DNA of 64,000 nucleotides from Streptomyces rimosus (lineage in GTDB: Bacteria; Actinomycetota; Actinomycetes; Streptomycetales; Streptomycetaceae), in contig NZ_CP023688.1 in assembly GCF_008704655.1 (NCBI RefSeq), positions 4,898,001-4,962,000 on the forward strand, read 5' to 3'. Positions 1 through 64,000 of this stretch are shown here, one piece after another. The first letter of the stretch is position 1, and each line of letters opens with the position of its first letter. The translations under genes and the position numbers were made by a program. The notes under the pieces were generated by a model. It saw nothing but the letters and a program-made list of their open reading frames with translations. It searched no databases and had not been told where the DNA came from.

Positions 1-76
1 TGACGTCGGACCCCGGGCCACCCACGGTCATCGCGTCGGCAAGCCGGTTGCGGTCCGGGCGGAGGCGGCGGCCTGA
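1..76 (+). CDS. C-terminal tail of an upstream gene (partial)
   Basis: An open frame runs from the window edge and ends in TGA at 74-76, reading DVGPRATHGHRVGKPVAVRA and four further residues. The last base of the stop is the first base of the ATG at 76, a 1-nt overlap typical of translational coupling. Too little is visible to assign a function. It could be chance, but the coupling to the next small gene supports it. Confidence 0.4.
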   Translation, partial: DVGPRATHGHRVGKPVAVRAEAAA

Positions 77-354
77 TGAGTGCAGCGAAGAACGGACCGG
101 GCGCCGTGCGTGTCAGCCGCGTCCCCAGCAAGCCCCTACGACGCGAAGAAGACGGGAACTTCGCCATCGACCTGTGGGTGCGCCGTGACGGCGCTTTCAT
201 CTCCGATATCGCGCTGCATCTTTCACCCGCCGAGGCGGAGTCACTGCACGTTCAGCTCTGTTACGCGCTGGACGACGAGACCGCGGCTCTGATCACTCCT
301 GCGGACTTGCTTCCCGATTGCCGGAAGGGAGCCCGCGCGGCGCGACGCCGCTGA
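76..354 (+). CDS. small hypothetical protein, 92 aa
   Basis: I do not recognise this protein. It is 92 aa, starts at an ATG overlapping the stop of the preceding frame, and ends 24 bp before a strong hairpin. The middle (about residues 28-60) is hydrophobic and polar mixed, with a DLWVRRDGAFISDIALHLSP segment that looks like a small beta-alpha fold, followed by an acidic stretch. The C-terminus is basic (KGARAARRR). No signal peptide or membrane helix is evident. It probably forms an operon with the upstream partial gene and is separated from hsdR by the hairpin at 379-413, so a restriction-related role is not supported. Confidence 0.55.
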   Translation: MSAAKNGPGAVRVSRVPSKPLRREEDGNFAIDLWVRRDGAFISDIALHLSPAEAESLHVQLCYALDDETAALITPADLLPDCRKGARAARRR

Positions 355-378
355 CCGCGAAGAAGCGCAGATCGCACA

Positions 379-413
379 CCTTGTGGCCCGCGACCCGGTC
401 GCGGGCCACAAGG
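379..413. terminator. hairpin terminator between small ORF and hsdR
   Basis: A perfect 16-bp inverted repeat (CCTTGTGGCCCGCGAC / GTCGCGGGCCACAAGG) encloses a 3-nt loop (CCG). There is no long T tract, which is common for Streptomyces terminators. It implies that hsdR is transcribed separately from the upstream genes. Confidence 0.75.
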
Positions 414-494
414 CCATGTCTCTCGTTCGCCCCTGACGCACAATGGACCCTCGCACGGTTCACCAGTACGTCGGTACGCAGGGGAGGCGCGGGC

Positions 495-3400
495 ATGGCT
501 GCGGAAACGGTCGGGGGGAAGACCGAGCAGGTCGAGGCGGAGAGACCGCTGTTGGACCATCTCAAGGCGATGGGGTGGCAGCACATCGAGGGGGCGCGGC
601 TCAAACAGTGGGGAGAGCGCGACGACTTCAGGGATGTGCTGCTGGACCGGCGGCTGCGGGCCGCCGTACGTCGGACCTCGCCCTGGATGACGGACGATGC
701 GCATACCGATGCCGCCGTTCTCCGGCTGCGTGGCGCCGCGCGCCACGTGTCGGCGCAGTCGCTGGTGCAGGCAAACCGGGACGCCACCGAACTCCTGCTG
801 CACGGTGTTCTGCACCCGGGCCCCGACGAGCACGATGTGAAGACGCAGTTTTTCGACTGGGCGCGCGAGGCGCTGGAGGGGAGCCGGGAGGAGGTCCTGG
901 CACGTAACGACTACCTCGTCGTGGATCAGTTGCGTGTGTGTGACGCCGATGGCAAGCCGGCCGTACTGGACCTCGTGCTGTTCGTGAACGGCATCCCGCT
1001 CGTCGTCATCGAATGCAAGTCGCCGGACGTACAGGATCCCCTCGGCAAGGCCGTTCGCGACCTGCGTGCCTACAGCGGACGTCCCCTGGACGACGACACC
1101 AGGAAGGGAGAGGGCGCGCCCCGTGGCATACCGCACCTGTTCGCCCCGGTGCAGTTACTGGTCGCCGCCGACGGAAGGCAAGCCGCGCTCGGCACGTACT
1201 CCTCGGCGGAGGAACACTACGCGTTGTGGCGCAGCGTCACCCCGGACTACAGCGATCCGGATATGCCGGGTGGTGACGGCACGCCGGCACTGCGCCGGGA
1301 GCTGCGCGGCTGGGGCCTGCTGGGAGCAGCGGAGCAGCCCACCCTGCAACAGAAACTGACCGCGATCGTCCTCAAGCCCGGCAATCTGCTCAACATCGTC
1401 CGGCACTACGTCTTCGAAAAGCCGCTCGGCGAGGACAAAGGCGCGGGGAAGAAGCAGGGAAAGGCCACCGAGGCCAAGACGGCCAAGGTCGTCTGCCGCC
1501 ATCAGCAGTACCGAGCCACGGAGAAGATCGTCGAGCGGTTGCGCTACCGCCCTAGCCGCGCCGTCACCGGCGGGGACCGGGACGAGCGCGGCGGAGTCAT
1601 CTGGCACACGCAGGGTGCGGGCAAGAGCTTCACCATGCAGTTCCTGGCCCGGCGCCTGCACATGAATCCGGATCCCGAGCTGAACGGCATCACCCTGGTC
1701 GCTGTTACGGACCGCAACGACCTCCAGCGGCAGCTTCGCAAGGCCGTGGAGCTCAGCGACTCGACCGTCCGTGAGGCCACGTCCAGGACGGACCTGGAAA
1801 AGCTGTTGCGTAGGGCAGGGCGCTACGGTGGGCGGTCGGTGATCTTCGCGACGATCCAGAAGTTCCTCGGGGACCTGGTACCCGGAGGCACGGATGGGGC
1901 GAGCGATACCGTTGACGGAAAAGACCGGGCACTGGACGAGGACTTCGACGAAGCGCGGCGGCGGCTCGCGGCGGGAGAGAACGCCCAGGAGGTCGCGGAT
2001 CCCACACCGGACGACAAGACTCTGGCCAAGGCCGAGCGGATCTTCCCCGAGTGCAGCGACTCGGATCGCGTCCTGGTTCTGGTCGATGAGGCCCACCGTT
2101 CCCATACCTCGGTCCTTCACGCCTGCCTGCGCAAGGCCCTGCCCAATGCCGCCCGGATCGGTTTCACCGGAACCCCGCTGATGGAGGGCAGGCTCACCGA
2201 CACCGGGCGCATCTTCGGTCTGGAACCGAGCACTGGACCAAGCGGTGACCCGGAGTTTCTCGACACGTACCGCATGGCGGAAGCCGAAGAGGACAAGGTC
2301 GTCGTGCCTGTCCGGTACGAGGGCCGTACCACCAAGGCCGAGGTGCGTGACAAGGAGCGGATGGACCAGTGCTTCGAAGACCTCATAGAGCCGCTGGAGG
2401 ATGCCGAGCAGGAACGGGTGAGGAAGAAGTACGGCACTCCGAGTTCACGGACGGTGGCCGAGTCGGTGCCGCTGATCCGGCGCAAGGCGGCCGACATGCT
2501 GGAGCACTACGTCACCGGCCCGCTCACGGGAGGGTTCAAGGCCCAGGTCGCCGTGGTCAGCAGACGGGCCGCCGTCCTGTATCGCAACGCCTTCCTGGAT
2601 GCCCGGGCGGATCTGCTTCGGCGCGTTGCGGAGTTCGACCGCAGCGGGCGACGAGAGGCCCTGCGGGACCGGGCCCCGGAGGCATATACCGTCGAAGAGG
2701 CGCTCTTGTTGCGTGCCTGGCAGTTTCAGGAGCTGTTGCGGCGTATTGAATTCGTGCCGGTGATTTCCGCCGGTTCGGAGCAGAAGGACGGGCTGTGGCG
2801 CGAGTGGACCGATGAGAAGAAGCAGCGCGAGCACATCGCGCGTTTCCTCGCGCCGTTTCCGCAGCTGCCACCGGAGAACCCGTGGGTCATCATGCCCCCA
2901 AGGGAGCCGGACCCGGTGCCGGCTGGTTCCGTCGGTGGGATGAACCCGTGGAGTGACCTGGTCTGGGACACCAAAGAGGAGAGCGACCCGCCACCCATCG
3001 CCTTCCTCATCGTGAAATCCATGTTGCTCACCGGCTTCGACGCTCCCATCGAGCAGGCGCTCTACCTGGACCGCCCCATCCGTGACGCGGAACTGCTCCA
3101 GGCGATCGCCAGGGTCAACCGTCCCGCCCGCCGCAAGACCGAGGGCCTGGTCGTCGACTACTACGGGGTTTTGTCCAACCTCGCGGTGACCTTGGCCGCC
3201 TACCAGGGAAACCCGCCCGCTCTGGACTCGCTGCGCAGCATGGCAGACGAGATCCCTGAGCTGAGCCGGACAGCGGATGCATTCCGCGACTTCCTTGCCG
3301 AAGCGGATATTGATGCCGAGAGCCTCACGACGCGTGCCGGCCTGGCGAGTGCTGTTCTCGCCTTGTCCGACCCCGGACAGCGGGCCGCGTTGGACGAGGC

Positions 3401-4214
3401 ACTCGGCGCTTTCCTGGGCGCCGTGGACCGCGTCCTGCCGCACGAGGGTGCCCTGGGGTACCTGCCCGACGTACGGACATGGAGTGCGCTCCAGATGCGC
3501 GTGCGCCGTCACTACCGGGACGACACCGGAGGCGGCTTCACGATGCGCGGCTATGGGCGCAAGGTACGGGCACTGATTGCCGACCACCTTGATGCGGTGG
3601 AAATATCACAGGCGATTCCGCCTGTGTCGATTCTCGCTGCCGACTTCGACGAGGCGGTCGCTACCCTGCCGGTGCGTGAGGCTGCTGCCGAACAGGTACA
3701 GGCTCTCCGCTACCACTTGGAGGAACGCCTGGCGGTGGAGGAGCGGAGCGTGTACCGGCAGCTCTCACAGGAGCTGGAACGGGTGCTGGAGGAGTTCGCC
3801 GGGCGCTGGGACACCATCGGCCAGAAGCTCGGCCCTCTGGTGGAGAGAGCCCGGCGTGCTGAGCAAAGTGACCCGACCGTTGCCCACCTGACTCGGATGG
3901 AACAACGGCTGTACGCGCTGCTCGGTGAGAAACTGGCGGGGAGTGAACTCCTGCACACTCCGGAACCGGAGGAGCTGCTTCGCCTTGTCGCCGAGGTCTA
4001 TGACGAGATCACCAGCCAGGCCCGGCTGGCATCGTTCGGTGGTGAGGACAGGCACATCACGGTCCTTGAGGCGCGCCTCTACGAACGACTGCGCGCGGCC
4101 GGGTACCGGCGTGGGGGCGAAGGGCGCGAGGAAGTGAAGAGGCTCGCGTCGACGCTCGCCGGATACGCCGCGCAGCACTTGAGTGCGTTCCGGGCGGAGG
4201 CACGGAGAGAATAG
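495..4214 (+). CDS. hsdR: type I restriction endonuclease subunit R (HsdR)
   Basis: This 1239-aa protein is the motor and nuclease subunit of a type I restriction system, which translocates and cuts unmodified DNA as a complex with HsdM and HsdS. A PD-(D/E)xK nuclease signature is visible as ..GIPLVVIECKSPD (E173, K175). The SF2 helicase part has Walker A QGAGKS (K377), DEAH at 531-534 and GFTGTPL just after. A Lys-rich segment follows the nuclease domain. The ATG at 495 is chosen because the homologous N-terminus begins at MAAETVGG; the open frame extends upstream to 318 across a terminator hairpin. An in-frame TTA codon lies at 1155-1157 (codon 221), so translation may depend on bldA tRNA. 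No hsdM or hsdS is present on the visible side, so partner genes must lie upstream or elsewhere. The metallopeptidase gene starts 4 bp downstream. Confidence 0.93.
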   Translation: MAAETVGGKTEQVEAERPLLDHLKAMGWQHIEGARLKQWGERDDFRDVLLDRRLRAAVRRTSPWMTDDAHTDAAVLRLRGAARHVSAQSLVQANRDATELLLHGVLHPGPDEHDVKTQFFDWAREALEGSREEVLARNDYLVVDQLRVCDADGKPAVLDLVLFVNGIPLVVIECKSPDVQDPLGKAVRDLRAYSGRPLDDDTRKGEGAPRGIPHLFAPVQLLVAADGRQAALGTYSSAEEHYALWRSVTPDYSDPDMPGGDGTPALRRELRGWGLLGAAEQPTLQQKLTAIVLKPGNLLNIVRHYVFEKPLGEDKGAGKKQGKATEAKTAKVVCRHQQYRATEKIVERLRYRPSRAVTGGDRDERGGVIWHTQGAGKSFTMQFLARRLHMNPDPELNGITLVAVTDRNDLQRQLRKAVELSDSTVREATSRTDLEKLLRRAGRYGGRSVIFATIQKFLGDLVPGGTDGASDTVDGKDRALDEDFDEARRRLAAGENAQEVADPTPDDKTLAKAERIFPECSDSDRVLVLVDEAHRSHTSVLHACLRKALPNAARIGFTGTPLMEGRLTDTGRIFGLEPSTGPSGDPEFLDTYRMAEAEEDKVVVPVRYEGRTTKAEVRDKERMDQCFEDLIEPLEDAEQERVRKKYGTPSSRTVAESVPLIRRKAADMLEHYVTGPLTGGFKAQVAVVSRRAAVLYRNAFLDARADLLRRVAEFDRSGRREALRDRAPEAYTVEEALLLRAWQFQELLRRIEFVPVISAGSEQKDGLWREWTDEKKQREHIARFLAPFPQLPPENPWVIMPPREPDPVPAGSVGGMNPWSDLVWDTKEESDPPPIAFLIVKSMLLTGFDAPIEQALYLDRPIRDAELLQAIARVNRPARRKTEGLVVDYYGVLSNLAVTLAAYQGNPPALDSLRSMADEIPELSRTADAFRDFLAEADIDAESLTTRAGLASAVLALSDPGQRAALDEALGAFLGAVDRVLPHEGALGYLPDVRTWSALQMRVRRHYRDDTGGGFTMRGYGRKVRALIADHLDAVEISQAIPPVSILAADFDEAVATLPVREAAAEQVQALRYHLEERLAVEERSVYRQLSQELERVLEEFAGRWDTIGQKLGPLVERARRAEQSDPTVAHLTRMEQRLYALLGEKLAGSELLHTPEPEELLRLVAEVYDEITSQARLASFGGEDRHITVLEARLYERLRAAGYRRGGEGREEVKRLASTLAGYAAQHLSAFRAEARRE

Positions 4215-4218
4215 GTAC

Positions 4219-5040
4219 ATGTCTTCCCAGCCCGCTCGTCCACCGGCCTGCCCCGGGGAGCCCGTACTCACAGAGAACGGGGCCATGGTCGTGGACGGGC
4301 GGGAGCTGAGGGTACGGATCAGCCTCCGCCGTCGGCGCTTGGGCCTGACAGTCGAACGGGACGGGACCCTCACCCTGCACGTACCGGATGGGTGTGGAGC
4401 CCAGCGGGTCGAAGAGTTCGTGCGTGCCAGCAGAGCCTGGATCGACGACAAGATACGTCTCAGTGGCGAGCGCCGCCAACTGCACCCTGTGCGTACCCTG
4501 CGCAATGGTGAGGTCCATCGCTACCTGGGGCGAGACTATCGGCTTCTCATCGTCGATGATCAGCTGGACGCGGCGGCCGCCTCGGTGGATGAGGGACCAG
4601 GGGCCGTCGTCCGGTTGGTGGCGGGGCGGCTTCGTTTGGACGGTACGGTTGCTGCCGACCCGAAGCGTGCACGGAAGGCTATCGCCGACTGGTACAGCCG
4701 GGCGGGGCAGCGTTGGATACGAGGACGGCTCCAGCCGTGGGCTGCCAGGATGGACGTATCGGAACCGGCAGTACATGTCCGTGACCTGGGGCGCCGGTGG
4801 GGAAGTTATCGATCTGGTCCGGCCGTTGATGGAGTGATCTCACTGCATTGGGCAACCTTCCAATTGCCGATCCATCTAGTCGACTATGTCGTGGCGCACG
4901 AACTGGCGCATGTGCGGGTCTCCGGGCATGGCCCGGCTTACTGGCGCTTGCTGGGTAGGGCGCTGCCGGAGTGCCGTCAGCTGAAGGAAGAACTCGACGA
5001 ACTCGGGCGAAGGGTGTGGATGGGGGACCTGGGCTGCTGA
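4219..5040 (+). CDS. DUF45/WLM-type zinc metallopeptidase (YgjP-like)
   Basis: This 273-aa soluble protein has an all-beta N-terminal half and a zincin motif near the C-terminus: HELAHVRVSGHGPAYW, with H227, E228, H231 and H237 as likely zinc ligands and catalytic Glu. That pattern (HExxH-x5-H) is typical of the YgjP/DUF45 (M48-like) family. The ATG at 4219 lies 4 bp after the hsdR stop, so the two genes are probably co-transcribed; an in-frame ATG at 4183 would overlap hsdR. Metallopeptidases of this family are frequently encoded beside type I restriction genes, but what they cleave is not established. The role here is inferred only from position and motif. Confidence 0.85.
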   Translation: MSSQPARPPACPGEPVLTENGAMVVDGRELRVRISLRRRRLGLTVERDGTLTLHVPDGCGAQRVEEFVRASRAWIDDKIRLSGERRQLHPVRTLRNGEVHRYLGRDYRLLIVDDQLDAAAASVDEGPGAVVRLVAGRLRLDGTVAADPKRARKAIADWYSRAGQRWIRGRLQPWAARMDVSEPAVHVRDLGRRWGSYRSGPAVDGVISLHWATFQLPIHLVDYVVAHELAHVRVSGHGPAYWRLLGRALPECRQLKEELDELGRRVWMGDLGC

Positions 5041-5168
5041 ATTTATGAAGCCAGGTCCCTGAGCCGCGGCCCCGCTCCATCACGGAGTGGGGATGCGGCT
5101 CGTGAAGTTTGCGGGTCTCTCGGTCCACGCCGCTGATCCGGCTCCGCCATGGCCCGCATGGGCCGACA

Positions 5169-6947
5169 TCAGTTCCTCTTCGTATACGTCAGCGTCGCCT
5201 TGCCGTTGTCGAAGACGCGGCGGAGCTTGCCGTCGGAGTGGATGCGCAGGGTGCTGGGGGAGCCCGGCTGGCAGGCGGTCGCCGGGCCCGCCACGACCGT
5301 GGTCGGGCCGAGGCGCAGCGGCGGGCCGGCGTTCATGAGGATGGCCTTGAACTCGCAGTGGTAGGTGGCGCCGTTCGCTTCCATGGCCATGACGGTGTCG
5401 CCGGTCTCGCCCTGGGTGAGGGTGAAGCGGTAGGCGGGGCCGCCCTTGACGCTCTTGGACTCCCACTCGCCCAGGAACTTCTGCGGGATGCTGCCGGGCT
5501 CCTTGCCGGCCGCCTTGCCGACCTTGCCGTCCGCGGCCACCGTACCGCCGTCGGCCTTCGCGGGCGTCTCTTCGCCGTCGGGGCTGAACAGGACGTAGGC
5601 GATGCCGATGCCGGCGGTGGCCAGGCCGAGGCCGATGGCGGCGGCCAGACCGGCGGCGCGGGTGCGGCCGGTGCGGCCGGAGCGCCCCGTACTGCCGCGG
5701 CCGGCGGGGCTCTTGCGGCGGGGTGCGTGGGCGTGGGAGGCGCCGCCGGAGCGCGGGGGCGGGGTGGCGGCGGAGGCGGCCGGCGAGGGCGCGTGGGCCG
5801 GTGTGTACGCGGGCTGGGCCGCCTGGACGGTGGTGGGGGCCGACGCGAAAGCCGCGGCGGGTGTGGGGGCGGGCGTGGGGGTCTGTTCCTGGGCCGCCTC
5901 GTGGTGGCCCCAGGATCTCTCGCCGTTCTCCCAGGAGCGGCCGGGGGCACCGTACGACCCGCTGGGGTCCTGGTGGCTCCCCTCGCTTGCGCCGGAGTCC
6001 TCGTACGCCCCGTTGGGGTTCTCCGCGTCGAGCAGTTCGACCGCGTGCCGCCCCAGCTCGGCTATCAGCGCGCCCGGCAGCCAGGGCTCGTGCGCGTCGT
6101 CGTCGGATCTGGTGTACGCGATGAGCTGGTCCGGCGTCGGGCGCTGCGCCGGGTCCTTGGCCAGGCAGGCCGCGACCAGGCTGTGCAGCCCGTACGGCAG
6201 CCCGGTCAGATCGGGGTCCTCCTGGGCGATGCGGTACATCAGCGCGTGTACCCCGCTGTCCGACCCGCCGAACGGCAGCCGTCCGGTCGCCGCGAACATC
6301 AGCACCGAGCCGAGGCAGAAGACGTCGGTGGCCGGGGTGACCGGCCGCCCGCGCACCTGCTCGGGCGACATGAAGCCGGGGGAGCCGACGGCCTGGTTGG
6401 TGCGGGTGAGCCCGCCGCCGACGGTCACCGCCTCCAGCGCCCGCGCGATGCCGAAGTCGATGACCTTCGGGCCGTCGATGGTGAGCAGGATGTTGGACGG
6501 CTTGAGGTCGCGGTGCACGATCCCGGCGGCGTGGATGCTGCGCAGCGCGCCCGCCAGGCCGCCGGCGAGGATGCGTACAGAGCGCTCGGGCAGCGGCGTA
6601 CGGCCCTCGGTGATCACCTGCCGGAGCGAGGGGCCCGCGATGTACCCGGTGGCGACCCACGGCGTCTCGGCCTCGGTGTCGGCGTCCAGCACCGGCGCCG
6701 TCCACTCGCCGCCGACCCGCCGCGCGGCCTGCACCTCGTGCCGGAAGCGGGCCCGGAAGTCGTCCTGGCCCGACAGCTCGGTCTTGACCAGCTTGACGGC
6801 GACCGTGCGGCCCCGGTCGGAGCGGGCGAGGTAGACCCGGCCCATCCCGCCCTCGCCCAGCCGTCCCAGCAGCCGGTACGCCCCGATCCGCGGCGGGTCC
6901 TGGGGGCCGAGCTGCCCGAGGCGGCCGCGCTCTGCGCGCTCATTCAC
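5169..6947 (-). CDS. membrane-anchored Ser/Thr protein kinase
   Basis: This 592-aa protein carries a Hanks-type kinase domain at about residues 20-290: glycine loop GEGGMG (31-36), ATP-binding K52, catalytic HRDLKPSN starting at H145, DFG at 164-166 and SPEQ after it. A Pro/Ala-rich linker follows, then a transmembrane helix (AAAIGLGLATAGIGIAYVLF) and an extracellular domain of about 150 residues with two Cys residues near its end. There are no PASTA repeats; the extracellular part presumably senses an unknown ligand. The start is GTG at 6947. It is on the same strand as marR and the DJ-1 gene but 231 bp downstream, and is probably a separate unit. Confidence 0.93.
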   Translation of the reverse strand: MNERAERGRLGQLGPQDPPRIGAYRLLGRLGEGGMGRVYLARSDRGRTVAVKLVKTELSGQDDFRARFRHEVQAARRVGGEWTAPVLDADTEAETPWVATGYIAGPSLRQVITEGRTPLPERSVRILAGGLAGALRSIHAAGIVHRDLKPSNILLTIDGPKVIDFGIARALEAVTVGGGLTRTNQAVGSPGFMSPEQVRGRPVTPATDVFCLGSVLMFAATGRLPFGGSDSGVHALMYRIAQEDPDLTGLPYGLHSLVAACLAKDPAQRPTPDQLIAYTRSDDDAHEPWLPGALIAELGRHAVELLDAENPNGAYEDSGASEGSHQDPSGSYGAPGRSWENGERSWGHHEAAQEQTPTPAPTPAAAFASAPTTVQAAQPAYTPAHAPSPAASAATPPPRSGGASHAHAPRRKSPAGRGSTGRSGRTGRTRAAGLAAAIGLGLATAGIGIAYVLFSPDGEETPAKADGGTVAADGKVGKAAGKEPGSIPQKFLGEWESKSVKGGPAYRFTLTQGETGDTVMAMEANGATYHCEFKAILMNAGPPLRLGPTTVVAGPATACQPGSPSTLRIHSDGKLRRVFDNGKATLTYTKRN

Positions 6948-7178
6948 GTTCCGCTTGCCCTTTCACCTTGTTCGCCCTGTGCTCCCGGACGTTCCCTGCG
7001 GGGACGGTGCCGCAGACGCGAACGTTCTGGACGACGCCGCCGGTTTCGGTTCGGTTCCCCGGTGTCCGTACCGGCCGTGGTCGGGCAGAGTGGCGCGTGG
7101 TGCGTGGCGGAAGGGATCGGTCGGCCGGGCGGGCCGGGAGGGGACTTCGGGACGGCAGGCAGGACGCGGGACGAGACC

Positions 7179-7667
7179 TCAGTGACCGAGGTTATCGAGC
7201 GCCCGGGAGAGCGTCTCCACCGCCTCCATGACCGTACGGAACTGCGCAGGTCCGCCCAGCTGTTCGGACAGCTCGGCGGCGAACTCGCCGTGACCCGGGG
7301 CGATCCGCTGCAAAGCGGACAGACCGTCAGCCGTGAGCGCGAGCAACTTGGCGCGGCGGTGGGCGGGGTTGGGCCGGTACTCGGCCAGCCCCTCGGCCAC
7401 CACCAGGTCCGCGACCCGCTGCACGCTCTGCCGGGTGATGCCCATCGCCCGCGCGATCCCGGCGACCGGCAGCGGCCCGCCCGTCACCGCGCCGAGCACC
7501 TGCCACCGGGCGGTGGTCAGCCCGGCCGGGCGGGCCAGCTTCTCCGACACGGCGAGGAACTGGCCGTTGAGGCGGAAGACGCCGAGGGCGGTGCGGCTGA
7601 GGAGGTCCGGCGTGCTGGGCGGGGCGTCCTCGGGTGCGGCGCCCGGCTCCGGTGCGGGCCCGGTCAC
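7179..7667 (-). CDS. MarR-family transcriptional regulator
   Basis: This 162-aa winged-helix repressor reads GLTTARWQVLGAVTGGPLPV then IARAMGITRQSVQRVADLV (recognition helix) and a wing with NPAHRRAKLLALT. Those are standard MarR features. The GTG start overlaps the TGA of the upstream DJ-1-like gene by 4 nt (GTGA), so the two are translationally coupled. Two palindromes upstream of the operon (8400-8434) are the obvious candidate operators, implying autoregulation. MarR proteins usually respond to small phenolic or oxidative ligands; the ligand is unknown. The Pro/Ala-rich N-terminal 20 residues are poorly conserved-looking and a slightly later start cannot be excluded. Confidence 0.9.
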   Translation of the reverse strand: MTGPAPEPGAAPEDAPPSTPDLLSRTALGVFRLNGQFLAVSEKLARPAGLTTARWQVLGAVTGGPLPVAGIARAMGITRQSVQRVADLVVAEGLAEYRPNPAHRRAKLLALTADGLSALQRIAPGHGEFAAELSEQLGGPAQFRTVMEAVETLSRALDNLGH

Positions 7668-8347
7668 GTCGTGGGCTCCGTCGTCCGGACCTCCGCCGCC
7701 TGCCCGGCCGCCATCAGGACGGGGAAGGCGCTCGCGTCCGAGTGGCGGAAGAGGCGGAACCACGCGTCGAGCACCTGCGGTTCCATCACGTCCAGTTCGG
7801 CGAGGATCTCCCGGGCGAAGGCGACCGGTTCGGTCGGCCCGGCGGTGATCAGGCCGCGGTCGCGCACCGCGTCCGCGTCGCGGTAGTGGGCGCCGCCCCG
7901 GTACCCGTCCTGCGCGGCGAGGTAGTCGGCGACGCCGCTGGTGTGCGTACGGTCGTCGAGCAGCCCCTCGCGGGCCAGTCCGGCGGTGGCACCGCAGATG
8001 GCGGCGACCGGAACGCCCGCGTCCAGGAACGCGCGGGCCTTGCGGGCGAACGGGTCGAGACTCTCGCCCGCGTCCCACAGGCCGGCCCCGGGGAGGATCA
8101 GCAGCGCGCTGTCCTCGGGGTCCAGGGCGTCGAGCGCGAGGTCGGGCGTGATCCGCAGCCCGCCCATGGTGGTCACCGGGCGCCCGTCCCCGAGGCCGAC
8201 GGTCACGACGTCGAAGCCGGTCCGGCCGGAGCGGAAGGCGTCGCCCGTACGGAGGCGGGTCACGGCGTGGCCGTACTCCCAGTCGGCGAGGGTGTCGTAG
8301 ACGGCGAGGTGGACGGTGGTGCGGGGCCGTGCGGTCGTACGGGTCAT
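7664..8347 (-). CDS. DJ-1/PfpI-family protein (glutamine amidotransferase-like fold)
   Basis: This 227-aa protein starts with a beta strand (VHLAVYDTLADWEYGHAV) and has the nucleophile elbow VPVAAICGATAGLA with C118; E24 is in the position of the acidic residue of the DJ-1 family. Members act as proteases, glyoxalases, chaperones or isocyanide hydratases, so the exact reaction cannot be told. It is the first gene of a two-gene operon with marR (4-nt overlap). Two palindromes 53-87 bp upstream of the start likely bind MarR. A stress- or electrophile-induced role is an inference. Confidence 0.85.
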   Translation of the reverse strand: MTRTTARPRTTVHLAVYDTLADWEYGHAVTRLRTGDAFRSGRTGFDVVTVGLGDGRPVTTMGGLRITPDLALDALDPEDSALLILPGAGLWDAGESLDPFARKARAFLDAGVPVAAICGATAGLAREGLLDDRTHTSGVADYLAAQDGYRGGAHYRDADAVRDRGLITAGPTEPVAFAREILAELDVMEPQVLDAWFRLFRHSDASAFPVLMAAGQAAEVRTTEPTT

Positions 8348-8399
8348 GGTGACTCCCCTGGAGAGCGGGCCGTGTCGCGTGCCGCGACGCCGTGTCCGA

Positions 8400-8434
8400 T
8401 GACAGAATGCTGTCTTAATGACAGAAGGCTGTCA
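8400..8434. promoter_or_regulatory. tandem palindromes, probable MarR operators
   Basis: Two near-identical palindromes, GACAGAATGCTGTC (8401-8414) and TGACAGAAGGCTGTCA (8419-8434), lie 19 bp apart centre to centre, about two helical turns. They sit just upstream of the DJ-1/marR operon and are the only such motif I see nearby. The pairing with a MarR gene makes autoregulation likely. The remaining intergenic sequence up to 8668 shows no gene. Confidence 0.7.
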
Positions 8435-8668
8435 ATGGGGAGGCATCGCTGTAGGGAGGCTTCCGTCGTACGGGCGGGCCCCTCCGCCCGGCCAGGTAAA
8501 ACGCCTCACCTAGCAAAGTCGGACCGAGTCGCCCCACTCCCTCCCGCCCCCCGGAACCTTTCCGCACCCCCGCTCGTACGACCTCAGAGCGCGGCCACCG
8601 CAGCCGTCTCCGCACGATCACCGATCCCCCGCGCACCCGCGGCCCCGTCCCCCGTCCGAGGAGACCGT

Positions 8669-9472
8669 GTGATTCCCGCCTTACGGGCCATCGCCCGCGC
8701 CGCCATGGCGGCACGTCCGATACCTCTCTCCGAACTCCAGGCCCGCGCGGAGCTGATGACCCGCGTCGATCACAGCTACCTGGTACCGGTCGAGGTTTTC
8801 GCCGACTTCGCGGCCCGGCTGACCGACCCGCACCGGACCGGAGGTCCGTTCCAGGTGCTGTGCATCAACGGCCGCCGCTGGTTCGGCTACCACTCCGTCC
8901 ACTACGACACGCCCGACCTGCGGGCCTTCCACGACCACCGGCAGGGGTGCCGGCACCGCTACAAGATCCGCGAGCGGCTGTACGAGGACTCCGGTGAGCG
9001 GCAGTTCGAGATCAAGCTCAAGGGGCGGCGCGGTGAGACGGTCAAGCGGCGGCGGCCGCTGCTGCCCGGCGAGGCGACGCTGGGGCGCGGTCCGCGCGGC
9101 TTCCTGGCCTCCGTGCTGCACGGTGCGTACGGCATCGCCGCGCCCCGGGACCTGGTGCCGTCGCTGGTGACCGACTACCGGCGCGCCACGTTCGTCGCCG
9201 ACGGCCGGCGCATCACCTGTGACGCCGGGCTGGTCTGCCGGGACGCGGGCACCGGGCGCAGCGTACGGGCCGACGGCGGCCTGGTCCTCGTCGAGACGAA
9301 GGCCGCGGTGACCGGCCACCTGACGGAGGAGGACCGGCTGCTTCGCGCCTACGGGCTGCGTCCCGCCGAGTTCACCAAGTACTGCGGCGCGATGGCGGCG
9401 CTGCGGCCCGGCCTGACGGGGCATCAGTGGCGGCGGGCGGTGCGGACGGCGTTTCCCCGGGAGGCGGCGTAG
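8669..9472 (+). CDS. VTC-domain protein (polyphosphate polymerase-like)
   Basis: This 267-aa protein matches the VTC/CYTH-type tunnel-fold family: LMTRVDHSYLVPVEVF, then HYDTPDLRAFHDHRQG, CRHRYKIRERLYEDSGERQF and EIKLKGRRGETVK, giving the alternating basic and acidic strands that line the tunnel. Eukaryotic VTC4 makes polyphosphate; bacterial members are often found with CotH kinase, which is not seen here. The start is GTG at 8669 after GAGGAGA; an ATG at 8705 is the alternative. With the GTG start, codon 5 is TTA (8681-8683), which would place translation under bldA control. Function is inferred from family only. Confidence 0.82.
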   Translation: MIPALRAIARAAMAARPIPLSELQARAELMTRVDHSYLVPVEVFADFAARLTDPHRTGGPFQVLCINGRRWFGYHSVHYDTPDLRAFHDHRQGCRHRYKIRERLYEDSGERQFEIKLKGRRGETVKRRRPLLPGEATLGRGPRGFLASVLHGAYGIAAPRDLVPSLVTDYRRATFVADGRRITCDAGLVCRDAGTGRSVRADGGLVLVETKAAVTGHLTEEDRLLRAYGLRPAEFTKYCGAMAALRPGLTGHQWRRAVRTAFPREAA

Positions 9473-9549
9473 GCGGGTATGGACGGGCCCTCAGGCTTAC
9501 GGAGGCGACTCCGGTGGCCCGGCCCGTTCTGGAGGTTCCTACAGTCCCA

Positions 9550-9595
9550 CCGACACACTGTCCGTGCCCGTGGTGAGCGCCATACACAGTGTCGG
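9550..9595. promoter_or_regulatory. inverted repeat upstream of aminotransferase
   Basis: ACACTGT (9555-9561) and ACAGTGT (9586-9592) form an inverted repeat, with flanking CCGACAC / GTCGG adding imperfect symmetry. It lies about 90-130 bp upstream of the aminotransferase start and could bind the GntR protein encoded just downstream. The 24-bp spacing is wide, so this is tentative. Confidence 0.35.
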
Positions 9596-9682
9596 TACCT
9601 GCGGCGGCGGGCCGATCCCTAGGCTGAGGGCGTCCGCCGTACCGTGTCCCCGGGCGGGCCCGAGCGATCCGAGGTAGTGACC

Positions 9683-11041
9683 GTGACCACGACGCAACCC
9701 GACCCGGCAGCCGGCGCGGCGGTGCACGCCGCCGACCGCGCGCACGTCTTCCACTCCTGGTCCGCGCAGGGCCTGATCGACCCGCTGCCGGTCGCCGGCG
9801 CCGAGGGCTCGTACTTCTGGGACTACGACGGCAACCGCTACCTGGACTTCTCGTCCCAGCTGGTCAACACCAACATCGGCCACCAGCACCCGAAGGTCAT
9901 CGCCGCGATCCAGGAGCAGGCCGGAAAGCTGTGCACGATCGCACCGGGCTTCGCCGTGGACGTACGCGCCGAGGCCGCCCGGCTGGTCGCCGAGCGCACC
10001 CCGGGCGACCTCGACAAGATCTTCTTCACCAACGGCGGCGCCGAGGCCGTGGAGAACGCCGTCCGCATGGCCCGGCTGCACACCGGCCGCGCCAAGGTCC
10101 TGTCGGCCTACCGCTCGTACCACGGCGCCACCGCCGCCGCGATCAACCTGACCGGCGACCCGCGCCGCTGGCCCTCCGACACCGCCTCGGCCGGTGTCGT
10201 GCACTTCTGGGGCCCGTTCCTGTACCGCTCGCCGTTCCACGCGGAGAACGAGGCCCAGGAGTGCGAGCGCGCCCTCGCGCACCTGGAGGACACGATCGCC
10301 TTCGAGGGCCCGCAGTCCATCGCCGCGATCATCCTGGAGACCGTCCCCGGCACCGCGGGGATCATGGTTCCCCCGCCCGGCTACCTGGCCGGCGTCCACG
10401 AGATCTGCGACCGGCACGGCATCGTCTTCATCCTGGACGAGGTCATGGCGGGCTTCGGCCGTACGGGGCACTGGTTCGCCGCCGACCACTTCGGCGTCAC
10501 CCCTGACCTGCTGACCTTCGCCAAGGGCGTCAACTCCGGCTATGTGCCGCTGGGCGGCGTCGCCATCTCCGCCGAGATCGCCGCCACCTTCGACCAGCGC
10601 CCCTACCCCGGCGGCCTGACCTACTCCGGACACCCGCTGGCCTGCGCCTCCGCCGTCGCCACGATCAACGCGATGGCCGAGGAGAAGATCGTCGAGAACG
10701 CCGCGGAGATCGGCGAGAAGGTCATCGGGCCCGGACTGCGCGCCCTCGCGGAGCGGCACCCGTCGGTCGGCGAGGTGCGCGGGCTGGGCGTCTTCTGGGC
10801 GCTGGAGCTGGTCAGGGACAAGGAGACGCGCGAGCCGCTGGTCCCGTACAACGCGTCGGGCACGGCCAACGCGCCGATGGCGGAGTTCGCGGCGGCCTGC
10901 AAGCGCGGCGGCCTGTGGCCCTTCGTGAACATGAACCGCACCCACGTCGTCCCGCCCTGCACCGTCACCGAGGCCGAGGCCAAGGAGGGCCTGGCTGCCC
11001 TGGACGCGGCGCTGGCGGTGGCGGACGCGCACACGGCCTAG
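9683..11041 (+). CDS. class III PLP-dependent aminotransferase
   Basis: This 452-aa enzyme of the aspartate aminotransferase superfamily class III transfers amino groups using pyridoxal phosphate. Visible features are SSQLVNTNIGHQHPKV, FTNGGAEAVENAVRMAR (phosphate-binding Gly-Ala), YRSYHGAT, FILDEVMAGFGRTG (cofactor Asp) and LLTFAKGVNSGYVPLGG with the Schiff-base Lys at about residue 281. The amino donor cannot be read from sequence; omega-amino acids such as beta-alanine or taurine are typical. The start is GTG at 9683, 8 nt after GAGG; an in-frame GTG at 9677 is too close to that site. A GntR regulator lies downstream beyond a strong terminator. Confidence 0.92.
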   Translation: MTTTQPDPAAGAAVHAADRAHVFHSWSAQGLIDPLPVAGAEGSYFWDYDGNRYLDFSSQLVNTNIGHQHPKVIAAIQEQAGKLCTIAPGFAVDVRAEAARLVAERTPGDLDKIFFTNGGAEAVENAVRMARLHTGRAKVLSAYRSYHGATAAAINLTGDPRRWPSDTASAGVVHFWGPFLYRSPFHAENEAQECERALAHLEDTIAFEGPQSIAAIILETVPGTAGIMVPPPGYLAGVHEICDRHGIVFILDEVMAGFGRTGHWFAADHFGVTPDLLTFAKGVNSGYVPLGGVAISAEIAATFDQRPYPGGLTYSGHPLACASAVATINAMAEEKIVENAAEIGEKVIGPGLRALAERHPSVGEVRGLGVFWALELVRDKETREPLVPYNASGTANAPMAEFAAACKRGGLWPFVNMNRTHVVPPCTVTEAEAKEGLAALDAALAVADAHTA

Positions 11042-11063
11042 CCGGCACCCGCACCCGGGCCCG

Positions 11064-11101
11064 GCCTGTGTACGGGGCCGCACCCGGCCCCGTACACAGG
11101 C
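11064..11101. terminator. terminator after aminotransferase gene
   Basis: A perfect 17-bp stem (GCCTGTGTACGGGGCCG and its complement) closes on a 4-nt loop, CACC. It lies 22 bp after the stop codon and has no T tract, as is usual in this genome. Confidence 0.8.
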
Positions 11102-11214
11102 GCCACCGTCGCCCCGCCCGTCCCCCTCGCCTATCGTGAAGGCCAGGGCCGCTCTCCTCGCACGCGGTCGTACGCACCAGCCGGCCCACGAGGCCGCCGA
11201 AGGAGACGGACACG

Positions 11215-11892
11215 ATGCCCGCCGGCCCAGGCAGCGGAGTCATACGGCGCAACACCCTGCGCCAGCAGATCGCCGACGCGCTGCGCGACGAGGTGCTGGC
11301 CGGGCGGCTGCCCTGCGGACACCAGTTCACGGTCAAGGAGATCGCCGAACAGTACGGGGTCTCCGCCACGCCCGTACGGGAAGCCCTGCTCGACCTGTGC
11401 GCCCAGGGCCTCCTGGACGTCGAGCAGCACCGCGGCTTCAGGGTGCACGCCTTCACGGCCACCGACTACCGGGCCATGGTCGAGGCCCGCACCCTGATCG
11501 TCGAGGGCATCTTCCGCACCCGTGCGGAGCGCGCGCTGAGCACCGCGCCCCCCGCCGTGCTGATGTCCATCAGGCGCCGCGCCGAGGAGGCGGAACGGGC
11601 CGCGCGCGCGGGCGACTTGGACGTACTGATCGGCTACGACCTGCGCTTCTGGCGTGAACTGGGCAGCCTGGTGGGTAACCCGTACATCAGTGACTTCCTG
11701 GACCGGGTACGGGTGCAGAGCTGGGTTTTCGCGGTGCCGCTGCTGCGCCGCGCGACGGATCTGCGCGGCCGGCTGTGGCACGGCCACCGGGACCTGGTCA
11801 GCGCCGTCGTACGGCACGATCTGGCCGAGGCACAGCGGCTGGTGCGCGAATACAACGAGCACTCCCTCGCCCTCGTCGGTGGCGCCTGCTAG
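11215..11892 (+). CDS. GntR-family regulator (FadR/FCD subfamily)
   Basis: This 225-aa regulator has an N-terminal winged helix (LRQQIADALRDEVLAGRLPC, then FTVKEIAEQYGVSATPVREA as recognition helix) and an all-helical C-terminal domain of FCD type from about residue 85, with YDLRFWRELGSLVGNPYISD and a late LWHGHRDLVSAV His-containing helix. FCD domains usually bind organic acids through metal-coordinating His residues. It probably controls the aminotransferase gene upstream or the following gene. The ATG at 11215 follows GAAGGAGACGG. Confidence 0.9.
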   Translation: MPAGPGSGVIRRNTLRQQIADALRDEVLAGRLPCGHQFTVKEIAEQYGVSATPVREALLDLCAQGLLDVEQHRGFRVHAFTATDYRAMVEARTLIVEGIFRTRAERALSTAPPAVLMSIRRRAEEAERAARAGDLDVLIGYDLRFWRELGSLVGNPYISDFLDRVRVQSWVFAVPLLRRATDLRGRLWHGHRDLVSAVVRHDLAEAQRLVREYNEHSLALVGGAC

Positions 11893-11942
11893 CACTACCC
11901 TGTCCGTCCGCCCCCCCCACCCGACCGGAAGCGAGCTCATAC

Positions 11943-12593
11943 GTGGCATGTGACCTGTGGCTGGTCCCCCTTGTCGATGTGCTGTGCCACAGCCCCGACA
12001 ACCCCTTCTCCGAAGAGATCGCCGCCTACGACAAGGCCCTCACGGAAGCGGGACTGCCGCCCGTCCCCGTCTTCAGCTACATGCCGGGCCTGTCCGGGGA
12101 CGTCGCCCCGGTCGCGGGCTTCGACTACGACGCGCTGCACTTCCTGCGGCGCGCCTACCTGCTGCGGATCTGCGGCCTCGAAGTGACGCCGGTGGACGGA
12201 CTGGGCGGGGACTACGAGCAGTTGCTGGAGATGTTCGAGACCACGGCCCAGGAGTCGCACCTGGTGTGGCACTACGACCACGCCGGGGCGTACGTTCCGG
12301 TCGACTTCCCGCACCCGCTGGCCACCGAAGAGCTCCTGGAGGGCGGCGGACCGCTGGGCTCCGCCCACGGCCTGCTGCGCGACCTCGAACTCGTCGCGCC
12401 GTCCATCGGTATCGATCCGGCCAATCCGCCGGCCGCGCCCGAAGCGCCGTCCCGGCCCACCACCCTGGAGGAGCGGGTGAGCGGGGTGCCCCTGGACGAC
12501 AGTCCGTTCGCGCGGGAGCGGCATGTGTGGCTGGGGCTGCACGCGGCGGCCACGCGGAGCCTGGGCCAGGGGTCGATGATCGTCTTCAGCTGA
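11943..12593 (+). CDS. hypothetical protein, 216 aa
   Basis: I do not recognise a family with certainty. The protein is acidic and soluble, with DLWLVPLVDVLCHSPDNPFS at the start and several Tyr/Phe-rich strands (VFSYMPGLSGD, FDYDALHFLRRAYLLRICGL). The C-terminus contains SRPTTLEERVSGVPLDDSPF. It lacks membrane segments and signal peptide. The GTG at 11943 is used because ORF similarity begins at ACDLWLVP and a GGAAG site precedes it. It lies 50 bp after the GntR gene on the same strand and may be in the same transcript. Confidence 0.75.
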   Translation: MACDLWLVPLVDVLCHSPDNPFSEEIAAYDKALTEAGLPPVPVFSYMPGLSGDVAPVAGFDYDALHFLRRAYLLRICGLEVTPVDGLGGDYEQLLEMFETTAQESHLVWHYDHAGAYVPVDFPHPLATEELLEGGGPLGSAHGLLRDLELVAPSIGIDPANPPAAPEAPSRPTTLEERVSGVPLDDSPFARERHVWLGLHAAATRSLGQGSMIVFS

Positions 12594-12691
12594 CGGCTGC
12601 CCCGGGCGCGCCCGGCCACCGGACGCGCCCGGCGCGGCGCACGGGGCCGCGCCGAGCGGGCGTGCGAGCGGGCGCGCGGGCGGCGCGGCCC

Positions 12692-13438
12692 TCAGCGCGG
12701 CGGCTCGGGGGGCCGCTGCCGCGGCATGTTCGGGCGGGTGCCCGGCGGGAGCGTGATCCGGCCAGGTTGCGGACCGCCGGGCTCCGGCCGCTGCCCCCAC
12801 TGCGCCGTCGCGCGGGCGCCGGGCGGCAGCGGGCCCGGCCGGAACTGCGACATCCAGTCGGCGGTCTCGGCCCGCACCAGCTCCGCGATGTCCTCGTTGA
12901 AGCGGCGCAGCACGCCCAGACAGCGCTCGGCCGCCTCGCTGGCGGTGCCCTCCGTCGGGCCGAGGACTTCGCGGACGTTCTCCGAGGCCCAGTCGAACTG
13001 GAGCGTATCCAGGCGGCGTTGCACCGCCTGCGCGGTGGCCACGTCCCGCATCCAGCCGGCCGTCACCCCGAAGAACCGGTCGCTGCTGACGCACACCGCC
13101 GCCAGCAGCAGCGCCAGATACCCCCACTTCGCGCCGCCGGGGGCCACTCCGGTCAGGTCCAGCAGCGGCAGCAGGCCGCCGACCGCGACACCGGCGGCGG
13201 CGCCCAGCCGCAGTGCCCGCGCGCCGCGCCGCTTGGCCACCCGGTCGTGCAGGTACCAGGAGGCGGCCTGGAGGGCGCCCGCCTCGACCCAGTGATACAG
13301 CTCGTCGAGGCGCTCAGCCGGTTCGCCCCAGTCCCCGAGCGGGAAGGCGCGGCCTCCCAGATCGCGGCGACCGTCGTCGCCGCCCGGCCCGCGCTCCTCC
13401 CGAGGGGGCCCCTCGGGCTGCATCTCCGGCTGACTCAC
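12692..13438 (-). CDS. SLATT-domain two-helix membrane protein
   Basis: This 248-aa protein has DELYHWVEAGALQAASWYLH DRV followed by two closely spaced membrane helices (LRLGAAAGVAVGGLLPLLDL and KWGYLALLLAAVCV) and a cytoplasmic helical bundle. That is the SLATT architecture. SLATT domains are predicted membrane effectors in nucleotide-signalling defence systems, but this gene has no SMODS cyclase, SLOG or other partner nearby, and similar genes sit next to purD in Streptomyces, so its role may be unrelated to defence. The C-terminal 50 residues are Pro/Gly-rich. The start is GTG at 13438, preceded by GGGAG. Confidence 0.75.
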   Translation of the reverse strand: MSQPEMQPEGPPREERGPGGDDGRRDLGGRAFPLGDWGEPAERLDELYHWVEAGALQAASWYLHDRVAKRRGARALRLGAAAGVAVGGLLPLLDLTGVAPGGAKWGYLALLLAAVCVSSDRFFGVTAGWMRDVATAQAVQRRLDTLQFDWASENVREVLGPTEGTASEAAERCLGVLRRFNEDIAELVRAETADWMSQFRPGPLPPGARATAQWGQRPEPGGPQPGRITLPPGTRPNMPRQRPPEPPR

Positions 13439-13763
13439 CCGTGCACTCCCTCAAGCAGATACGTGCGGTGCGCGCGGTACGTACGAGACGGCCGGTGCGC
13501 AACCTCCTTCCTACCGCCGAACGGTGGGCCTCGCCCCCAAGATCGCTTTATTTCCGCCCGGAAGTGGTGCTGCATCAGGTATAAGGTCATGCCCCCTCTC
13601 ACTCGAAAGAGTTGCCACTGCCCGGCCTCGACCGGTTTCCACGCCTTACGTCCGTCTCGTCCCCGGCCCGCCCGCAGTCCCGCCCGCGCCTTTGGCCCGT
13701 CCCCGCACCGGGGCCGCGGGGGCGCCGCCCCTGGCCCGCGCCCACGGCGACTAGGCTGCGCAT
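13439..13763. other. intergenic region, divergent promoters of SLATT gene and purD
   Basis: This 325-bp space separates the divergent SLATT gene and purD. It holds a relatively AT-rich patch (TCGCTTTATTTCCG at about 13542-13556 and GGTATAAGGTCATG at about 13577-13590) that may contain promoter elements. I see no gene in it. Confidence 0.5.
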
Positions 13764-15023
13764 GTGAAGGTCCTCGTCATCGGCGGCGGCGCCCGCGAAC
13801 ACGCCCTGTGCCGCTCACTGTCCCTCGACCCCGACGTCACCGCGCTGCACTGCGCCCCCGGCAACGCCGGCATCGCCGAGGTGGCCGAGCTGCACACCGT
13901 CGATGCCCTCGACGGCGCGGCCGTGGCCGGCCTGGCGCGGCGCCTGGAAGCGGACCTGGTGGTGGTCGGTCCCGAAGCGCCCCTGGTCGCCGGTGTCGCC
14001 GACGCCGTCCGCGAGCAGGGCATCCCGGTCTTCGGGCCGTCCGCGCGCGCGGCCGAGCTGGAGGGCTCCAAGGCGTTCGCCAAGGATGTGATGGCCGCCG
14101 CCGGTGTGCCCACCGCCCGCAGCTACCTGTGCACCACGCCCGCGGAGATCGACGAGGCGCTGGACGCGTTCGGCGCCCCGTACGTGGTCAAGGACGACGG
14201 CCTGGCGGCCGGCAAGGGCGTCGTCGTCACCGAGGACGTCGAGGCGGCCCGCGCGCACGCGCTGGCCTGTGACCGTGTGGTCATCGAGGAGTTCCTCGAC
14301 GGCCCGGAGGTCTCGCTGTTCGCGGTCACCGACGGCGAGACCGTCGTACCGCTCCAGCCCGCCCAGGACTTCAAGCGCGCCCACGACGCCGACCAGGGTC
14401 CGAACACCGGCGGCATGGGCGCGTACAGCCCGCTGCCGTGGGCCGACCCCAAGCTGGTCGACGAGGTCATGCGGACCGTGCTCCAGCCGACCGTCGACGA
14501 GCTGCGCCGCCGTGGCACGCCGTTCTCCGGACTGCTGTACGCGGGCCTGGCGATCACCTCGCGCGGTGTGCGCGTCATCGAGTTCAACGCGCGCTTCGGC
14601 GACCCGGAGACCCAGGTCGTGCTGGCCCGGCTCCGTACGCCGCTGTCCGCGCTGCTGCGCGCCGCCGCGACCGGCACGCTCGCGTCCCTGCCGCCGCTGC
14701 GCTGGAGCGACGACGCGGCGGTGACGGTCGTCGTCGCCGCCCACAACTACCCGGGTACGCCGCGCACCGGCGACCCGATCCGCGGCCTGACCGAGGTCGC
14801 CGAGAAGGACGCCCCCGGCGCGTACGTCCTGCACGCGGGGACGAAGAGGGACGAGGCCACCGGCGAGGTCGTCAGCGCGGGCGGCCGGGTGCTGTCCGTG
14901 ACGGCCACCGGCAGCGACCTGGCCGCGGCCCGGGAGCGCGCCTACCGCGCGGTCGGCCGGCTCACGCTGGAGGGCTCGCACCACCGTACGGACATCGCGG
15001 CGCGGGCGGCGGGGGAGAGCTGA
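13764..15023 (+). CDS. purD: phosphoribosylamine-glycine ligase
   Basis: PurD (419 aa) joins glycine to 5-phosphoribosylamine using ATP, the second step of purine synthesis. It begins [16 protein letters not shown] and carries the ATP-grasp elements [44 protein letters not shown] and the signature [12 protein letters not shown], ending in [12 protein letters not shown]. The length and motifs are normal for the family. The start is GTG at 13764. It is separated from the other pur genes of the window, so regulation would have to be by a shared factor and not by a common transcript. Confidence 0.97.
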
Positions 15024-15608
15024 GGGGCTTCCGGGGCGCGGACCGCGTCCTGCTTCCGCCCCGGTGCCCGGTCTGTGCCCGGGGCGGTGCCCGGCGTGCC
15101 CCCGATATGTGCCTGATGTGCCGCCGACCTGGCCCGCTGGTGCCCGCGGGCTGACCTCCCCGGGACGTTCGCGGCACGTATCCGGCCTGCGCCGGGGCGC
15201 CCCGGCCCGGTGCCCCGGCGTCTCCGGCAGGCTCCGGGCGTGCCCGCAACCGCGTGGGTCCTGCCCGTTGCGCCCCGCTCCCGGACACCCCGGAGGATTT
15301 TGGCCGGGATGGGGCTCCCGGCTTTACCCAAAGCCATTCCATCGAGTGACCGAGCCGCTATCCGGCTGACGGGGCGGGACGCCCCAACTAGGGTTCCCCG
15401 CATGCGTCGTGTGGTGCCCGTGCCGCCCGCCGGCACGGCCGTCGCGGCGGCGTCCGGCAAGTGGCTCACCGGCATTGCGGTGTCAGTGGCCGGTGCCACA
15501 GTGGTGGAGAGTGAGCAACACCGTCGGAGGCCGTTCGCGTCCCCGGCACCGTTGCCCCGCTCTTGTCGTCCCGTGTTCTCTTTGTCCGGTTGATCAGGGC
15601 AGCAGGGG
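15024..15608. other. intergenic region with repetitive GTGCCCG tracts and a possible small ORF
   Basis: This 585-bp gap has low-complexity GC-rich sequence with repeated GTGCCCG/CCCCGG units at about 15060-15290. A possible small plus-strand frame starts at ATG 15402 (MRRVVPVPPAGTAVAAASGK) and ends at 15593 (63 codons), but its second half does not look coding. No RNA gene is recognised. The promoter for the next gene should lie near 15550-15600. Confidence 0.4.
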
Positions 15609-17495
15609 GTGTACAGGCTGGTGGCAGGTCCGGAAGCAGGAGCAGAGGCGGCGCGCGCCCGCGCGCTCGCGGTGCTGCGGATCCGCGGCGCGGCGCTGGG
15701 CGTGGCCCTGGTGCCCGCCGCGGTGGCCGTGGTGCTGCTCGTCGGCGGACTGACCGGCCGTATCGGCCGCGCCGACCCCGTCACGAGTTCCACCGGCTGG
15801 GACACCGTGCGCTGGGTGGTCACCGGCATCGCGCTGGTCGTGCTGCTGCTGGCGGCGCTGGTGACGACCGTCGTCGTACGGGCCCGGCCCGCGCTGAGCC
15901 CGTCGGTCCCCATAGCGGAGGAGTCCGCCCCCGACCTGTACCGCCTCGTACGGGACTTGGCCGACCGCCTGGAGGTCCCGGCCCCGTCCGCGATAGCCCT
16001 GACGCCCGACTGCGACAGCTGGCTGGAGGACCGTACGCACCGCGCGCACGGCCCGCCGCGCGGCAAGGCGGCGGGTGGCGCGGGCGCCGGAGCGCGGGAG
16101 GGCGCACGCGCCGTGCAGGCGCCGGTCCTGGTGATCGGCTCGCCGTTCATGTGGTGGATGCGGGTCGCCGAGCTGCGGGCGCTGCTGGCGCCCGTCGTGG
16201 CCGGCACCGGCCCGTCCGCCAACCCGGACATAGCCGCGGCCCGCCGCTTCGTCCGCGGTCTGGACGCCGCGGTGGCGGTCTCCGCGCGCGCCAAGCACCC
16301 CTTGGGCGCACCGGCGTCCGCGTTCGTCGGATGGGCCGCGCGCCTGCTGCTGCGGGCCTGCCGCGAGCACGCCATGGAGATGGAGCGCTGTGTGGCCGCC
16401 GCCGCCTCCGAGCGCGCCCAGAACGTGGACTACGGCCTGCGGATCGTCGCCCAGGAGCAGGTCGGCCTGGCGTACGCGGGCTGGGACCGGCTGCTGACCA
16501 GGGTCGCGCTGCCCGCCTGGCGCCTGGGCCGCTGGCCCTCCCGGCTGGACGCCGGTGTGGTGTCCGCGCTCACCGAGCTCTCCCGTCGCGACCGTCTGGC
16601 CGAAGGTTTCACCTCGCGCCTGGGCGAGCGCCCCGCGTGCGACCTCCTGGAGGAGCCCGGCGCCGTGGACCGCGCCGCCTCCCTTCTCGCCGCCCGCCTC
16701 TTCCACGGCGGCCCGGCCGAGCCGGGGCCGGACTGGTCCCCGGTGGGCTGGCAGCAGTATCCGGAGGAGGTCGTGGACCGCAAGTGGCGCCTGGAGGCGG
16801 CGCGACTGCACCGCGTCCTGGACGCTCTCCCGCCGGTCACGGACGGTGGCCGCCCCGGTCGTGCGGAGCCGGGTGGCCCGGAAGAGCCGGGCGCCGCCGG
16901 CGACCCGGACGGGCTGGTCGCCGCGGGCGGTGCGGGCGGTGCGGCGGACCCGTCGGGCCCGGCCGCCGCGTACGGTCCGGCAGTCGCCGAGGGCCTGGTC
17001 GCCGGTGAGCCCTCGGCCGGTCCGGAGAGCTCCGGCCCCACGCTGGTCCGGGTCATCGAGCGCCTGACGGCCGGCGAGCGGGCGAGCGATCTCGTCGCCG
17101 CGCGCCTCGGTGCCGAGCTGGCGCGCGAGGAGCGTGCGGAGGCGGCGCGCCAGGCGGCCCGCGAGCCGGTGGCCGACGGCCCGGACGCGGGCGTGACCTG
17201 GGGCGACGGGCTCGCGGACGGGCTGCCGCTGTTCCCGATGCAGCCCCCGCGCACGGGCCGCGAACTGCTCGCCGACCATGTGACCGCGATGGTCTGCTGC
17301 GCCGCCGTGGACACCGCCGGTGCGGCCCCCGGCCTGGACTGGCTGGACGGCCCGATCCTGCTCGTGGAGGGCGCACGCCGCTCGGATCTGGGCCACCCGG
17401 TGCTCCGGCTGGTCGACGACGGCGACGCGGGGCCGCTCGGCGAGTGGCTCGGCGAGGTCGGCGTACGGCCCGAGAAACCGGTCCGGCTCGTGTGA
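15609..17495 (+). CDS. M48-like membrane protein lacking the zinc motif
   Basis: This 628-aa protein has two N-terminal membrane helices (LGVALVPAAVAVVLLVGGL and WVVTGIALVVLLLAALVTTV) and then LYRLVRDLADRLEVPAPSAI, which resembles the segment before the active site of M48 peptidases such as HtpX. At the place where M48 enzymes have an HExxH helix, it reads AELRALLAPVVAGTG, with no His or Glu. It is therefore probably a non-catalytic relative. The C-terminal third is Gly/Pro/Ala-rich followed by a helical region ending in a conserved-looking LLVEGARRSDLGHPVLRLVD. Start GTG at 15609 is chosen; a GTG at 15621 is possible. The function is unknown. Confidence 0.75.
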   Translation: MYRLVAGPEAGAEAARARALAVLRIRGAALGVALVPAAVAVVLLVGGLTGRIGRADPVTSSTGWDTVRWVVTGIALVVLLLAALVTTVVVRARPALSPSVPIAEESAPDLYRLVRDLADRLEVPAPSAIALTPDCDSWLEDRTHRAHGPPRGKAAGGAGAGAREGARAVQAPVLVIGSPFMWWMRVAELRALLAPVVAGTGPSANPDIAAARRFVRGLDAAVAVSARAKHPLGAPASAFVGWAARLLLRACREHAMEMERCVAAAASERAQNVDYGLRIVAQEQVGLAYAGWDRLLTRVALPAWRLGRWPSRLDAGVVSALTELSRRDRLAEGFTSRLGERPACDLLEEPGAVDRAASLLAARLFHGGPAEPGPDWSPVGWQQYPEEVVDRKWRLEAARLHRVLDALPPVTDGGRPGRAEPGGPEEPGAAGDPDGLVAAGGAGGAADPSGPAAAYGPAVAEGLVAGEPSAGPESSGPTLVRVIERLTAGERASDLVAARLGAELAREERAEAARQAAREPVADGPDAGVTWGDGLADGLPLFPMQPPRTGRELLADHVTAMVCCAAVDTAGAAPGLDWLDGPILLVEGARRSDLGHPVLRLVDDGDAGPLGEWLGEVGVRPEKPVRLV

Positions 17496-17785
17496 GGGGC
17501 GCCGACGGCGCACGGGGAGCGTATGGGGGCGCATTCGGGGGCATGAACAAGCCGAGTGCGCCTGTTGTGGGCGTTCGCTCCGCACCACCCGCACGACCGG
17601 GCTGAATGTTCCCCTCCAGCTCGTCGTTCATGGCCGGAACCCTCGCGAATTCACGACGAAGGGTGACGGAGCAAGTGCGTAATGTGATGTGCTGGGACTG
17701 GCCCCGGTCGTTCAATCGAGCACGAAATCCTGGTGCCGCGGCGGCCTGCTCAGTCGGCGGGGGGACGCAGGGAGGGGAGTACGAA

Positions 17786-19264
17786 GTGGGGACGGAGCAG
17801 ATCCGGCGCTGGGAGTCGGGAGCGCTTGCGCACGCGGTCACGGATCCGTTCGGCCAGGGCCCGCTGCCCTGGCTGCGCGGCAGCGAGAACTACTTCGACT
17901 CCGGTCAGGTGGTCCCCTGGTACGTGGACCCGGCGGTCGCCCCCGGCGAGAAGCGCCTGCCCTCGCCCCGCTCCAGCGCGGGACCCCGCACGGCCGACGA
18001 CGTACGCCAGCAGATCAAGGGCTTCGTGAGCACCGGCGCGGTGGCCCCCGGCGAGGCCATCGACTTCCGTGTCTCGGTCGATCCGCCCCAGCCCTTCAGT
18101 ATCGACATCTACCGCATCGGCCACTACGCGGGCACCGGCGCCGCCAAGATCACCACGAGTCCGCGGCTGGCCGGCATCGTGCAGCCCGCGCCGCTCGCCG
18201 CCGACCGCACGGTCTCCTGCCACCACTGGTGGCTGTCCTGGCGCCTCCAGGTCCCCACGTACTGGAAACTGGGCGCCTACGTAGCCGTCCTGACCACCGC
18301 CGACGGCCACCGCAGCCACGTGCCCTTCACGGTCCGCGACACCCACCCCGCCGACCTCCTGCTGCTCCTGCCCGACATCACCTGGCAGGCGTACAACCTC
18401 TACCCGGAGGACGGGCGCACCGGCGCCAGCCTGTACCACGCCTGGGACGCGGACGGTTCGCTGCTCGGCGAGCCCGACGCCGCCACCACCGTCTCCTTCG
18501 ACCGCCCCTACGCGGGCGCCGGCCTCCCGCTCCATGTGGGCCACGCCTACGACTTCATCCGCTGGGCCGAGCGGTACGGCTACGACCTCGCGTACGCCGA
18601 CGCCCGCGATCTGCACGCCGGCCTGGTCGACCCGTCCCGCTACCGCGGCCTGGTCTTCCCCGGCCACGACGAGTACTGGTCCCAGCCCATGCGCCGGACC
18701 GCCGAACTGGCCCGCGACAGCGGCACCTCGCTCGTCTTCCTGTCCGCCAACACCATGTACTGGCAGGTCGAACTGGCCCCCTCGCCCGCGGGCCCGGACT
18801 CCCTGCTCAGCTGCCGCAAGCGCCAGGGCCCCGGCAAGCCCGCCCTGTGGCGCGAGACCGGCGAAGCGGAGCAGCTGCTGATGGGCATCCAGTACGCCGG
18901 CCGGGTTCCGGAGCCCGCGCCCCTGGTCGTGCGCAACGCCGACCACTGGATGTGGGAGGCGACCGGCGCCCACGAGGGCGACGAGCTGCCCGGCCTGGTC
19001 GCCGGCGAGGCCGACCGCTACTTCCCCCGTACGCCCCTGCCGGAGCACACCCACCGCATCCTGCTGGCCCACTCCCCGTACGAGGACAGCGAGGGCACCC
19101 GCCGCCACCAGGAGACCTCGCTCTACCGCGCCCTCAGCGGCGCCCTGGTCTTCGCCTCCGGCACCTTCGCCTGGTCCCCGGCCCTGGACCGCCCGGGACA
19201 CGTGGACGAGCGCGTCCAGCGCGCCACGGCCAATCTGCTCGACCGCATCTGCAAGCGGGACTAG
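17786..19264 (+). CDS. N,N-dimethylformamidase beta-subunit-like protein
   Basis: This 492-aa protein matches the DMFase large-subunit-like family found widely in Streptomyces. A beta-sandwich-like N-terminal part (GEAIDFRVSVDPPQPFSIDI YRIGHYAGTG) is followed by a Rossmann-like part with DITWQAYNLYPEDGRTGASL, YDLAYADARDLH, FPGHDEYWS and FLSANTMYWQ. True DMFase hydrolyses N,N-dimethylformamide, but most genomic homologues have no known substrate, so the name reflects fold only. The start is GTG at 17786, 6 nt after a strong GGAGGGGAG site. No signal peptide is seen. The LysR gene converges 11 bp downstream. Confidence 0.8.
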   Translation: MGTEQIRRWESGALAHAVTDPFGQGPLPWLRGSENYFDSGQVVPWYVDPAVAPGEKRLPSPRSSAGPRTADDVRQQIKGFVSTGAVAPGEAIDFRVSVDPPQPFSIDIYRIGHYAGTGAAKITTSPRLAGIVQPAPLAADRTVSCHHWWLSWRLQVPTYWKLGAYVAVLTTADGHRSHVPFTVRDTHPADLLLLLPDITWQAYNLYPEDGRTGASLYHAWDADGSLLGEPDAATTVSFDRPYAGAGLPLHVGHAYDFIRWAERYGYDLAYADARDLHAGLVDPSRYRGLVFPGHDEYWSQPMRRTAELARDSGTSLVFLSANTMYWQVELAPSPAGPDSLLSCRKRQGPGKPALWRETGEAEQLLMGIQYAGRVPEPAPLVVRNADHWMWEATGAHEGDELPGLVAGEADRYFPRTPLPEHTHRILLAHSPYEDSEGTRRHQETSLYRALSGALVFASGTFAWSPALDRPGHVDERVQRATANLLDRICKRD

Positions 19265-19275
19265 AAGGCCGGGGG

Positions 19276-20196
19276 CTATCGCCCGGTGATCGTCCCCAGC
19301 TCCCGCGCCAGTGCCACCGTCAGCGCCCGGAAGATCCGTACCTCCGGATTCGGGTCGCCCGCCCGCGTCGCGAGCACGCTGTGCGCGTACGGCGCGTCCA
19401 GCACCGGCACGTACACCGTCCCGGGCCACGGGTAGTAGCGGGCGAAGGACTTCAGCCCGGAGCCCGCGCCGCGGCCCGCGGCCACGCTGGTCAGCACGTC
19501 CTGCGGGGTCAGCGCGCAGTCCGGGGCGCGGCGCTCGCCCTCGTCGAAGTACAGGTAGTCGGTGAACGGACGCGGTGTGTGCCGGGGCAGCCGTAGGTAC
19601 GGCAGGTCGATGACGTCCGCGAGCCGTACGCCCGTCGCCGCGGCGTCCGCGAGCGGCGAGGCCGCCGGGACCGCGACGATCCGCTGTTCGGTGGTCAGGA
19701 CGTCCACCTCGATGCCCTCGCTCCGGATCGCCGGCCGTACGAACGCGACGTCCACCCGGTCCTCGCGCAGCGCGCTGCAGTGCTCGGTGAAGTTGAGCTG
19801 GACCAGCTTCAGCGGGATCTCCGGGCGGGCCCGGCGGAAGGCGTTGACGGCCGCCGGCGTCACCTCGGCCGAACCGTGCCCCATCACACCGACCCGCAGC
19901 CCGCGCGCCGCCCGGGACGAGGCCGCCGAGGCGCGTTCCGCCGCCTCGGTCACGTCCTCCACGGCGGCGTTCGCGGCGGCCAGCAGCGTACGGGCGTGGG
20001 AGGCCAGCCGCTGCCCGGCGGCGGTCGGCCGTACGGGGCCGTTGCCGCGGTCCAGCAGCCGGGTGCCGAGCTCGCGCTCCAGCTGCTGGACGTGCTGGGT
20101 GACCGCGGCCGGCGACAGGAACAGCCGGGACGCGGCCCGCCCGAAGTGTCCTTCCTCGACCACCGCCAGGAAGGAAGACAGCCGTCGCAGGTCCAT
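19276..20196 (-). CDS. LysR-family transcriptional regulator
   Basis: This 306-aa regulator begins MDLRRLSSFLAVVEEGHFGR and has the LysR helix-turn-helix AASRLFLSPAAVTQHVQQLE plus a periplasmic-binding-like effector domain from about residue 95. It is divergent from an MFS transporter gene with 101 bp between them, and a T-N11-A dyad lies in that space. This is the typical arrangement of a LysR activator controlling its neighbour and itself. The ATG at 20196 is chosen because the conserved LysR N-terminus starts there; the frame is open further upstream but enters the divergent gene. Confidence 0.93.
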   Translation of the reverse strand: MDLRRLSSFLAVVEEGHFGRAASRLFLSPAAVTQHVQQLERELGTRLLDRGNGPVRPTAAGQRLASHARTLLAAANAAVEDVTEAAERASAASSRAARGLRVGVMGHGSAEVTPAAVNAFRRARPEIPLKLVQLNFTEHCSALREDRVDVAFVRPAIRSEGIEVDVLTTEQRIVAVPAASPLADAAATGVRLADVIDLPYLRLPRHTPRPFTDYLYFDEGERRAPDCALTPQDVLTSVAAGRGAGSGLKSFARYYPWPGTVYVPVLDAPYAHSVLATRAGDPNPEVRIFRALTVALARELGTITGR

Positions 20197-20236
20197 GGGT
20201 GCCACGATAAATCGGACGCGGGTCCGGTTCCGGGGG

Positions 20237-20257
20237 CCGTTCACGATTCCTGAACGG
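20237..20257. promoter_or_regulatory. LysR-type box (T-N11-A dyad)
   Basis: CCGTTCA (20237-20243) and TGAACGG (20251-20257) form a perfect inverted repeat with 7 bp between. It contains the T-N11-A spacing of LysR boxes and lies 41 bp upstream of the MFS start and 41 bp upstream of the lysR start. Confidence 0.65.
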
Positions 20258-20297
20258 AGGCGGCGCCGACCCCCTCCGGCCTCGTACAACGGCTTCC

Positions 20298-21647
20298 ATG
20301 AGCACGTCCCCCACCGAACGCCGCACCACCTCCGCTGCTGCCGCTTCCGCCTGCCGTACGGACGCGCCCGGCGCCGGGGCAGCCCCCGTACTGCCACGCC
20401 CCGCGCCCCGTACGCCAGGCCGTGCCACCGGTGGTTCCGCCCGGCCCCGCCACTGGCTGCGCGCGGGCTGGATGATGACGGCCTCCGGCTGGAGCGCCAA
20501 CCAGTTCTCCGCCCTGCTCGGCGCCTACCGCGGCGACCTGGGCCTGACCACGGCCACCACCACCGCCCTCTTCGCGGTGTATGTGCTCGGCCTGATCCCG
20601 GGGCTGCTGCTGGGCGGCCCGCTGGCGGACCGGCGCGGCCGGCGCCCCGTCGTCTACACCGCGCTCGCCACCGCCGCCGTGGCGACCTGCCTCCTGATGG
20701 CGGGCCCGGCCGCCGCCTGGCTGCTGTGGCCCGGCCGCTTCCTGACCGGCCTCGGCGCGGGCGCCCTGCTCACCGCGGGCAGCGTCTGGATCAAGGAACT
20801 CTCGTCCGCCCCGCACGACCCGTCCACCGCCCCCGGCACGGCCGCCCGCCGCTCCGGCCTCTTCCTCTCGGCCGGCTTCGCCTCCGGCGGGTTGGCCGCC
20901 GCGCTGATCGCCCAGTGGGCGCCGTACCCGATGATCACGGCGTATGTGCCGCACCTGGTGCTGTCGGCGGTGGCAGCGGCGGCCGCGGGCCGGGCGCCCG
21001 AGACGGTCCGGACCAGGAGCGGGCACCGTCCGGCCGCCCATGAGGCGCGCCCGACCACACACGATCATGTGTCGCGGGGAGGCGGCGGTGCCTCCTTCCG
21101 GCGGCTGATCGCCCCGGTGGCCCCCTGGGTCTTCGCCGCGCCGACCATCGCCTTCGTGACCCTTCCGGGGCTCGTCGGCGCGCGCCTCGACGGCTGGCAG
21201 ACGGTGTACGCGGGTGTCGCCACCGCCGTGACCCCCGGCGCCGGGCTGCTGGTGGCGCCGCTCGCCCGCCGGCTCGCCGCCCGACACCGCCTGGCCACCG
21301 CCGTCACCGGGCTGGCCGCCGTCGCGCTCGGCCTCCTCGTCGGCGCCCTCGCCGTCATGGCCGTACAGCCCGCCCTGGCCCTGGGCGCCGCGGTGGTGCT
21401 CGGCGCCGGGTACGGGCTGTGCGTGGCGTACGGCCTGACCGAGGTCGCCGCGCTGGCGCCGCCGCACCGGCTGGCCCGGCTCACCGCCCGCTTCTGGACC
21501 CTCGCCTACCTGGGCTTCTTCGCCCCGTACGGCGTCACCCTGCTCAGCGCGCTGTGGTCCCCGCAGGCCATCCTCGCCGCCGCGGCACTGCTGGCCGTCC
21601 TCACCCTCGGGGCGGTCGCCCGCGCGGCGCGCCGCGAACGGCTCTGA
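20298..21647 (+). CDS. MFS transporter
   Basis: This 449-aa protein has about 12 membrane helices. The MFS motif A appears as GGPLADRRGRRPVV after the second helix. An Arg/Pro/Ala-rich N-terminal 60 residues precedes the first helix (WMMTASGWSANQFSALLGAY). The substrate is not predictable; the divergent LysR gene suggests a small-molecule inducible exporter or importer. The ATG at 20298 gives a long N-terminal tail, and a later start such as the Met in GWMMTASG cannot be excluded. Confidence 0.88.
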   Translation: MSTSPTERRTTSAAAASACRTDAPGAGAAPVLPRPAPRTPGRATGGSARPRHWLRAGWMMTASGWSANQFSALLGAYRGDLGLTTATTTALFAVYVLGLIPGLLLGGPLADRRGRRPVVYTALATAAVATCLLMAGPAAAWLLWPGRFLTGLGAGALLTAGSVWIKELSSAPHDPSTAPGTAARRSGLFLSAGFASGGLAAALIAQWAPYPMITAYVPHLVLSAVAAAAAGRAPETVRTRSGHRPAAHEARPTTHDHVSRGGGGASFRRLIAPVAPWVFAAPTIAFVTLPGLVGARLDGWQTVYAGVATAVTPGAGLLVAPLARRLAARHRLATAVTGLAAVALGLLVGALAVMAVQPALALGAAVVLGAGYGLCVAYGLTEVAALAPPHRLARLTARFWTLAYLGFFAPYGVTLLSALWSPQAILAAAALLAVLTLGAVARAARRERL

Positions 21648-21783
21648 CCGGTCTCGCGCGGGCCTGGGGCCCGTACCGGGTGCCGGTCCCGCGCATGCGG
21701 CCCTCCGCGACCCTGGGACGCCGTATCGTCCCCGCATACGGGAGAATCGGACCGACGCCTGGATCAACCTACGCGGAGGCAGC

Positions 21784-22686
21784 GTGTCCGGTTTTGTAGA
21801 AAAGCCCGAGGCAGTGGAGGTTCCGGGGCTCACCCACCTCCACACCGGCAAGGTGCGCGACCTCTACCAGAACGCCGCCGGTGACCTGATCATGGTGGCG
21901 AGCGACCGCATCTCGGCTTTCGACTGGGTGCTGCCCACCGAGATCCCGGACAAGGGGCGGGTGCTCACCCAGCTCTCGCTGTGGTGGTTCGACCAGCTGG
22001 CCGACCTCATCCCCAACCATGTGCTGTCCACGGAGCTGCCGCCCGGCGCCCCCGCGGACTGGGAAGGCCGTACGACGGTCTGCACGTCGCTGGCGATGAT
22101 CCCGGTGGAGTGCGTCGCCCGCGGCTACCTCACGGGCTCCGGCCTCGTCGAGTACCAGCAGACCCGTACGGTCTGCGGGCTGGCGCTGCCCGAGGGCCTG
22201 ACCGACGGCTCGGAACTGCCCGCCGCGATCTTCACCCCCGCCACCAAGGCCGCCGTCGGCGAGCACGACGAGAACGTGCCGTACGAGGAGGTCGCCCGCC
22301 AGATCGGCGCCGAGACCGCCGCCCAGCTGCGGCAGGCCACCCTCGCCGTGTACGGGCGGGCCCGCGACATCGCCCGCGAGCGCGGCATCGTCCTGGCGGA
22401 CACCAAGTTCGAGTTCGGCTTCGACGGGGCAGAGCAGCTGACGCTGGCGGACGAGGTCCTCACCCCGGACTCGTCCCGCTTCTGGCCCGCGGACACCTGG
22501 GAGCCGGGCCGGGCCCAGCCTTCCTTCGACAAGCAGTTCGTCCGCGACTGGCTCACCTCGCCGGCCTCCGGCTGGGACCGCGGGAGCGAGCAGCCGCCCC
22601 CGCCCCTGCCCCAGGAAACCGTCGACCGCACGCGCGCCAAGTACATCGAGGCGTACGAGCGGCTCACGGGGCTGACCTGGGGGTAA
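21784..22686 (+). CDS. purC: phosphoribosylaminoimidazole-succinocarboxamide synthase
   Basis: PurC (300 aa) condenses CAIR with aspartate using ATP to give SAICAR. It has HLHTGKVRDLYQNAAGDLIM near the start, SDRISAFDWVLPTEIPDKGR, VECVARGYLTGSG and LADTKFEFGF, all family hallmarks. The C-terminal extension FDKQFVRDWLTSPASGWDRG is the expected SAICAR synthetase tail. The start is GTG at 21784, after GGAGGCAGC. A shared bidirectional terminator separates it from the tRNA-Gly gene on the other strand. Confidence 0.97.
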   Translation: MSGFVEKPEAVEVPGLTHLHTGKVRDLYQNAAGDLIMVASDRISAFDWVLPTEIPDKGRVLTQLSLWWFDQLADLIPNHVLSTELPPGAPADWEGRTTVCTSLAMIPVECVARGYLTGSGLVEYQQTRTVCGLALPEGLTDGSELPAAIFTPATKAAVGEHDENVPYEEVARQIGAETAAQLRQATLAVYGRARDIARERGIVLADTKFEFGFDGAEQLTLADEVLTPDSSRFWPADTWEPGRAQPSFDKQFVRDWLTSPASGWDRGSEQPPPPLPQETVDRTRAKYIEAYERLTGLTWG

Positions 22687-22760
22687 GGACGGAGTGGGGC
22701 CGGGTGCACCCCGGCCCCACGAGTGCCGGTCCTGCGGACGGGTGCCGGTCCCCAACGAAG

Positions 22761-22789
22761 AAGGCCCCGGTCGCGATGACCGGGGCCTT
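22761..22789. terminator. bidirectional terminator between purC and tRNA-Gly(GCC) copy 1
   Basis: A 12-bp stem (AAGGCCCCGGTC / GACCGGGGCCTT) with a 5-nt loop is followed by TTTT on the plus strand and preceded by AAGAAGG, so it can terminate in both directions. The same hairpin with one loop base changed recurs at 27134-27162 beside the second tRNA-Gly(GCC). Confidence 0.85.
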
Positions 22790-22796
22790 TTCCCTG

Positions 22797-22869
22797 AGCG
22801 GACGACGAGGCTCGAACTCGCGACCTCAACCTTGGCAAGGTTGCGCTCTACCAACTGAGCTACGTCCGC
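22797..22869 (-). tRNA. tRNA-Gly(GCC), copy 1
   Basis: The minus strand folds as a standard 73-nt tRNA: acceptor GCGGACG/CGTCCGC with discriminator T, D-loop containing GG (AGTTGGTA), anticodon loop TTGCCAA and T-loop TTCGAGC. The anticodon GCC reads GGC and GGT. CCA is not encoded. It is identical to the copy at 27170-27242. Confidence 0.97.
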
Positions 22870-22903
22870 CTGCCCCGCGCTCAGCGGCGCGGTGCGGGCT
22901 CCA

Positions 22904-23722
22904 CTATAGCCAACCTCGCGCGCGGGCGATGCGCGCTGCCGCATGACGGTTCTCGGCGGAGAGCTTCGCGGTGGCCGAGGAGAGGTAGTTGCGCACCGTC
23001 CCCGGCGACAGCGCGGCCCGCTCCGCGATCTCCGCGACGGGCGCGCCGTTCTCCGCGTACTCCAGCACTTCCGCCTCCCGTACGGTCAGCGGCGAGTCCC
23101 CTGCGCTGATGGCGTCGGCCGCCAACTCCGGGTCCACATACCGGTTTCCCGCGTGCACCGAGCGGATGATCTCGGCCAGCCGCTGTGCCGAGACGGTCTT
23201 CGGCACGAACCCCCGCACCCCCGCCTCCAGGGCCCGCTTCAGGTGGCCGGGGCGCCCGTGACTGGTCACGATCATGGTCCGGCAGCTGGGCAGCCGGCTG
23301 CGCAGAGATGTGGCCACTGCCACACCGTCCGCCCCCGGCATCTGAAGATCCAGTACCGCGACATCGGGCCGATGAGCCAACGCCATCGCCAACGCCTCCG
23401 GCCCCGACCCCGCCTCGGCCACCACCTGAAGATCGTCCTCCAGCGCCAGCAGCGCGGCCAACGCTCCCCGGATCAGGTGCTCGTCGTCGGCGAGCAGGAC
23501 GCGTAGCGGGGCTGGGAGGTCCGGTGAGGGCGCGGGCGTGGGCTGCGAAGGGGCGGTCGTCGGAGGCTGTGGGGGTGTCGGTGGGGCTTTTGAGGGGGCC
23601 GCCACCGGAACCGCAGGTCCCTCCGTACCGGGCTGCCGGCCGGATGCCGGCACCGCCCCGGACCCCGGCACCTCTCGGGACTCCCGCCCCGGCTCGGGCA
23701 TCCGCCCCCACTCCTCCGCCAT
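22904..23722 (-). CDS. NarL/FixJ-type response regulator
   Basis: This 272-aa regulator has a Pro/Ala-rich N-terminal extension of about 60 residues, then a receiver domain (LRVLLADDEHLIRGALAALL; phosphoacceptor Asp in VAVLDLQMPGADG; conserved Lys in GFVPKTVS) and a LuxR-type helix-turn-helix (LTVREAEVLEYAENGAPVAE, GTVRNYLSSATAKL). The start is ATG 23722 with GAGGGAAG 8 nt upstream; a GTG at 23740 is possible. It forms a module with the histidine kinase and ABC genes upstream. Its candidate target is the 22-bp palindrome at 27053-27074. The proline-rich extension is unusual and may be a later addition or a wrong start. Confidence 0.93.
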   Translation of the reverse strand: MAEEWGRMPEPGRESREVPGSGAVPASGRQPGTEGPAVPVAAPSKAPPTPPQPPTTAPSQPTPAPSPDLPAPLRVLLADDEHLIRGALAALLALEDDLQVVAEAGSGPEALAMALAHRPDVAVLDLQMPGADGVAVATSLRSRLPSCRTMIVTSHGRPGHLKRALEAGVRGFVPKTVSAQRLAEIIRSVHAGNRYVDPELAADAISAGDSPLTVREAEVLEYAENGAPVAEIAERAALSPGTVRNYLSSATAKLSAENRHAAARIARARGWL

Positions 23723-23847
23723 GGTCTCTGCTTCCCTCACGTCGCTGTCCCTCCGGCCGGGTGCCCGTCCGGCCCTGCGCAAGCCATCGTCGCCCGTCCC
23801 AGCACGGCCCGCCGTCGACTCCGCCCGTCCGTACCAACACGGGCCCT

Positions 23848-25230
23848 CTACGTCCGAGCGGGCCACCCGCTCGCGGCGAGCCCGGATGCGTCCCCCTTCG
23901 CCACCTGACCCTCCTCCAGCGGGACATGTGCCCGCAGCCAGAACCGGCCGTCCGGGCGGGGGCCGGCGACCAGCGTGCCGTCCAGGGCGGCGAGGCGTTC
24001 CCGCAGGCCGGCGATGCCGCTGCCGGCGCTGCGCTGGGGCACGTCCGGTACGACGCCGTCGTTCTCCATCGTGAAGATCACCGCCGGTTCGGGCCGGGCC
24101 GCCGTGTCCGTCCCGGCGTCGCGCGTCCGGTCGCCGCCGGGCGTGCCGTCGGACGTCACCCGCAGCGTCAGCCAGCACGTGGACGCGTTGGCGTGGCGCA
24201 GTACGTTCGTGGTGCCTTCCCGTACGACCCAGGCCAGCACCGACTGCACCTGCTGCGGCAGCCCGGTGCTGTCCTCCTGGTCCATCAGGCACTGCACCCC
24301 GGCCGCCTGGAGCACCGCCCGCGCTCCCGCCATCTCCACGTCCAGATCCGCCTCCCGGTAGGCGCGGACCACGTCCCGTACCTCCCGCTGGGAGTCCTGG
24401 GCCATCTGCTGCACCTCCGCCATCTGGTCGGCGGCCTCCGGCCGGCCCTTGCGCGCCAGCCGCACCGCCAGCTCGCTCTTGAGCGCGATCACGGCCAGGT
24501 TCCGGCCGACGACGTCGTGCATGTCCCGCGCGAACCGCAGCCGCTCCTCGGCCACGGCGAGCCGTGCCTGCGCGCCCTTGGCCTCGTCCAGCTCCCGCAT
24601 CGCGGCGAGGATCCAGCCCCAGCTGCGGCACGACAGCGCCGCGAAGAGGGCGGAGAAGGCGAGGGCGATCGGCAGTCCCGCCACGAACACGAGCGAAACG
24701 CCCGCGAGGCCCATCGCCGTCATGATCACTGCCGTGTTGACGACGTACACCAGCGCCTGCCGGCGCTTGTTGATCACGAGGGAGAGCAGGCAGCTGACCG
24801 GCAGGGTGGGGAACAGCATCAGCGTGGTCCAGGCCTGCACATCCGCCGGCAGTCCGGCGTACGCGATCAGTATCGCGATCATGGCCACCGACGCGGCCGC
24901 CAGCACCCCCGACGCGGCGATCAGCCGCCACGGCGCGGGAGTGCCGTACACGTAGTGCGAGAGCCCGCGCCGCACGCCGGGGATGTAGACGCCGCACTGC
25001 ACCAGCCCCAGCACCATGACCGGCACGGTCGGGAGCAGGGAGACATGCGCCGTGGCCGCCGTGGCGACGAGTGGTGCGACCAGCCAGCCGATGAACATCA
25101 GCCACGGCATGACGTACAGCGTCCACCGCGCCCACAGGAACACCTGCGCGACCCTGCCCCGTTCCCGCAACCTGCGCAGCTGCTCATGGAACACCGGCTC
25201 CGCACCCCCGTCGTCCTCAGCGCCGTACAC
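23848..25230 (-). CDS. DesK-type sensor histidine kinase
   Basis: This 460-aa protein has about five membrane helices in its first half (for example VMPWLMFIGWLVAPLVATAA and ASVAMIAILIAYAGL), then a HisKA_3 helix with phosphorylated His in RFARDMHDVVGRNLAVIALK. The ATPase domain has EGTTNVLRHANASTCW (N box) and GSGIAGLRERLAALDG (G box). Sensors of this group with no extracellular domain often sense membrane state or the activity of the partner transporter. The GTG at 25230 is 2 bp after the permease stop, so the genes are coupled. The exact start is uncertain, since in-frame GTGs exist slightly upstream. Confidence 0.9.
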   Translation of the reverse strand: MYGAEDDGGAEPVFHEQLRRLRERGRVAQVFLWARWTLYVMPWLMFIGWLVAPLVATAATAHVSLLPTVPVMVLGLVQCGVYIPGVRRGLSHYVYGTPAPWRLIAASGVLAAASVAMIAILIAYAGLPADVQAWTTLMLFPTLPVSCLLSLVINKRRQALVYVVNTAVIMTAMGLAGVSLVFVAGLPIALAFSALFAALSCRSWGWILAAMRELDEAKGAQARLAVAEERLRFARDMHDVVGRNLAVIALKSELAVRLARKGRPEAADQMAEVQQMAQDSQREVRDVVRAYREADLDVEMAGARAVLQAAGVQCLMDQEDSTGLPQQVQSVLAWVVREGTTNVLRHANASTCWLTLRVTSDGTPGGDRTRDAGTDTAARPEPAVIFTMENDGVVPDVPQRSAGSGIAGLRERLAALDGTLVAGPRPDGRFWLRAHVPLEEGQVAKGDASGLAASGWPART

Positions 25231-25232
25231 CG

Positions 25233-26039
25233 TCAGTGCCGTGGCTCCCAGCGGAACCACCGACGTACAGCAAACACCGCGAGCCCGGCCCAGGCCAACG
25301 CGATGACCAGCCGCTTCAGCGTGTCGGTGAGGTCGCCCTCGCCGAGCCAGCCGTCCCGTACCAGGCCCATCACCGGCGACAGGGGCAGCAGCTCCAGGAC
25401 CGCGGCGACCCGGTCGGGGAAGATGTCCAGCGGCGCGACCATCCCGGAGCCGGCCATGGAGACGAAGACGAATGGCAGCGTGGTCAGCGAGGCCGCCTCG
25501 GCGCTCTTGGTGATGGCCGTGGAGGCCGCGGCCATCGCGACCACGATCACCATGCCGAGGAGCACACCGAGCAGCAACAGATGCGGCGCCCGGGGCAGGT
25601 CCACCTTCAGGGCCAGCCCGCCGCAGACCACCAGCAGGACGCACTGCGCCAGGCCGATGAGCACCGTCGGCAGGGCCGTTCCGGCCAATATCTCCCGGTC
25701 CGTCAGCTCACCGCAGCGCAGCCGCTTGAGCACCAGCTCCTCGCGCCGGGTCACCAGCGCACCCGTGACGGTGCCGTACACCGCGAAGATCAGCACGAAG
25801 CCGATGGTCCCCGGGAGCAGGGCCGTGCCGACCGACAGGCCGTTCTTCTCCAGCGGCATCTCGGCGACCGCCCGGTGCAGGGCGAAGGCCATGATCAGGG
25901 GCATCAGCAGGGCCATGAACAAGGTGGTCTTGTTCCGGCCCAGCAGGGTCAGTTCCGCGCGGGCCAGGGCCGTCAGCCGGTCGCGGGTGCCCGTACGGGC
26001 GGCAGCCCCGGGCCTCGTCTCGATGCCGGTGGCGCTCAC
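25233..26039 (-). CDS. ABC-2-type transporter permease
   Basis: This 268-aa integral membrane protein has an N-terminal cytoplasmic part (LTALARAELTLLGRNKTTLF) and about six helices, with VSMAGSGMVAPLDIFPDRVA before the last pair, as in ABC-2 drug or lantibiotic exporters. The GTG at 26039 overlaps the ATPase stop by 4 nt (GTGA). It presumably pairs with the ATPase to form an exporter. The adjacent two-component system suggests that the exporter is induced by its own substrate or by envelope stress. Confidence 0.9.
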   Translation of the reverse strand: MSATGIETRPGAAARTGTRDRLTALARAELTLLGRNKTTLFMALLMPLIMAFALHRAVAEMPLEKNGLSVGTALLPGTIGFVLIFAVYGTVTGALVTRREELVLKRLRCGELTDREILAGTALPTVLIGLAQCVLLVVCGGLALKVDLPRAPHLLLLGVLLGMVIVVAMAAASTAITKSAEAASLTTLPFVFVSMAGSGMVAPLDIFPDRVAAVLELLPLSPVMGLVRDGWLGEGDLTDTLKRLVIALAWAGLAVFAVRRWFRWEPRH

Positions 26040-27010
26040 TTGTCCTCCAAACCCTTGGCGATCCGCAGGAACGCCTCCTCCAGCGACGCCGAGCGGGCGT
26101 CCAGCCCCCGCAGCTCGATGCCCTTGTCCCGCGCCCACAGCAGCACGCCGGTGGCGGCCCGCTGCAGGTCGGAGGTGAACAGCCGGATCGTGCGCCCCGT
26201 CGTCTCGTGTCCGTCGACGCCCAGTTCGGGGAACGGCGGCAGATCGCCGGCCAGGAAGCCGTCGGGCAGCTCGAAGGAGATCTGCGCGGGGTGGCTGGCC
26301 ACCACCTCCGCGACCGTGCCGGTCGTCGCTATCCGGCCCCGGTGCATGATCGCGAGGCGGTCGGCCAGTCCCTCGGCCTCTTCCAGGTAGTGGGTGGTCA
26401 GCACGACGGTCGTGCCGTCCGCCCGCAGCCCGCGTATCAACTCCCAGGTCGTGTGGCGGGCTTCGGTGTCCAGGCCGGTGGTCGGCTCGTCGAGGAACAG
26501 CACCTCGGGCCGTCCCAGCGTGGCCATGGCCAGGTCCAGCCGCCGCCGCTCACCACCGGAGAGCATCTTGATCCGGACGTCCCGGCGCCGGGCCAGACCG
26601 ACCATCTCCAGCGCCTCGTCGACCGGCCGGGCGCCGCTGGTGGTGCCCGCCCACATCCGTACGGCCTCGGCCGCCGTCAGGTCCGAGGGGAAGCCGCCCT
26701 CCTGGAGCATCACGCCGACCCGCGGCCGGACCTGGGCCCGCTCCGCGTACGGATCATGGCCCAGCACCCGCACCTTGCCGCCGGTCGGCGCGGCCAGCCC
26801 TTCGAGCAGCTCGACGGTGGAGGTCTTGCCCGCCCCGTTGGTCCCGAGCAGGGCGAACAGCTCGCCGCGGGCCACGGAGAAATCGATGCCCCGCACCGCT
26901 TCGTAGCCCGCCTTGCCCTTCTTGTTCTTCCGGCCGCCCCCGGGCGGCCCGTATCGCCTGCGCAGACCCGTGACGTCAATCACGTTCGCGCCGAAGTCCC
27001 CGATGTTCAT
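26036..27010 (-). CDS. ABC transporter ATP-binding protein
   Basis: This 324-aa ATPase has Walker A in LLGTNGAGKTSTVELLEGLA, Q-loop LQEGGFPS, signature LSGGERRRLDLAMA, Walker B LFLDEPTTGLD and H-loop VLTTHYLEEAE. A short insertion of basic residues (GRKNKKGKAG) separates the first strand from the core. A C-terminal domain of about 90 residues fits DrrA-like drug exporters. It is the first gene of the four-gene module on the minus strand, and a 22-bp palindrome lies 43-64 bp upstream of its ATG. Confidence 0.95.
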   Translation of the reverse strand: MNIGDFGANVIDVTGLRRRYGPPGGGRKNKKGKAGYEAVRGIDFSVARGELFALLGTNGAGKTSTVELLEGLAAPTGGKVRVLGHDPYAERAQVRPRVGVMLQEGGFPSDLTAAEAVRMWAGTTSGARPVDEALEMVGLARRRDVRIKMLSGGERRRLDLAMATLGRPEVLFLDEPTTGLDTEARHTTWELIRGLRADGTTVVLTTHYLEEAEGLADRLAIMHRGRIATTGTVAEVVASHPAQISFELPDGFLAGDLPPFPELGVDGHETTGRTIRLFTSDLQRAATGVLLWARDKGIELRGLDARSASLEEAFLRIAKGLEDK

Positions 27011-27052
27011 GCTTCAAGGCTCCCGGCCGGATCCGGCCCGGGGCAGTGCGGC

Positions 27053-27074
27053 TTGTCATCAGCCCGGATGACAA
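27053..27074. promoter_or_regulatory. palindromic operator upstream of ABC-two-component operon
   Basis: TTGTCATC (27053-27060) and GATGACAA (27067-27074) are perfect 8-bp arms with a 6-bp spacer, followed by a further TGTCA half-site at 27076-27080. The place and form suit binding of a dimeric NarL/LiaR-type regulator, here the product of the fourth gene in the operon. The link is inferred. Confidence 0.6.
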
Positions 27075-27133
27075 ATGTCAGGTGCGGCGGGGCGGTGGCC
27101 GTCCCTGCGGACGGGCGGCGCGGGCGCATACGA

Positions 27134-27162
27134 AAGGCCCCGGTCGCTATGACCGGGGCCTT
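27134..27162. terminator. terminator after tRNA-Gly(GCC) copy 2
   Basis: The hairpin AAGGCCCCGGTC/GACCGGGGCCTT with a 5-nt loop matches the one at 22761-22789 except for one loop base. It lies downstream of the tRNA on the minus strand, and together they form a 109-bp direct repeat of 22761-22869. Confidence 0.85.
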
Positions 27163-27169
27163 TTCCCTG

Positions 27170-27242
27170 AGCGGACGACGAGGCTCGAACTCGCGACCTC
27201 AACCTTGGCAAGGTTGCGCTCTACCAACTGAGCTACGTCCGC
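27170..27242 (-). tRNA. tRNA-Gly(GCC), copy 2
   Basis: This 73-nt tRNA is base-for-base identical to the copy at 22797-22869. The D-loop has GG and the T-loop is TTCGAGC, so it looks like a normal elongator glycine tRNA. It serves as the in-window reference for the unusual TCC isoacceptors that lie just upstream on the same strand. Confidence 0.97.
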
Positions 27243-27317
27243 AGGCATCCGACCGGCTTTCACCGGGCGGCGCGACAGCTACTCTACCTGATCCACAAGA
27301 CCGGTAGGTACTGTCAG

Positions 27318-27389
27318 AGCGGGTGACAGGGATTGCACACTGCGCCTCCCCCTTGGAAAGGGGGCGCTCTACTACTGAGCTACACCCGC
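27318..27389 (-). tRNA. tRNA-Gly(TCC), atypical D- and T-loops, copy 1
   Basis: The minus strand gives a 72-nt tRNA: acceptor GCGGGTG/CACCCGC, discriminator T, anticodon stem CCCCC/GGGGG, loop TTTCCAA (anticodon TCC). The D-loop is AGTAGTA and lacks the GG at positions 18-19. The T-arm region reads GCAGTGTGCAATCCCTGT, where the usual TTC is replaced by TGC and the top T-arm pair is broken. Glycine identity elements (C35, C36, T73) remain. It is discussed under findings as a possible cell-wall tRNA. No CCA is encoded. Confidence 0.92.
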
Positions 27390-27434
27390 ATGACCACCAT
27401 CCACCGGGCCCGAAGATCCGGTCGATGCTGTCAG

Positions 27435-27506
27435 AGCGGGTGACAGGGATTGCACACTGCGCCTCCCTCTTGGAAAGAGGGCGCTCTACTACTGAGCTAC
27501 ACCCGC
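27435..27506 (-). tRNA. tRNA-Gly(TCC), atypical D- and T-loops, copy 2
   Basis: This 72-nt tRNA matches copy 1 except for one compensatory pair in the anticodon stem (CCCTC/GAGGG instead of CCCCC/GGGGG). The altered D-loop AGTAGTA and T-arm GTGTGCAATC are the same in both. It lies 45 bp from copy 1, and the sequence just beyond the 3' end (CTGACAG) is also shared, so the pair arose by tandem duplication and kept the unusual loops. Confidence 0.92.
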
Positions 27507-27650
27507 GTGACTCCTTGGGGTTCGGCCTTTCGGCCTCGCCCCTCGGCGTGCTCCAGACTCTAGCTGATCAACAGGGGTGCTGCGCAACTCGGCTGATGGA
27601 CCGTGCGAACCGGCCCGTACGCCGCCGCCCCGCCGCTGTCCGCCCGCCGC

Positions 27651-27700
27651 TGCCCGCCCGGCGTCCGTCCGCCGGCCCGCGGCCGGACGCCGGGCGGGCA
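27651..27700. terminator. terminator of lsrL
   Basis: A perfect 17-bp stem (TGCCCGCCCGGCGTCCG and complement) with a 16-nt GC-rich loop begins 3 bp beyond the lsrL stop codon on the minus strand. It isolates lsrL from the tRNA-Gly genes. Confidence 0.8.
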
Positions 27701-27703
27701 GGG

Positions 27704-28024
27704 TCAGCTGTTGGCCGCGTCGAAGGCTTCGTAGACCTTCTTCGGGATCCGGCCGCGCGGAGGCACGTCCATGTGGTGGGAGCGGGCCCAGGCGCGCACC
27801 GCCGCGGGATCCGGCGTCACGGAGGTGTGGTGGTACGCCTTGCCGGACTTCGACCGCTTGCGGCCGGCCTCCACGAACGGGGCGAGGGCGCCGCGCAGTT
27901 TCTTCGCATTGGCGGGATTGAGGTCGATCTCGTACCACTTACCGTCCAAACCGAAGGTGACCGTCTCTGCGGCTTCTCCGCCTTCGATGTCATCGGAGAG
28001 CGTGACTACTACGCGCTGCGCCAC
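27704..28024 (-). CDS. lsrL: Lsr2-family nucleoid-associated protein (LsrL-like)
   Basis: Lsr2 proteins are actinobacterial H-NS-like proteins that coat AT-rich DNA and silence it. This 106-aa protein has the N-terminal dimerisation strands (MAQRVVVTLSDDIEGGEAAE, VTFGLDGKWYEIDLNPANAK) and the C-terminal DNA-binding part VRAWARSHHMDVPPRGRIPK with the RGR core that enters the minor groove. The position next to purS matches the second Lsr2 paralogue of Streptomyces (LsrL), not the principal Lsr2; this rests on remembered synteny. The GTG start at 28024 gives the canonical MAQ start. The upstream 300 bp is unusually AT-rich for this genome, which would suit autoregulation. Confidence 0.92.
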   Translation of the reverse strand: MAQRVVVTLSDDIEGGEAAETVTFGLDGKWYEIDLNPANAKKLRGALAPFVEAGRKRSKSGKAYHHTSVTPDPAAVRAWARSHHMDVPPRGRIPKKVYEAFDAANS

Positions 28025-28324
28025 GGATATCGGTCCTTTCGAGCAGCAATCCCGTCCTGACATGGGGGGATGCTGCAGATCCGGCTGATTGGGATCAATG
28101 CATTTTCATTTGTACAGCGACAGGCATTGCAAGGTGAAGCCCAGTTAATTTCCTCAGCGTGTCCTTCCGCAATGCGGACCCTAGGTCTTTTCTGAGATTT
28201 TCCCCACCGCTCACCGAAGCCGATGCCGCAACGTGATCACACCGTCACGATATCTATGCGCGTAGATTTTCGAACACGGTACTGTGAGGGCACCGCCTTA
28301 CGCACCACACCATCGGGAGTGCCA
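28025..28324. promoter_or_regulatory. AT-rich divergent promoter region of lsrL and purS
   Basis: This 300-bp region has AT-rich runs (TTGGGATCAATGCATTTTCA at about 28090-28109 and CAGTTAATTTCCTC at about 28142-28155), rare in this genome and a likely target for Lsr2-type proteins. A 16-bp near-palindrome, ATCTATGCGCGTAGAT (28252-28267), lies 58 bp before the purS start, with a possible -10 TACTGT about 13 bp further. It could be the operator for purine control. I see no gene. Confidence 0.5.
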
Positions 28325-28582
28325 GTGGCACGCGTCGTAGTCGACGTCATGCTCAAGCCGGAGATCCTCGACCCGCAGGGCCAGGCGGTGCAGCGTGCAC
28401 TGCCACGCCTGGGATTCGAGGGGATCCGCGACGTCCGTCAGGGCAAGCGTTTCGAACTTGAGGTGGAGGGCCCGGTCGACGACGCCGCCCTCGCCCGTAT
28501 CCACGAGATGGCCGAGACCTTCCTCGCGAACACGGTCATCGAAGACTTCACCGTCCACGTAGAAGACCGAGCCGCATCATGA
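28325..28582 (+). CDS. purS: phosphoribosylformylglycinamidine synthase subunit PurS
   Basis: PurS (85 aa) is the small bridging subunit of the three-part FGAM synthase, which amidates FGAR in purine synthesis. It reads [20 protein letters not shown], then a conserved [20 protein letters not shown] strand pair and ends in a Glu-Asp rich tail. The start is GTG 28325, 5 nt after GGGAG; the longer frame upstream is non-coding promoter sequence. The stop overlaps the purQ ATG by 4 nt (ATGA). Confidence 0.95.
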
Positions 28583-29283
28583 CGGCACGCATCGGAGTCA
28601 TCACCTTCCCCGGCACGCTCGACGACCGCGACACCCAGCGCGCCGTCCGGCTCGCCGGGGCCGAGGCCGTGCCGCTGTGGCACCGTGACAAGGACCTGAA
28701 GCAGGTCGACGCCGTGGTGCTGCCCGGCGGTTTCTCCTACGGCGACTATCTGCGGGCGGGTGCCATCTCGCGCTTCTCGCCGGTGATGGAGACCGTGATC
28801 GAGCAGGCCAGGGCCGGGCTGCCGGTGCTGGGCATCTGCAACGGCTTCCAGGTCCTGACCGAGACGCATCTGCTGCCCGGCGCCATGCTGCGCAACGAGA
28901 GCCTTCACTTCGTCTGCCGTGACCAGAAGCTGCGGGTGGAGAACGCCGGCACCGCCTGGACCACCGACTACGCGGCCGGCCAGGAGATCTCCGTACCGCT
29001 GAAGAACATCGACGGCCGGTACGTCGCCGACGAGCGCACCCTCGACATGCTGGAGGCCGAGGGCCGGGTCGCCTTCCGCTACCTGACCGAGGGCGACACC
29101 GCCGACGGCTACGGCAACCCCAACGGCTCGCTGCGCGACATCGCCGGCATCACCAACGAGGCGGGCAACGTCGTCGGCCTCATGCCGCATCCCGAGCACG
29201 CCGTCGAGCCGCTGATCGGCACCGGCCGGACGGACGGACTCGGATTCTTCACCTCGATCCTGAAGAAATTGGTCAACGCATGA
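28579..29283 (+). CDS. purQ: phosphoribosylformylglycinamidine synthase glutaminase PurQ
   Basis: PurQ (234 aa) is a class I glutamine amidotransferase that supplies ammonia to PurL. It has [20 protein letters not shown], the catalytic Cys in [15 protein letters not shown] and the His-Glu pair in [11 protein letters not shown]. The length is normal. ATGA overlaps at both ends couple it to purS and purL. Confidence 0.97.
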
Positions 29284-31529
29284 CGCTCGACACGGTCAAG
29301 CACGCAGCCGAGACGCCGGACACCGACCAGCCCTGGGCCGAACTCGGCCTGAAGCAGGACGAGTACGAGCGCGTCCGCGAGATCCTGGGCCGCCGTCCCA
29401 CCGGCGCGGAACTCGCGATGTATTCGGTGATGTGGTCGGAGCACTGCTCGTACAAGAGCAGCAAGGTCCATTTGCGGCAGTTCGGGCAGAAGGTGCCCGA
29501 GAACGACGCGATGCTCGTGGGCATCGGCGAGAACGCCGGTGTCGTGGACGTGGGCCAGGGCTTCGCGGTCACCTTCAAGGTCGAATCGCACAACCACCCC
29601 TCCTACGTCGAGCCGTACCAGGGCGCCGCCACCGGTGTCGGCGGCATCGTGCGCGACATCATCGCCATGGGTGCCCGCCCGGTCGCGGTGGTGGACCCGC
29701 TGCGCTTCGGCGCCGCCGACCACCCCGACACCAAGCGCGTCCTGCCGGGCGTGGTCGCGGGCATCGGCGGTTACGGCAACTGCCTGGGCCTGCCCAACAT
29801 CGGCGGCGAGGTCGTCTTCGACGCCTGCTACCAGGGCAATCCGCTGGTCAACGCCGGTGCCATCGGCGTGATGCGGCACGAGGACATCCACCTGGCCAAG
29901 GCCTCCGGCGCCGGCAACAAGGTCATCCTCTACGGGGCCCGGACCGGCGGCGACGGCATCGGCGGCGCCTCCATCCTGGCCTCGGAGACCTTCGACGAGG
30001 CGAAGCCGAGCAAGCGGCCCGCCGTCCAGGTCGGCGACCCCTTCCAGGAGAAGCTGCTCATCGAGTGCACCCTGGAGGCGTTCGCCGAGAAGCTGGTCGT
30101 GGGCATCCAGGACCTGGGCGCGGCCGGCCTGTCCTGCGCCACCAGCGAGCTGGCGTCCAACGGCTCCGGCGGTATGCGCGTGGAGCTGGACGACGTACCG
30201 CTGCGCGACTCGACGCTCTCGCCTGAGGAGATCCTCATGAGCGAGTCGCAGGAGCGCATGTGCGCCGTCGTGGAGCCGGACAAGGTCGAACGGTTCCTGG
30301 CGATCTGCGAGAAGTGGGACGTCACCGCCACCGTCATCGGCGAGGTCACCGACGGCGACCGGCTGGAGATCTACTGGCACGGCGAGAAGATCGTCGACGT
30401 CGACCCGAAGACGGTCGCCCACGAGGGCCCGGTCTACGAGCGCCCGTACGCCCGCCCCGCGTGGCAGGACGCGCTGCAGGCCGACGACGCGAACAAGCTG
30501 GCGCGACCGGCGAACGGCGCGGAGCTGCGCGAGCAGGTCCTGAAGCTGGTCGCCTCGCCCAACCAGGCGTCCAAGTCCTGGATCACCAGCCAGTACGACC
30601 ACTTCGTGCAGGGCAACACGGTGCTGGCGCAGCCGGAGGACGCCGGCATGATCCGCATCGACGCGGCCTCCGGCCTGGGCGTGGCCATTGCCACCGACGG
30701 CAACGGCCGTTACGCCAAGCTGGACCCGTACCACGGCGCCCAGCTGGCGCTGGCCGAGTCCTACCGCAACGTCGCGGCCACCGGCGCGAAGCCCCTGGCG
30801 GTCTCCGACTGCCTGAACTTCGGCTCGCCGGAGGACCCGGCGGTGATGTGGCAGTTCGCCGAGGCCGTACGCGGCCTGGCCGACGGTTGTCTGGAGCTGG
30901 GCACGCCGGTCACCGGCGGCAACGTCTCGCTGTACAACCAGACCGGTGAGGCGGCCATCCACCCCACCCCCGTCGTCGCGGTCCTCGGTGTGATCGATGA
31001 CGTGCGGCGCCGCACCCCGGTCGCGTTCGCCGACGAGGGCCACCTCATCTACCTCCTCGGCGACACCAAGGAGGAGCTGGGCGGGTCGGCCTGGTCGCAG
31101 GTCGTCCACGACCACCTGGGGGGCCTGCCGCCCAAGGTGGACCTGGGGCGGGAGAAGCTGCTGGCCGAGATCCTGATCTCGGCCTCCCGCGACGGCATGA
31201 TCGACGCCGCCCACGACCTGTCCGACGGCGGCCTGGTGCAGGCCCTGGTGGAGTCGTGCCTCAAGGGCGGCAAGGGTGCCCGCATCGTCGTCCCCGACGG
31301 GCTGGACCCCTTCGTCCTGCTCTTCTCCGAGTCGGCGGGCCGCGCCGTCGTCGCGGTGCCGCGCAGCGAGGAGCTGCGGTTCTCCGACATGTGCGGCGCG
31401 CGGGGCCTGCCGGCCACCCGCATCGGCGTCGTCGACGGCGATGTCCTCGACGTCCAGGGCCAGTTCACCATCCCGCTGAGCGACCTCAGGGAAGCTCATG
31501 AGGCGGCGATCCCGGCGCTGTTCGGCTGA
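29280..31529 (+). CDS. purL: phosphoribosylformylglycinamidine synthase subunit PurL
   Basis: PurL (749 aa) is the small-type synthetase subunit that uses ATP and ammonia from PurQ. Hallmarks are [52 protein letters not shown] and the second half repeat [34 protein letters not shown]. It overlaps purQ by 4 nt. Its 3' end overlaps the convergent exporter gene by 44 bp, so the two transcripts can be complementary at their 3' ends. Confidence 0.97.
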
Positions 31530-33162
31530 GTCCGGCCGGGTCCGGCCGAGCCGGTCCGGTCGATCGGTGGTCCGTCCCTTCCCGGGGGCGGGCCACCGCG
31601 TCGTCGGGCGGCCGTACGGATGTCCGCCCGGCGCCCGCCGGCGCATCGGCCCGTAGGCGCGAGGCCAGGAGCAGTGCCAGCACCAGCACGCCCGCCGAGC
31701 AGAGGAAGACCACGCCTATGGATGAGCTGAAGGCGTCCACCGCGCGGGTGTGGGCCTCGCCCTTCAGGGCCGGTATGGCGCTGGTGGAGCCGCCGGGGCC
31801 ACGGTCGGCGTAGACGCGGGCGAGCACCGTGCCGAAGAAGGCCGTGCCCAGGGAGCTGCCCAGGGTCTGGAAGAAGCGGACGCCGGTCGTCGCCACCCCG
31901 AGCTGGTGGTGCGGCGCGGACTGCTGCACCAGCACGATCAGTTGGCCCAGCGTCTGGCCGAACCCGGCGCCGAGCAGGAGGAGTTCGGCCCGTACGACCC
32001 ACAGGTCGGTGTCGGCGCCGTTGGCGGAGAGCAGCAGGGTGGCCACGGCGGCGCAGGCCGTGCCGCTGATCACGGCCGCCTTCTCCGACCACCCGCGGGC
32101 GGCGAGCCGGCCCGTCAGCAGGCCCGAGGCGGCTATCCCGAGCGCTATGGGAATCATGAACAGGCTCGCGGAGGTGGGGGCGATGCCGCGGGCCAGCTGA
32201 AGGTAGATCATCACGTAGACCAGCGAGCCCATCATGGCCACGCCGACCAGGCCCTGCACGGCGAAGCCGGTACGCAGCGCGGGGATGCGGAACATGGTCA
32301 GCGGGAGCAGCGGCTCGGCAGCGGTGGCCTGCCGCCACAGGAACAGGGCGAGCAGCGCGACGGCACCGCCGAACAGCCCGAGGATCACCGGCGAGCCCCA
32401 GGCGTGATCCCGGCCGCCCCACTCCGTCACCAGCAGCAGCGCGGTGGAGAAGGCCGCCGCCAGCGCCGCGCCGAGGAAGTCGATGCGGTGCCGTTCGCCG
32501 TGGTGCGGGAGCTTGAGGGCGAGTGCGGAGACGATGAGCACGGCGATGCCGACCGGCAGGTTGACGTAGAAGATCCAGCGCCAGTCCGCGTGGTCGGCGA
32601 GCAGTCCGCCGACCACCGGCCCCAGGGCCATGCCGGCCCCCGCGACCAGCCCGCCTGTTCCGGCGCCCTTCCGCGTGCCCTTCTGGCCCGGCCCCTTGAG
32701 CTGGGCGAGGACGACCATGGTGACGCTCATCAGCCCGCCGCCGCCCAGCCCCTGCACCGCGCGGAAGGCGATGAGCTGCTCCATCGACTGCGCGGCCCCG
32801 CACAGCGCCGAGCCCAGCAGGAAGGTGGCGACGGCCCCGAGGAAGACCTTCTTGGCGCCCAGGGAGTCGCAGAGCTTGCCGTACAGGGGCAGCGCCGCGG
32901 TGGCGGCGAGCGAGAACGCGCTGATGAGCCAGGGGATGCGGTCGACGCCGTGCAGCGGGTCCAGCTCGCGGACGATCGGGACCGTCGCGGCCGAGACGAT
33001 GTTCGTGTCGAGGACGGCGAGCAGCATCGTCACGAGGCAGACGGCGAAGCCGATGCGGAGCCGGGCCGGCGTCATACCGCCCGGCGCGGCGGGGGAGGGC
33101 GGTCCGCCATCGGCGGCCGCGCCGCCCGGGGAAGTCCGCGAAGACGTGGTGGAAAGGGTCAT
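31486..33162 (-). CDS. DHA2-type MFS multidrug exporter
   Basis: This 558-aa protein has 14 predicted membrane helices. It has the DHA2 (14-helix) hallmarks [20 protein letters not shown] (motif D1), [20 protein letters not shown] (motif A) and [20 protein letters not shown] (motif C). It should export drugs by proton antiport. The cytoplasmic tail is hydrophilic and Pro/Arg-rich, and the last 15 codons overlap the end of purL on the other strand. The ATG at 33162 is used; a TTG at 33198 is in frame but lacks support. It is divergent from a TetR gene, the standard repressor-exporter pair. Confidence 0.93.
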
Positions 33163-33240
33163 GGCTGCACCATGCCCGCCAAGCGTGGACCGAGTCAATG
33201 TTTAGCCCGGTATTATTTTTTGCCCTGGTACAGTGGTGCC
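33163..33240. promoter_or_regulatory. divergent promoter region between exporter and tetR
   Basis: The 78-bp spacer has an AT-rich core (TATTATTTTTT, about 33211-33221) flanked by direct repeats GCCCGGTA (33205-33212) and GCCCTGGTA (33222-33230). A TTGACT -35-like element for the exporter lies at 33193-33198 on the minus strand. The TetR operator is probably here but no clean palindrome is evident. Confidence 0.4.
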
Positions 33241-33888
33241 ATGGTTGAGGAGCTGGGGCTGCGCGAGCGCAAGAAACTGCAGACCGAGCGGCGCGTCTGG
33301 CGGACCGCCCTCGAACTCTTCCTGGAGCGGGGCTTCGAGAAGGTCTCCGTGCAGGAGATCGCCGCGGCCGCGGATGTCTCCAAGATGACCGTCTTCAACT
33401 ACTACGGCTCCAAGGAGGACCTGGTCCTCAAGCCGATGGAGCACCACGCCGGGGACGCGGCCCGGGCCGTCCGCGACCGCCTGCGGGGCGAGTCGGCGGT
33501 CGCGGCGGTCTGCCGCCAGTTCGTCGAGATGCTGGAGCTGCGGGACCCGTCCGTCGGCCTGTGTGACCAGGCGGAAGTGCTCAGCATCCGCCGGCTGATC
33601 GTGGAGACCCCGGCCCTGCTGCTTCGCGCGTACGCCAACCGGATGCACGGCCTCCAGCGGCTCGCCGAGGTGCTGGAGGAGGAGGCCGGCGGCGACCGGA
33701 TGGACGCCCAGGTGGCCGCGGGCCAGATAATGGCCGCCCGTAACGCGCTCATCAACGAGAACCACCGCAGGCTGCTGGAAGGCGAGACCGCCGACGCCGT
33801 GTACCCGGACGCGGTCGCCGCCGCGCACCGCGCCTTCGAGCTGGTGGAGCGCGGTCTGGGGGGCTACGCCACGCGCCCCGCCGAGTAG
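33241..33888 (+). CDS. TetR-family transcriptional regulator
   Basis: This 215-aa repressor has the standard N-terminal HTH: RKKLQTERRVWRTALELFLE, then GFEKVSVQEIAAAADVSKMT VFNYYGSKEDL. The C-terminal ligand domain is all helical. It is divergent from the DHA2 exporter and almost certainly represses it, being released by an exported drug. The ATG at 33241 is 10 nt after the start of an AT-to-GC transition and lacks a strong ribosome site. Confidence 0.94.
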   Translation: MVEELGLRERKKLQTERRVWRTALELFLERGFEKVSVQEIAAAADVSKMTVFNYYGSKEDLVLKPMEHHAGDAARAVRDRLRGESAVAAVCRQFVEMLELRDPSVGLCDQAEVLSIRRLIVETPALLLRAYANRMHGLQRLAEVLEEEAGGDRMDAQVAAGQIMAARNALINENHRRLLEGETADAVYPDAVAAAHRAFELVERGLGGYATRPAE

Positions 33889-33898
33889 CCTCGACGCC

Positions 33899-34705
33899 AT
33901 GCCCAGTGCCCGCAAGCCGTCCGGCAGGTCCCGCGCCCGCAGCTACGACTCCGCCAAGACCCGTGCCGCGGTCGTCGCGCAGTTCGGTCACGTACGCGTC
34001 GCCGTGGAGCGTCTGACTCCCGAGCAGCTCGCGCTGCCCACCCGCCTCGGCGACTGGACGGTCCGCGAACTGGTCGCCCATCTGGCCATGGCCGTCGAGC
34101 AGGTCCCGGCGGCCCTGGCGCGGCCCGCGCCGCCCGCCCAGGAGGTCACCCTCGCCACCTGGCCGTCCGCGACCCGCGCGCTGGCCGGGAAGGTCGACGA
34201 GATCGCCCGCGCGACGGCGGCCGAGGCCGCGCCGTCGGACCTCATGGACCGCGCCGCGGCCCGCTACGCCGAAGCCGTCCCCATGGCCCCCGACGACCGC
34301 CTGCTGGCCGCCCGTATCGGCGCGATGCGACTGGCCGACTTCCTGGTGGTCCGCTGCGTCGAACTGGTCGTGCACACCGACGATCTGGCTGCCGCCACCG
34401 GTCTGGAGATCCCGTACGACCGCCAGGCCCTGGCCACCGCCACCCGGCTGCTCGCCGACGCCCTCGCGACCAAGGCGCCGGGCGGCTCGGTCGAGGTCCG
34501 GGTGCCGCCGTTCGCGGTCGTCCAGTGCGTCGAGGGCCCCCGGCACACCAGGGGCACGCCGCCGAACGTCGTCGAAACCGACCCGCTCACCTGGCTGCGC
34601 CTGGCCACCGGCCGTACGACGTGGCCGACGGCGGTCGAGGGCGCGGCGGTCAGCGCCAGCGGCGAACGGGCCGACCTCGCAGCGTACTTGCCCCTTATGG
34701 GGTGA
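33899..34705 (+). CDS. MDMPI-like (maleylpyruvate isomerase / sterol carrier) family protein
   Basis: This 268-aa protein has the DinB-like N-terminal helical bundle of the mycothiol-dependent maleylpyruvate isomerase family (VERLTPEQLALPTRLGDWTV, VRELVAHLAMAVEQVP, with His in the latter as a metal ligand; a second His near VELVVHTDDLAAATG) and a C-terminal SCP2-like half (VEVRVPPFAVVQCVEGPRHT). Such proteins use mycothiol in bacillithiol-like transfers; the substrate is not known. It starts 10 bp after tetR, so may share its transcript. The homologous position before purF in Streptomyces carries a sterol carrier family protein. Confidence 0.82.
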   Translation: MPSARKPSGRSRARSYDSAKTRAAVVAQFGHVRVAVERLTPEQLALPTRLGDWTVRELVAHLAMAVEQVPAALARPAPPAQEVTLATWPSATRALAGKVDEIARATAAEAAPSDLMDRAAARYAEAVPMAPDDRLLAARIGAMRLADFLVVRCVELVVHTDDLAAATGLEIPYDRQALATATRLLADALATKAPGGSVEVRVPPFAVVQCVEGPRHTRGTPPNVVETDPLTWLRLATGRTTWPTAVEGAAVSASGERADLAAYLPLMG

Positions 34706-35078
34706 TTCCGACAGGCAATCGGCAGGCCGGACACCGGCCCTCTGAGTGCGACGAGACCAGCCCGATACGCCCGGGAATCACCACAAGCGTTCACCTGAAC
34801 GTCGCGCACCCACATACGAGTGGCGCATCTCACCCCGACCCCGTACGGCGGGGTGTACGGCACCGGGCACAGCGGGGGCGGCGCGGACGGGCTCCGGGCC
34901 CGAATCGGGCGGGTCCCGGGTGTGGAGAGCGTGGCCGCGAGCCCTCCGCGGTGCACGGTTCCGTCCGTGAGCGGGCGCTCACGCCCGGCATTCCTCCACC
35001 CGGACCAGGGCCCCCGGCGCCCGCCCGGGTTCGATCCCCGGTTCGGATGAATCGCGGACCTGCCCTAGACTCGGTGTC
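34706..35078. other. intergenic region upstream of purF
   Basis: This 373-bp gap contains no gene that I can support. It has a GC-rich hairpin-like patch (CCCCGTACGGCGGGG, about 34840-34854). The purF promoter and any purine regulatory site should be here; the ATCTATGCGCGTAGAT motif near purS is not repeated. Confidence 0.45.
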
Positions 35079-36638
35079 GTGCCACGTGGTGACGGACGAC
35101 TCAGCCACGACCTGCTCCCCGGCGAGAAGGGCCCCCAGGACGCATGTGGCGTCTTCGGTGTCTGGGCTCCGGGTGAAGAGGTCGCCAAACTCACCTATTT
35201 CGGGCTGTATGCCCTGCAGCACCGCGGACAGGAGTCCGCGGGCATCGCAGTGAGCAACGGCTCCCAGATCCTGGTCTTCAAGGACATGGGCCTGGTTTCC
35301 CAGGTCTTCGACGAAACTTCCCTCGGCTCTCTTCAGGGCCACATCGCCGTGGGCCACGCCCGCTACTCCACCACCGGTGCCTCGGTGTGGGAGAACGCCC
35401 AGCCGACGTTCCGTGCCACCGCGCACGGCTCGATAGCACTGGGCCACAACGGCAACCTGGTCAACACCGCCGAGCTGGCCGAGATGGTCGCCGCGCTCCC
35501 CCGGGAGAACGGCCGCGCGACCCAGGTGGCGGCCACCAACGACACCGATCTGGTCACGGCCCTGCTGGCCGGCCAGGTCGACGAGGACGGCAAGCCGCTG
35601 ACCGTCGAGGAGGCCGCGCCGCGCGTCCTGCCCAAGGTCATGGGCGCCTTCTCGCTGTGCTTCATGGACGAGCACACCCTGTACGCCGCCCGTGACCCGC
35701 AGGGCATCCGCCCGCTGGTCCTCGGCCGCCTGGAGCGCGGCTGGGTGGTGGCCTCGGAGACGGCCGCCCTGGACATCTGCGGCGCCAGCTTCATCCGCGA
35801 GATCGAGCCCGGCGAGATGATCGCCGTCGACGAGAACGGCCTGCGCAGCTCCCGCTTCGCCGAGGCCAAGCCCAAGGGCTGTGTCTTCGAGTACGTCTAC
35901 CTGGCGCGCCCGGACACCGACATCGCGGGCCGCAACGTGTACCTCTCCCGGGTGGAGATGGGCCGCAAGCTGGCCGCCGAGGCCCCCGCCGACGCCGACC
36001 TGGTCATAGCGACGCCGGAGTCCGGCACCCCGGCCGCCGTCGGCTACGCCGAGGCCAGCGGTATCCCGTACGGCGTCGGCCTGGTCAAGAACTCCTACGT
36101 CGGCCGGACCTTCATCCAGCCCTCGCAGACCATCCGCCAGCTGGGCATCCGCCTCAAGCTCAACCCGCTCAGGGAAGTCATCCGCGGCAAGCGCCTGGTG
36201 GTCGTCGACGACTCGATCGTCCGCGGCAACACCCAGCGCGCCCTGGTCCGGATGCTGCGCGAGGCCGGTGCCGCCGAGGTCCACATCCGGATCTCCTCGC
36301 CGCCGATCAAGTGGCCGTGCTTCTACGGCATCGACTTCGCCACCCGCGCCGAGCTGATCGCCAACGGGCTGACCGTGGACGAGATCGGCACCTCGCTGGG
36401 CGCCGACTCCCTGGCGTACATCTCGATCGACGGCATGATCGAGTCGACGACGATCGCCAAGCCGAACCTGTGCCGCGCGTGCTTCGACGGCCAGTACCCG
36501 ATCGAGCTGCCCGACCCGGAGCTGCTGGGCAAGCACCTCCTGGAATCGGAGACCGCGGGCCGGTCCAAGCCGGACCTGGACGGCGTCGAGACGCTGACGG
36601 CAGGGGTCGGCGGCGCCGACGCGCTGCGCCGCCCGTAG
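35079..36638 (+). CDS. purF: amidophosphoribosyltransferase
   Basis: PurF (519 aa) makes 5-phosphoribosylamine from PRPP and glutamine, the first step of the pathway. The N-terminal nucleophile is Cys23 (DACGVFGVWAPGEE), implying removal of a 22-residue propeptide. The PRTase loop is LVVVDDSIVRGNTQRAL. Cys residues in PKGCVFEYVY, PCFYGIDF and NLCRACFDGQYP match the ligands of the B. subtilis-type 4Fe-4S cluster, so it should be the iron-sulfur form. The start is GTG at 35079. purM follows 35 bp downstream, probably in the same transcript. Confidence 0.97.
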   Translation: MPRGDGRLSHDLLPGEKGPQDACGVFGVWAPGEEVAKLTYFGLYALQHRGQESAGIAVSNGSQILVFKDMGLVSQVFDETSLGSLQGHIAVGHARYSTTGASVWENAQPTFRATAHGSIALGHNGNLVNTAELAEMVAALPRENGRATQVAATNDTDLVTALLAGQVDEDGKPLTVEEAAPRVLPKVMGAFSLCFMDEHTLYAARDPQGIRPLVLGRLERGWVVASETAALDICGASFIREIEPGEMIAVDENGLRSSRFAEAKPKGCVFEYVYLARPDTDIAGRNVYLSRVEMGRKLAAEAPADADLVIATPESGTPAAVGYAEASGIPYGVGLVKNSYVGRTFIQPSQTIRQLGIRLKLNPLREVIRGKRLVVVDDSIVRGNTQRALVRMLREAGAAEVHIRISSPPIKWPCFYGIDFATRAELIANGLTVDEIGTSLGADSLAYISIDGMIESTTIAKPNLCRACFDGQYPIELPDPELLGKHLLESETAGRSKPDLDGVETLTAGVGGADALRRP

Positions 36639-36673
36639 AGCTCGTACCCACCGACAGGAAAGATCTCAACGCC

Positions 36674-37768
36674 ATGTCTGCCGAGTCTTTTGAGCGTGCC
36701 CCGGACGCGGGCACCAGCGCCAGCTACGCAGCAGCGGGCGTGGACATCGAAGCGGGCGACCGCGCCGTCGACCTGATGAAGCAGTGGGTCAAGAAGGCCA
36801 CCCGCCCCGAGGTCGTCGGCGGCCTCGGCGGGTTCGCCGGCCTCTTCGACGCCTCGGCCCTCAAGAGGTACGAGCGGCCGCTGCTCGCCTCGGCCACCGA
36901 CGGCGTCGGCACCAAGGTCGACATCGCCCGCCGGATGGGCGTCTACGACACCATCGGCCACGACCTGGTCGGCATGGTCGTGGACGACCTGGTCGTCTGC
37001 GGTGCCGAGCCGCTGTTCATGACCGACTACATCTGCGTCGGCAAGGTCTACCCGGAGCGGGTCGCGGCGATCGTCAAGGGCATCGCCGAGGGCTGTGTGC
37101 TGGCCGGCTGCGCGCTGGTCGGCGGGGAGACCGCCGAGCACCCGGGGCTGCTCGGGGCGGACGACTTCGATGTGGCGGGCGCCGGTACGGGTGTCGTCGA
37201 GGCGGACCGGGTGCTGGGCGCGGATCGTATCCGTACGGGTGACGTCGTCCTCGCGATGGCGTCCTCCGGGCTTCACTCGAACGGGTACTCACTCGTTCGC
37301 CATGTGCTGTTCGACCGGGCCGGGATGTCCCTGGACCAGCGGGTCGAGGAGCTCGGCCGCACCGTCGGCGAGGAGCTGCTGGAGCCCACCAAGATCTACT
37401 CGCTGGACTGCCTGGCGCTGACCCGCACCACCGATGTGCACGCCTTCTCGCACATCACCGGCGGCGGCCTGGCCAACAACCTGGCCCGCGTCATCCCGGA
37501 CCACCTGCACGCCACGGTCGACCGGTCCACCTGGACGCCGGGCGCGGTCTTCGACCTGGTGGGCAAGGCCGGCCAGGTGGAGCGGCTGGAGCTGGAGAAG
37601 ACCCTGAACATGGGCGTCGGCATGATCGCCGTCGTGCCGCCGGAGTCGGTGGACGTGGCGCTGGCCACCCTCGCGGACCGCGGTGTGGACGCCTGGGTCA
37701 GCGGTGAGATCGTCGAGCGCGGCGCGCACACCGAGGCCGTGACCCTGACCGGTGACCACCCTGCCTGA
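36674..37768 (+). CDS. purM: phosphoribosylformylglycinamidine cyclo-ligase
   Basis: PurM (364 aa) closes the imidazole ring, converting FGAM to AIR with ATP. It has YAAAGVDIEAGDRAVDLMK, LLASATDGVGTKVDIARRMG, VDDLVVCGAEPLFMTDYICV, LVGGETAEHPGLL and HITGGGLANNLARV. The length is normal. The ATG at 36674 follows GACAGGAAAG and is 35 bp after purF. A terminator hairpin lies 27 bp after its stop. Confidence 0.97.
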   Translation: MSAESFERAPDAGTSASYAAAGVDIEAGDRAVDLMKQWVKKATRPEVVGGLGGFAGLFDASALKRYERPLLASATDGVGTKVDIARRMGVYDTIGHDLVGMVVDDLVVCGAEPLFMTDYICVGKVYPERVAAIVKGIAEGCVLAGCALVGGETAEHPGLLGADDFDVAGAGTGVVEADRVLGADRIRTGDVVLAMASSGLHSNGYSLVRHVLFDRAGMSLDQRVEELGRTVGEELLEPTKIYSLDCLALTRTTDVHAFSHITGGGLANNLARVIPDHLHATVDRSTWTPGAVFDLVGKAGQVERLELEKTLNMGVGMIAVVPPESVDVALATLADRGVDAWVSGEIVERGAHTEAVTLTGDHPA

Positions 37769-37794
37769 GGTGCCCGCCCTCAGGGCAGCACAGA

Positions 37795-37826
37795 ACCCGG
37801 TCCGAGGTCACCACCCCGGACCGGGT
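37795..37826. terminator. terminator between purM and DUF3073 gene
   Basis: ACCCGGTCCG (37795-37804) pairs with CGGACCGGGT (37817-37826) across a 12-nt loop. It sits between two converging genes and can serve both. Confidence 0.7.
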
Positions 37827-37878
37827 CCGTGGAACTGCTGTGCACACCGTGCACGCACGACAAAAAAGACGTCGTACG

Positions 37879-38139
37879 TCAGGCGCGACGACGCTGCTGG
37901 GACGAGTTGCCCTCGTCCTCGTCATCGTCGTCTCGGTTGTAAAGGTCGGCGTACCGCGCGTACGGGTCGTCGTCCTCTTCATCCTCGAACGGCTCGCCGT
38001 TCGGCGGCTGCTGCTGTGCCGGCTGTTGCGGCGATGCACCCAGCTCTTCGGCCAGGCGTGAGAGATCAGTCCCACCGCTGTTGTACTTCAGCTGGCGGGC
38101 GACCTTCGTCTGCTTGGCCTTGGCCCGGCCGCGCCCCAT
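37879..38139 (-). CDS. DUF3073 family protein
   Basis: This 86-aa protein has the conserved N-terminus MGRGRAKAKQTKVARQLKYN followed by a Gln/Pro-rich linker and a very acidic tail (EDEEDDDPYARYADLYNRDD). It matches the actinobacterial DUF3073 family, which has no known function. The basic head and acidic tail suggest nucleic-acid contact, but this is a guess. The gene stands alone on the minus strand. Confidence 0.9.
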   Translation of the reverse strand: MGRGRAKAKQTKVARQLKYNSGGTDLSRLAEELGASPQQPAQQQPPNGEPFEDEEDDDPYARYADLYNRDDDDEDEGNSSQQRRRA

Positions 38140-38700
38140 GGCTCGACCCCCTCAACGACGGGGCTCGACGGCCCCAGAGTCTTGACACGCGTTCATGATT
38201 CAGAGCGGACTCTCGACGGAGAGACCGGCCCGTAGGGCTTTAACGGTACCTGCTTCCGCGGCCATACGGTACGTCGCCCGCACCACCGACCGCTCGGCAT
38301 GACCGGCGAGACGCCCCGTCCCCGCTGGTCAGCTGCGATTTTAACCTGTTCGGACCGGCGACCCGCCGACGGGTGGTGAGGGATGTCTCCTTCACCACCC
38401 GTGATCCCTTACGCAGCGCTCAGAGATCGTTACGCGACCGGTTCCGCCTCCGCTTCCCGCACCCTGCGTGCCGCGGCCCGGCACGGTCCGTGACCGGTGC
38501 CGCGTTCGCAGGGGCATAGGAGCTGTCCCCGGGCCGTCCGACAGCATGATCGGATCGCGATCGGCTTCGGTCGGACCCGAGCATTGAGGGACATTGTCGG
38601 TCGGAACCGGTCGTCATCGCTCGCCCGACCGGCCGGAAAAATGGCCTGAATTCGACGTCCGGGCCGACGGACGCTGCCGTCCGCCGACCGGGCGTACGGG
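38140..38700. other. intergenic region between vdh and DUF3073 gene, with a hairpin
   Basis: This 561-bp region has no protein gene that I can support. At 38369-38402 there is a perfect 11-bp stem (ACGGGTGGTGA / TCACCACCCGT) with a 12-nt loop, and the sequence AGGGAT / ATCCCT overlapping it could pair alternatively. Patches of CGATCGG/CCGATCG-type dyads occur at 38550-38580. An unannotated small RNA is possible; so is a long leader of the DUF3073 gene (minus strand). Confidence 0.4.
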
Positions 38701-39801
38701 TCAGGACCGCCGGGCGTCCGCCATGCGCTGCTCGGCCAGCCGGTCCGCCGCGGCGGCCGGCGGAATGCCGTCCTCCTTCGCACGAGCGAATATCGCCAGC
38801 GTGGTGTCGAAGATCTTTGCCGCCTTGGTCTTGCAGCGGTCGAAGTCAAAACCGTGCAGCTCATCGGCAACCTGGATCACGCCACCGGCGTTCACGACGT
38901 AGTCCGGCGCGTAGAGGATGCCACGGTCGGCGAGGTCCTTCTCGACGCCCGGGTGCGCCAGCTGGTTGTTGGCGGCGCCGCAGACCACCTTCGCGGTCAG
39001 CGCCGGCACCGTCTCGTCGTTCAGGGCGCCGCCGAGGGCGCACGGCGCGTAGAGGTCCAGGCCCTCCGTACGGATCAGCGTGCCCGTGTCCGCGGCCACG
39101 GTGACCTGCGGGTGCCGGGAGCGGACGCGCTCGATCGACTCGGCGCGCACATCGGTGATCACGACCTCGGCGCCGTCCTGGAGGAGGTGCTCGACGAGGT
39201 GGTGGCCCACCTTGCCGACGCCCGCGACGCCGACCTTGCGGCCGCGCAGCGTCGGGTCGCCCCACAGGTGCTGGGCGGAAGCGCGCATTCCCTGGAAGAC
39301 GCCGAAGGCGGTCAGGACCGAGGAGTCGCCGGCGCCGCCGTTCTCGGGGGAGCGGCCGGTGGTCCACCGGTTCGCACGGGCGACGATGTCCATGTCCGCG
39401 ACATAGGTGCCGACGTCGCACGCGGTCACGTAACGGCCTCCGAGAGAGGCCACGAACCGGCCGTAAGCGAGCAGGAGTTCCTCGGTCTTGATCAGCTCGG
39501 GGTCACCGATGATCACGGCCTTGCCGCCACCGTGGTCGAGACCGGCGAGGGCGTTCTTGTACGACATGCCACGGGAGAGGTTCAGGGCGTCCAGCACGGC
39601 CTCGTCTTCGGAGGCGTACGCGTGGAAGCGGGTGCCGCCGAGGGCCGGGCCCAGGGCGGTGTCGTGGATGGCGATGACGGCCCGCAGACCGCTGGCGCGG
39701 TCCTGGCACAGGACGACTTGCTCGTGGCCACCCTGCTCGGAACGGAACAGGGTGTGCAGGACGCCGCCGTCGGCGCTGACGGGAAGACGTACGTCGGTCA
39801 C
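38701..39801 (-). CDS. vdh: valine (branched-chain amino acid) dehydrogenase
   Basis: Vdh (366 aa) oxidatively deaminates valine, leucine and isoleucine to 2-oxo acids using NAD; the products feed branched fatty acid and polyketide starters. It has [40 protein letters not shown] with the catalytic Lys region, and a Rossmann fold [20 protein letters not shown]. The C-terminal half reads [20 protein letters not shown]. The GTG at 39801 is chosen because GGGAG lies 8 nt upstream and it matches the known Streptomyces N-terminus (MTDV). An ATG at 39816 is the alternative. Confidence 0.95.
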
Positions 39802-40081
39802 GGTGGTGACTCCCATAAGTCGCGGAGGACGCCCTCCGGTGGCTCCCACGTACTTGTGGCAGGGGGGAGGGCGGGAGGGCCGGTCGGGAAGAGAGTAAGA
39901 CCTGAAGGGGGCACTGATCGGTGCAGTGCGAAGGATCACCCTCTCCTGGGGGACGGGCGTGGGACGATTTGCCGTACCTCGGGCCGGGCGGCGTGAGCCA
40001 ACTCCCGGCACTTTGCACCTCTTTGCCATTCTTTGCTGTTGTTTCCGTGGGCGGCATCGTGAAGGAATCGAAGGAGCGGGC

Positions 40082-40918
40082 GTGGCCCTGGCGTCGTCGG
40101 TGATGGTCCCGTACGCGGCATATCTACGGGTCTACGAGCCGCTGGCAGCGTTCCCCGAGCCGGAGCGCTCCTACTGGGCGCGCTACGCCCGGCGCGCCGA
40201 GACCCCTACGGTTCAGGACGAACTTCGGCGGTCCCTGGCCGATTTGCTGCCCACTCCGCCCGTTCCGGTGCCGGTTCACGAGAGCCGCGACGCCTTCGTC
40301 GCGGTCGTGGACGGCGTGACGTGCGTCTGTCCCTGGCGGACGCGGCTGCGCGGCTGGCAGGCCCTGGAGGAGCTGTCCGAACTGCTGCCGGCGCCGGTGC
40401 TGGACGCGGCGCTGCCGCCGGTGGTACGGCGCCAGGCGGCCGCGGACTACGAGGAGTGGCTGGAGCGCAATCCGGACGCCCGGCCGTGGATCCGTACCGC
40501 CACCTGGCACGTACCGGTGCGCTGGTTCGCGCTGTTCGGCGACGACGAGCGGGAGTACACCAAGAGCGAGCAGGGCCCGGTGCTGCGCTACCGCACGCCC
40601 ATGGTGCAGGCGCGGCGCCGGGTGGCGCGGGGGCTGCGGACGCTGCGCGACTCCCTGGAGGAGGGCCCGCTGATCGACGGCCTGGTGGACGTGGGCCGCT
40701 GGCTGGAGGAGTTCCATCCGCGGGCGCTGGTGGAGCTGGACTACGGCGGGCTGGTGCACGCGGTGCCCGAGGGGCAGCTCGCCGAGGACCGGTCGGCCGC
40801 CGAGGTGGCGGACGGGCTGGCGGCGCTGCGGGAGGGCGACAGCGACCGGGCCGGCGAGGCGTACGAGAAGCTGTCGGACCGGTGGCGTGAGGTGCGCGAG
40901 CGGCAGTTCGCCAGCTGA
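40082..40918 (+). CDS. conserved hypothetical protein, 278 aa
   Basis: I do not recognise a characterised family. The protein is soluble and Arg/Glu-rich, with [20 protein letters not shown] at the start, a [20 protein letters not shown] segment and a helical C-terminal half ([20 protein letters not shown]). It is divergent from vdh and upstream of bldC, where Streptomyces genomes carry a conserved hypothetical gene. The start is GTG at 40082, 5 nt after AAGGAG. Confidence 0.85.
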
Positions 40919-41023
40919 GACGGCGGGTGCGGGAGGGGTGCGCGGGGCCGCTGCGCTGCGTACGGTCTTGCGATGCGGTTCGTAGGGTGACCCGACGCGG
41001 CCCGTACGGGCTCCGGCCGGCCC

Positions 41024-41046
41024 TTGTCGTTCCCGCGGAACGACAA
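41024..41046. promoter_or_regulatory. perfect 23-bp inverted repeat in long bldC upstream region
   Basis: TTGTCGTTCC (41024-41033) and GGAACGACAA (41037-41046) are perfect 10-bp arms with a CGC spacer. It is 106 bp beyond the hypothetical gene and 495 bp before bldC. It has AAAA but no T tract after it, so it could be an operator or a terminator. The rest of the 622-bp bldC upstream region has a second small dyad, GTGACTGATCGTCAC (41285-41299), and no clear gene apart from a doubtful 25-codon frame. Confidence 0.5.
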
Positions 41047-41070
41047 AATGATCAGCGGCCGACGAGGTTC

Positions 41071-41148
41071 GTGCACACTACTGAGACGAAGGTGAAGGAC
41101 GTAGGTCCCGATCCGGACGATTACCTCAAGCGTGACCTAAAGCACTGA
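41071..41148 (+). CDS. possible 25-aa small peptide upstream of bldC
   Basis: A short frame from GTG 41071 to TGA 41148 encodes 25 aa, charged and hydrophilic, ending PDPDDYLKRDLKH. GAGG precedes it at a short spacing of 3 nt. Its third-position GC is lower than in real neighbours (about 14 of 25), so it may be non-coding. It is listed because it follows the 23-bp palindrome and lies in the otherwise empty region before bldC. Confidence 0.25.
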   Translation: MHTTETKVKDVGPDPDDYLKRDLKH

Positions 41149-41540
41149 CTTCGGGCCTTGCGGCCAAGCCATACCCTCGTGCCAAAATAGGACAAGGAGC
41201 CCGACAAGGGTTCCTTCCGTCCTAGTAAGGGCGGATAGTTCGCTATTGCGCTCCTTGGTGGGTCTGATGGCGGGTGGTCACTGTGTGACTGATCGTCACG
41301 GTGGGGTGACTGTCCGCTATGGCATGGTCCATCGGCTTCCGCCGAGGTTGAACACCTGAGAGGGCAATTCCATCGGTTTGGCCGACGTGGCTGGACAGAT
41401 GGTGTAGTTGTAGTGCCGAGGACAAGCCGTTCGTCCTATAACCGACTCGGCCCGCGTCCGCCATTTCGGGCAACGCGGGTCAAGGTGCAGAATTTAGAGG
41501 AAAGAACCGTGATGGTTCGGTTCTCCCGAGGAGGCCGCTC

Positions 41541-41747
41541 ATGACCGCTCGCACCCCTGACGCCGAGCCGCTGCTTACCCCCGCCGAGGTCGCCACGATG
41601 TTCCGCGTGGACCCGAAGACGGTGACCCGCTGGGCCAAGGCAGGCAAGCTCACGTCCATCCGCACGCTCGGAGGACACCGGCGCTACCGCGAGGCCGAGG
41701 TTCGCGCACTGCTCGCGGGCATTCCGCAGCAGCGCAGCGAATCCTGA
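41541..41747 (+). CDS. bldC: developmental regulator BldC (MerR-like DNA-binding protein)
   Basis: BldC (68 aa) is a single-domain MerR-like protein that binds head-to-tail on direct repeats and delays or controls sporulation and antibiotic genes in Streptomyces. It reads LLTPAEVATMFRVDPKTVTR WAKAGKLTSIRTLGGHRRYR, the winged HTH, then EAEVRALLAGIPQQRSES. There is no dimerisation coil or effector domain. The ATG follows GAGGAGGCC. A perfect hairpin plus T-run 160 bp downstream terminates it, so it is monocistronic. The gene is recognised with high confidence. Confidence 0.97.
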   Translation: MTARTPDAEPLLTPAEVATMFRVDPKTVTRWAKAGKLTSIRTLGGHRRYREAEVRALLAGIPQQRSES

Positions 41748-41906
41748 ACAACCGCATGACCGGGCTGTTTTCGGGCCCCCCAACCCGATACCGGCCCATG
41801 GAGCCCCAGCCGGCTCCGCTCAGCACCACCTAGCACCACAAAGCTCCATATGACGCGGTGTCTGCCCCAACAGGCGCCACACCCGCACCATCTGGGTACG
41901 TCATCG

Positions 41907-41944
41907 ATCGCGCTGGACTCCGCCGGGTCCAGCGCGATTTTTTT
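41907..41944 (+). terminator. intrinsic terminator of bldC
   Basis: ATCGCGCTGGAC (41907-41918) pairs perfectly with GTCCAGCGCGAT (41927-41938) and is followed by seven Ts, a textbook rho-independent terminator and the clearest in the window. Confidence 0.92.
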
Positions 41945-42059
41945 GTGCGCGCCGAACCGGGCCCGGAGCCGGCCCGGCCGGCTGGACACCGCCCGCGGGG
42001 GCCGCCGGGAGCGGGCCCCCGCCGTTCTCCGGTCCAGTCCGCGGACTGCCGGGTGGGTG

Positions 42060-42107
42060 GTGCAATTGCACATATTAAATTGACCGGGTGTAGGGCGGCC
42101 GTAAGCT
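42060..42107 (+). promoter_or_regulatory. palindrome and promoter-like sequence in an AT-rich patch
   Basis: GTGCAATTGCAC (42060-42071) is a perfect 12-bp palindrome, followed by ATATTAAA and a possible promoter, TTGACC (42080-42085), 16-bp spacer, TAAGCT (42102-42107). It points into the region antisense to the small CxxC gene. No plus-strand gene follows that I can support, so it may drive an RNA. The remainder of 41748-42249 holds only the bldC terminator and GC-rich repeats. Confidence 0.35.
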
Positions 42108-42249
42108 TCCCGGTTCCCGAAAGTCGTCCGGTGACACCCGTCACAGGCATGGACGCTTGTGGCCTCGACGCCGCTGCGATAAAGGGCCCGCGCCCCGCTC
42201 CTTCCTCAACAGCCTCCCACCGCAAGGCCGGTGGGGAAGGCGCCGTTGG

Positions 42250-42555
42250 TCACCGGGCGGCGGGACTTTCGTCCTCCGCCGCTCCGGCCGGCGGCGCGTG
42301 GGCGGCTTCGGAGGACGCCGGGTCCGTGTGCGGTGGGGCGCCAGAGGCCGTGGAAGGGCCCGTGGCGGGCCTTTCGGGCGGTCGAGCGGCGGAGTCGGCG
42401 GCAGGAGCGCCGTCGGCGCGGCCACGGGGCTCCATGGCGAGCCGCAGCAGGCGGGCGCACACGGGGCAGTGGCGGGTCAGGTGGCGATATCCCGTGGCGG
42501 CCGACAGATGGGCCCGCAGCAGCGCTCTGGTCTCGTGCCTGGCGGCTGTCGGCAT
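42250..42555 (-). CDS. small CxxC protein (DUF6274-like)
   Basis: This 101-aa protein starts MPTAARHETRALLRAHLSAA TGYRHLTRHCPVCARLLRLA and then becomes a low-complexity Ala/Pro tail. The N-terminal 45 residues with the HCPVC motif look conserved and resemble the actinobacterial DUF6274 group as I remember it. The CxxC plus adjacent His could bind zinc. GGAGGAG precedes the ATG at good spacing. Function unknown. Confidence 0.75.
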   Translation of the reverse strand: MPTAARHETRALLRAHLSAATGYRHLTRHCPVCARLLRLAMEPRGRADGAPAADSAARPPERPATGPSTASGAPPHTDPASSEAAHAPPAGAAEDESPAAR

Positions 42556-42710
42556 CGCAACTCCTCCCGGCCCCGCGCTCTGCCTCGTGACTACCGGCGG
42601 TGCACGCCTCGGTCAATACGCGGAACGGCCCCCGGTCCGTACGCCCCCGGCCTTCAGGCCACGGGGTGCAACACTCCCGTCCACACTCCCCGGCCGGAGG
42701 GCAACGCAAA

Positions 42711-42738
42711 CGGCCCGCATCCCAGAGGATGCGGGCCG
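42711..42738 (-). terminator. terminator of tRNA-Asp copy 1
   Basis: CGGCCCGCATCC (42711-42722) pairs with GGATGCGGGCCG (42727-42738) around a 4-nt loop, with TTTG following on the minus strand. It lies 7 bp downstream of the tRNA. Confidence 0.8.
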
Positions 42739-42745
42739 ATCGATG

Positions 42746-42820
42746 CGGTCCTGACGGGATTTGAACCCGCGGCCTCCACCTTGACAGGGTGGCGAGCACT
42801 CCAAACTGCTCCACAGGACC
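42746..42820 (-). tRNA. tRNA-Asp(GTC), copy 1
   Basis: The minus strand folds as a 75-nt tRNA with acceptor GGTCCTG/CAGGACC, discriminator G, anticodon loop CTGTCAA (GTC) and T-loop TTCAAAT. It is identical to the copy at 48509-48583 and lies 111 bp downstream of hrpA. Confidence 0.97.
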
Positions 42821-42931
42821 TTGGTGCCGCTTCCGCTTGCGCGGTGCTGCGAAGCAAGACTCTACAGCAGGTCAGGGGGTGCGGTCGAACCCGGTCCCGG
42901 CGGCCCGTACGGGAGGGGCCGCCGGGACCGC

Positions 42932-45900
42932 TCACGCCTTGGGCACCGCCGCGTCCACGGCCTTCACGATCCGCTTGTCGGAGACCGGGTACGCCGTGCC
43001 GAGCGCGTGCGCGAAGTAGCTGACCCGCAGCTCCTCGATCATCCAGCGGATCTCCCGGGCCTCGGCGGGCACCGGCCGGCCCGGCGGGAACTGCTCCAGC
43101 AGCCAGGCGTACTCGTCCTGCATCTCCTTGACCTTCGCCATGCGGGAGCGGTCCCGCTCGGCGTTGTTCGGCAGCTGCTGGAGCCGGCGGTCGACCGCGA
43201 CCAGGTAGCGCATCAGGTCCGGCAGCCGCTTCGTGCCGTGCGCGGTCACGAAGCCGGGCTTGATCAGGGCGGCCAGCTGCTCCTTGATGTCGGTGAGGGA
43301 GGGGAGCAGGGAGGGGAAGGTGGTGGCTTTGAGGCGGCGCTCACACGCCTGCCAGGCCGCCAGCACCTCCCGGGTCTGCTGGACCGTGCGCATCGTCGCG
43401 TCCACCAGATCGGCGCGCACCGCGTCGAAGAGCTTGCGGAAGGACTCCTCGTCCCAGGCCGGTCCGCCGTGGGCGGCGATCAGCCGGTCCGTGGCGGCCG
43501 TCACACAGTCCTCGAAGAGGGCCTGGATGGAGCCATGGGGGTTGGCCGAGAGTGCGAGCTTCTGTTGATTGGTGAGCTTTCCCTGCGCGAACTTGGCTGG
43601 GTTGCTCGGAATATTCAGCAGAATCAGACGACGGGTGCCGACCCACATCGCGGCCTGCTGCTCCGCCTCGGTGTCGAAGAGGCGTACGGCCACGCTCGCG
43701 CCCTCGTCCACCAGCGCCGGGTACGCCTTCAGGGGCTGTCCGCCGCGCCGGGTCTCGAAGGTGCGCGGCAGCGTGCCGAGCGTCCAGGACGTCAGGCCGG
43801 TGCGCTGCTCCAGGGCGGTGGGCGCCCCGGCCCCGCTGCCCTTGCCCTCCTTGGCGGGCCGCTCGGCGGCCTGCGCGAACGCCTTGGTGAGCGCCGCCTG
43901 CGTCTTCGGCTTGAGCTTCAGCCGCAGCGCTTCGAGGTCCTTGGCCTCGGCCAGCTTGCGGCGCCGCTCGTCGACCACCCGGAACGTGATCTTCAGATGG
44001 TCCGGGACCTTGGCCAGGTCGAAGTCGGCCGGGTCGACCGGGACGCCGACCATCCGCTGGAGCCCGGCCGCCAGGGCGGTGGTCAGCGAGCCCTGGAGGG
44101 GCACCGTCGAGTCCAGGAAGCGGGCGGCGAAGTTCGGTGCCGGTACGTAGTTGCGGCGGATCGGCTTGGGCAGCGAACGGATCAGTTCGGTCACCAATTG
44201 CTCACGCAGACCCGGGATCTGCCAGTCGAAGCCTTCGGAAGTGACCTGGTTGAGCACCTGGAGGGGGATGTGGACGGTCACACCGTCCGCGTCCGCACCC
44301 GGCTCGAACTGGTACGTGACGCGGAACTTCAGCTTCCCCTGCCGCCAGGAGTCCGGGTAGTCGTCCTTGGTGACGGCTTCGGCGGACTCGTTGATGAGCA
44401 TGGAGTGCTCGAAGTTGAGCAACTCCGGTTCATCGTGACGCTTCTTCTTCCACCACGAGTCGAAGTGCGCACCGGATACGACATGTTCGGGCAGCCGCTG
44501 ATCGTAGAAGTCGAAGAGCGTCTCGTCGTCCACCAGGATGTCGCGCCGGCGCGCCCGGTGCTCCAGCTCCTCGACCTCGCCGAGCAGTTTGCGGTTGTCG
44601 TGGAAGAACTGGTGGTGGGTACGCCAGTCGCCCTCGACCAGGGCGTTGCGGATGAACAGGTCCCGGGAGGTCTCCGGGTCGATCCGCCCGTAGTTCACCT
44701 TCCGCTGGGCGACGATCGGTACGCCGTACAGCGTCACCCGCTCGTACGCCATCACCGCGGCCATCTTCTGTTCCCAGTGCGGCTCGCTGTACGTCCGCTT
44801 CACCAGGTGCTGGGCCAGCGGCTCGATCCACTCGGGCTCGATCCTGGCGTTCACCCGCGCCCACAGGCGGGACGTTTCGACCAGCTCCGCCGACATGATC
44901 CAGCGCGGCGGCTTCTTGAAGAGCGCCGAACCGGGGAAGACCGCGAATTTCGCGCTGCGGGCGCCGAGGTATTCGTTCTTGGCTTCCGTGTCCTTCAAGC
45001 CGATGTGCGAAAGCAAACCGGAGAGGAGGGAGGTGTGAATGGGGTCGGGCGCCGCGTCCTGCTCGCTGAGGTGGACGCCCATCGTCTTGGCGACCGTACG
45101 CAGCTGCGAGTAGATGTCCTGCCACTCGCGTATACGCAGGTAATTCAGGTACTCGTTGCGGCACATCCGGCGGAATGCCGAGGACGACAGCGCCTTCTGC
45201 TGTTCGCGGACGTACCGCCACAGGTTCAGATACGCCAGGAAGTCGCTGGTCTCGTCCTTGAAGCGGGCGTGCTGCTGGTCGGCCTGCTGCTGTTTGTCGG
45301 CGGGCCGCTCGCGCGGGTCCTGGATCGACAGCGCCGCCGCGATCACCATGACTTCGCGTACGCAGCCGTTGCGGTCGGCCTCCAGCACCATCCGGGCCAG
45401 CCGCGGGTCCACCGGCAGCTGGGACAGCTTGCGCCCCATCTGGGTGAGCCGCTTCTTGGGGTCCTTCTGCTTCGGGTCGATGGCGCCCAGCTCGTGCAGC
45501 AGGTCGACGCCGTCCTTGATGTTGCGGCGGTCCGGCGGGTCGATGAACGGGAACTTCTCGATGTCGCCGAGGCCGGCCGCGGTCATCTGCAGGATGACGG
45601 AGGCCAGGTTCGTCCGCAGGATCTCGGCGTCGGTGAATTCCGGGCGGGTGAGGAAGTCGTCCTCCGAATACAGCCGGATGCAGATGCCGTCGCTGGTCCG
45701 GCCGCAGCGGCCCTTGCGCTGATTGGCGCTGGCCTGCGAAATCGGCTCGATCGGCAGCCGCTGGACCTTGGTGCGGTAGCTGTAGCGGGAGATCCGGGCC
45801 ATGCCGGGGTCGATCACGTACCGGATGCCCGGCACGGTCAGCGAGGTCTCCGCGACGTTGGTCGCGAGAACGATCCTGCGGCCGGTGTGGCGCTGGAAGA

Positions 45901-46975
45901 CGCGGTGCTGCTCGGCGTGCGACAGGCGCGCGTACAGCGGCAGCACCTCGGTCTGCGGCAGGTTCTTCTTGTTGAGCGCGTCCGCGGTGTCACGGATCTC
46001 GCGCTCGCCGGAGAGGAACACCAGGATGTCGCCGGGGCCCTCGGCCCGCAGCTCGTCCACCGCGTCGCAGATCGCGGTGATCTGGTCGCGGTCGCTGTCG
46101 GTGCCGCCCTCCTCCAGGAGCGGGCGGTAGCGGACCTCCACCGGGTACGTACGGCCGGAGACCTCGACGATCGGCGCGCTCGGGGCGTCGCCCCCGTCCC
46201 CTTCCGCCGGTACGGAGGCGAAGGAGCCGAAGTGCCGGGCGAAGCGCTCCGGGTCGATGGTCGCGGAGGTGATGACGACCTTCAGGTCGGGCCGCCGGGG
46301 CAGCAGCTGCGCCAGATAGCCGAGGATGAAGTCGATGTTGAGGCTGCGCTCGTGGGCCTCGTCGATGATGATCGTGTCGTACTGGCGCAGCTCGCGGTCG
46401 GTCTGGATCTCCGCGAGCAGGATGCCGTCGGTCATCAGCTTCACGAGGGTGTCGGAGCCGACCTGGTCGGTGAAGCGGACCTTCCAGCCGACCGCCTCGC
46501 CCAGCGGTGTCCTGAGCTCCTCGGCGACCCGCTCGGCGACCGTACGGGCCGCGATCCGGCGCGGCTGGGTGTGCCCGATCAGGCCCCGTACGCCACGGCC
46601 GAGCTCCAGGCAGATCTTGGGGATCTGGGTGGTCTTGCCGGAGCCGGTCTCGCCCGCGACGATCACGACCTGGTGGTCGCGGATCGCTTCGAGGATCTCG
46701 TCCTTCTTCTGGCTGACCGGCAGCTGCTCCGGATATGTGATCGCGGGCACCGCGGCGCGGCGCTGCGCGACCCGCAGCTCCGCCTCCTCGATCCCGTCGG
46801 CGATCTCCGCGAGCACGGCCGCGCGGGCCTCGGGCTTGCGGATCCGGCGCGCGCCGTCGAGCCGGCGCCCCAGCCGCTGCTGGTCGCGCAGCATCAGCTC
46901 GGGCAGCCGCTCCAGGAGAGCGGGCAGAGTGGGGGCGGCACCGTCGGGCCGGGCGGAGGCAGGCTGACTGGACAT
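42932..46975 (-). CDS. hrpA: ATP-dependent RNA helicase HrpA-type (DEAH box)
   Basis: This 1347-aa DEAH/RHA helicase has Walker A in VIVAGETGSGKTTQIPKICL, DEAH in IIIDEAHERSLNIDFILGYL, TSATID, and QRKGRCGRT (motif VI). The HA2 and OB-fold regions and the DUF3418 C-terminal domain (ending at the conserved AVPKA) give the full HrpA length. It unwinds RNA, probably in mRNA processing or ribosome rescue. The ATG at 46975 is preferred over an in-frame TTG at 46981. The gene is bracketed by tRNA-Asp copies on the same strand. Confidence 0.95.
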   Translation of the reverse strand: MSSQPASARPDGAAPTLPALLERLPELMLRDQQRLGRRLDGARRIRKPEARAAVLAEIADGIEEAELRVAQRRAAVPAITYPEQLPVSQKKDEILEAIRDHQVVIVAGETGSGKTTQIPKICLELGRGVRGLIGHTQPRRIAARTVAERVAEELRTPLGEAVGWKVRFTDQVGSDTLVKLMTDGILLAEIQTDRELRQYDTIIIDEAHERSLNIDFILGYLAQLLPRRPDLKVVITSATIDPERFARHFGSFASVPAEGDGGDAPSAPIVEVSGRTYPVEVRYRPLLEEGGTDSDRDQITAICDAVDELRAEGPGDILVFLSGEREIRDTADALNKKNLPQTEVLPLYARLSHAEQHRVFQRHTGRRIVLATNVAETSLTVPGIRYVIDPGMARISRYSYRTKVQRLPIEPISQASANQRKGRCGRTSDGICIRLYSEDDFLTRPEFTDAEILRTNLASVILQMTAAGLGDIEKFPFIDPPDRRNIKDGVDLLHELGAIDPKQKDPKKRLTQMGRKLSQLPVDPRLARMVLEADRNGCVREVMVIAAALSIQDPRERPADKQQQADQQHARFKDETSDFLAYLNLWRYVREQQKALSSSAFRRMCRNEYLNYLRIREWQDIYSQLRTVAKTMGVHLSEQDAAPDPIHTSLLSGLLSHIGLKDTEAKNEYLGARSAKFAVFPGSALFKKPPRWIMSAELVETSRLWARVNARIEPEWIEPLAQHLVKRTYSEPHWEQKMAAVMAYERVTLYGVPIVAQRKVNYGRIDPETSRDLFIRNALVEGDWRTHHQFFHDNRKLLGEVEELEHRARRRDILVDDETLFDFYDQRLPEHVVSGAHFDSWWKKKRHDEPELLNFEHSMLINESAEAVTKDDYPDSWRQGKLKFRVTYQFEPGADADGVTVHIPLQVLNQVTSEGFDWQIPGLREQLVTELIRSLPKPIRRNYVPAPNFAARFLDSTVPLQGSLTTALAAGLQRMVGVPVDPADFDLAKVPDHLKITFRVVDERRRKLAEAKDLEALRLKLKPKTQAALTKAFAQAAERPAKEGKGSGAGAPTALEQRTGLTSWTLGTLPRTFETRRGGQPLKAYPALVDEGASVAVRLFDTEAEQQAAMWVGTRRLILLNIPSNPAKFAQGKLTNQQKLALSANPHGSIQALFEDCVTAATDRLIAAHGGPAWDEESFRKLFDAVRADLVDATMRTVQQTREVLAAWQACERRLKATTFPSLLPSLTDIKEQLAALIKPGFVTAHGTKRLPDLMRYLVAVDRRLQQLPNNAERDRSRMAKVKEMQDEYAWLLEQFPPGRPVPAEAREIRWMIEELRVSYFAHALGTAYPVSDKRIVKAVDAAVPKA

Positions 46976-47181
46976 ACGCAACCCAGGATCTCACCTCCGC
47001 GAATACGGTGGCGAACGAATTGCTGCCGGGGCGGACGGAGGAGAGGTGCGCGGTACGCATCCGGGAGGCGCCATCAGGCCCGGACCCGTACACCCGCAGC
47101 CCCCGCACCCCCTCGCCCATTCCCCACACAGTGGGCCGACCACCAGGGGAATGTCCGGGATAGGTGATTTAGCGTGGCCTT

Positions 47182-48279
47182 ATGGATGATCAGCACGGTG
47201 AGCTTCCCCAACCGCACGGCGCCCATGGACGGCCTCCCACCAAGGCCGAGAGATGGGCCGCGTTCAAGAAGTCGCCGTTCCTGCCCGCCACCGTGCTGGT
47301 CTTCATCCTCGCCATCGCCGCCGGCCTCTTCGCGGGCTCGTACACCTACACCATGGCCAACCCGACCCCGCGGCACATCCCGACCGCCGTGGTCGGCCCG
47401 CCGGAATCCCCGCACGGCAAGGCGTTCGTCGGCGGCATGGAGAAGGCCCTGAACGCCTCCCTCCAGCTGCACGCGTACGACTCGTACGCCGAGGCCAAGG
47501 AGGGCATCGAGGAGCAGGAGGTCTTCGCGATCCTGCGGGTGCGGGAGCGGAGCGTGGAGCTGGACGTGGCCGGGGCGGCGGGCGCCCAGGTGGCGCAGGT
47601 GCTCGAACAGGCGGGGCCCGAGGTGGGCAAGGCGGTCGGCGTGCCGGTGGAGGTCAAGGACCTCAAGCCGCTGCAGGAGGGCGACCCGCGCGGGCTCGCC
47701 CTCTTCTACATCTCGCTCGCCGCGGTGATCATCGGCTTCGTCGGCGCGATCCAGCTGAGCGTGCACGCGCGCGGGCTCAACCCGCTGGAGCGGATCGCCT
47801 TCACCGTGCTGTACGCGCTGCTGGGCGCCTTCGCGATCGCCGCGGTCGTGGACTGGCTGCTGGGCGCGCTCGACCTGCCCTTCGTGGAGTCCTGGCTGAT
47901 CCTGGCGCTGACGATGTTCACGTCCGGCATGGTCTTCACGATGTTCAACACCCTGATCGGGCGCTGGGCCATGATCCCGACATGGGGCCTGATGGTGCTG
48001 CTGGGCAACCCGTCCTCGGGCGGCGCGGTCTCCTGGCCGCTGCTGCCGTCCGTCCTCGGGCACATCGGCCGCTGGCTGCCGCCGGGCGCCTCGGTCAACG
48101 CGCAGCACACCGCCGTCTACTTCGGCGGCTCGCAGCACGCCTTCCCGTTCCTGGTGCTGGCGGGCTGGGCGCTGGTCTCCTGCGCGGTCTTCTGGACGTG
48201 GCGGCACCGGCATCCGGGCGGGCGCGAGGTGGGGGCGCTCGCTTCGGGCGTGCACCGGGCGGGTGCGCCGGGGGCCTGA
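47182..48279 (+). CDS. YhgE/ABC-2-like membrane protein
   Basis: This 365-aa protein has one N-terminal membrane helix (LPATVLVFILAIAAGLFAGS), an extracytoplasmic domain of about 130 residues (IPTAVVGPPESPHGKAFVGG), and five C-terminal helices (for example LALFYISLAAVIIGFVGAIQ and WLILALTMFTSGMVFTMFNT). This layout is that of YhgE/Pip and ABC-2 membrane proteins of the DUF3533 type, often without an ATPase gene nearby, as here. It may be an export or phage-receptor-like protein. The ATG at 47182 has no strong ribosome site but matches the start of coding bias. Confidence 0.85.
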   Translation: MDDQHGELPQPHGAHGRPPTKAERWAAFKKSPFLPATVLVFILAIAAGLFAGSYTYTMANPTPRHIPTAVVGPPESPHGKAFVGGMEKALNASLQLHAYDSYAEAKEGIEEQEVFAILRVRERSVELDVAGAAGAQVAQVLEQAGPEVGKAVGVPVEVKDLKPLQEGDPRGLALFYISLAAVIIGFVGAIQLSVHARGLNPLERIAFTVLYALLGAFAIAAVVDWLLGALDLPFVESWLILALTMFTSGMVFTMFNTLIGRWAMIPTWGLMVLLGNPSSGGAVSWPLLPSVLGHIGRWLPPGASVNAQHTAVYFGGSQHAFPFLVLAGWALVSCAVFWTWRHRHPGGREVGALASGVHRAGAPGA

Positions 48280-48389
48280 CGCGCGGTACAGGTACGGAGC
48301 GGCCGTCCTCCGGGGCGGCCGCTTCGGCCACCTGGCCCGGCAGGAGACCTGAGGAACGAGACCCGAAGCACGGGCCCCGAAGCATGAAA

Positions 48390-48417
48390 AAGGCCCCGAT
48401 CCGAAGATCGGGGCCTT
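48390..48417. terminator. bidirectional terminator between YhgE-like gene and tRNA cluster
   Basis: AAGGCCCCGATC (48390-48401), loop CGAA, GATCGGGGCCTT (48406-48417), flanked by AAA and TT. It serves the plus-strand gene and the minus-strand tRNA operon. Confidence 0.88.
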
Positions 48418-48430
48418 TTCCCACTGCTGG

Positions 48431-48504
48431 TGGCTGGGGCCGGGGTCGAACCGGCGACCTATCGCTTTTCAGGCGATCGCTCGTACCAACTGAGCTACCC
48501 AGCC
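48431..48504 (-). tRNA. tRNA-Phe(GAA)
   Basis: The minus strand gives a 74-nt tRNA: acceptor GGCTGGG/CCCAGCC, discriminator A, anticodon loop CTGAAAA (GAA), T-loop TTCGACC. It is the last gene of a Glu-Asp-Phe cluster. Confidence 0.97.
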
Positions 48505-48508
48505 ACAG

Positions 48509-48583
48509 CGGTCCTGACGGGATTTGAACCCGCGGCCTCCACCTTGACAGGGTGGCGAGCACTCCAAACTGCTCCACAGGACC
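48509..48583 (-). tRNA. tRNA-Asp(GTC), copy 2
   Basis: This is identical to the tRNA-Asp at 42746-42820 over 75 nt. It lies 4 bp from tRNA-Phe and 39 bp from tRNA-Glu, so the three are one transcript. Confidence 0.97.
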
Positions 48584-48622
48584 TTGCACTGTGCGAGAAC
48601 AAGTCTCGCACACGGTAATGCG

Positions 48623-48695
48623 TGCCCCCAACGGGATTCGAACCCGTGCTACCGCCTTGAAAGGGCGGCGTCCTGGGCCACTAGACGATGAGGGC
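48623..48695 (-). tRNA. tRNA-Glu(TTC)
   Basis: The minus strand gives a 73-nt tRNA: acceptor GCCCTCA/TGGGGGC with a G-T pair, discriminator A, anticodon loop CTTTCAA (TTC) and T-loop TTCGAAT. It is the first gene of the Glu-Asp-Phe cluster. Confidence 0.97.
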
Positions 48696-48869
48696 TGATG
48701 GCCCGCCTTGGTGCCTTGTGGGGCGCCGTCGGGGACGTGAGAAGCATATGGGATGCAGGGACCGTTCGCCAAAACGGTTTGTTCGAACCCGGCGGCGGGG
48801 GCCGCGACGGGTCGGCCGGACGGGTGGTCCGTCCGACCCGCGGGCGGTGTCCCGGGCGAGTCGTGAGGC

Positions 48870-50528
48870 CTATGGGGAGCTGGGGGACGGTGTGCCGGAC
48901 GGGGTGGCCGAGGTGCCCGGGGAACGGGTGCCGGACGGCCCGGGGCTCGGCGACGGCGAGGCGCCCGGCCGGTTCTCCTGCGGCAGGTGACGGCTGACCT
49001 CGGCCTTCGACAGGCCCAGCCCGCCGAGCGTGATCTCGTCCCACGCCTGGAGGTGCCGGGTCCGGCGGTCCAGGTAGAGAACGGACGCCTGTACGGGCGC
49101 GGGCTTCTTGCCCTGCACCGCGCGCAGCCCGCCGCCGCCCGTGGAGCCCTCGATCATCAGCCGGGTGCCCCCGGGGAGCACGCTGTTCTCCCGGTGGTGG
49201 ATGTGCCCGGCCAGGGCCAGCGGAGCCAGGCCGTCGGCTTCGGCCGCCGCGACCGGGTTGTGCGCCAGCGCGATGTCCACGGGGGTGCCGGCCAGCCGCT
49301 GCGTACGGAGCGAGTCGGCCAGCTTGCCGCCCGCCGTCCGCTCGTCGAAGTCGCCCTCCTCGACGACCGAGCGGTCCGGCGTGAACTGCGGGTCGCCGAC
49401 GCCCGCGATGCGCAGCCCGCCGACGCTGACGGCCCGGCCGTCGTCGAGGACCGTCGCGTTCTTGCGGGTCGCCAGGTACTTCTGCGTGGTGGCGGAGTCG
49501 TGGTTGCCGCGCACCCACACGTACGGCGCGCCGAGCGTGGCGACCGGGTCCAGGAACGCGTTCTCGGCGGCCGAGCCGTGGTCCATGGTGTCGCCGGTGT
49601 CGATGATCACGTCGATCTTGTACTGCTTCACCAGCGACTTGATGATCTGCCAGGCCGCCGGGTTCAGGTGGATGTCGGAGACGTGCAGGACGCGGATGGT
49701 GGTGGGGTCGGGCGTGTACGCGGGCAGCGTCGAGGTCGCCTCGTACAGCTTGGTGACGTTCGTGACCAGGCGTGCCAATTCCTTTTGGTACACATCGAAT
49801 TCGCTGACGATGTTGCGGGCGTTGCCGACCACCGAGGGTGCCGAGGACAGCAGCCCGGAGAACTTCGGCTCCAGGACCGACTTGGGGTTCCAGGTGGCGT
49901 ACGCGGCGGCGCCGGACGAGGCCAGCAGGGCGAGCGCCAGCCCGCCGGCCGCCAGCGCGCGGCGCGGCCTGCGGTAGACGGCCAGGCCCAGCGCGGTGGC
50001 GCCGGAGACGACCGCGACGCAGGAGCGGAAGGCGAGGGTGCCGGTGCCGCTGATGACGTCGCGGGTGACCTGCTCCTGGAGGCCGGCGAATCGTTCCGGG
50101 TGGTCGACCAGGGCCTGGGACCGTACGGGATCCAGCCGGTCGACGTCGACATCGAGCCGTATCGGCGCGTAGTGGCTGCGCAGTTCCAGGGCGCCCAGCG
50201 GCGAGACATTGATCTTCGTACCGCCGGTGAGCGACGGGCGCAGTGTCATGTTCGTGTCCACCGGCCCGACCGGCGCGTGGATGCTGCCGACGATCAGCAG
50301 CCCCAGCCAGGCGCCGAGCAGGGTGACGGCGAGCAGCCCGAGGGCGCGGGCGTACGGGTGCGGGGTGTGGGTGAGGGTACTGGTGGGGGCGGAGTGATGG
50401 GAGCGGTAGTCGCGGAGGACGGCGGCGGGAAGGCCCCGTACCCGGGTGAGCGAGGCACGGAGCAGCCGGAGCACGGAGGAGCCGGAGGAGCCCGGGGAGT
50501 CGTCCCCGGGCGGCGCGACGCGAGCCAT
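48870..50528 (-). CDS. membrane metallophosphoesterase
   Basis: This 552-aa protein has three N-terminal hydrophobic segments (LGLLAVTLLGAWLGLLIVGS, SCVAVVSGATALGLAVY, LAAGGLALALLASSGAAAYA) and a calcineurin-like phosphoesterase domain from about residue 330: VLHVSDIHLNP, DVIIDTGDTMDHG, VRGNHD, LAHNP and LAGHIHHREN, which supply the two-metal ligands. The tail is a Ser/Pro/Gly-rich repeat. It is likely a surface or lipid-linked phosphatase of unknown substrate. The ATG at 50528 is used; ATG 50561 is an alternative. Confidence 0.9.
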   Translation of the reverse strand: MARVAPPGDDSPGSSGSSVLRLLRASLTRVRGLPAAVLRDYRSHHSAPTSTLTHTPHPYARALGLLAVTLLGAWLGLLIVGSIHAPVGPVDTNMTLRPSLTGGTKINVSPLGALELRSHYAPIRLDVDVDRLDPVRSQALVDHPERFAGLQEQVTRDVISGTGTLAFRSCVAVVSGATALGLAVYRRPRRALAAGGLALALLASSGAAAYATWNPKSVLEPKFSGLLSSAPSVVGNARNIVSEFDVYQKELARLVTNVTKLYEATSTLPAYTPDPTTIRVLHVSDIHLNPAAWQIIKSLVKQYKIDVIIDTGDTMDHGSAAENAFLDPVATLGAPYVWVRGNHDSATTQKYLATRKNATVLDDGRAVSVGGLRIAGVGDPQFTPDRSVVEEGDFDERTAGGKLADSLRTQRLAGTPVDIALAHNPVAAAEADGLAPLALAGHIHHRENSVLPGGTRLMIEGSTGGGGLRAVQGKKPAPVQASVLYLDRRTRHLQAWDEITLGGLGLSKAEVSRHLPQENRPGASPSPSPGPSGTRSPGTSATPSGTPSPSSP

Positions 50529-50668
50529 TGGGCGCGTATTCCCGGGCGCCGCGCCCGTCATGCCCGGAAAACGGCCCGTTAAGGGCGCCGGGAACCGCCG
50601 CGCCGCTGCCCCGCCGACGGGGCCGCCCGGTACCGCTGCCGTGCGTGGCGTGGCGGACAATGGGGGGT

Positions 50669-51019
50669 GTGCTGGAGATGACGCGCGAGGAGTTCGAGGA
50701 ACTGGTCGCCGAGGCGCTGGACCGGATCCCGCCGGAGCTGACACGGCTGATGGACAACGTGGCGGTGTTCGTCGAGGACGAACCACCGGCCGAGGACCCC
50801 GATCTCCTGGGGCTGTACGAGGGCACGCCGCTGACCGACCGCGGCGAGTGGTACGCGGGCGTGCTGCCCGACCGGATCACCGTCTACCGCAACCCGACCC
50901 TGCGCATGTGCGAGACGCGCGAGGACGTGGTGGCGGAGACGGAGGTGACCGTCGTCCACGAGATCGCGCACCACTTCGGCATCGATGACGAGCGGCTGCA
51001 CGCGCTGGGGTACGGCTGA
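50669..51019 (+). CDS. metallopeptidase family protein (minimal zincin)
   Basis: This 116-aa protein ends with VVHEIAHHFGIDDERLHALG Y, an HExxH zinc motif with a later His as third ligand. It starts LEMTREEFEELVAEALDRIP. It belongs to the small DUF1025-type actinobacterial metallopeptidase family and lacks any extra domain. The GTG at 50669 is adjacent to a GGGGGG run; ATG at 50678 would place the run 10 nt upstream and is equally plausible. The gene is divergent from the phosphoesterase. Confidence 0.88.
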   Translation: MLEMTREEFEELVAEALDRIPPELTRLMDNVAVFVEDEPPAEDPDLLGLYEGTPLTDRGEWYAGVLPDRITVYRNPTLRMCETREDVVAETEVTVVHEIAHHFGIDDERLHALGYG

Positions 51020-51224
51020 GGGGCGCGCCGGGTTCGGGGCCTGGTGACCGGCGGTTCGCGGCTTTCGTGGCGTTCGGGGTGCTGCCGGGGGCGTCCGGGG
51101 CGGTGATCAGGGGAAAACGGGCCGGATCCGGTGCGTACGGCGCGTGTCCTCCGGCCGTCGGCGGGAGTTGGGCAGGGCGTTCATCTCCGCAGTCTCCGCG
51201 CCCCCGGATCCGGAGGTCCCGCCT

Positions 51225-51776
51225 GTGCGCCCGATCGCTTCCCCCCTTACCGGACCGGCCCTGACCCGGCTCGCCGCCGCCGTGGCCGCCGCGTCCGCCC
51301 TGACCGCGTCGCTGAGCGGCTGCATGGCCGTGAGCGACGCGGAACCGCCCAGGCCCTCGGGTTCGGCCGCACGGCACGACGGCGGGCCCGCGCCGGACGG
51401 CGGTGCGGTGGACAGCCGTACGGAAAGTCCCCGGCGCACGGCAGGGCGCATGGTCGGCGGACACGGTGCGGAGGGGCACGCGGGGGCGCCCGCGAAGGGA
51501 CGCGCGCCGTCGGAGCGCTCGGCGGAGCCGCAGCCCGAGCCCGCGTCGGGTGACGTTCCCGGCCCTTCGCAGGCCGGCCCGTCGCGTTCCCGTACCGCGG
51601 CGCCCCCACCGTCGAGGCCCGGCAGCAGCCGGCCCTCGACGCCCTCCCGGCCGCCCCGTACGACTCCGACCGTGAAGCCGACACCGAGCGCGACCCCGGA
51701 CCCGGAGCCGAGCGCTCCCGCGTCGTCCCCGACGTCCGGGCCGCCCGGTCCGTCACAGCCGGAAACTTCGGGTTGA
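51225..51776 (+). CDS. putative lipoprotein with low-complexity Pro/Ser tail
   Basis: This 183-aa protein has a signal peptide with an actinobacterial lipobox (LTASLSGC, lipidated Cys33), then a Pro/Ser/Ala/Arg-rich low-complexity region to the end. The GTG at 51225 follows CGGAGG with 8-nt spacing, better than upstream alternatives. No folded domain is visible, so it may be a surface spacer or may be poorly conserved. Confidence 0.6.
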   Translation: MRPIASPLTGPALTRLAAAVAAASALTASLSGCMAVSDAEPPRPSGSAARHDGGPAPDGGAVDSRTESPRRTAGRMVGGHGAEGHAGAPAKGRAPSERSAEPQPEPASGDVPGPSQAGPSRSRTAAPPPSRPGSSRPSTPSRPPRTTPTVKPTPSATPDPEPSAPASSPTSGPPGPSQPETSG

Positions 51777-51960
51777 CGGAGAGCGCGGGCTGACGGGGCG
51801 GGGCGGTGTACTAAGGGTGCTGGACTGCGTACGGACGGGACCGGACGGCATACGGGCGCGAGGCCGTAACCGGGACTGAAGGGCAGCGGCGGGGGAGCGG
51901 GGTGGCGGGGCGCACGAGGCGGGCGGGGGCGCGGGTGGCGAACGGTGGTTCGGAGGGCAT

Positions 51961-51990
51961 TTGCCTTTCGGGGGCCAAGGTGAGTATGGT
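51961..51990 (+). promoter_or_regulatory. possible promoter and long leader of the DEAD-box gene
   Basis: TTGCCT (51961-51966), an 18-bp spacer and TATGGT (51985-51990) resemble a vegetative promoter about 160 bp before the helicase ATG. The leader has short AT-rich segments (TCGTTTTCGAAG) and a CGGAGT / ACTCCG pair (about 52097-52102 and 52124-52129) beside the putative GGAAGG ribosome site. Helicases of this type are often cold-regulated through their leaders; no direct evidence is seen. The rest of 51777-52148 has no gene. Confidence 0.35.
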
Positions 51991-52148
51991 GGTAGATCGT
52001 TTGATCCCATTTGCCCGGCGCGTGAAGAGCGCCGTGTGGCGCGTTCTCTCCCTTGCCGTGGCTGACCGCATTGAGGCGGTCGTTTTCGAAGTCTCACGGA
52101 GTTTGGGCGCGTGCCTGTGCCGAGACTCCGGAAGGTTTCGCATTTCGC

Positions 52149-54380
52149 ATGTCTGTTTCCACTGATCAGTCCGTCCTGCCCGCGGCCGACGAGCAGGCCC
52201 CCCAGCAGGACCAGGCCGTCGCCGAGACGGTGACCGAGGCGGCCGCCCAGGCCGAGTCCCCCGAGACGGCCGAGTCCCCCGAGGACGCCGCCCCGCAGAT
52301 CACCTTCGCCGACCTCGGCCTCGACGAGAAGATCGTCCGCAAGCTGGCCGCGAACGGTGTCACCACCCCGTTCCCCATCCAGGCCGCGACCATCCCCGAC
52401 GCGCTCGCCGGCCGCGACATCCTCGGCCGCGGCCGTACCGGCTCCGGCAAGACCCTCTCCTTCGGTCTGCCGCTGCTCAGCCGCCTGGCCGGCGGCCACA
52501 CCGCGAAGAAGCGCCCGCGCGGCGTCATCCTCACCCCGACCCGTGAGCTGGCCATGCAGGTCAGTGACGCGCTGCAGCCGTACGGCGACGTCCTGGGCCT
52601 CAAGCTCAAGGTCGTCTGCGGCGGTACGTCCATGGGCAACCAGATCTACGCGCTGGAGCGCGGCGTCGACGTGCTCGTCGCCACCCCCGGCCGACTGCGC
52701 GACATCATCAACCGTGGCGCCTGCTCGCTGGACGACGTCGAGACCGCCGTCCTGGACGAGGCCGACCAGATGGCCGACCTGGGCTTCCTGCCCGAGGTCA
52801 CCGAGCTGCTCGACCTGATTCCGTCCGGCGGCCAGCGGATGCTGTTCTCCGCCACGATGGAGAACGAGATCGGCACCCTGGTCAAGCGCTACCTGACCGA
52901 CCCGGCGACCCACGAGGTCGACGCGGCCCAGGGCGCGGTCACCACCATGACCCACCACGTGCTGGTCGTGAAGCCGAAGGACAAGGCGCCGGTCACCGCC
53001 GCCATCGCCGCCCGCAAGGGCCGCACCATCATCTTCGTGCGCACCCAGCTCGGCGCCGACCGCGTCGCCGAGCAGCTCTGCGACTCCGGCGTGCGCGCCG
53101 ACGCGCTGCACGGCGGCATGACGCAGGGCGCCCGTACGCGCACGCTGGCCGACTTCAAGGACGGTTACGTCAACGTCCTCGTCGCCACCGACGTCGCCGC
53201 CCGCGGTATCCACGTCGACGGCATCGACCTGGTCCTGAACGTGGACCCGGCCGGCGACCACAAGGACTACCTGCACCGTTCCGGCCGTACCGCCCGTGCG
53301 GGCCAGTCCGGCACGGTCGTCTCGCTGGCCCTGCCGCACCAGCGCCGCCAGATCTTCCGCCTCATGGAGGACGCGGGCGTGGACGCCTCGCGTCACATCG
53401 TCGGCGGCGCCGGCGCCTTCGACGAGGACGTGGCCCGGATCACCGGCGCCCGCTCGCTCACCGAGGTGCAGGCCGACTCGGCGACCAACTCCGCCAAGCA
53501 GGCCGAGCGCGAGGCCCAGGAGCTCTCCCGCGAGCTGGAGCGCGCGCAGCGCCGTGCGGCCGAGCTGCGCGAGGAGGCCAACCGCCTGACCGCCCGCGCC
53601 GCGCGCGAGCGGGGCGAGGACCCGGAGGAGGCGATCGCCGCCGCCGAGGCCGCCGTGGAGGAGGCCGCCGAGGCCGTCGTACCGGCCCAGGCCGCTCCCG
53701 AGGCCGACGAGGCGCCGCGCCGCTCCACGTACCGCGACGAGCGGGGCAACTACGAGCGCCGTGACCGCCGGGACAACGACCGCGGTGACCGTGGTGGCGA
53801 CCGCGGTGGCTTCCGTCGTGACGACCGTTCCGGTGGCGGTTTCAACCGTGACCGCCGTGACGACCGCTCCGGTGGTGGCTTCAACCGTGACCGTCGCGAC
53901 GACCGCTCGGGCGGCGGCTTCCGCCGTGACGACCGTTCCGGTGGCGGCTTCAACCGCGACCGCCGCGACGACCGCGGTGACCGTGGCGACCGGGGTGACC
54001 GTGGCGGCTTCCGTCGTGACGACCGCTCCGGTGGTGGCTTCAACCGTGACCGTCGTGACGACCGCTCCGGCGGTGGCTTCAGCCGCGACCGTCGTGACGA
54101 CCGCTCGGGCGGCGGCTTCAACCGCGACCGCGGCGACCGCCCGAACCGTTCCTTCAACCGTGACGACCGCTCCGGCGGCCGCCCGGGCGGCGGCTACCGC
54201 TCCGGTGGCGGCGACCGTCCGTACAACCGCGACCGCCGCGACGACCGCCCCTCCTCGGGCGGCGGCTACCGCTCGGGCGGCGGCGACCGTCCGTACGGCC
54301 GCCGTGACGACCACCGCGGCCACGGCGCCGGCTCCTTCGGCCGCCGTGACGACAAGCCGCGCTGGAAGCGCAACGGCTGA
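52149..54380 (+). CDS. DEAD-box RNA helicase with Arg/Gly/Asp repeat tail
   Basis: This 743-aa helicase has the Q motif region, Walker A GRTGSGKT (K101), PTRELAMQ, DEAD at 203-206, FSATM and HRSGRTARAG. It remodels RNA, likely in cold adaptation, ribosome assembly or mRNA decay. A helical Glu/Ala/Arg-rich section at about residues 430-530 is followed by some 200 residues of repeats of the type DDRSGGGFNRDRR, which resemble RGG boxes and could bind RNA or drive condensation. The ATG at 52149 is the chosen start; an upstream frame extends to 52053 but lacks coding features. Confidence 0.95.
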   Translation: MSVSTDQSVLPAADEQAPQQDQAVAETVTEAAAQAESPETAESPEDAAPQITFADLGLDEKIVRKLAANGVTTPFPIQAATIPDALAGRDILGRGRTGSGKTLSFGLPLLSRLAGGHTAKKRPRGVILTPTRELAMQVSDALQPYGDVLGLKLKVVCGGTSMGNQIYALERGVDVLVATPGRLRDIINRGACSLDDVETAVLDEADQMADLGFLPEVTELLDLIPSGGQRMLFSATMENEIGTLVKRYLTDPATHEVDAAQGAVTTMTHHVLVVKPKDKAPVTAAIAARKGRTIIFVRTQLGADRVAEQLCDSGVRADALHGGMTQGARTRTLADFKDGYVNVLVATDVAARGIHVDGIDLVLNVDPAGDHKDYLHRSGRTARAGQSGTVVSLALPHQRRQIFRLMEDAGVDASRHIVGGAGAFDEDVARITGARSLTEVQADSATNSAKQAEREAQELSRELERAQRRAAELREEANRLTARAARERGEDPEEAIAAAEAAVEEAAEAVVPAQAAPEADEAPRRSTYRDERGNYERRDRRDNDRGDRGGDRGGFRRDDRSGGGFNRDRRDDRSGGGFNRDRRDDRSGGGFRRDDRSGGGFNRDRRDDRGDRGDRGDRGGFRRDDRSGGGFNRDRRDDRSGGGFSRDRRDDRSGGGFNRDRGDRPNRSFNRDDRSGGRPGGGYRSGGGDRPYNRDRRDDRPSSGGGYRSGGGDRPYGRRDDHRGHGAGSFGRRDDKPRWKRNG

Positions 54381-54396
54381 CGCGGGTCTGTGACAT

Positions 54397-54453
54397 CGCG
54401 GGGCCCGCACCGTACTTCCGTACATCGTCACGGAAGCCGGTGCGGGCCCCGCG
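54397..54453. terminator. terminator after the DEAD-box gene
   Basis: CGCGGGGCCCGCACCG (54397-54412) pairs with CGGTGCGGGCCCCGCG (54438-54453), and an inner TTCCGT/ACGGAA pair extends the stem around a short loop. It is a strong hairpin without a T tract. Confidence 0.85.
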
Positions 54454-54610
54454 TCACAACTGCGGCTCCCGCACGGCCCGTTACCCGTACGCCGCGCCGC
54501 ACACCGGGCCCGCCCGCCATCCTCGCCCCGAAGCGGACGCATCCGCTCCGGCCCTCCGATGGCCAATGCCTTCGGGCTGCGGCGGGTACGCGGGCTATGC
54601 TGCTCGGTGC

Positions 54611-54683
54611 GGGCCATTAGCTCAATTGGCAGAGCAGTGGACTTTTAATCCATTGGTTCAGGGTTCGAGCCCCTGATGGCCCA
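54611..54683 (+). tRNA. tRNA-Lys(TTT), integration site
   Basis: A 73-nt tRNA with acceptor GGGCCAT/ATGGCCC, discriminator A, anticodon loop CTTTTAA (TTT) and T-loop TTCGAGC. The integrase gene of the adjacent element runs into it from the right and stops inside it, showing that the element is integrated here. The 3' half of the tRNA is therefore attL and the copied segment should recur at the far end. Confidence 0.97.
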
Positions 54684-56329
54684 CCGTCATCGGTTGAGGA
54701 AACCTCCTCTGACCTGCGAGGCAGCGACCCCATCGGCTCAGGCCGGTCGGGGCGCTGTTTCCTTTCCGGCCCGTGCGTGAGCGATGCGTGAGCGGGAGCG
54801 CCGGAGTCCTTGCCGACGGGTGTCTTCCGGCGACTCCTCGGAATGAGCTGCGCCGCCCTCTCGGCTATCTCACGGTCGAGCTCGGGCAGCAGACTCGTGT
54901 ACGTGTCCGAGGTCAGGGCGATGGTGGAGTGGCGCAGGACCTCCTTCACTGTGTGGATGTCCCCGCCGCCTCCGTGGGTAAGGGTGGCCGCGACGTGACG
55001 CAGATCGCGGAGCGTGATCGGCGGCAGGTCCGTGGACGCCAGAATGCGGCGGAACGTCTCTGAGACGGATTCCGGGTGCAGGGGCGAGCCGTCTTCCTGG
55101 GTGAAGACCTTGCCCGAGTCCTGCCACGCGGAGCCCCACGCCAGGCGCTCCGCGTCCTGACGGGCCTTGTGGGCCCGCAGGACGCCCAGATTCAGGCTGT
55201 CGAGCGCGATCGTGCCGGCGCTGCCGTCGGTCTTGGGCTCGGACTCGTACGGAGCCCAGCCGTCCACCACGATCTCCTTGGCGGGCGTGATCAGCCCCGC
55301 CTCCAGGTCGATGTCCGTCCACTCCTGCCCGACGCCCTCACCGCGCCGCAGACCGCGTGTCCCCACGAGGTGGAAGAACGGGTACAGGCGGTCGCCCTCG
55401 GCGGCGTCGAGGAAGACACCGAACTGTGCCGGAGTCCACACCATGACGGGACTCGGCAGCGTGCCCGTCTCGCGCCACCGGCGGACGCGCTCCTCCGTCC
55501 ACAGCAGAGGCTTCGGCCGCTTGCCGGATTCGAGTTCGACGTGGGCCGCCGGGTTGAACGTGATGAGCTGCTGGGCGATGGCGGCGTTGAGCGCGGCGCG
55601 CAGAGTCCGGCGGACAGCCTGCCGGGTGGCCGGGCCGTTCGGCTTCCGGAACGGCTTCATCCCGGCCAGCTTTCGCCGCTCCTCGGCCAGACGCGCTCGC
55701 TCGGCGGCCGTGGGACGTCCCGGCTTACTCAGCTTGCAGCGCGTGATCTGCTCGGTGCGGGCCCGGTTCTCGGCCTCGATCACCTCGTTCTGGAGCGCGA
55801 TGGCATCGAACATTTCCACCAGGTGGCCGACGTGGAGACGGTCGAGGCGGAGGTGCCCGATGCGCGGCTTCAGGTGCACACGAATGTGCGAGGCGTAGCC
55901 GTTGAGCGTCGTCTTGCGCCGCTTCTTGGAGGCAAACCACGAGTCGAGACACTCCCCGACGGTGACGGTGCCACGCAGCGCCAGACCCGCCCTCAGCCGG
56001 CGCCGGGTCTCCTCAGGCTCGGGCAGCGGCGCCTTCTCGTCGGCGATCTCCTCCAGCATGGCGGTCAGCCGCTCAGTGCTGTCCGGGTCGTCCTGATCGA
56101 CGAGGGCGAGGAGTGCGCGTATGCGGTCGAGGTCGGCCTGGGCGGCCTTGAGGCTCTCGTAGCCGGCGCGGCTGAAGGAGCGGCGGGCGCCGTCTTCGCG
56201 GGGCGGCAGCTCCTGGCGTATCGAGTAGGAGCCGTGCTTCCGGTTGGTGAGCTTGGGGCAGCTCTTGCCGAGCGGTTTGCCGGTGTGGGGGTCGCGGCAG
56301 TAGCAGCGGCGGTGAGTGGAGCCCTTCAA
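54617..56329 (-). CDS. int: tyrosine recombinase (integrase), 3' end inside tRNA-Lys
   Basis: This 570-aa site-specific recombinase should catalyse excision and integration at tRNA-Lys. It has an N-terminal arm-binding part with Cys/His (CYCRDPHTGKPLGKSCPK), an SAM-like core domain (TVGECLDSWFASKKRRKTTL) and a catalytic domain with HLVGTRGLRRGE (Arg), the TLRDLRHVAATL box and LRHSTIALTSDTYTSL with Tyr nucleophile. The box II segment has Arg where most members have His. The start is TTG 56329 after GGAGGA and overlaps the xre stop by 4 nt. The last 21 codons and the TAA lie within the tRNA (54617-54683). Confidence 0.93.
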   Translation of the reverse strand: MKGSTHRRCYCRDPHTGKPLGKSCPKLTNRKHGSYSIRQELPPREDGARRSFSRAGYESLKAAQADLDRIRALLALVDQDDPDSTERLTAMLEEIADEKAPLPEPEETRRRLRAGLALRGTVTVGECLDSWFASKKRRKTTLNGYASHIRVHLKPRIGHLRLDRLHVGHLVEMFDAIALQNEVIEAENRARTEQITRCKLSKPGRPTAAERARLAEERRKLAGMKPFRKPNGPATRQAVRRTLRAALNAAIAQQLITFNPAAHVELESGKRPKPLLWTEERVRRWRETGTLPSPVMVWTPAQFGVFLDAAEGDRLYPFFHLVGTRGLRRGEGVGQEWTDIDLEAGLITPAKEIVVDGWAPYESEPKTDGSAGTIALDSLNLGVLRAHKARQDAERLAWGSAWQDSGKVFTQEDGSPLHPESVSETFRRILASTDLPPITLRDLRHVAATLTHGGGGDIHTVKEVLRHSTIALTSDTYTSLLPELDREIAERAAQLIPRSRRKTPVGKDSGAPAHASLTHGPERKQRPDRPEPMGSLPRRSEEVSSTDDGGPSGARTLNQWIKSPLLCQLS

Positions 56330-57006
56330 AGGCGTTCCTCCGGGGTCGGGTCGGTATCGGGTTCGGGCGGGTCGACGTCGCCCAGCGCGGGAGGCAGGTC
56401 GGGCGGGGTGGCCCCCGCGTCGCGCAGGTCGCGGCGGAGGTAGCGGAGGTTGTACTTGGCGGAGATGGCCTGGTCCGCGTACTTGGTCCGCCTGCGCTCG
56501 GCTTCTTCCTGCTGGGCACGGCTGGTGGCCGTCTTGGCGGTGAACTGCGCCTGCTCCGCCTCTTCGAGCGCGGCGAGGGCGGTGCGTACGAGGGCGGAGT
56601 GACGCTCGAAGTCGGGGACCAGGCCCGCATCACGCCCGGACACGTCCTCCTCGCCGGTGAAGCGTCGCAGGGCGTCCCAGGTCGGCACGAGGCTCTGGAA
56701 CGGCAGTTCCTGGGTCTGGTCGACGTAACCGACCGGGAATATCAGGCAAACCGGATACGTCCTCAGGGCGGCGGCCAGGACCATGACGTCCACCAAGGGG
56801 AGGTTGGCCCGGCGCCCGGATTCCATGTTGGCGATCACGTTGCGCGGGATGGGGTGCCCGAGCTGCTCGCACCGCTCCGCCAGATCCTGTGCGCTCCACC
56901 CTCTCGCCTTCCTTCTTCGCCGGACTTCGCCGGCCACATTGGCCTTGACCCGGTCCGCCCACTCGGGAACGTCGTCCTCTTCATCATCCAAACCGTGTTG
57001 TGTCAT
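56326..57006 (-). CDS. XRE-family transcriptional regulator
   Basis: This 226-aa protein has an N-terminal Cro/CI-type HTH (EVRRRRKARGWSAQDLAERC, then IPRNVIANMESGRRANLPLV) and a long helical C-terminal part with KTATSRAQQEEAERRRTKYA, possibly coiled coil. It overlaps int by 4 nt and is in the same operon, while the xis-like gene is divergent 97 bp away. It is the likely repressor that keeps the element quiescent. The ATG at 57006 is used. Confidence 0.92.
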   Translation of the reverse strand: MTQHGLDDEEDDVPEWADRVKANVAGEVRRRRKARGWSAQDLAERCEQLGHPIPRNVIANMESGRRANLPLVDVMVLAAALRTYPVCLIFPVGYVDQTQELPFQSLVPTWDALRRFTGEEDVSGRDAGLVPDFERHSALVRTALAALEEAEQAQFTAKTATSRAQQEEAERRRTKYADQAISAKYNLRYLRRDLRDAGATPPDLPPALGDVDPPEPDTDPTPEERL

Positions 57007-57103
57007 GCAGACACATTAGCTTGGTCATCGTGGTAGGTGGGCGCCTGGAGCCGGACGTGACCCTCACGTTCGCCGACGGCTGTACCGGAAGGGGTGCGCA
57101 CCC

Positions 57104-57334
57104 ATGTACGACGACTCGATGGCTGGACGACCGAAGGGGATGAGCCGGGAGGAGATGCTCGCTCTGCCCGCCGCTGTTGACCTGGAAACGGGCAATCGAG
57201 CACTGGGGCTGGGGCGGAGCAAGGGATACGAGCTGGCCAAGCGCGGCCAGTACCCGTGCAAGGTCCTGCGGCTGGGCAACACCTACCGAGTGGTGACCGC
57301 CGACCTGCTGGAGCTGCTGGGTCTGGCGGCGTGA
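57104..57334 (+). CDS. excisionase-like small DNA-binding protein
   Basis: This 76-aa protein has an AlpA/excisionase-type winged HTH: LPAAVDLETGNRALGLGRSK GYELAKRGQYPCKVLRLGNT YRVVTADLLELL. It would direct the integrase to excision. The ATG at 57104 follows GGAAGGGG; a second ATG at 57119 is possible. It faces away from xre and int and begins the plus-strand gene series. Confidence 0.8.
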   Translation: MYDDSMAGRPKGMSREEMLALPAAVDLETGNRALGLGRSKGYELAKRGQYPCKVLRLGNTYRVVTADLLELLGLAA

Positions 57335-57570
57335 GGGTGAAGCAACGTAGCAACCCTGTCTGCGCTGAGCTGACACAGAAACGCTGGACTGTAGCGGGGT
57401 GCGGTCGTACGGTCTGTGGTCCCTCGCCGCGGTCGAACGGCCGCGAGACGCGGGTGGGCCCCCGGCGGGGCAACGCCGGAGGCCCGAGCAGAACCCCTCC
57501 ATGGCCTCGTATGAACCGACCCGGCGGCAAGGGCGGGCAAGCCCGGAACCGCCAGATGAGGAGCTGCCCT

Positions 57571-58902
57571 GTGCAACCTACGACACCCGGCCCGAATCCC
57601 GTGGGCGGCCGAGCAGCCTGGCCGACCGTGGCAATACCGGGGGAGCCGGGTGCTCGCCCAGCCGACGACCGGACCGGAGATGTGGTCGAACCCACGGCGG
57701 GCAGCGCATCGGACCAGTTGCCGGTCCGGGAGCCCCTGAGGACGGGCGGAAAGGGGCTTGTCGGTCCCTTGACGGAAGGCGAGCAGGCACTGGCTGACCT
57801 GCGGGCGCAGGTACGGCGGTACGTGATCCTGCCGAGCGAGGAAACCCTCACGGCCGTGACGTTGTGGGTGGCTGCCACCCACCTGCAGCGCGCGTGGCAG
57901 CACGCACCCCGCCTGGCGGTGGTGGGGCCGGCCAAGCGGTGCGGGAAGTCGCGGCTGCTGGACGTGGTGACCGAGACGGTGCACAACCACCTGATCACGG
58001 TCAACGCCAGCGCATCGGCGATCTTCCGCTCGATCACCGACGAAGACCCGCCGACCCTTCTCGTCGACGAGGCCGACACCCTTTTCGGCACGGCCAAGGT
58101 GGCGGAGAAGAACGAGGAGCTGCGGGGCCTGCTCAACGCCGGTCACCAGCGCAACCGGCCCACCCTGCGGGTCGGCGGCAACGATCACAAGCCGCAGAAG
58201 TTCCCCACCTTCGCCATGGCCGCGCTCGCCGGTATCGGCGACCTGCCGGACACGATCATGGACCGGTCCGTGGTCATCCGGATGCGCCGCCGGGGGCCGG
58301 GAGAGAAGTACGACTCCTTCCGTACCGGTCGCGACACGCCTGCCCTTCACCGGACCCGCGGCCGACTCTCCGCATGGCTGAAGCCGCTGTACCGGCAGGC
58401 GATGGACAGCGAGCCGGACATGCCGGTCGAGGACCGCGCGGCGGACACCTGGGAACCGCTGGTGATCGTCGCCGATCTCGCCGGAGGTGAGTGGCCAGGA
58501 CTTGCCCGCAATGCCTGCCGGACCATGGTCGGTCACGAGGCCGGGCAGGACGAGGAGGGGGGCCTGCGGACCCGCATCCTGGTCGACATCCGCCGGGCCT
58601 TCGCCGCCGAGGGCGATCCCGCGGTCCTGCGGACGAGTCGCCTGCTCGACCACCTCAACGCGGACAAGGAAGCACCGTGGGCCGAGCACGGCGCCAACGG
58701 CCTCACCCCGCGCGGCCTTCAGTTGCTGCTGAAGGACTACGGCATCAGCTCGGCCAACCGCCGCTTCCCCGACGGCGCCCAGGCCAAGGGCTTCGCGCGG
58801 AACCAGTTCGTCGACGCGTGGTACCGCTACTGCCCCGAGCCCGTGCCTGCGGCCGGGGCCGCCCATCCGGTGGCTGAGCTGTTGCCCGGCACTGCCACCT
58901 GA
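57571..58902 (+). CDS. DUF3631-domain ATPase
   Basis: This 443-aa protein has Walker A in LAVVGPAKRCGKSRLLDVV and Walker B in PTLLVDEADTLFG, followed by the DUF3631 region (EHGANGLTPRGLQLLLKDYG, FARNQFVDAWYRYC) at the C-terminus. Such proteins occur on actinobacterial plasmids and integrative elements and may act in replication, although this is not proven. The GTG at 57571 is chosen: GAGGAG lies 7 nt upstream. The frame is open back to 57256 but with no ribosome site. A structured element follows 12 bp after its stop. Confidence 0.85.
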   Translation: MQPTTPGPNPVGGRAAWPTVAIPGEPGARPADDRTGDVVEPTAGSASDQLPVREPLRTGGKGLVGPLTEGEQALADLRAQVRRYVILPSEETLTAVTLWVAATHLQRAWQHAPRLAVVGPAKRCGKSRLLDVVTETVHNHLITVNASASAIFRSITDEDPPTLLVDEADTLFGTAKVAEKNEELRGLLNAGHQRNRPTLRVGGNDHKPQKFPTFAMAALAGIGDLPDTIMDRSVVIRMRRRGPGEKYDSFRTGRDTPALHRTRGRLSAWLKPLYRQAMDSEPDMPVEDRAADTWEPLVIVADLAGGEWPGLARNACRTMVGHEAGQDEEGGLRTRILVDIRRAFAAEGDPAVLRTSRLLDHLNADKEAPWAEHGANGLTPRGLQLLLKDYGISSANRRFPDGAQAKGFARNQFVDAWYRYCPEPVPAAGAAHPVAELLPGTAT

Positions 58903-58914
58903 CCCGACTCGACT

Positions 58915-59034
58915 CGTCGCACTCGTCCCCGCGCAGGTCAGCCCGGGGACGGGTGAGCGACCCGCAACGAGTCGACCCGACATCACCGTGCCACTCGTAC
59001 CTGCCCTGACCAGGCACGCAACGAGTGGTACGAG
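58915..59034 (+). repeat. two-hairpin intergenic element, copy A
   Basis: This 120-bp segment aligns without gaps to 59987-60106 at about 85% identity by hand count. Hairpin 1: CACTCGTCCCCG (58920-58931) with CGGGGACGGGTG (58944-58955), including one T-G pair. Hairpin 2: CGTGCCACTCGT (58987-58998) with ACGAGTGGTACG (59021-59032), also with one G-T. Between them is the invariant CCCGCAACGAGTCGACCCGA. It lies between the DUF3631 stop and the DUF2637 start. Confidence 0.85.
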
Positions 59035-59100
59035 TCACCGCACCGCACGGCGACCCACCGCTCCCCACGCCCGGGGCCGCCGTCCAAGCTGGAGCCCCAC

Positions 59101-59949
59101 TTGCCTTCGCCCAACACCACCGCCCTGGCGTTCCTACGGGGCACCGCGGCGATCCGCCTCGGCATCATCCTGCTCGGCGCGACCGGCTTCGCCCTTTCGT
59201 ACGACGCGCTGCGTCAGATGGCCGTCGCCATCCACATCCGTGGACTGCTGACGTACGCCTTCCCCCTCGTGATCGATGGCTTCATCGCCATCGGCGTCGG
59301 CGCCCTGCTCATCCTGCGCGCTGCGCCACCGCCCTCCCGGCTGTATGTCTGGGCGCTCGTCGGTATCGCCACCGGCACGAGCATCTGGGCCAACGCGCTG
59401 CATGCGATCCGTCTCAACCAGCAGATCCGCCCTACCGGCCTGCACCTGGACGACGTGACCGTCGGAGTTCTGTCGGCCATCGCTCCGCTGGCCCTCGCCG
59501 GTGCCGTTCACCTCTACCTCGTTGTCCGCCGCCACCCCGCCAAGGGCGGTGGCCCTGAGGAGGACGCCACCGCATATCGCCACGTCGGCGCCGTCCGCCA
59601 CAACGACGGTATGGCCGAGTCGCGGCCCCTCCTCGCCGCCGAAGGAGGCCCAGGCTGTGAGGCCCCGGTGCTGAAACCTTGTGCCGATGAGGTGACGGAA
59701 AGCCTCCAGAGCGTGCCGGACGCCCCGACACAATCCGTCAAGCCCAGGGGCCGGCAGCCCAGCGCCACCATGGACCAGCTGCTCACCATCGGCCGCGATG
59801 CTCCCCGAGGACGCGGCGGGCGCATCTCACGCCGCAACGTCGAAGCAGCCATCCGAGCTGAGGGTTTCTCCGTGGGCAAGGACCGCGTGGACGAAGCCAC
59901 CCGCACCCTTCAGACCGAGCTCGATAAGGCCCCTGCCGGGGCGACGTAA
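59101..59949 (+). CDS. DUF2637-domain membrane protein (Spd-like)
   Basis: This 282-aa protein has four membrane helices in its first 150 residues (AIRLGIILLGATGFALSYDA, LLTYAFPLVIDGFIAIGVGA, LYVWALVGIATGTSIWANAL, VGVLSAIAPLALAGAVHLYL) of the DUF2637 family, which includes Streptomyces plasmid spread proteins. The C-terminal part is cytoplasmic, ends with a basic helix (GRISRRNVEAAIRAEGFSVG) and may bind DNA. The start is TTG at 59101 with GGAG 7 nt upstream. It is flanked on both sides by copies of the two-hairpin element. Confidence 0.85.
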   Translation: MPSPNTTALAFLRGTAAIRLGIILLGATGFALSYDALRQMAVAIHIRGLLTYAFPLVIDGFIAIGVGALLILRAAPPPSRLYVWALVGIATGTSIWANALHAIRLNQQIRPTGLHLDDVTVGVLSAIAPLALAGAVHLYLVVRRHPAKGGGPEEDATAYRHVGAVRHNDGMAESRPLLAAEGGPGCEAPVLKPCADEVTESLQSVPDAPTQSVKPRGRQPSATMDQLLTIGRDAPRGRGGRISRRNVEAAIRAEGFSVGKDRVDEATRTLQTELDKAPAGAT

Positions 59950-59986
59950 GCCCGGACGCCGTACCCGTCCCGTCTGCGGCTGATCC

Positions 59987-60106
59987 CGTCCCACTCGTCC
60001 CCGCGCAGGACAGCGCGGGGACGAGTGCCCGGCCCGCAACGAGTCGACCCGACAACACGACCCCACCCGTACCTGCTGTGACCAGGCACGCAACGGGTGG
60101 GACGAG
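59987..60106 (+). repeat. two-hairpin intergenic element, copy B
   Basis: In this copy hairpin 1 is perfect over 15 bp: CACTCGTCCCCGCGC (59992-60006), loop AGGACA, GCGCGGGGACGAGTG (60013-60027). Hairpin 2 is CCCACCCGT (60062-60070) with ACGGGTGGG (60093-60101). Relative to copy A, T-to-C on the left arm (60067) is matched by A-to-G on the right arm (60096). The intervening CCCGCAACGAGTCGACCCGA is identical in both. It lies between the DUF2637 gene and mobC. Confidence 0.85.
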
Positions 60107-60148
60107 ACAGTCCCCTCGATCGGCAACGCTGCCTTGGAGAACAAGCCC

Positions 60149-60790
60149 ATGCATGACTCGCACTACGTATCCGCCGATGAACGGCAGGAGATGGGTACCA
60201 CCGCAACCAGCACAGCAAGGTATGGCGTTGGACCGTCCAAGGGCCGGTCCAACGGGGGTGCCTCCGCCCCGGGGGTGGCGGAGGGGCTCGGGCACCAGGG
60301 GGCGCCCGAGGAGGAGCAGCCCGCCGACACCAGCGCTGTGCCGCTCCCGCGTGCCGCCGACGCTGCCGCCGTGCACCGTGTCGCCCGCCGTCGCAAGCGC
60401 GAGAAAGTGCAGCGCACAGAGCGCGTCGATGTGCGCTACAGCGTCGATGAGAAGGGCGAGATCCTCGCCGAGGCCAGGGCGCTGAACATCGCCGCCGCCC
60501 ACTACGTCGGCGCCATCGTCATGGCCCACGTCCATGGCCACCTCGCGCTGCCGGGACAACGCACCCTGCTCGACGACTACATCGACGAGCTCACCGCCCT
60601 CCGCCAGCAGGTCGCCAAGATCGGACACAACGTCAACCAGGTCGCCAAGAAGCTCAACTCCGGCGGCGATCCACACCCTGGGGATACCGCCGGCCTGGCC
60701 CAGGCCGAGCGCACCCTGACCGCAGCCGCCACCGCAGTTCGCCACATCGCGGCAGCAGCGAACGAGGCTGTGGCCCGGAAGGCGGACTGA
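60149..60790 (+). CDS. mobC: MobC-like relaxosome accessory protein
   Basis: This 213-aa protein has a disordered Gly/Pro/Ala-rich N-terminal 75 residues and then the MobC core RTERVDVRYSVDEKGEILAE, ALNIAAAHYVGAIVMAHVHG and TALRQQVAKIGHNVNQVAKK LN. MobC bends and opens oriT DNA for the relaxase. The ATG at 60149 is preceded by GGAGA at 8-nt spacing, better than the TTG at 60134. It overlaps the relaxase start by 1 nt (TGATG). Confidence 0.9.
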   Translation: MHDSHYVSADERQEMGTTATSTARYGVGPSKGRSNGGASAPGVAEGLGHQGAPEEEQPADTSAVPLPRAADAAAVHRVARRRKREKVQRTERVDVRYSVDEKGEILAEARALNIAAAHYVGAIVMAHVHGHLALPGQRTLLDDYIDELTALRQQVAKIGHNVNQVAKKLNSGGDPHPGDTAGLAQAERTLTAAATAVRHIAAAANEAVARKAD

Positions 60791-62469
60791 TGATCGCCAA
60801 GATCGGCAGCGGTAAGGACACCGCCGGTCTCATCCGTTATCTCTACGGTCCCGGCCGGGCCAACGAGCACACCGACCCGCACCTGGTCGCTTCCTGGGAC
60901 GGCTTCGCCCCCGACCCCGGCCGCACGGATGACAACGTCACCGCCACAAGGAAGCTGCTGGTGGCGGATCTCGATCTGCACGTCAAGCAGGCCCGCCGCC
61001 TCGGTCGCGCGCCCAAGCAGCACGTGTGGCACTGCTCGATCCGGGCCGCCCCCGAAGACCGCACCCTCAGCGACGCCGAGTGGGCCACCATCGCTCGCCG
61101 TGTCTTGGCTGTCGCCGGCATCGCACCGGACGAAGATCCGGACGGCTGCCGCTGGATCGCCGTACGCCATGCCGCCGACCACATCCACATCGCCGCCACC
61201 ACCGTCCGCGGCGACCTCCGGCCCGCCCGCCACTGGAACGACTACCTGACCGCCGACAAGGAACTTGCCGCCGTCGAGAAGGAGTACGGGCTCCGGCAGG
61301 TCCGTCGTGGAGATCGCACCGCTGCCAAGCGCCCTACCCGCGCCGAACGGGAAAAAGCCCGCCGCAGCGGCCATGCGACGACCGCCCGCGAGCGCCTGCG
61401 CACCACAGCCCGCACTGCCGTTGCCGCCGCAGCCAGCCCCGAAGAGTTCCTCGCCCTCCTCACGACCACTGACAGCGTGCTGGTCGAGGCCCAGCGTTTC
61501 CCCTCCGGCGACCTCCGCGGCTACAAGCTCGCCCTCAAGGGAGACACCAACGCCGCCGGCGAGCCGATCTGGTACTCCGGCTCCAAGCTCGCCCCCGACC
61601 TGTCCCTCCCCAAGATCCAACAGCGCCTCGAAGCCACCGCCTCCCAACCCGGCACTGGTCGGAGCAGGACCAGCCCGTGGCACCAGGCCATCACTGCCAC
61701 CGAACGCATTCCCCACCATCTTGACCAGGTGGACGACGAAGCGGCCCAAGCCCAGCTGGCCGCCTTCGGCGAAGCCCTCGACGCCCTCCCCCTCCTCGCA
61801 CCCCAGAACATGCGCCCCGAGCTCCGCCAAGCCGCGACCGCATTCGAACGCGCCACCCGCTCCCGCGTCCAGGCCGAACACCACCACGCCCGCACCCTGC
61901 GCGGCGCCGTCCGGGCCATGCTGCGCGAACCCTCCCCCAAGGACGGAGCTGCCCTGGCGATGCTCCTTGACGCAGCCATCCTCGTCACCCTTGCTGCCGC
62001 CCGCTGGCACCAGCTGCGCCACCACGACCAGCAAGCCGCCGCAGCCCAGCAGTCCCACCTCCACCTCCAGACCACCTACGACCAAACCGCCGTAGCCCCA
62101 CTGGCCGCCCTCGCCCACCACAAACCCGCCGCCCCCACGGTCGAACGGTTCGCCGCCCTGATCTACGAGACGGCCCCCGCGCACGCCCAGCCGATTCTCG
62201 AAGACCCAGCCTGGCACGCTTTGGCCAGCGCTCTCGCCGACGCCGAAGCAACCGGGCACCAGCCCGCCAAGCTCCTCCAGCGGGCCGCCGATCAGCGCTC
62301 ACTCGACGACACCCGCTCACCAGCAGGAACCCTCACCTGGCGCATCCGCCGTATCACCCAGAGCCGCGACACCCCCGACCGAACCCGTGCGACCCCCGGC
62401 ACCAGGCCAGCTCGCCATGCCCCGCACGGGCAGTCCACGGCAGAGACACAGGGGCGACGCCGCCGATGA
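60790..62469 (+). CDS. mobA: relaxase/mobilization protein (MobA/VirD2-type)
   Basis: This 559-aa MOBP-type relaxase nicks oriT and leads the strand to the recipient. The N-terminal domain has MIAKIGSGKDTAGLIRYLYG, WHCSIRAAPEDRTLSDAEWA and the metal-binding AADHIHIAATTVRGD; the likely nucleophile Tyr is in the first 20 residues (RYLYG). The C-terminal two-thirds are helical and Ala-rich with a coiled-coil look, and one hydrophobic helix (AMLLDAAILVTLAAARW). Its stop (62467-62469) directly abuts the end of the convergent WbqC gene (62470). Confidence 0.92.
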   Translation: MIAKIGSGKDTAGLIRYLYGPGRANEHTDPHLVASWDGFAPDPGRTDDNVTATRKLLVADLDLHVKQARRLGRAPKQHVWHCSIRAAPEDRTLSDAEWATIARRVLAVAGIAPDEDPDGCRWIAVRHAADHIHIAATTVRGDLRPARHWNDYLTADKELAAVEKEYGLRQVRRGDRTAAKRPTRAEREKARRSGHATTARERLRTTARTAVAAAASPEEFLALLTTTDSVLVEAQRFPSGDLRGYKLALKGDTNAAGEPIWYSGSKLAPDLSLPKIQQRLEATASQPGTGRSRTSPWHQAITATERIPHHLDQVDDEAAQAQLAAFGEALDALPLLAPQNMRPELRQAATAFERATRSRVQAEHHHARTLRGAVRAMLREPSPKDGAALAMLLDAAILVTLAAARWHQLRHHDQQAAAAQQSHLHLQTTYDQTAVAPLAALAHHKPAAPTVERFAALIYETAPAHAQPILEDPAWHALASALADAEATGHQPAKLLQRAADQRSLDDTRSPAGTLTWRIRRITQSRDTPDRTRATPGTRPARHAPHGQSTAETQGRRRR

Positions 62470-63285
62470 CTAGGGCACGGCCGCCGGCCTGGTGACCAGC
62501 CCAAGCTGGCTATCCGCCAGAGCGCGGCATTCGGCGCCCAGAGACTGAGGGCCCACCTGCATCAAGGGTGTGAGTGCGCTGACCTCGTGGCCGCACCCCC
62601 ACACCCCCACCCCTAGCTGTGGAGGGCGGAACGGGACGACGGCGATGCCGCAGGCATCGAACGGTTCGGCCTTCAGGTACCGCGAGCCCCCTGGGCCGCA
62701 CAGGTACGTCGTCGCACCGGTGGCAACCGCAAGGTCGACAAGGCGCTGCGTCCGGCCCGGGCGGGAAGGCAGGGTGCTGCTGCGCAGTACGCGGCCGGGC
62801 CAACCGAGGGCCTCCAGGAGAGCCCGGGTGGAGGCTTAGGCGACCGCGGCAGTCCTGCCGTTTGTGATGATCAGGTCGAGGACCGGGTCGAGAGCTGCCC
62901 GCAGGACCGGCCAGTGCGGGCTGGCCCCGTAGTGGTGTTGGAGGGTGTGCCGGATACGGCGGCCGGCTCGGGCCGGATCGGCGATCTCCGCATCGCGAAT
63001 GGCGGTCGACCGGCCGTTGGGAAGATGAGTAGGGAGGGTGAGCCACTGCCGCCGCGCCGGATCGTCAAGGGCCGCCAGGCGGGCTCGGTGCTGGTAGTCG
63101 CGGCGGGCGAACTGTACGTCGTCGAGGACGATCCAGTAGTCGGCGGCGAACAGCTTGGCGAGGGTGGTCAGCCGGGGGAAGAAGTTGGGCTGGTGGATCG
63201 CGCACCGCCCGCCTGGCGGCGGCAGGTCAGGAGGTGAGGAGGCGGCTGTCGAAGCCGTCCTTGATGAGGGACTCGTAGGCGGCAT
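62470..63285 (-). pseudogene. WbqC-family gene interrupted by an in-frame TAA
   Basis: The minus strand reads CAIHQPNFFPRLTTLAKLFA, DDVQFARRDYQHRARLA (a WbqC N-terminal half), then meets TAA at 62836-62838, and resumes in the same frame with ASTRALLEALGWPGRVLRSS, TTYLCGPGGSRYLKAEPFDA and VSALTPLMQVGPQSLGAE up to TAG at 62470-62472. Both halves together form a complete WbqC-like protein of about 250 residues. A single base change (TAC or TAT to TAA, at a Tyr of AYAS) explains the break. The true start is unclear: ATG 63285 overlaps ydcF by 59 bp. WbqC proteins are linked to O-antigen or natural-product sugar chemistry. Confidence 0.7.
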
Positions 63286-63895
63286 GTACGTCCTCCGGGA
63301 CGTCCTGCTCGATGGCGAATCCGAGCTTGGGGTATTCGATTACCCGCTGCATGTCTCCGACGAGCATGTCGGTGACGAATGCCTCGTCGCCGATGGCCTT
63401 GAGGTAGTCGTCGAACTCCAGCGGTTCGGACGCGCACACCACCTCCACCTCGGGCCAGACCTGGCGGCAGGTGGCATAGGCGCGTCGTTCCATGTACGGC
63501 ATGGCGGTCAGCAGCACCGACTTCGGCGTGATGCCGGCGGCGGACAGCACCTCCCGGGAGAAGGTGATGTTCTGGCCGGTGTTGGCGGCGTTCGGCTCGA
63601 TCAGGACCGAGGTGTCGGGGACGCCGAGTTCCAGGGCGTGCTCGCGGAAGTGGACGGCCTCGCCGCGTGGGAAGCGGGTGGCGGTGTTGGGGCTGTTGCC
63701 GCCGGTGAAGATCAGGGTCGGGAAGAGGCCGGCGTGGTAGAGCTCGGCGGTGAAGGCGGCGACGCGCAGATCGTGACTGCCCAGGCCGATGGCCACGTCG
63801 CAGGGCCTGAGCTGGTGGTGCATCTGGTGGCAGTCCCAGATGAGTTTCGCGTTGTGCCACTGGTCTTCGGTGATGGTCCGCTGCTTGTCCGTCAC
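63227..63895 (-). CDS. YdcF/ElyC-family (DUF218) protein
   Basis: This 222-aa protein has a Rossmann-like DUF218 fold: VAIGLGSHDLRVAAFTAELY, TLIFTGGNSPNTATRFPRGE and ANTGQNITFSREVLSAAGIT. Family members are SAM-binding (YdcF) or envelope-biogenesis (ElyC/SanA) proteins; no membrane helix is present here, so it is the cytoplasmic type. The GTG at 63895 has GGGAG 5 nt upstream. It lies 13 bp after the end of the preceding partial gene and overlaps the WbqC gene, so the three are probably one operon. Confidence 0.85.
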   Translation of the reverse strand: MTDKQRTITEDQWHNAKLIWDCHQMHHQLRPCDVAIGLGSHDLRVAAFTAELYHAGLFPTLIFTGGNSPNTATRFPRGEAVHFREHALELGVPDTSVLIEPNAANTGQNITFSREVLSAAGITPKSVLLTAMPYMERRAYATCRQVWPEVEVVCASEPLEFDDYLKAIGDEAFVTDMLVGDMQRVIEYPKLGFAIEQDVPEDVHAAYESLIKDGFDSRLLTS

Positions 63896-63908
63896 TCGTT
63901 CTCCCTGG

Positions 63909-64000
63909 TCACCGTCGCCGGGGGCGGTCTGCCCCCTCGCTTGTGGTCCGGATGCCCTCGATGCTGCCCAGTTGGTGGCTCATGCCGTACTGGGCGGCGA
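63909..64000 (-). CDS. C-terminal end of an unidentified gene (partial)
   Basis: From the window edge the minus strand stays open in one frame and ends in TGA (63909-63911), reading AAQYGMSHQLGSIEGIRTTS and nine further residues. It is 13 bp from the ydcF start. I cannot assign a family from 29 residues. Confidence 0.45.
   Translation of the reverse strand, partial: AAQYGMSHQLGSIEGIRTTSEGADRPRRR

What the first reader, a model, noticed from the sequence alone, without database searches (positions are those of the whole stretch)
27318..27506. Paired tRNA-Gly(TCC) genes with staphylococcal cell-wall-tRNA-like loops
Both copies lack GG in the D-loop (AGTAGTA) and carry GTGTGCAATC where a normal tRNA has the TTC T-loop, whereas the two tRNA-Gly(GCC) genes 75 bp and 4.5 kb away are normal. 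In Staphylococcus the non-proteinogenic glycine tRNAs also have anticodon UCC, no G18G19 and a GUGC-type T-loop; they bind EF-Tu poorly and donate glycine to FemXAB for peptidoglycan bridges. Streptomyces peptidoglycan has a single glycine bridge added by Fem-type enzymes. The two copies differ by one compensatory base pair, so selection keeps both fold and unusual loops. Sequence facts are direct; the cell-wall role is inference. If these are the only TCC glycine tRNAs, they must also read GGA codons.
Basis: partly seen in the sequence, partly recalled or inferred. Interest (0 to 1): 0.78.

Follow-up and report, generated by a model that had tools for sequence, protein, structure and literature searches.

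The report
Streptomyces glycine tRNAs for the cell wall
Two odd glycine transfer RNAs sit beside normal ones in this Streptomyces-type genome; their kind was found in every related genome searched, alongside a normal tRNA of the same anticodon, and they look built to stay off the ribosome, most likely to supply glycine for the cell wall as comparable tRNAs do in Staphylococcus.

Summary
Two tandem tRNA-Gly(UCC) genes have A18 for G18, G55 for pseudouridine 55, and an extra T-stem base; they are the only 2 of 67 tRNAs here without a TTCRA T-loop. They are not the sole UCC tRNA: a canonical one lies at 6.217 Mb. Of 61 genus genomes, 61 matched the odd tRNA by blastn and 61 a canonical Gly-UCC pattern, so GGA decoding need not rest on the odd ones. 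Two patterns for the odd form hit 40 and 39 of 40 same-genus genomes and 0 of 354 others in the class. The tRNA is far better conserved than its flanks. Staphylococcus non-proteinogenic tRNA-Gly and two Propionibacteriaceae genomes also lack G18 and G51-C63 and carry G55. FemAB enzymes occur in 19 of 19 same-genus genomes. Best reading: a dedicated glycine donor for FemX-type peptidoglycan bridges, reached independently of Staphylococcus. Against it: 73 of 177 other genomes have FemAB without a recognised odd tRNA, and no biochemistry was done. None of the papers listed by ten searches reports it.

The parts
27435..27506 (-). odd tRNA-Gly(UCC), copy 2 (promoter-proximal)
   Evidence: 52.4 bits to RF00005; 103.9 bits to model R1 (this sequence is among those the model was built from)
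27318..27389 (-). odd tRNA-Gly(UCC), copy 1
   Evidence: 54.9 bits to RF00005; 105 bits to model R1 (this sequence is among those the model was built from)
27487..27493 (-). D-loop AGTAGTA of copy 2 (A18, G19 kept)
   Evidence: sequence; alignment with canonical Gly tRNAs
27370..27376 (-). D-loop AGTAGTA of copy 1
27443..27460 (-). T-arm of copy 2: GCAG-U-G UGCAAUC C-CUGU (G55; A51-U63; extra stem base)
   Evidence: pair counts
27326..27343 (-). T-arm of copy 1, same features
   Evidence: pair counts
27557..27562 (-). -10 promoter element TAGAGT of the odd tRNA transcript
   Evidence: sequence; a TANNNT element in 57 of 57 distinct genus loci examined, TAGAGT itself in 41
27582..27587 (-). -35-like element TTGCGC, 19 bases from the -10
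   Evidence: TTGC at this spacing in 57 of 57 distinct genus loci examined
27507..27550 (-). leader hairpin (GGGG..GGCC GAAA GGCC..CCCC) before copy 2, recurring in many genus loci
   Evidence: leader folds listed; sequences
27281..27286 (-). separate TAGAGT -10 element ahead of the neighbouring Gly-GCC
   Evidence: sequence; a GGTANNNT element downstream of the odd tRNA in 55 of 56 distinct loci, TAGAGT itself in 24
27170..27242 (-). canonical tRNA-Gly(GCC) neighbour
   Evidence: 70.2 bits
22797..22869 (-). second canonical tRNA-Gly(GCC)
   Evidence: 70.2 bits

Best explanation
The two genes encode dedicated non-proteinogenic glycine tRNAs. Shown from sequence: they keep the tRNA fold, anticodon UCC, the G1-C72, C2-G71, G3-C70 pairs and U73, but the G18-pseudouridine55 contact that docks D-loop to T-loop is replaced by A18 and G55, the T-stem carries an extra base, and the G51-C63 pair of the canonical tRNA is A51-U63. 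Inferred: glycyl-tRNA synthetase still charges them because its recognition sites are intact, EF-Tu binds the charged tRNA poorly because the T-stem and elbow are altered, and the glycine is handed to FemX (and to a VanK-like second Fem protein where present), which adds the single glycine to the peptidoglycan stem peptide. Translation of GGA codons is left to the canonical UCC tRNA that accompanies them.
For: Both an odd-tRNA match (blastn, 84-100% identity over the best match; 30 of the 61 read in full) and a canonical UCC tRNA are present in 61 of 61 genus genomes. The odd form matched 40 of 40 (T-arm pattern) and 39 of 40 (D-loop pattern) same-genus genomes and 0 of 354 others in the class; the one D-pattern miss, G179, differs in the D-stem but keeps A18. 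Conservation: over 52 loci the mean pairwise identity is 0.93 for the tRNA against 0.40 and 0.32 for flanks (ungapped, so flanks are underestimated), with 57 of 72 columns invariant including A18 and G55; stems vary by paired changes; a promoter-like pair of elements is kept in 57 of 57 loci. Convergence: Staphylococcus tRNAs and two Propionibacteriaceae genomes share UCC, G55 and loss of G18; the 51-63 pair is A-U in the three Streptomyces and three Staphylococcus rows, a mismatch in the two Propionibacteriaceae rows, and G-C in the two canonical controls. Literature, as passages: pairs 49-65, 50-64 and 51-63 weigh most on EF-Tu binding (PMC8219837); S. aureus non-proteinogenic tRNA-Gly have A51-U63 and altered positions 18-19 (PMC4052509); S. 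coelicolor FemX and VanK add a single glycine (PMC4790382). Enzyme present: two FemAB proteins in this genome, the core one closest to a lipid II:glycine glycyltransferase among solved sequences (6snr, E 5.2e-32); FemAB in 19 of 19 same-genus genomes and in 7 of 7 genomes queried: three Staphylococcus, one of the two Propionibacteriaceae carriers, Intestinimonas, Agromyces (weak) and Streptomyces sedi (the last two are not established carriers).
Against: FemAB does not require such a tRNA: 73 of 177 non-genus class genomes carry FemAB at E up to 1e-8 although none scored as an odd tRNA of this form, and only 2 of 147 genomes of the family sample around the Propionibacteriaceae record, that record's own genome included, have the G55 pattern. 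These searches look for this form; a differently altered tRNA in those genomes would be missed (one search used stricter filters and scored 25 candidates per genome). A single glycine bridge needs far less glycine than pentaglycine. The genes lie far from both Fem genes of the genome. G19 and C56 are kept, so the elbow is not fully dismantled. A37 and U32-A38 (the latter in 9 of 55 distinct tRNAs of this genome, the odd ones included) are ordinary for decoding. In S. petrasii and S. coagulans a further cluster Gly-UCC reads GUGUAA, so the Staphylococcus group is itself not uniform. No charging, EF-Tu, ribosome or FemX measurement exists here.
Confidence: 0.7

Rival explanations
1. A dual-use or weak elongator: the odd tRNA is charged, binds EF-Tu less well and still reads GGA as a minor, slow isoacceptor, with no dedicated wall role.
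For: Anticodon UCC, U33 and A37 are kept in the genus sequences read, and U32-A38 is ordinary. GGA is a rare codon here, 16 of 289 glycine codons in seven ORFs that I chose, so a slow reader might be tolerated.
Against: A canonical UCC tRNA is present in 61 of 61 genomes, so there is no evident need. The odd loop positions A18 and G55 are invariant rather than drifting. Similar loop changes occur in Staphylococcus tRNAs described as non-proteinogenic.
Confidence: 0.15
2. A regulatory pseudo-tRNA or other small RNA that acts as a signal or decoy and is not a glycine donor.
For: The fold departs from canonical; ARAGORN reported no Gly-TCC in 18 of 30 genus loci, though Rfam's tRNA model scored the odd genes above its cut-off in the two such loci tested, L095 and L076. 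A leader hairpin precedes it in many loci.
Against: The glycine identity positions named here and U73 are invariant, which a decoy would not obviously need. No target is known; Rfam found no T-box in the window, but the rest of the genome was not searched for one.
Confidence: 0.08
3. A glycine donor for another tRNA-dependent reaction, such as natural-product or lipid modification.
For: Streptomyces uses aminoacyl-tRNAs in several natural-product pathways (PMC4052509, passages).
Against: A match in each of 61 genus genomes points to a core function; that such pathways are strain-specific is recalled knowledge.
Confidence: 0.05
4. Decaying pseudogenes of a duplicated tRNA-Gly.
For: Scores are lower than for the other tRNA-Gly genes, and no CCA is encoded.
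Against: Conserved sequence, promoter-like elements and compensatory changes across the genus. Many normal tRNAs of this genome also lack encoded CCA.
Confidence: 0.02

Closest known systems
Staphylococcus non-proteinogenic tRNA-Gly(UCC), donors for FemXAB (PMC4052509; Giannouli et al. 2009 cited there)
   Same: Anticodon UCC, G55 with U54 and C56 around it, G18 lost, A51-U63, tandem copies in several species, FemAB proteins in the three genomes checked.
   Different: Streptomyces has A18 with G19 kept, G49-U65 instead of A49-U65, an extra T-stem base, A37 instead of C37, no encoded CCA, and (from the literature) a single-glycine rather than pentaglycine product. The lineages are unrelated, so the likeness appears convergent (inference; no tree was built).
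Gly-UCC tRNA of two Propionibacteriaceae genomes (L224, L354)
   Same: AGTAGCA D-loop with A18 and G19, G55, UCC; FemAB present in the one of the two genomes tested, that of L224.
   Different: No extra T-stem base, U51-C63 mismatch, U37, encoded CCA; found in only 2 of 147 genomes of that family sample.
Canonical Streptomyces tRNA-Gly(CCC) and tRNA-Gly(UCC)
   Same: Same acceptor stem as Gly-CCC (GCGGGTG/CACCCGC); same glycine identity positions.
   Different: The canonical ones have G18, a TTCGA T-loop, G51-C63, a five-pair T-stem and encoded CCA.

Membership tests
Staphylococcal non-proteinogenic tRNA-Gly | tRNA-Gly with anticodon UCC | tested here: met
Staphylococcal non-proteinogenic tRNA-Gly | G18 and G19 both replaced (UU or CU) | tested here: not met
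   G18 is replaced by A but G19 is kept; so it works like them but is not filed as a member
Staphylococcal non-proteinogenic tRNA-Gly | GUGC-type T-loop (G55) | tested here: met
   Staphylococcus sequences, which were found with a GTGC pattern; two further Staphylococcus tRNAs read GUGU
Staphylococcal non-proteinogenic tRNA-Gly | A51-U63 in place of G51-C63 | tested here: met
   pair in columns 53-66
Staphylococcal non-proteinogenic tRNA-Gly | A49-U65 in place of G49-U65 | tested here: not met
   pair in columns 51-68: G-U in the Streptomyces rows
Staphylococcal non-proteinogenic tRNA-Gly | a separate proteinogenic glycine tRNA remains for translation | tested here: met
   61 of 61 genus genomes have a canonical Gly-UCC
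Staphylococcal non-proteinogenic tRNA-Gly | weak EF-Tu binding | not testable with these tools
   inferred from T-stem pairs only
Staphylococcal non-proteinogenic tRNA-Gly | donates glycine to Fem enzymes | not testable with these tools
   FemAB proteins present, use not shown
Elongator tRNA | G18-pseudouridine55 elbow contact, TTCRA T-loop and five-pair T-stem | tested here: not met

The most novel reading that the evidence does not exclude
Streptomyces evolved, independently of Staphylococcus, a genus-wide glycine tRNA withdrawn from translation to feed peptidoglycan synthesis. Loss of G18 with G55 and a weakened 51-63 pair is then a recurrent sequence signature of tRNAs diverted from the ribosome, seen in at least three lineages and usable to find more such tRNAs, which some tRNA finders miss.
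Probability: 0.6. Interest if true: 0.8.

Novelty: new variant of a known kind. Interest (0 to 1): 0.68.

Why it matters
S. coelicolor adds one glycine to each peptidoglycan precursor through FemX, and precursors without the side chain could not be cross-linked (PMC4790382, passage). Where that glycyl-tRNA comes from, and how it escapes EF-Tu, was not addressed for this genus in the papers my searches listed. A dedicated donor tRNA in a well-known, genetically tractable genus makes the question directly testable by deletion and by in vitro FemX assays, gives a second solution to compare with Staphylococcus, and suggests that other diverted tRNAs are hidden where annotation scores them poorly or misses them.

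Tried and rejected
Rejected: that the odd genes are the only UCC tRNA; that they are the normal actinobacterial form; that they are decaying; that they are phage- or plasmid-borne (no match in the phage or plasmid collections; those notes warn that records very near this genome may be left out). A simple rule 'Fem present means odd tRNA present' fails.

Led nowhere or of limited use: a first pattern over 41 related genomes, found the odd tRNA in only four of them because the pattern was too narrow (it demanded TTCCAA); its other three matching genomes (G014, G023, G032) hit chance sequences. Paper searches: one search found nothing; none of the papers listed was, by its title, start of abstract or the passages I read, about such a tRNA in Streptomyces (one search listed 20 of 9,759). 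The library holds only openly licensed papers; an older S. lividans tRNA-gene paper that I recall (Sedlmeier et al. 1994) was not seen, so prior notice there is possible. The Agromyces hit L254 lies in a contig with 13 tRNA genes in 8 kb and may be from a mobile array; I do not count it as a wall tRNA. L224 did not reach the Rfam gathering score although L354 did and ARAGORN calls both. Plasmid searches meant to name the genus were weak: the best Lsr2 matches were from Kocuria, the best DNA match of a 7 kb window stretch was Nonomuraea at 76.6% over 36%, the eight listed FemX matches were Streptomyces clavuligerus at about 68%, and four named Streptomyces contigs shared no DNA with my loci. 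Single-sequence folding did not give the cloverleaf as the lowest-energy fold for either odd copy, nor for the normal GCC control.

Rows dropped: one search was given 12 of the 15 same-order genomes; searches used a fixed text pattern and dropped L114 and L138 (both G179, whose D-stem differs) and collapsed duplicates (56 distinct of 69 loci for, 57 of 89).

Slips: one search mapped minus-strand loci wrongly and listed duplicates, corrected; one search ended with an error after printing its rows; one search used a wrong pattern and gave nothing, redone; one search failed and was redone; one search asked for an accession that is not held.

Full report
What is there. Two tRNA-Gly(UCC) genes lie in tandem on the minus strand at window 27435-27506 and 27318-27389, followed by a normal tRNA-Gly(GCC). 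Read against canonical glycine tRNAs, the odd genes have A14 G15 U16 A18 G19 U20 A21 in the D-loop and U54 G55 C56 A57 A58 U59 C60 in the T-loop. So the two partners of the usual G18-pseudouridine55 contact are both replaced, while G19 and C56 are kept. The T-stem reads GCAG-U-G on one side and C-CUGU on the other: four pairs, an unpaired U, then a G-C pair. The unpaired base is U in 51 of 52 loci and C in one. An alternative reading is a four-pair stem with a ten-base loop; the pairs concerned never vary within the genus, so the data do not separate the two. The acceptor stem, U73 and the anticodon are intact, and no CCA is encoded. The two copies differ by one compensatory pair.

Whole genome. 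The genome is one 9.36 Mb contig with 67 tRNA matches. Of these 67, only the two odd genes lack a TTCRA T-loop, and only they and one tRNA-Leu lack GG in the D-arm stretch I examined. There is a third Gly-UCC, canonical and with encoded CCA, at 6217284-6217357. In seven ORFs that I chose, six in the window and the core Fem gene, GGA makes up 16 of 289 glycine codons.

Distribution. A blastn search of the odd tRNA found a match in 61 of 61 genomes of the genus, best match 84-100% identical; 30 of these loci were read. Among 56 distinct loci had one copy, five had two and five had three: 71 copies in 23 distinct sequences (two loci of one genome, G179, were dropped by the text pattern). A Gly-GCC gene lies near the odd tRNA in 29 of the 30 loci; the exception, L078, is cut by its contig end. 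ARAGORN reported no Gly-TCC in 18 of those 30 loci (my count of its rows), so that program often misses these genes, although Rfam's tRNA model scored the odd genes of L095 and L076 above its cut-off. A canonical Gly-UCC pattern was found in the same 61 of 61 genomes. A covariance model built from 16 odd sequences scored 94.9-105.3 bits in 19 of 19 same-genus genomes and at most 74.3 bits in the other 177 genomes of the class, in a list sorted by E-value and cut at its end. Of 35 non-genus top loci that I looked at, 27 could be printed and were ordinary glycine tRNAs. In 12 genomes of sister families of the order the best score was 73.6 bits. Two patterns, one for the T-arm and one for the D-loop, hit 40 and 39 of 40 same-genus genomes and 0 of 354 others; the one D-pattern miss, G179, has a different D-stem but the same AGTAGTA loop.

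Selection. Over 52 loci the tRNA has mean pairwise identity 0.93, against 0.40 just downstream and 0.32 further upstream (ungapped comparison, so flanks are underestimated), with 57 of 72 positions invariant, among them A18 and G55. The varying positions include paired ones that change together (11-23, 26-42, 29-39 and 31-37 of the alignment), and positions 57 and 60, which vary in normal tRNAs too (recalled). Related sequences exceed shuffles without structure more often than chance, as the counting tool warns, so I lean on the paired changes themselves. Upstream, a TTGC element 19 bases from a TANNNT element, TAGAGT in 41, is present in 57 of 57 distinct loci, and by eye a leader hairpin with a four-base, often GAAA, loop recurs in many of the folded leaders.

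Convergence. A search of that genome's family found one further genome with the same kind of tRNA, 2 of 147 in all. In a ten-sequence alignment the pair equivalent to 51-63 is G-C in the two canonical controls of this genome, A-U in the three Streptomyces odd rows and the three Staphylococcus rows, and a mismatch in both Propionibacteriaceae rows, while pair 53-61 is G-C in all ten. Position 37 is A in the Streptomyces rows, C in the Staphylococcus rows and U in the Propionibacteriaceae rows. In Staphylococcus petrasii and S. coagulans a further Gly-UCC in the cluster carries GUGUAA, also not canonical. That the likeness is convergent is inference from the distance between the lineages; no tree was built.

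Enzymes. The genome has two FemAB proteins: one in the core (C1:4600608-4601684) beside an alanine-racemase-like gene, and one near a chromosome end beside MurF-like and sensor-kinase-like genes; these neighbour names are my reading of the translations, not a search. The core protein's best solved relative is a lipid II:glycine glycyltransferase. FemAB occurs in 19 of 19 same-genus genomes but also in 73 of 177 others, and in 7 of 7 genomes holding loci from the named scan that I checked (the Agromyces match is weak and the Streptomyces sedi locus is not an odd tRNA).

Literature. Seen as passages only: PMC4052509 on the three non-proteinogenic S. aureus tRNA-Gly; PMC8219837 on pairs 49-65, 50-64 and 51-63 in EF-Tu binding; PMC4790382 and PMC9739842 on FemX and VanK adding glycine in S. 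coelicolor. The ten searches listed no paper that I recognised as describing such a tRNA in Streptomyces; the lists were read as titles and starts of abstracts.

Mechanism. Shown: fold, identity positions, altered elbow, altered T-stem, conservation beside a canonical isoacceptor, and likeness to Staphylococcus. Inferred: charging by GlyRS, poor EF-Tu binding, delivery to FemX. That glycine identity lies in the first three acceptor pairs, U73 and C35-C36, and that G18 contacts pseudouridine 55, is recalled, not from a call. The acceptor stem equals that of tRNA-Gly(CCC), which suggests origin by duplication of a glycine tRNA. The main weakness is that Fem enzymes elsewhere occur without a recognised tRNA of this form, so it would be a refinement rather than a requirement of Fem chemistry.

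Verdict. It is a new variant of a known kind: it works like the Staphylococcus tRNAs but fails two of their sequence features (G19 kept, G49-U65 kept), so I do not file it as one of them.

Noticed in passing
window 27507-27550 and upstream leaders of the related loci: The odd tRNA transcript begins with a hairpin leader (GGGG..GGCC GAAA GGCC..CCCC) between promoter and tRNA that recurs in many genus loci; its role is unknown.
   Followed up: partly
G000:C1:9138032-9139105: A second FemAB protein near the chromosome end lies beside MurF-like and sensor-kinase-like genes (my reading of the translations), resembling a VanK-type arrangement.
   Followed up: no
L204 4427-4827: An Intestinimonas contig has a GTGC-type Gly-UCC tRNA next to a T-box leader, in a genome with a FemAB protein.
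   Followed up: partly
L254: An Agromyces contig has 13 tRNA genes in 8 kb by ARAGORN, including an odd Gly-UCC with a GTGC T-loop; possibly a mobile tRNA array.
   Followed up: no
L206 and L227: Two Verrucomicrobiota contigs hold closely alike tRNA-like sequences with GGTGC T-loops and an encoded 3' CCA; their anticodon was not worked out.
   Followed up: no
window 27704-28063: An Lsr2-type gene directly upstream of the odd tRNA operon.
   Followed up: partly
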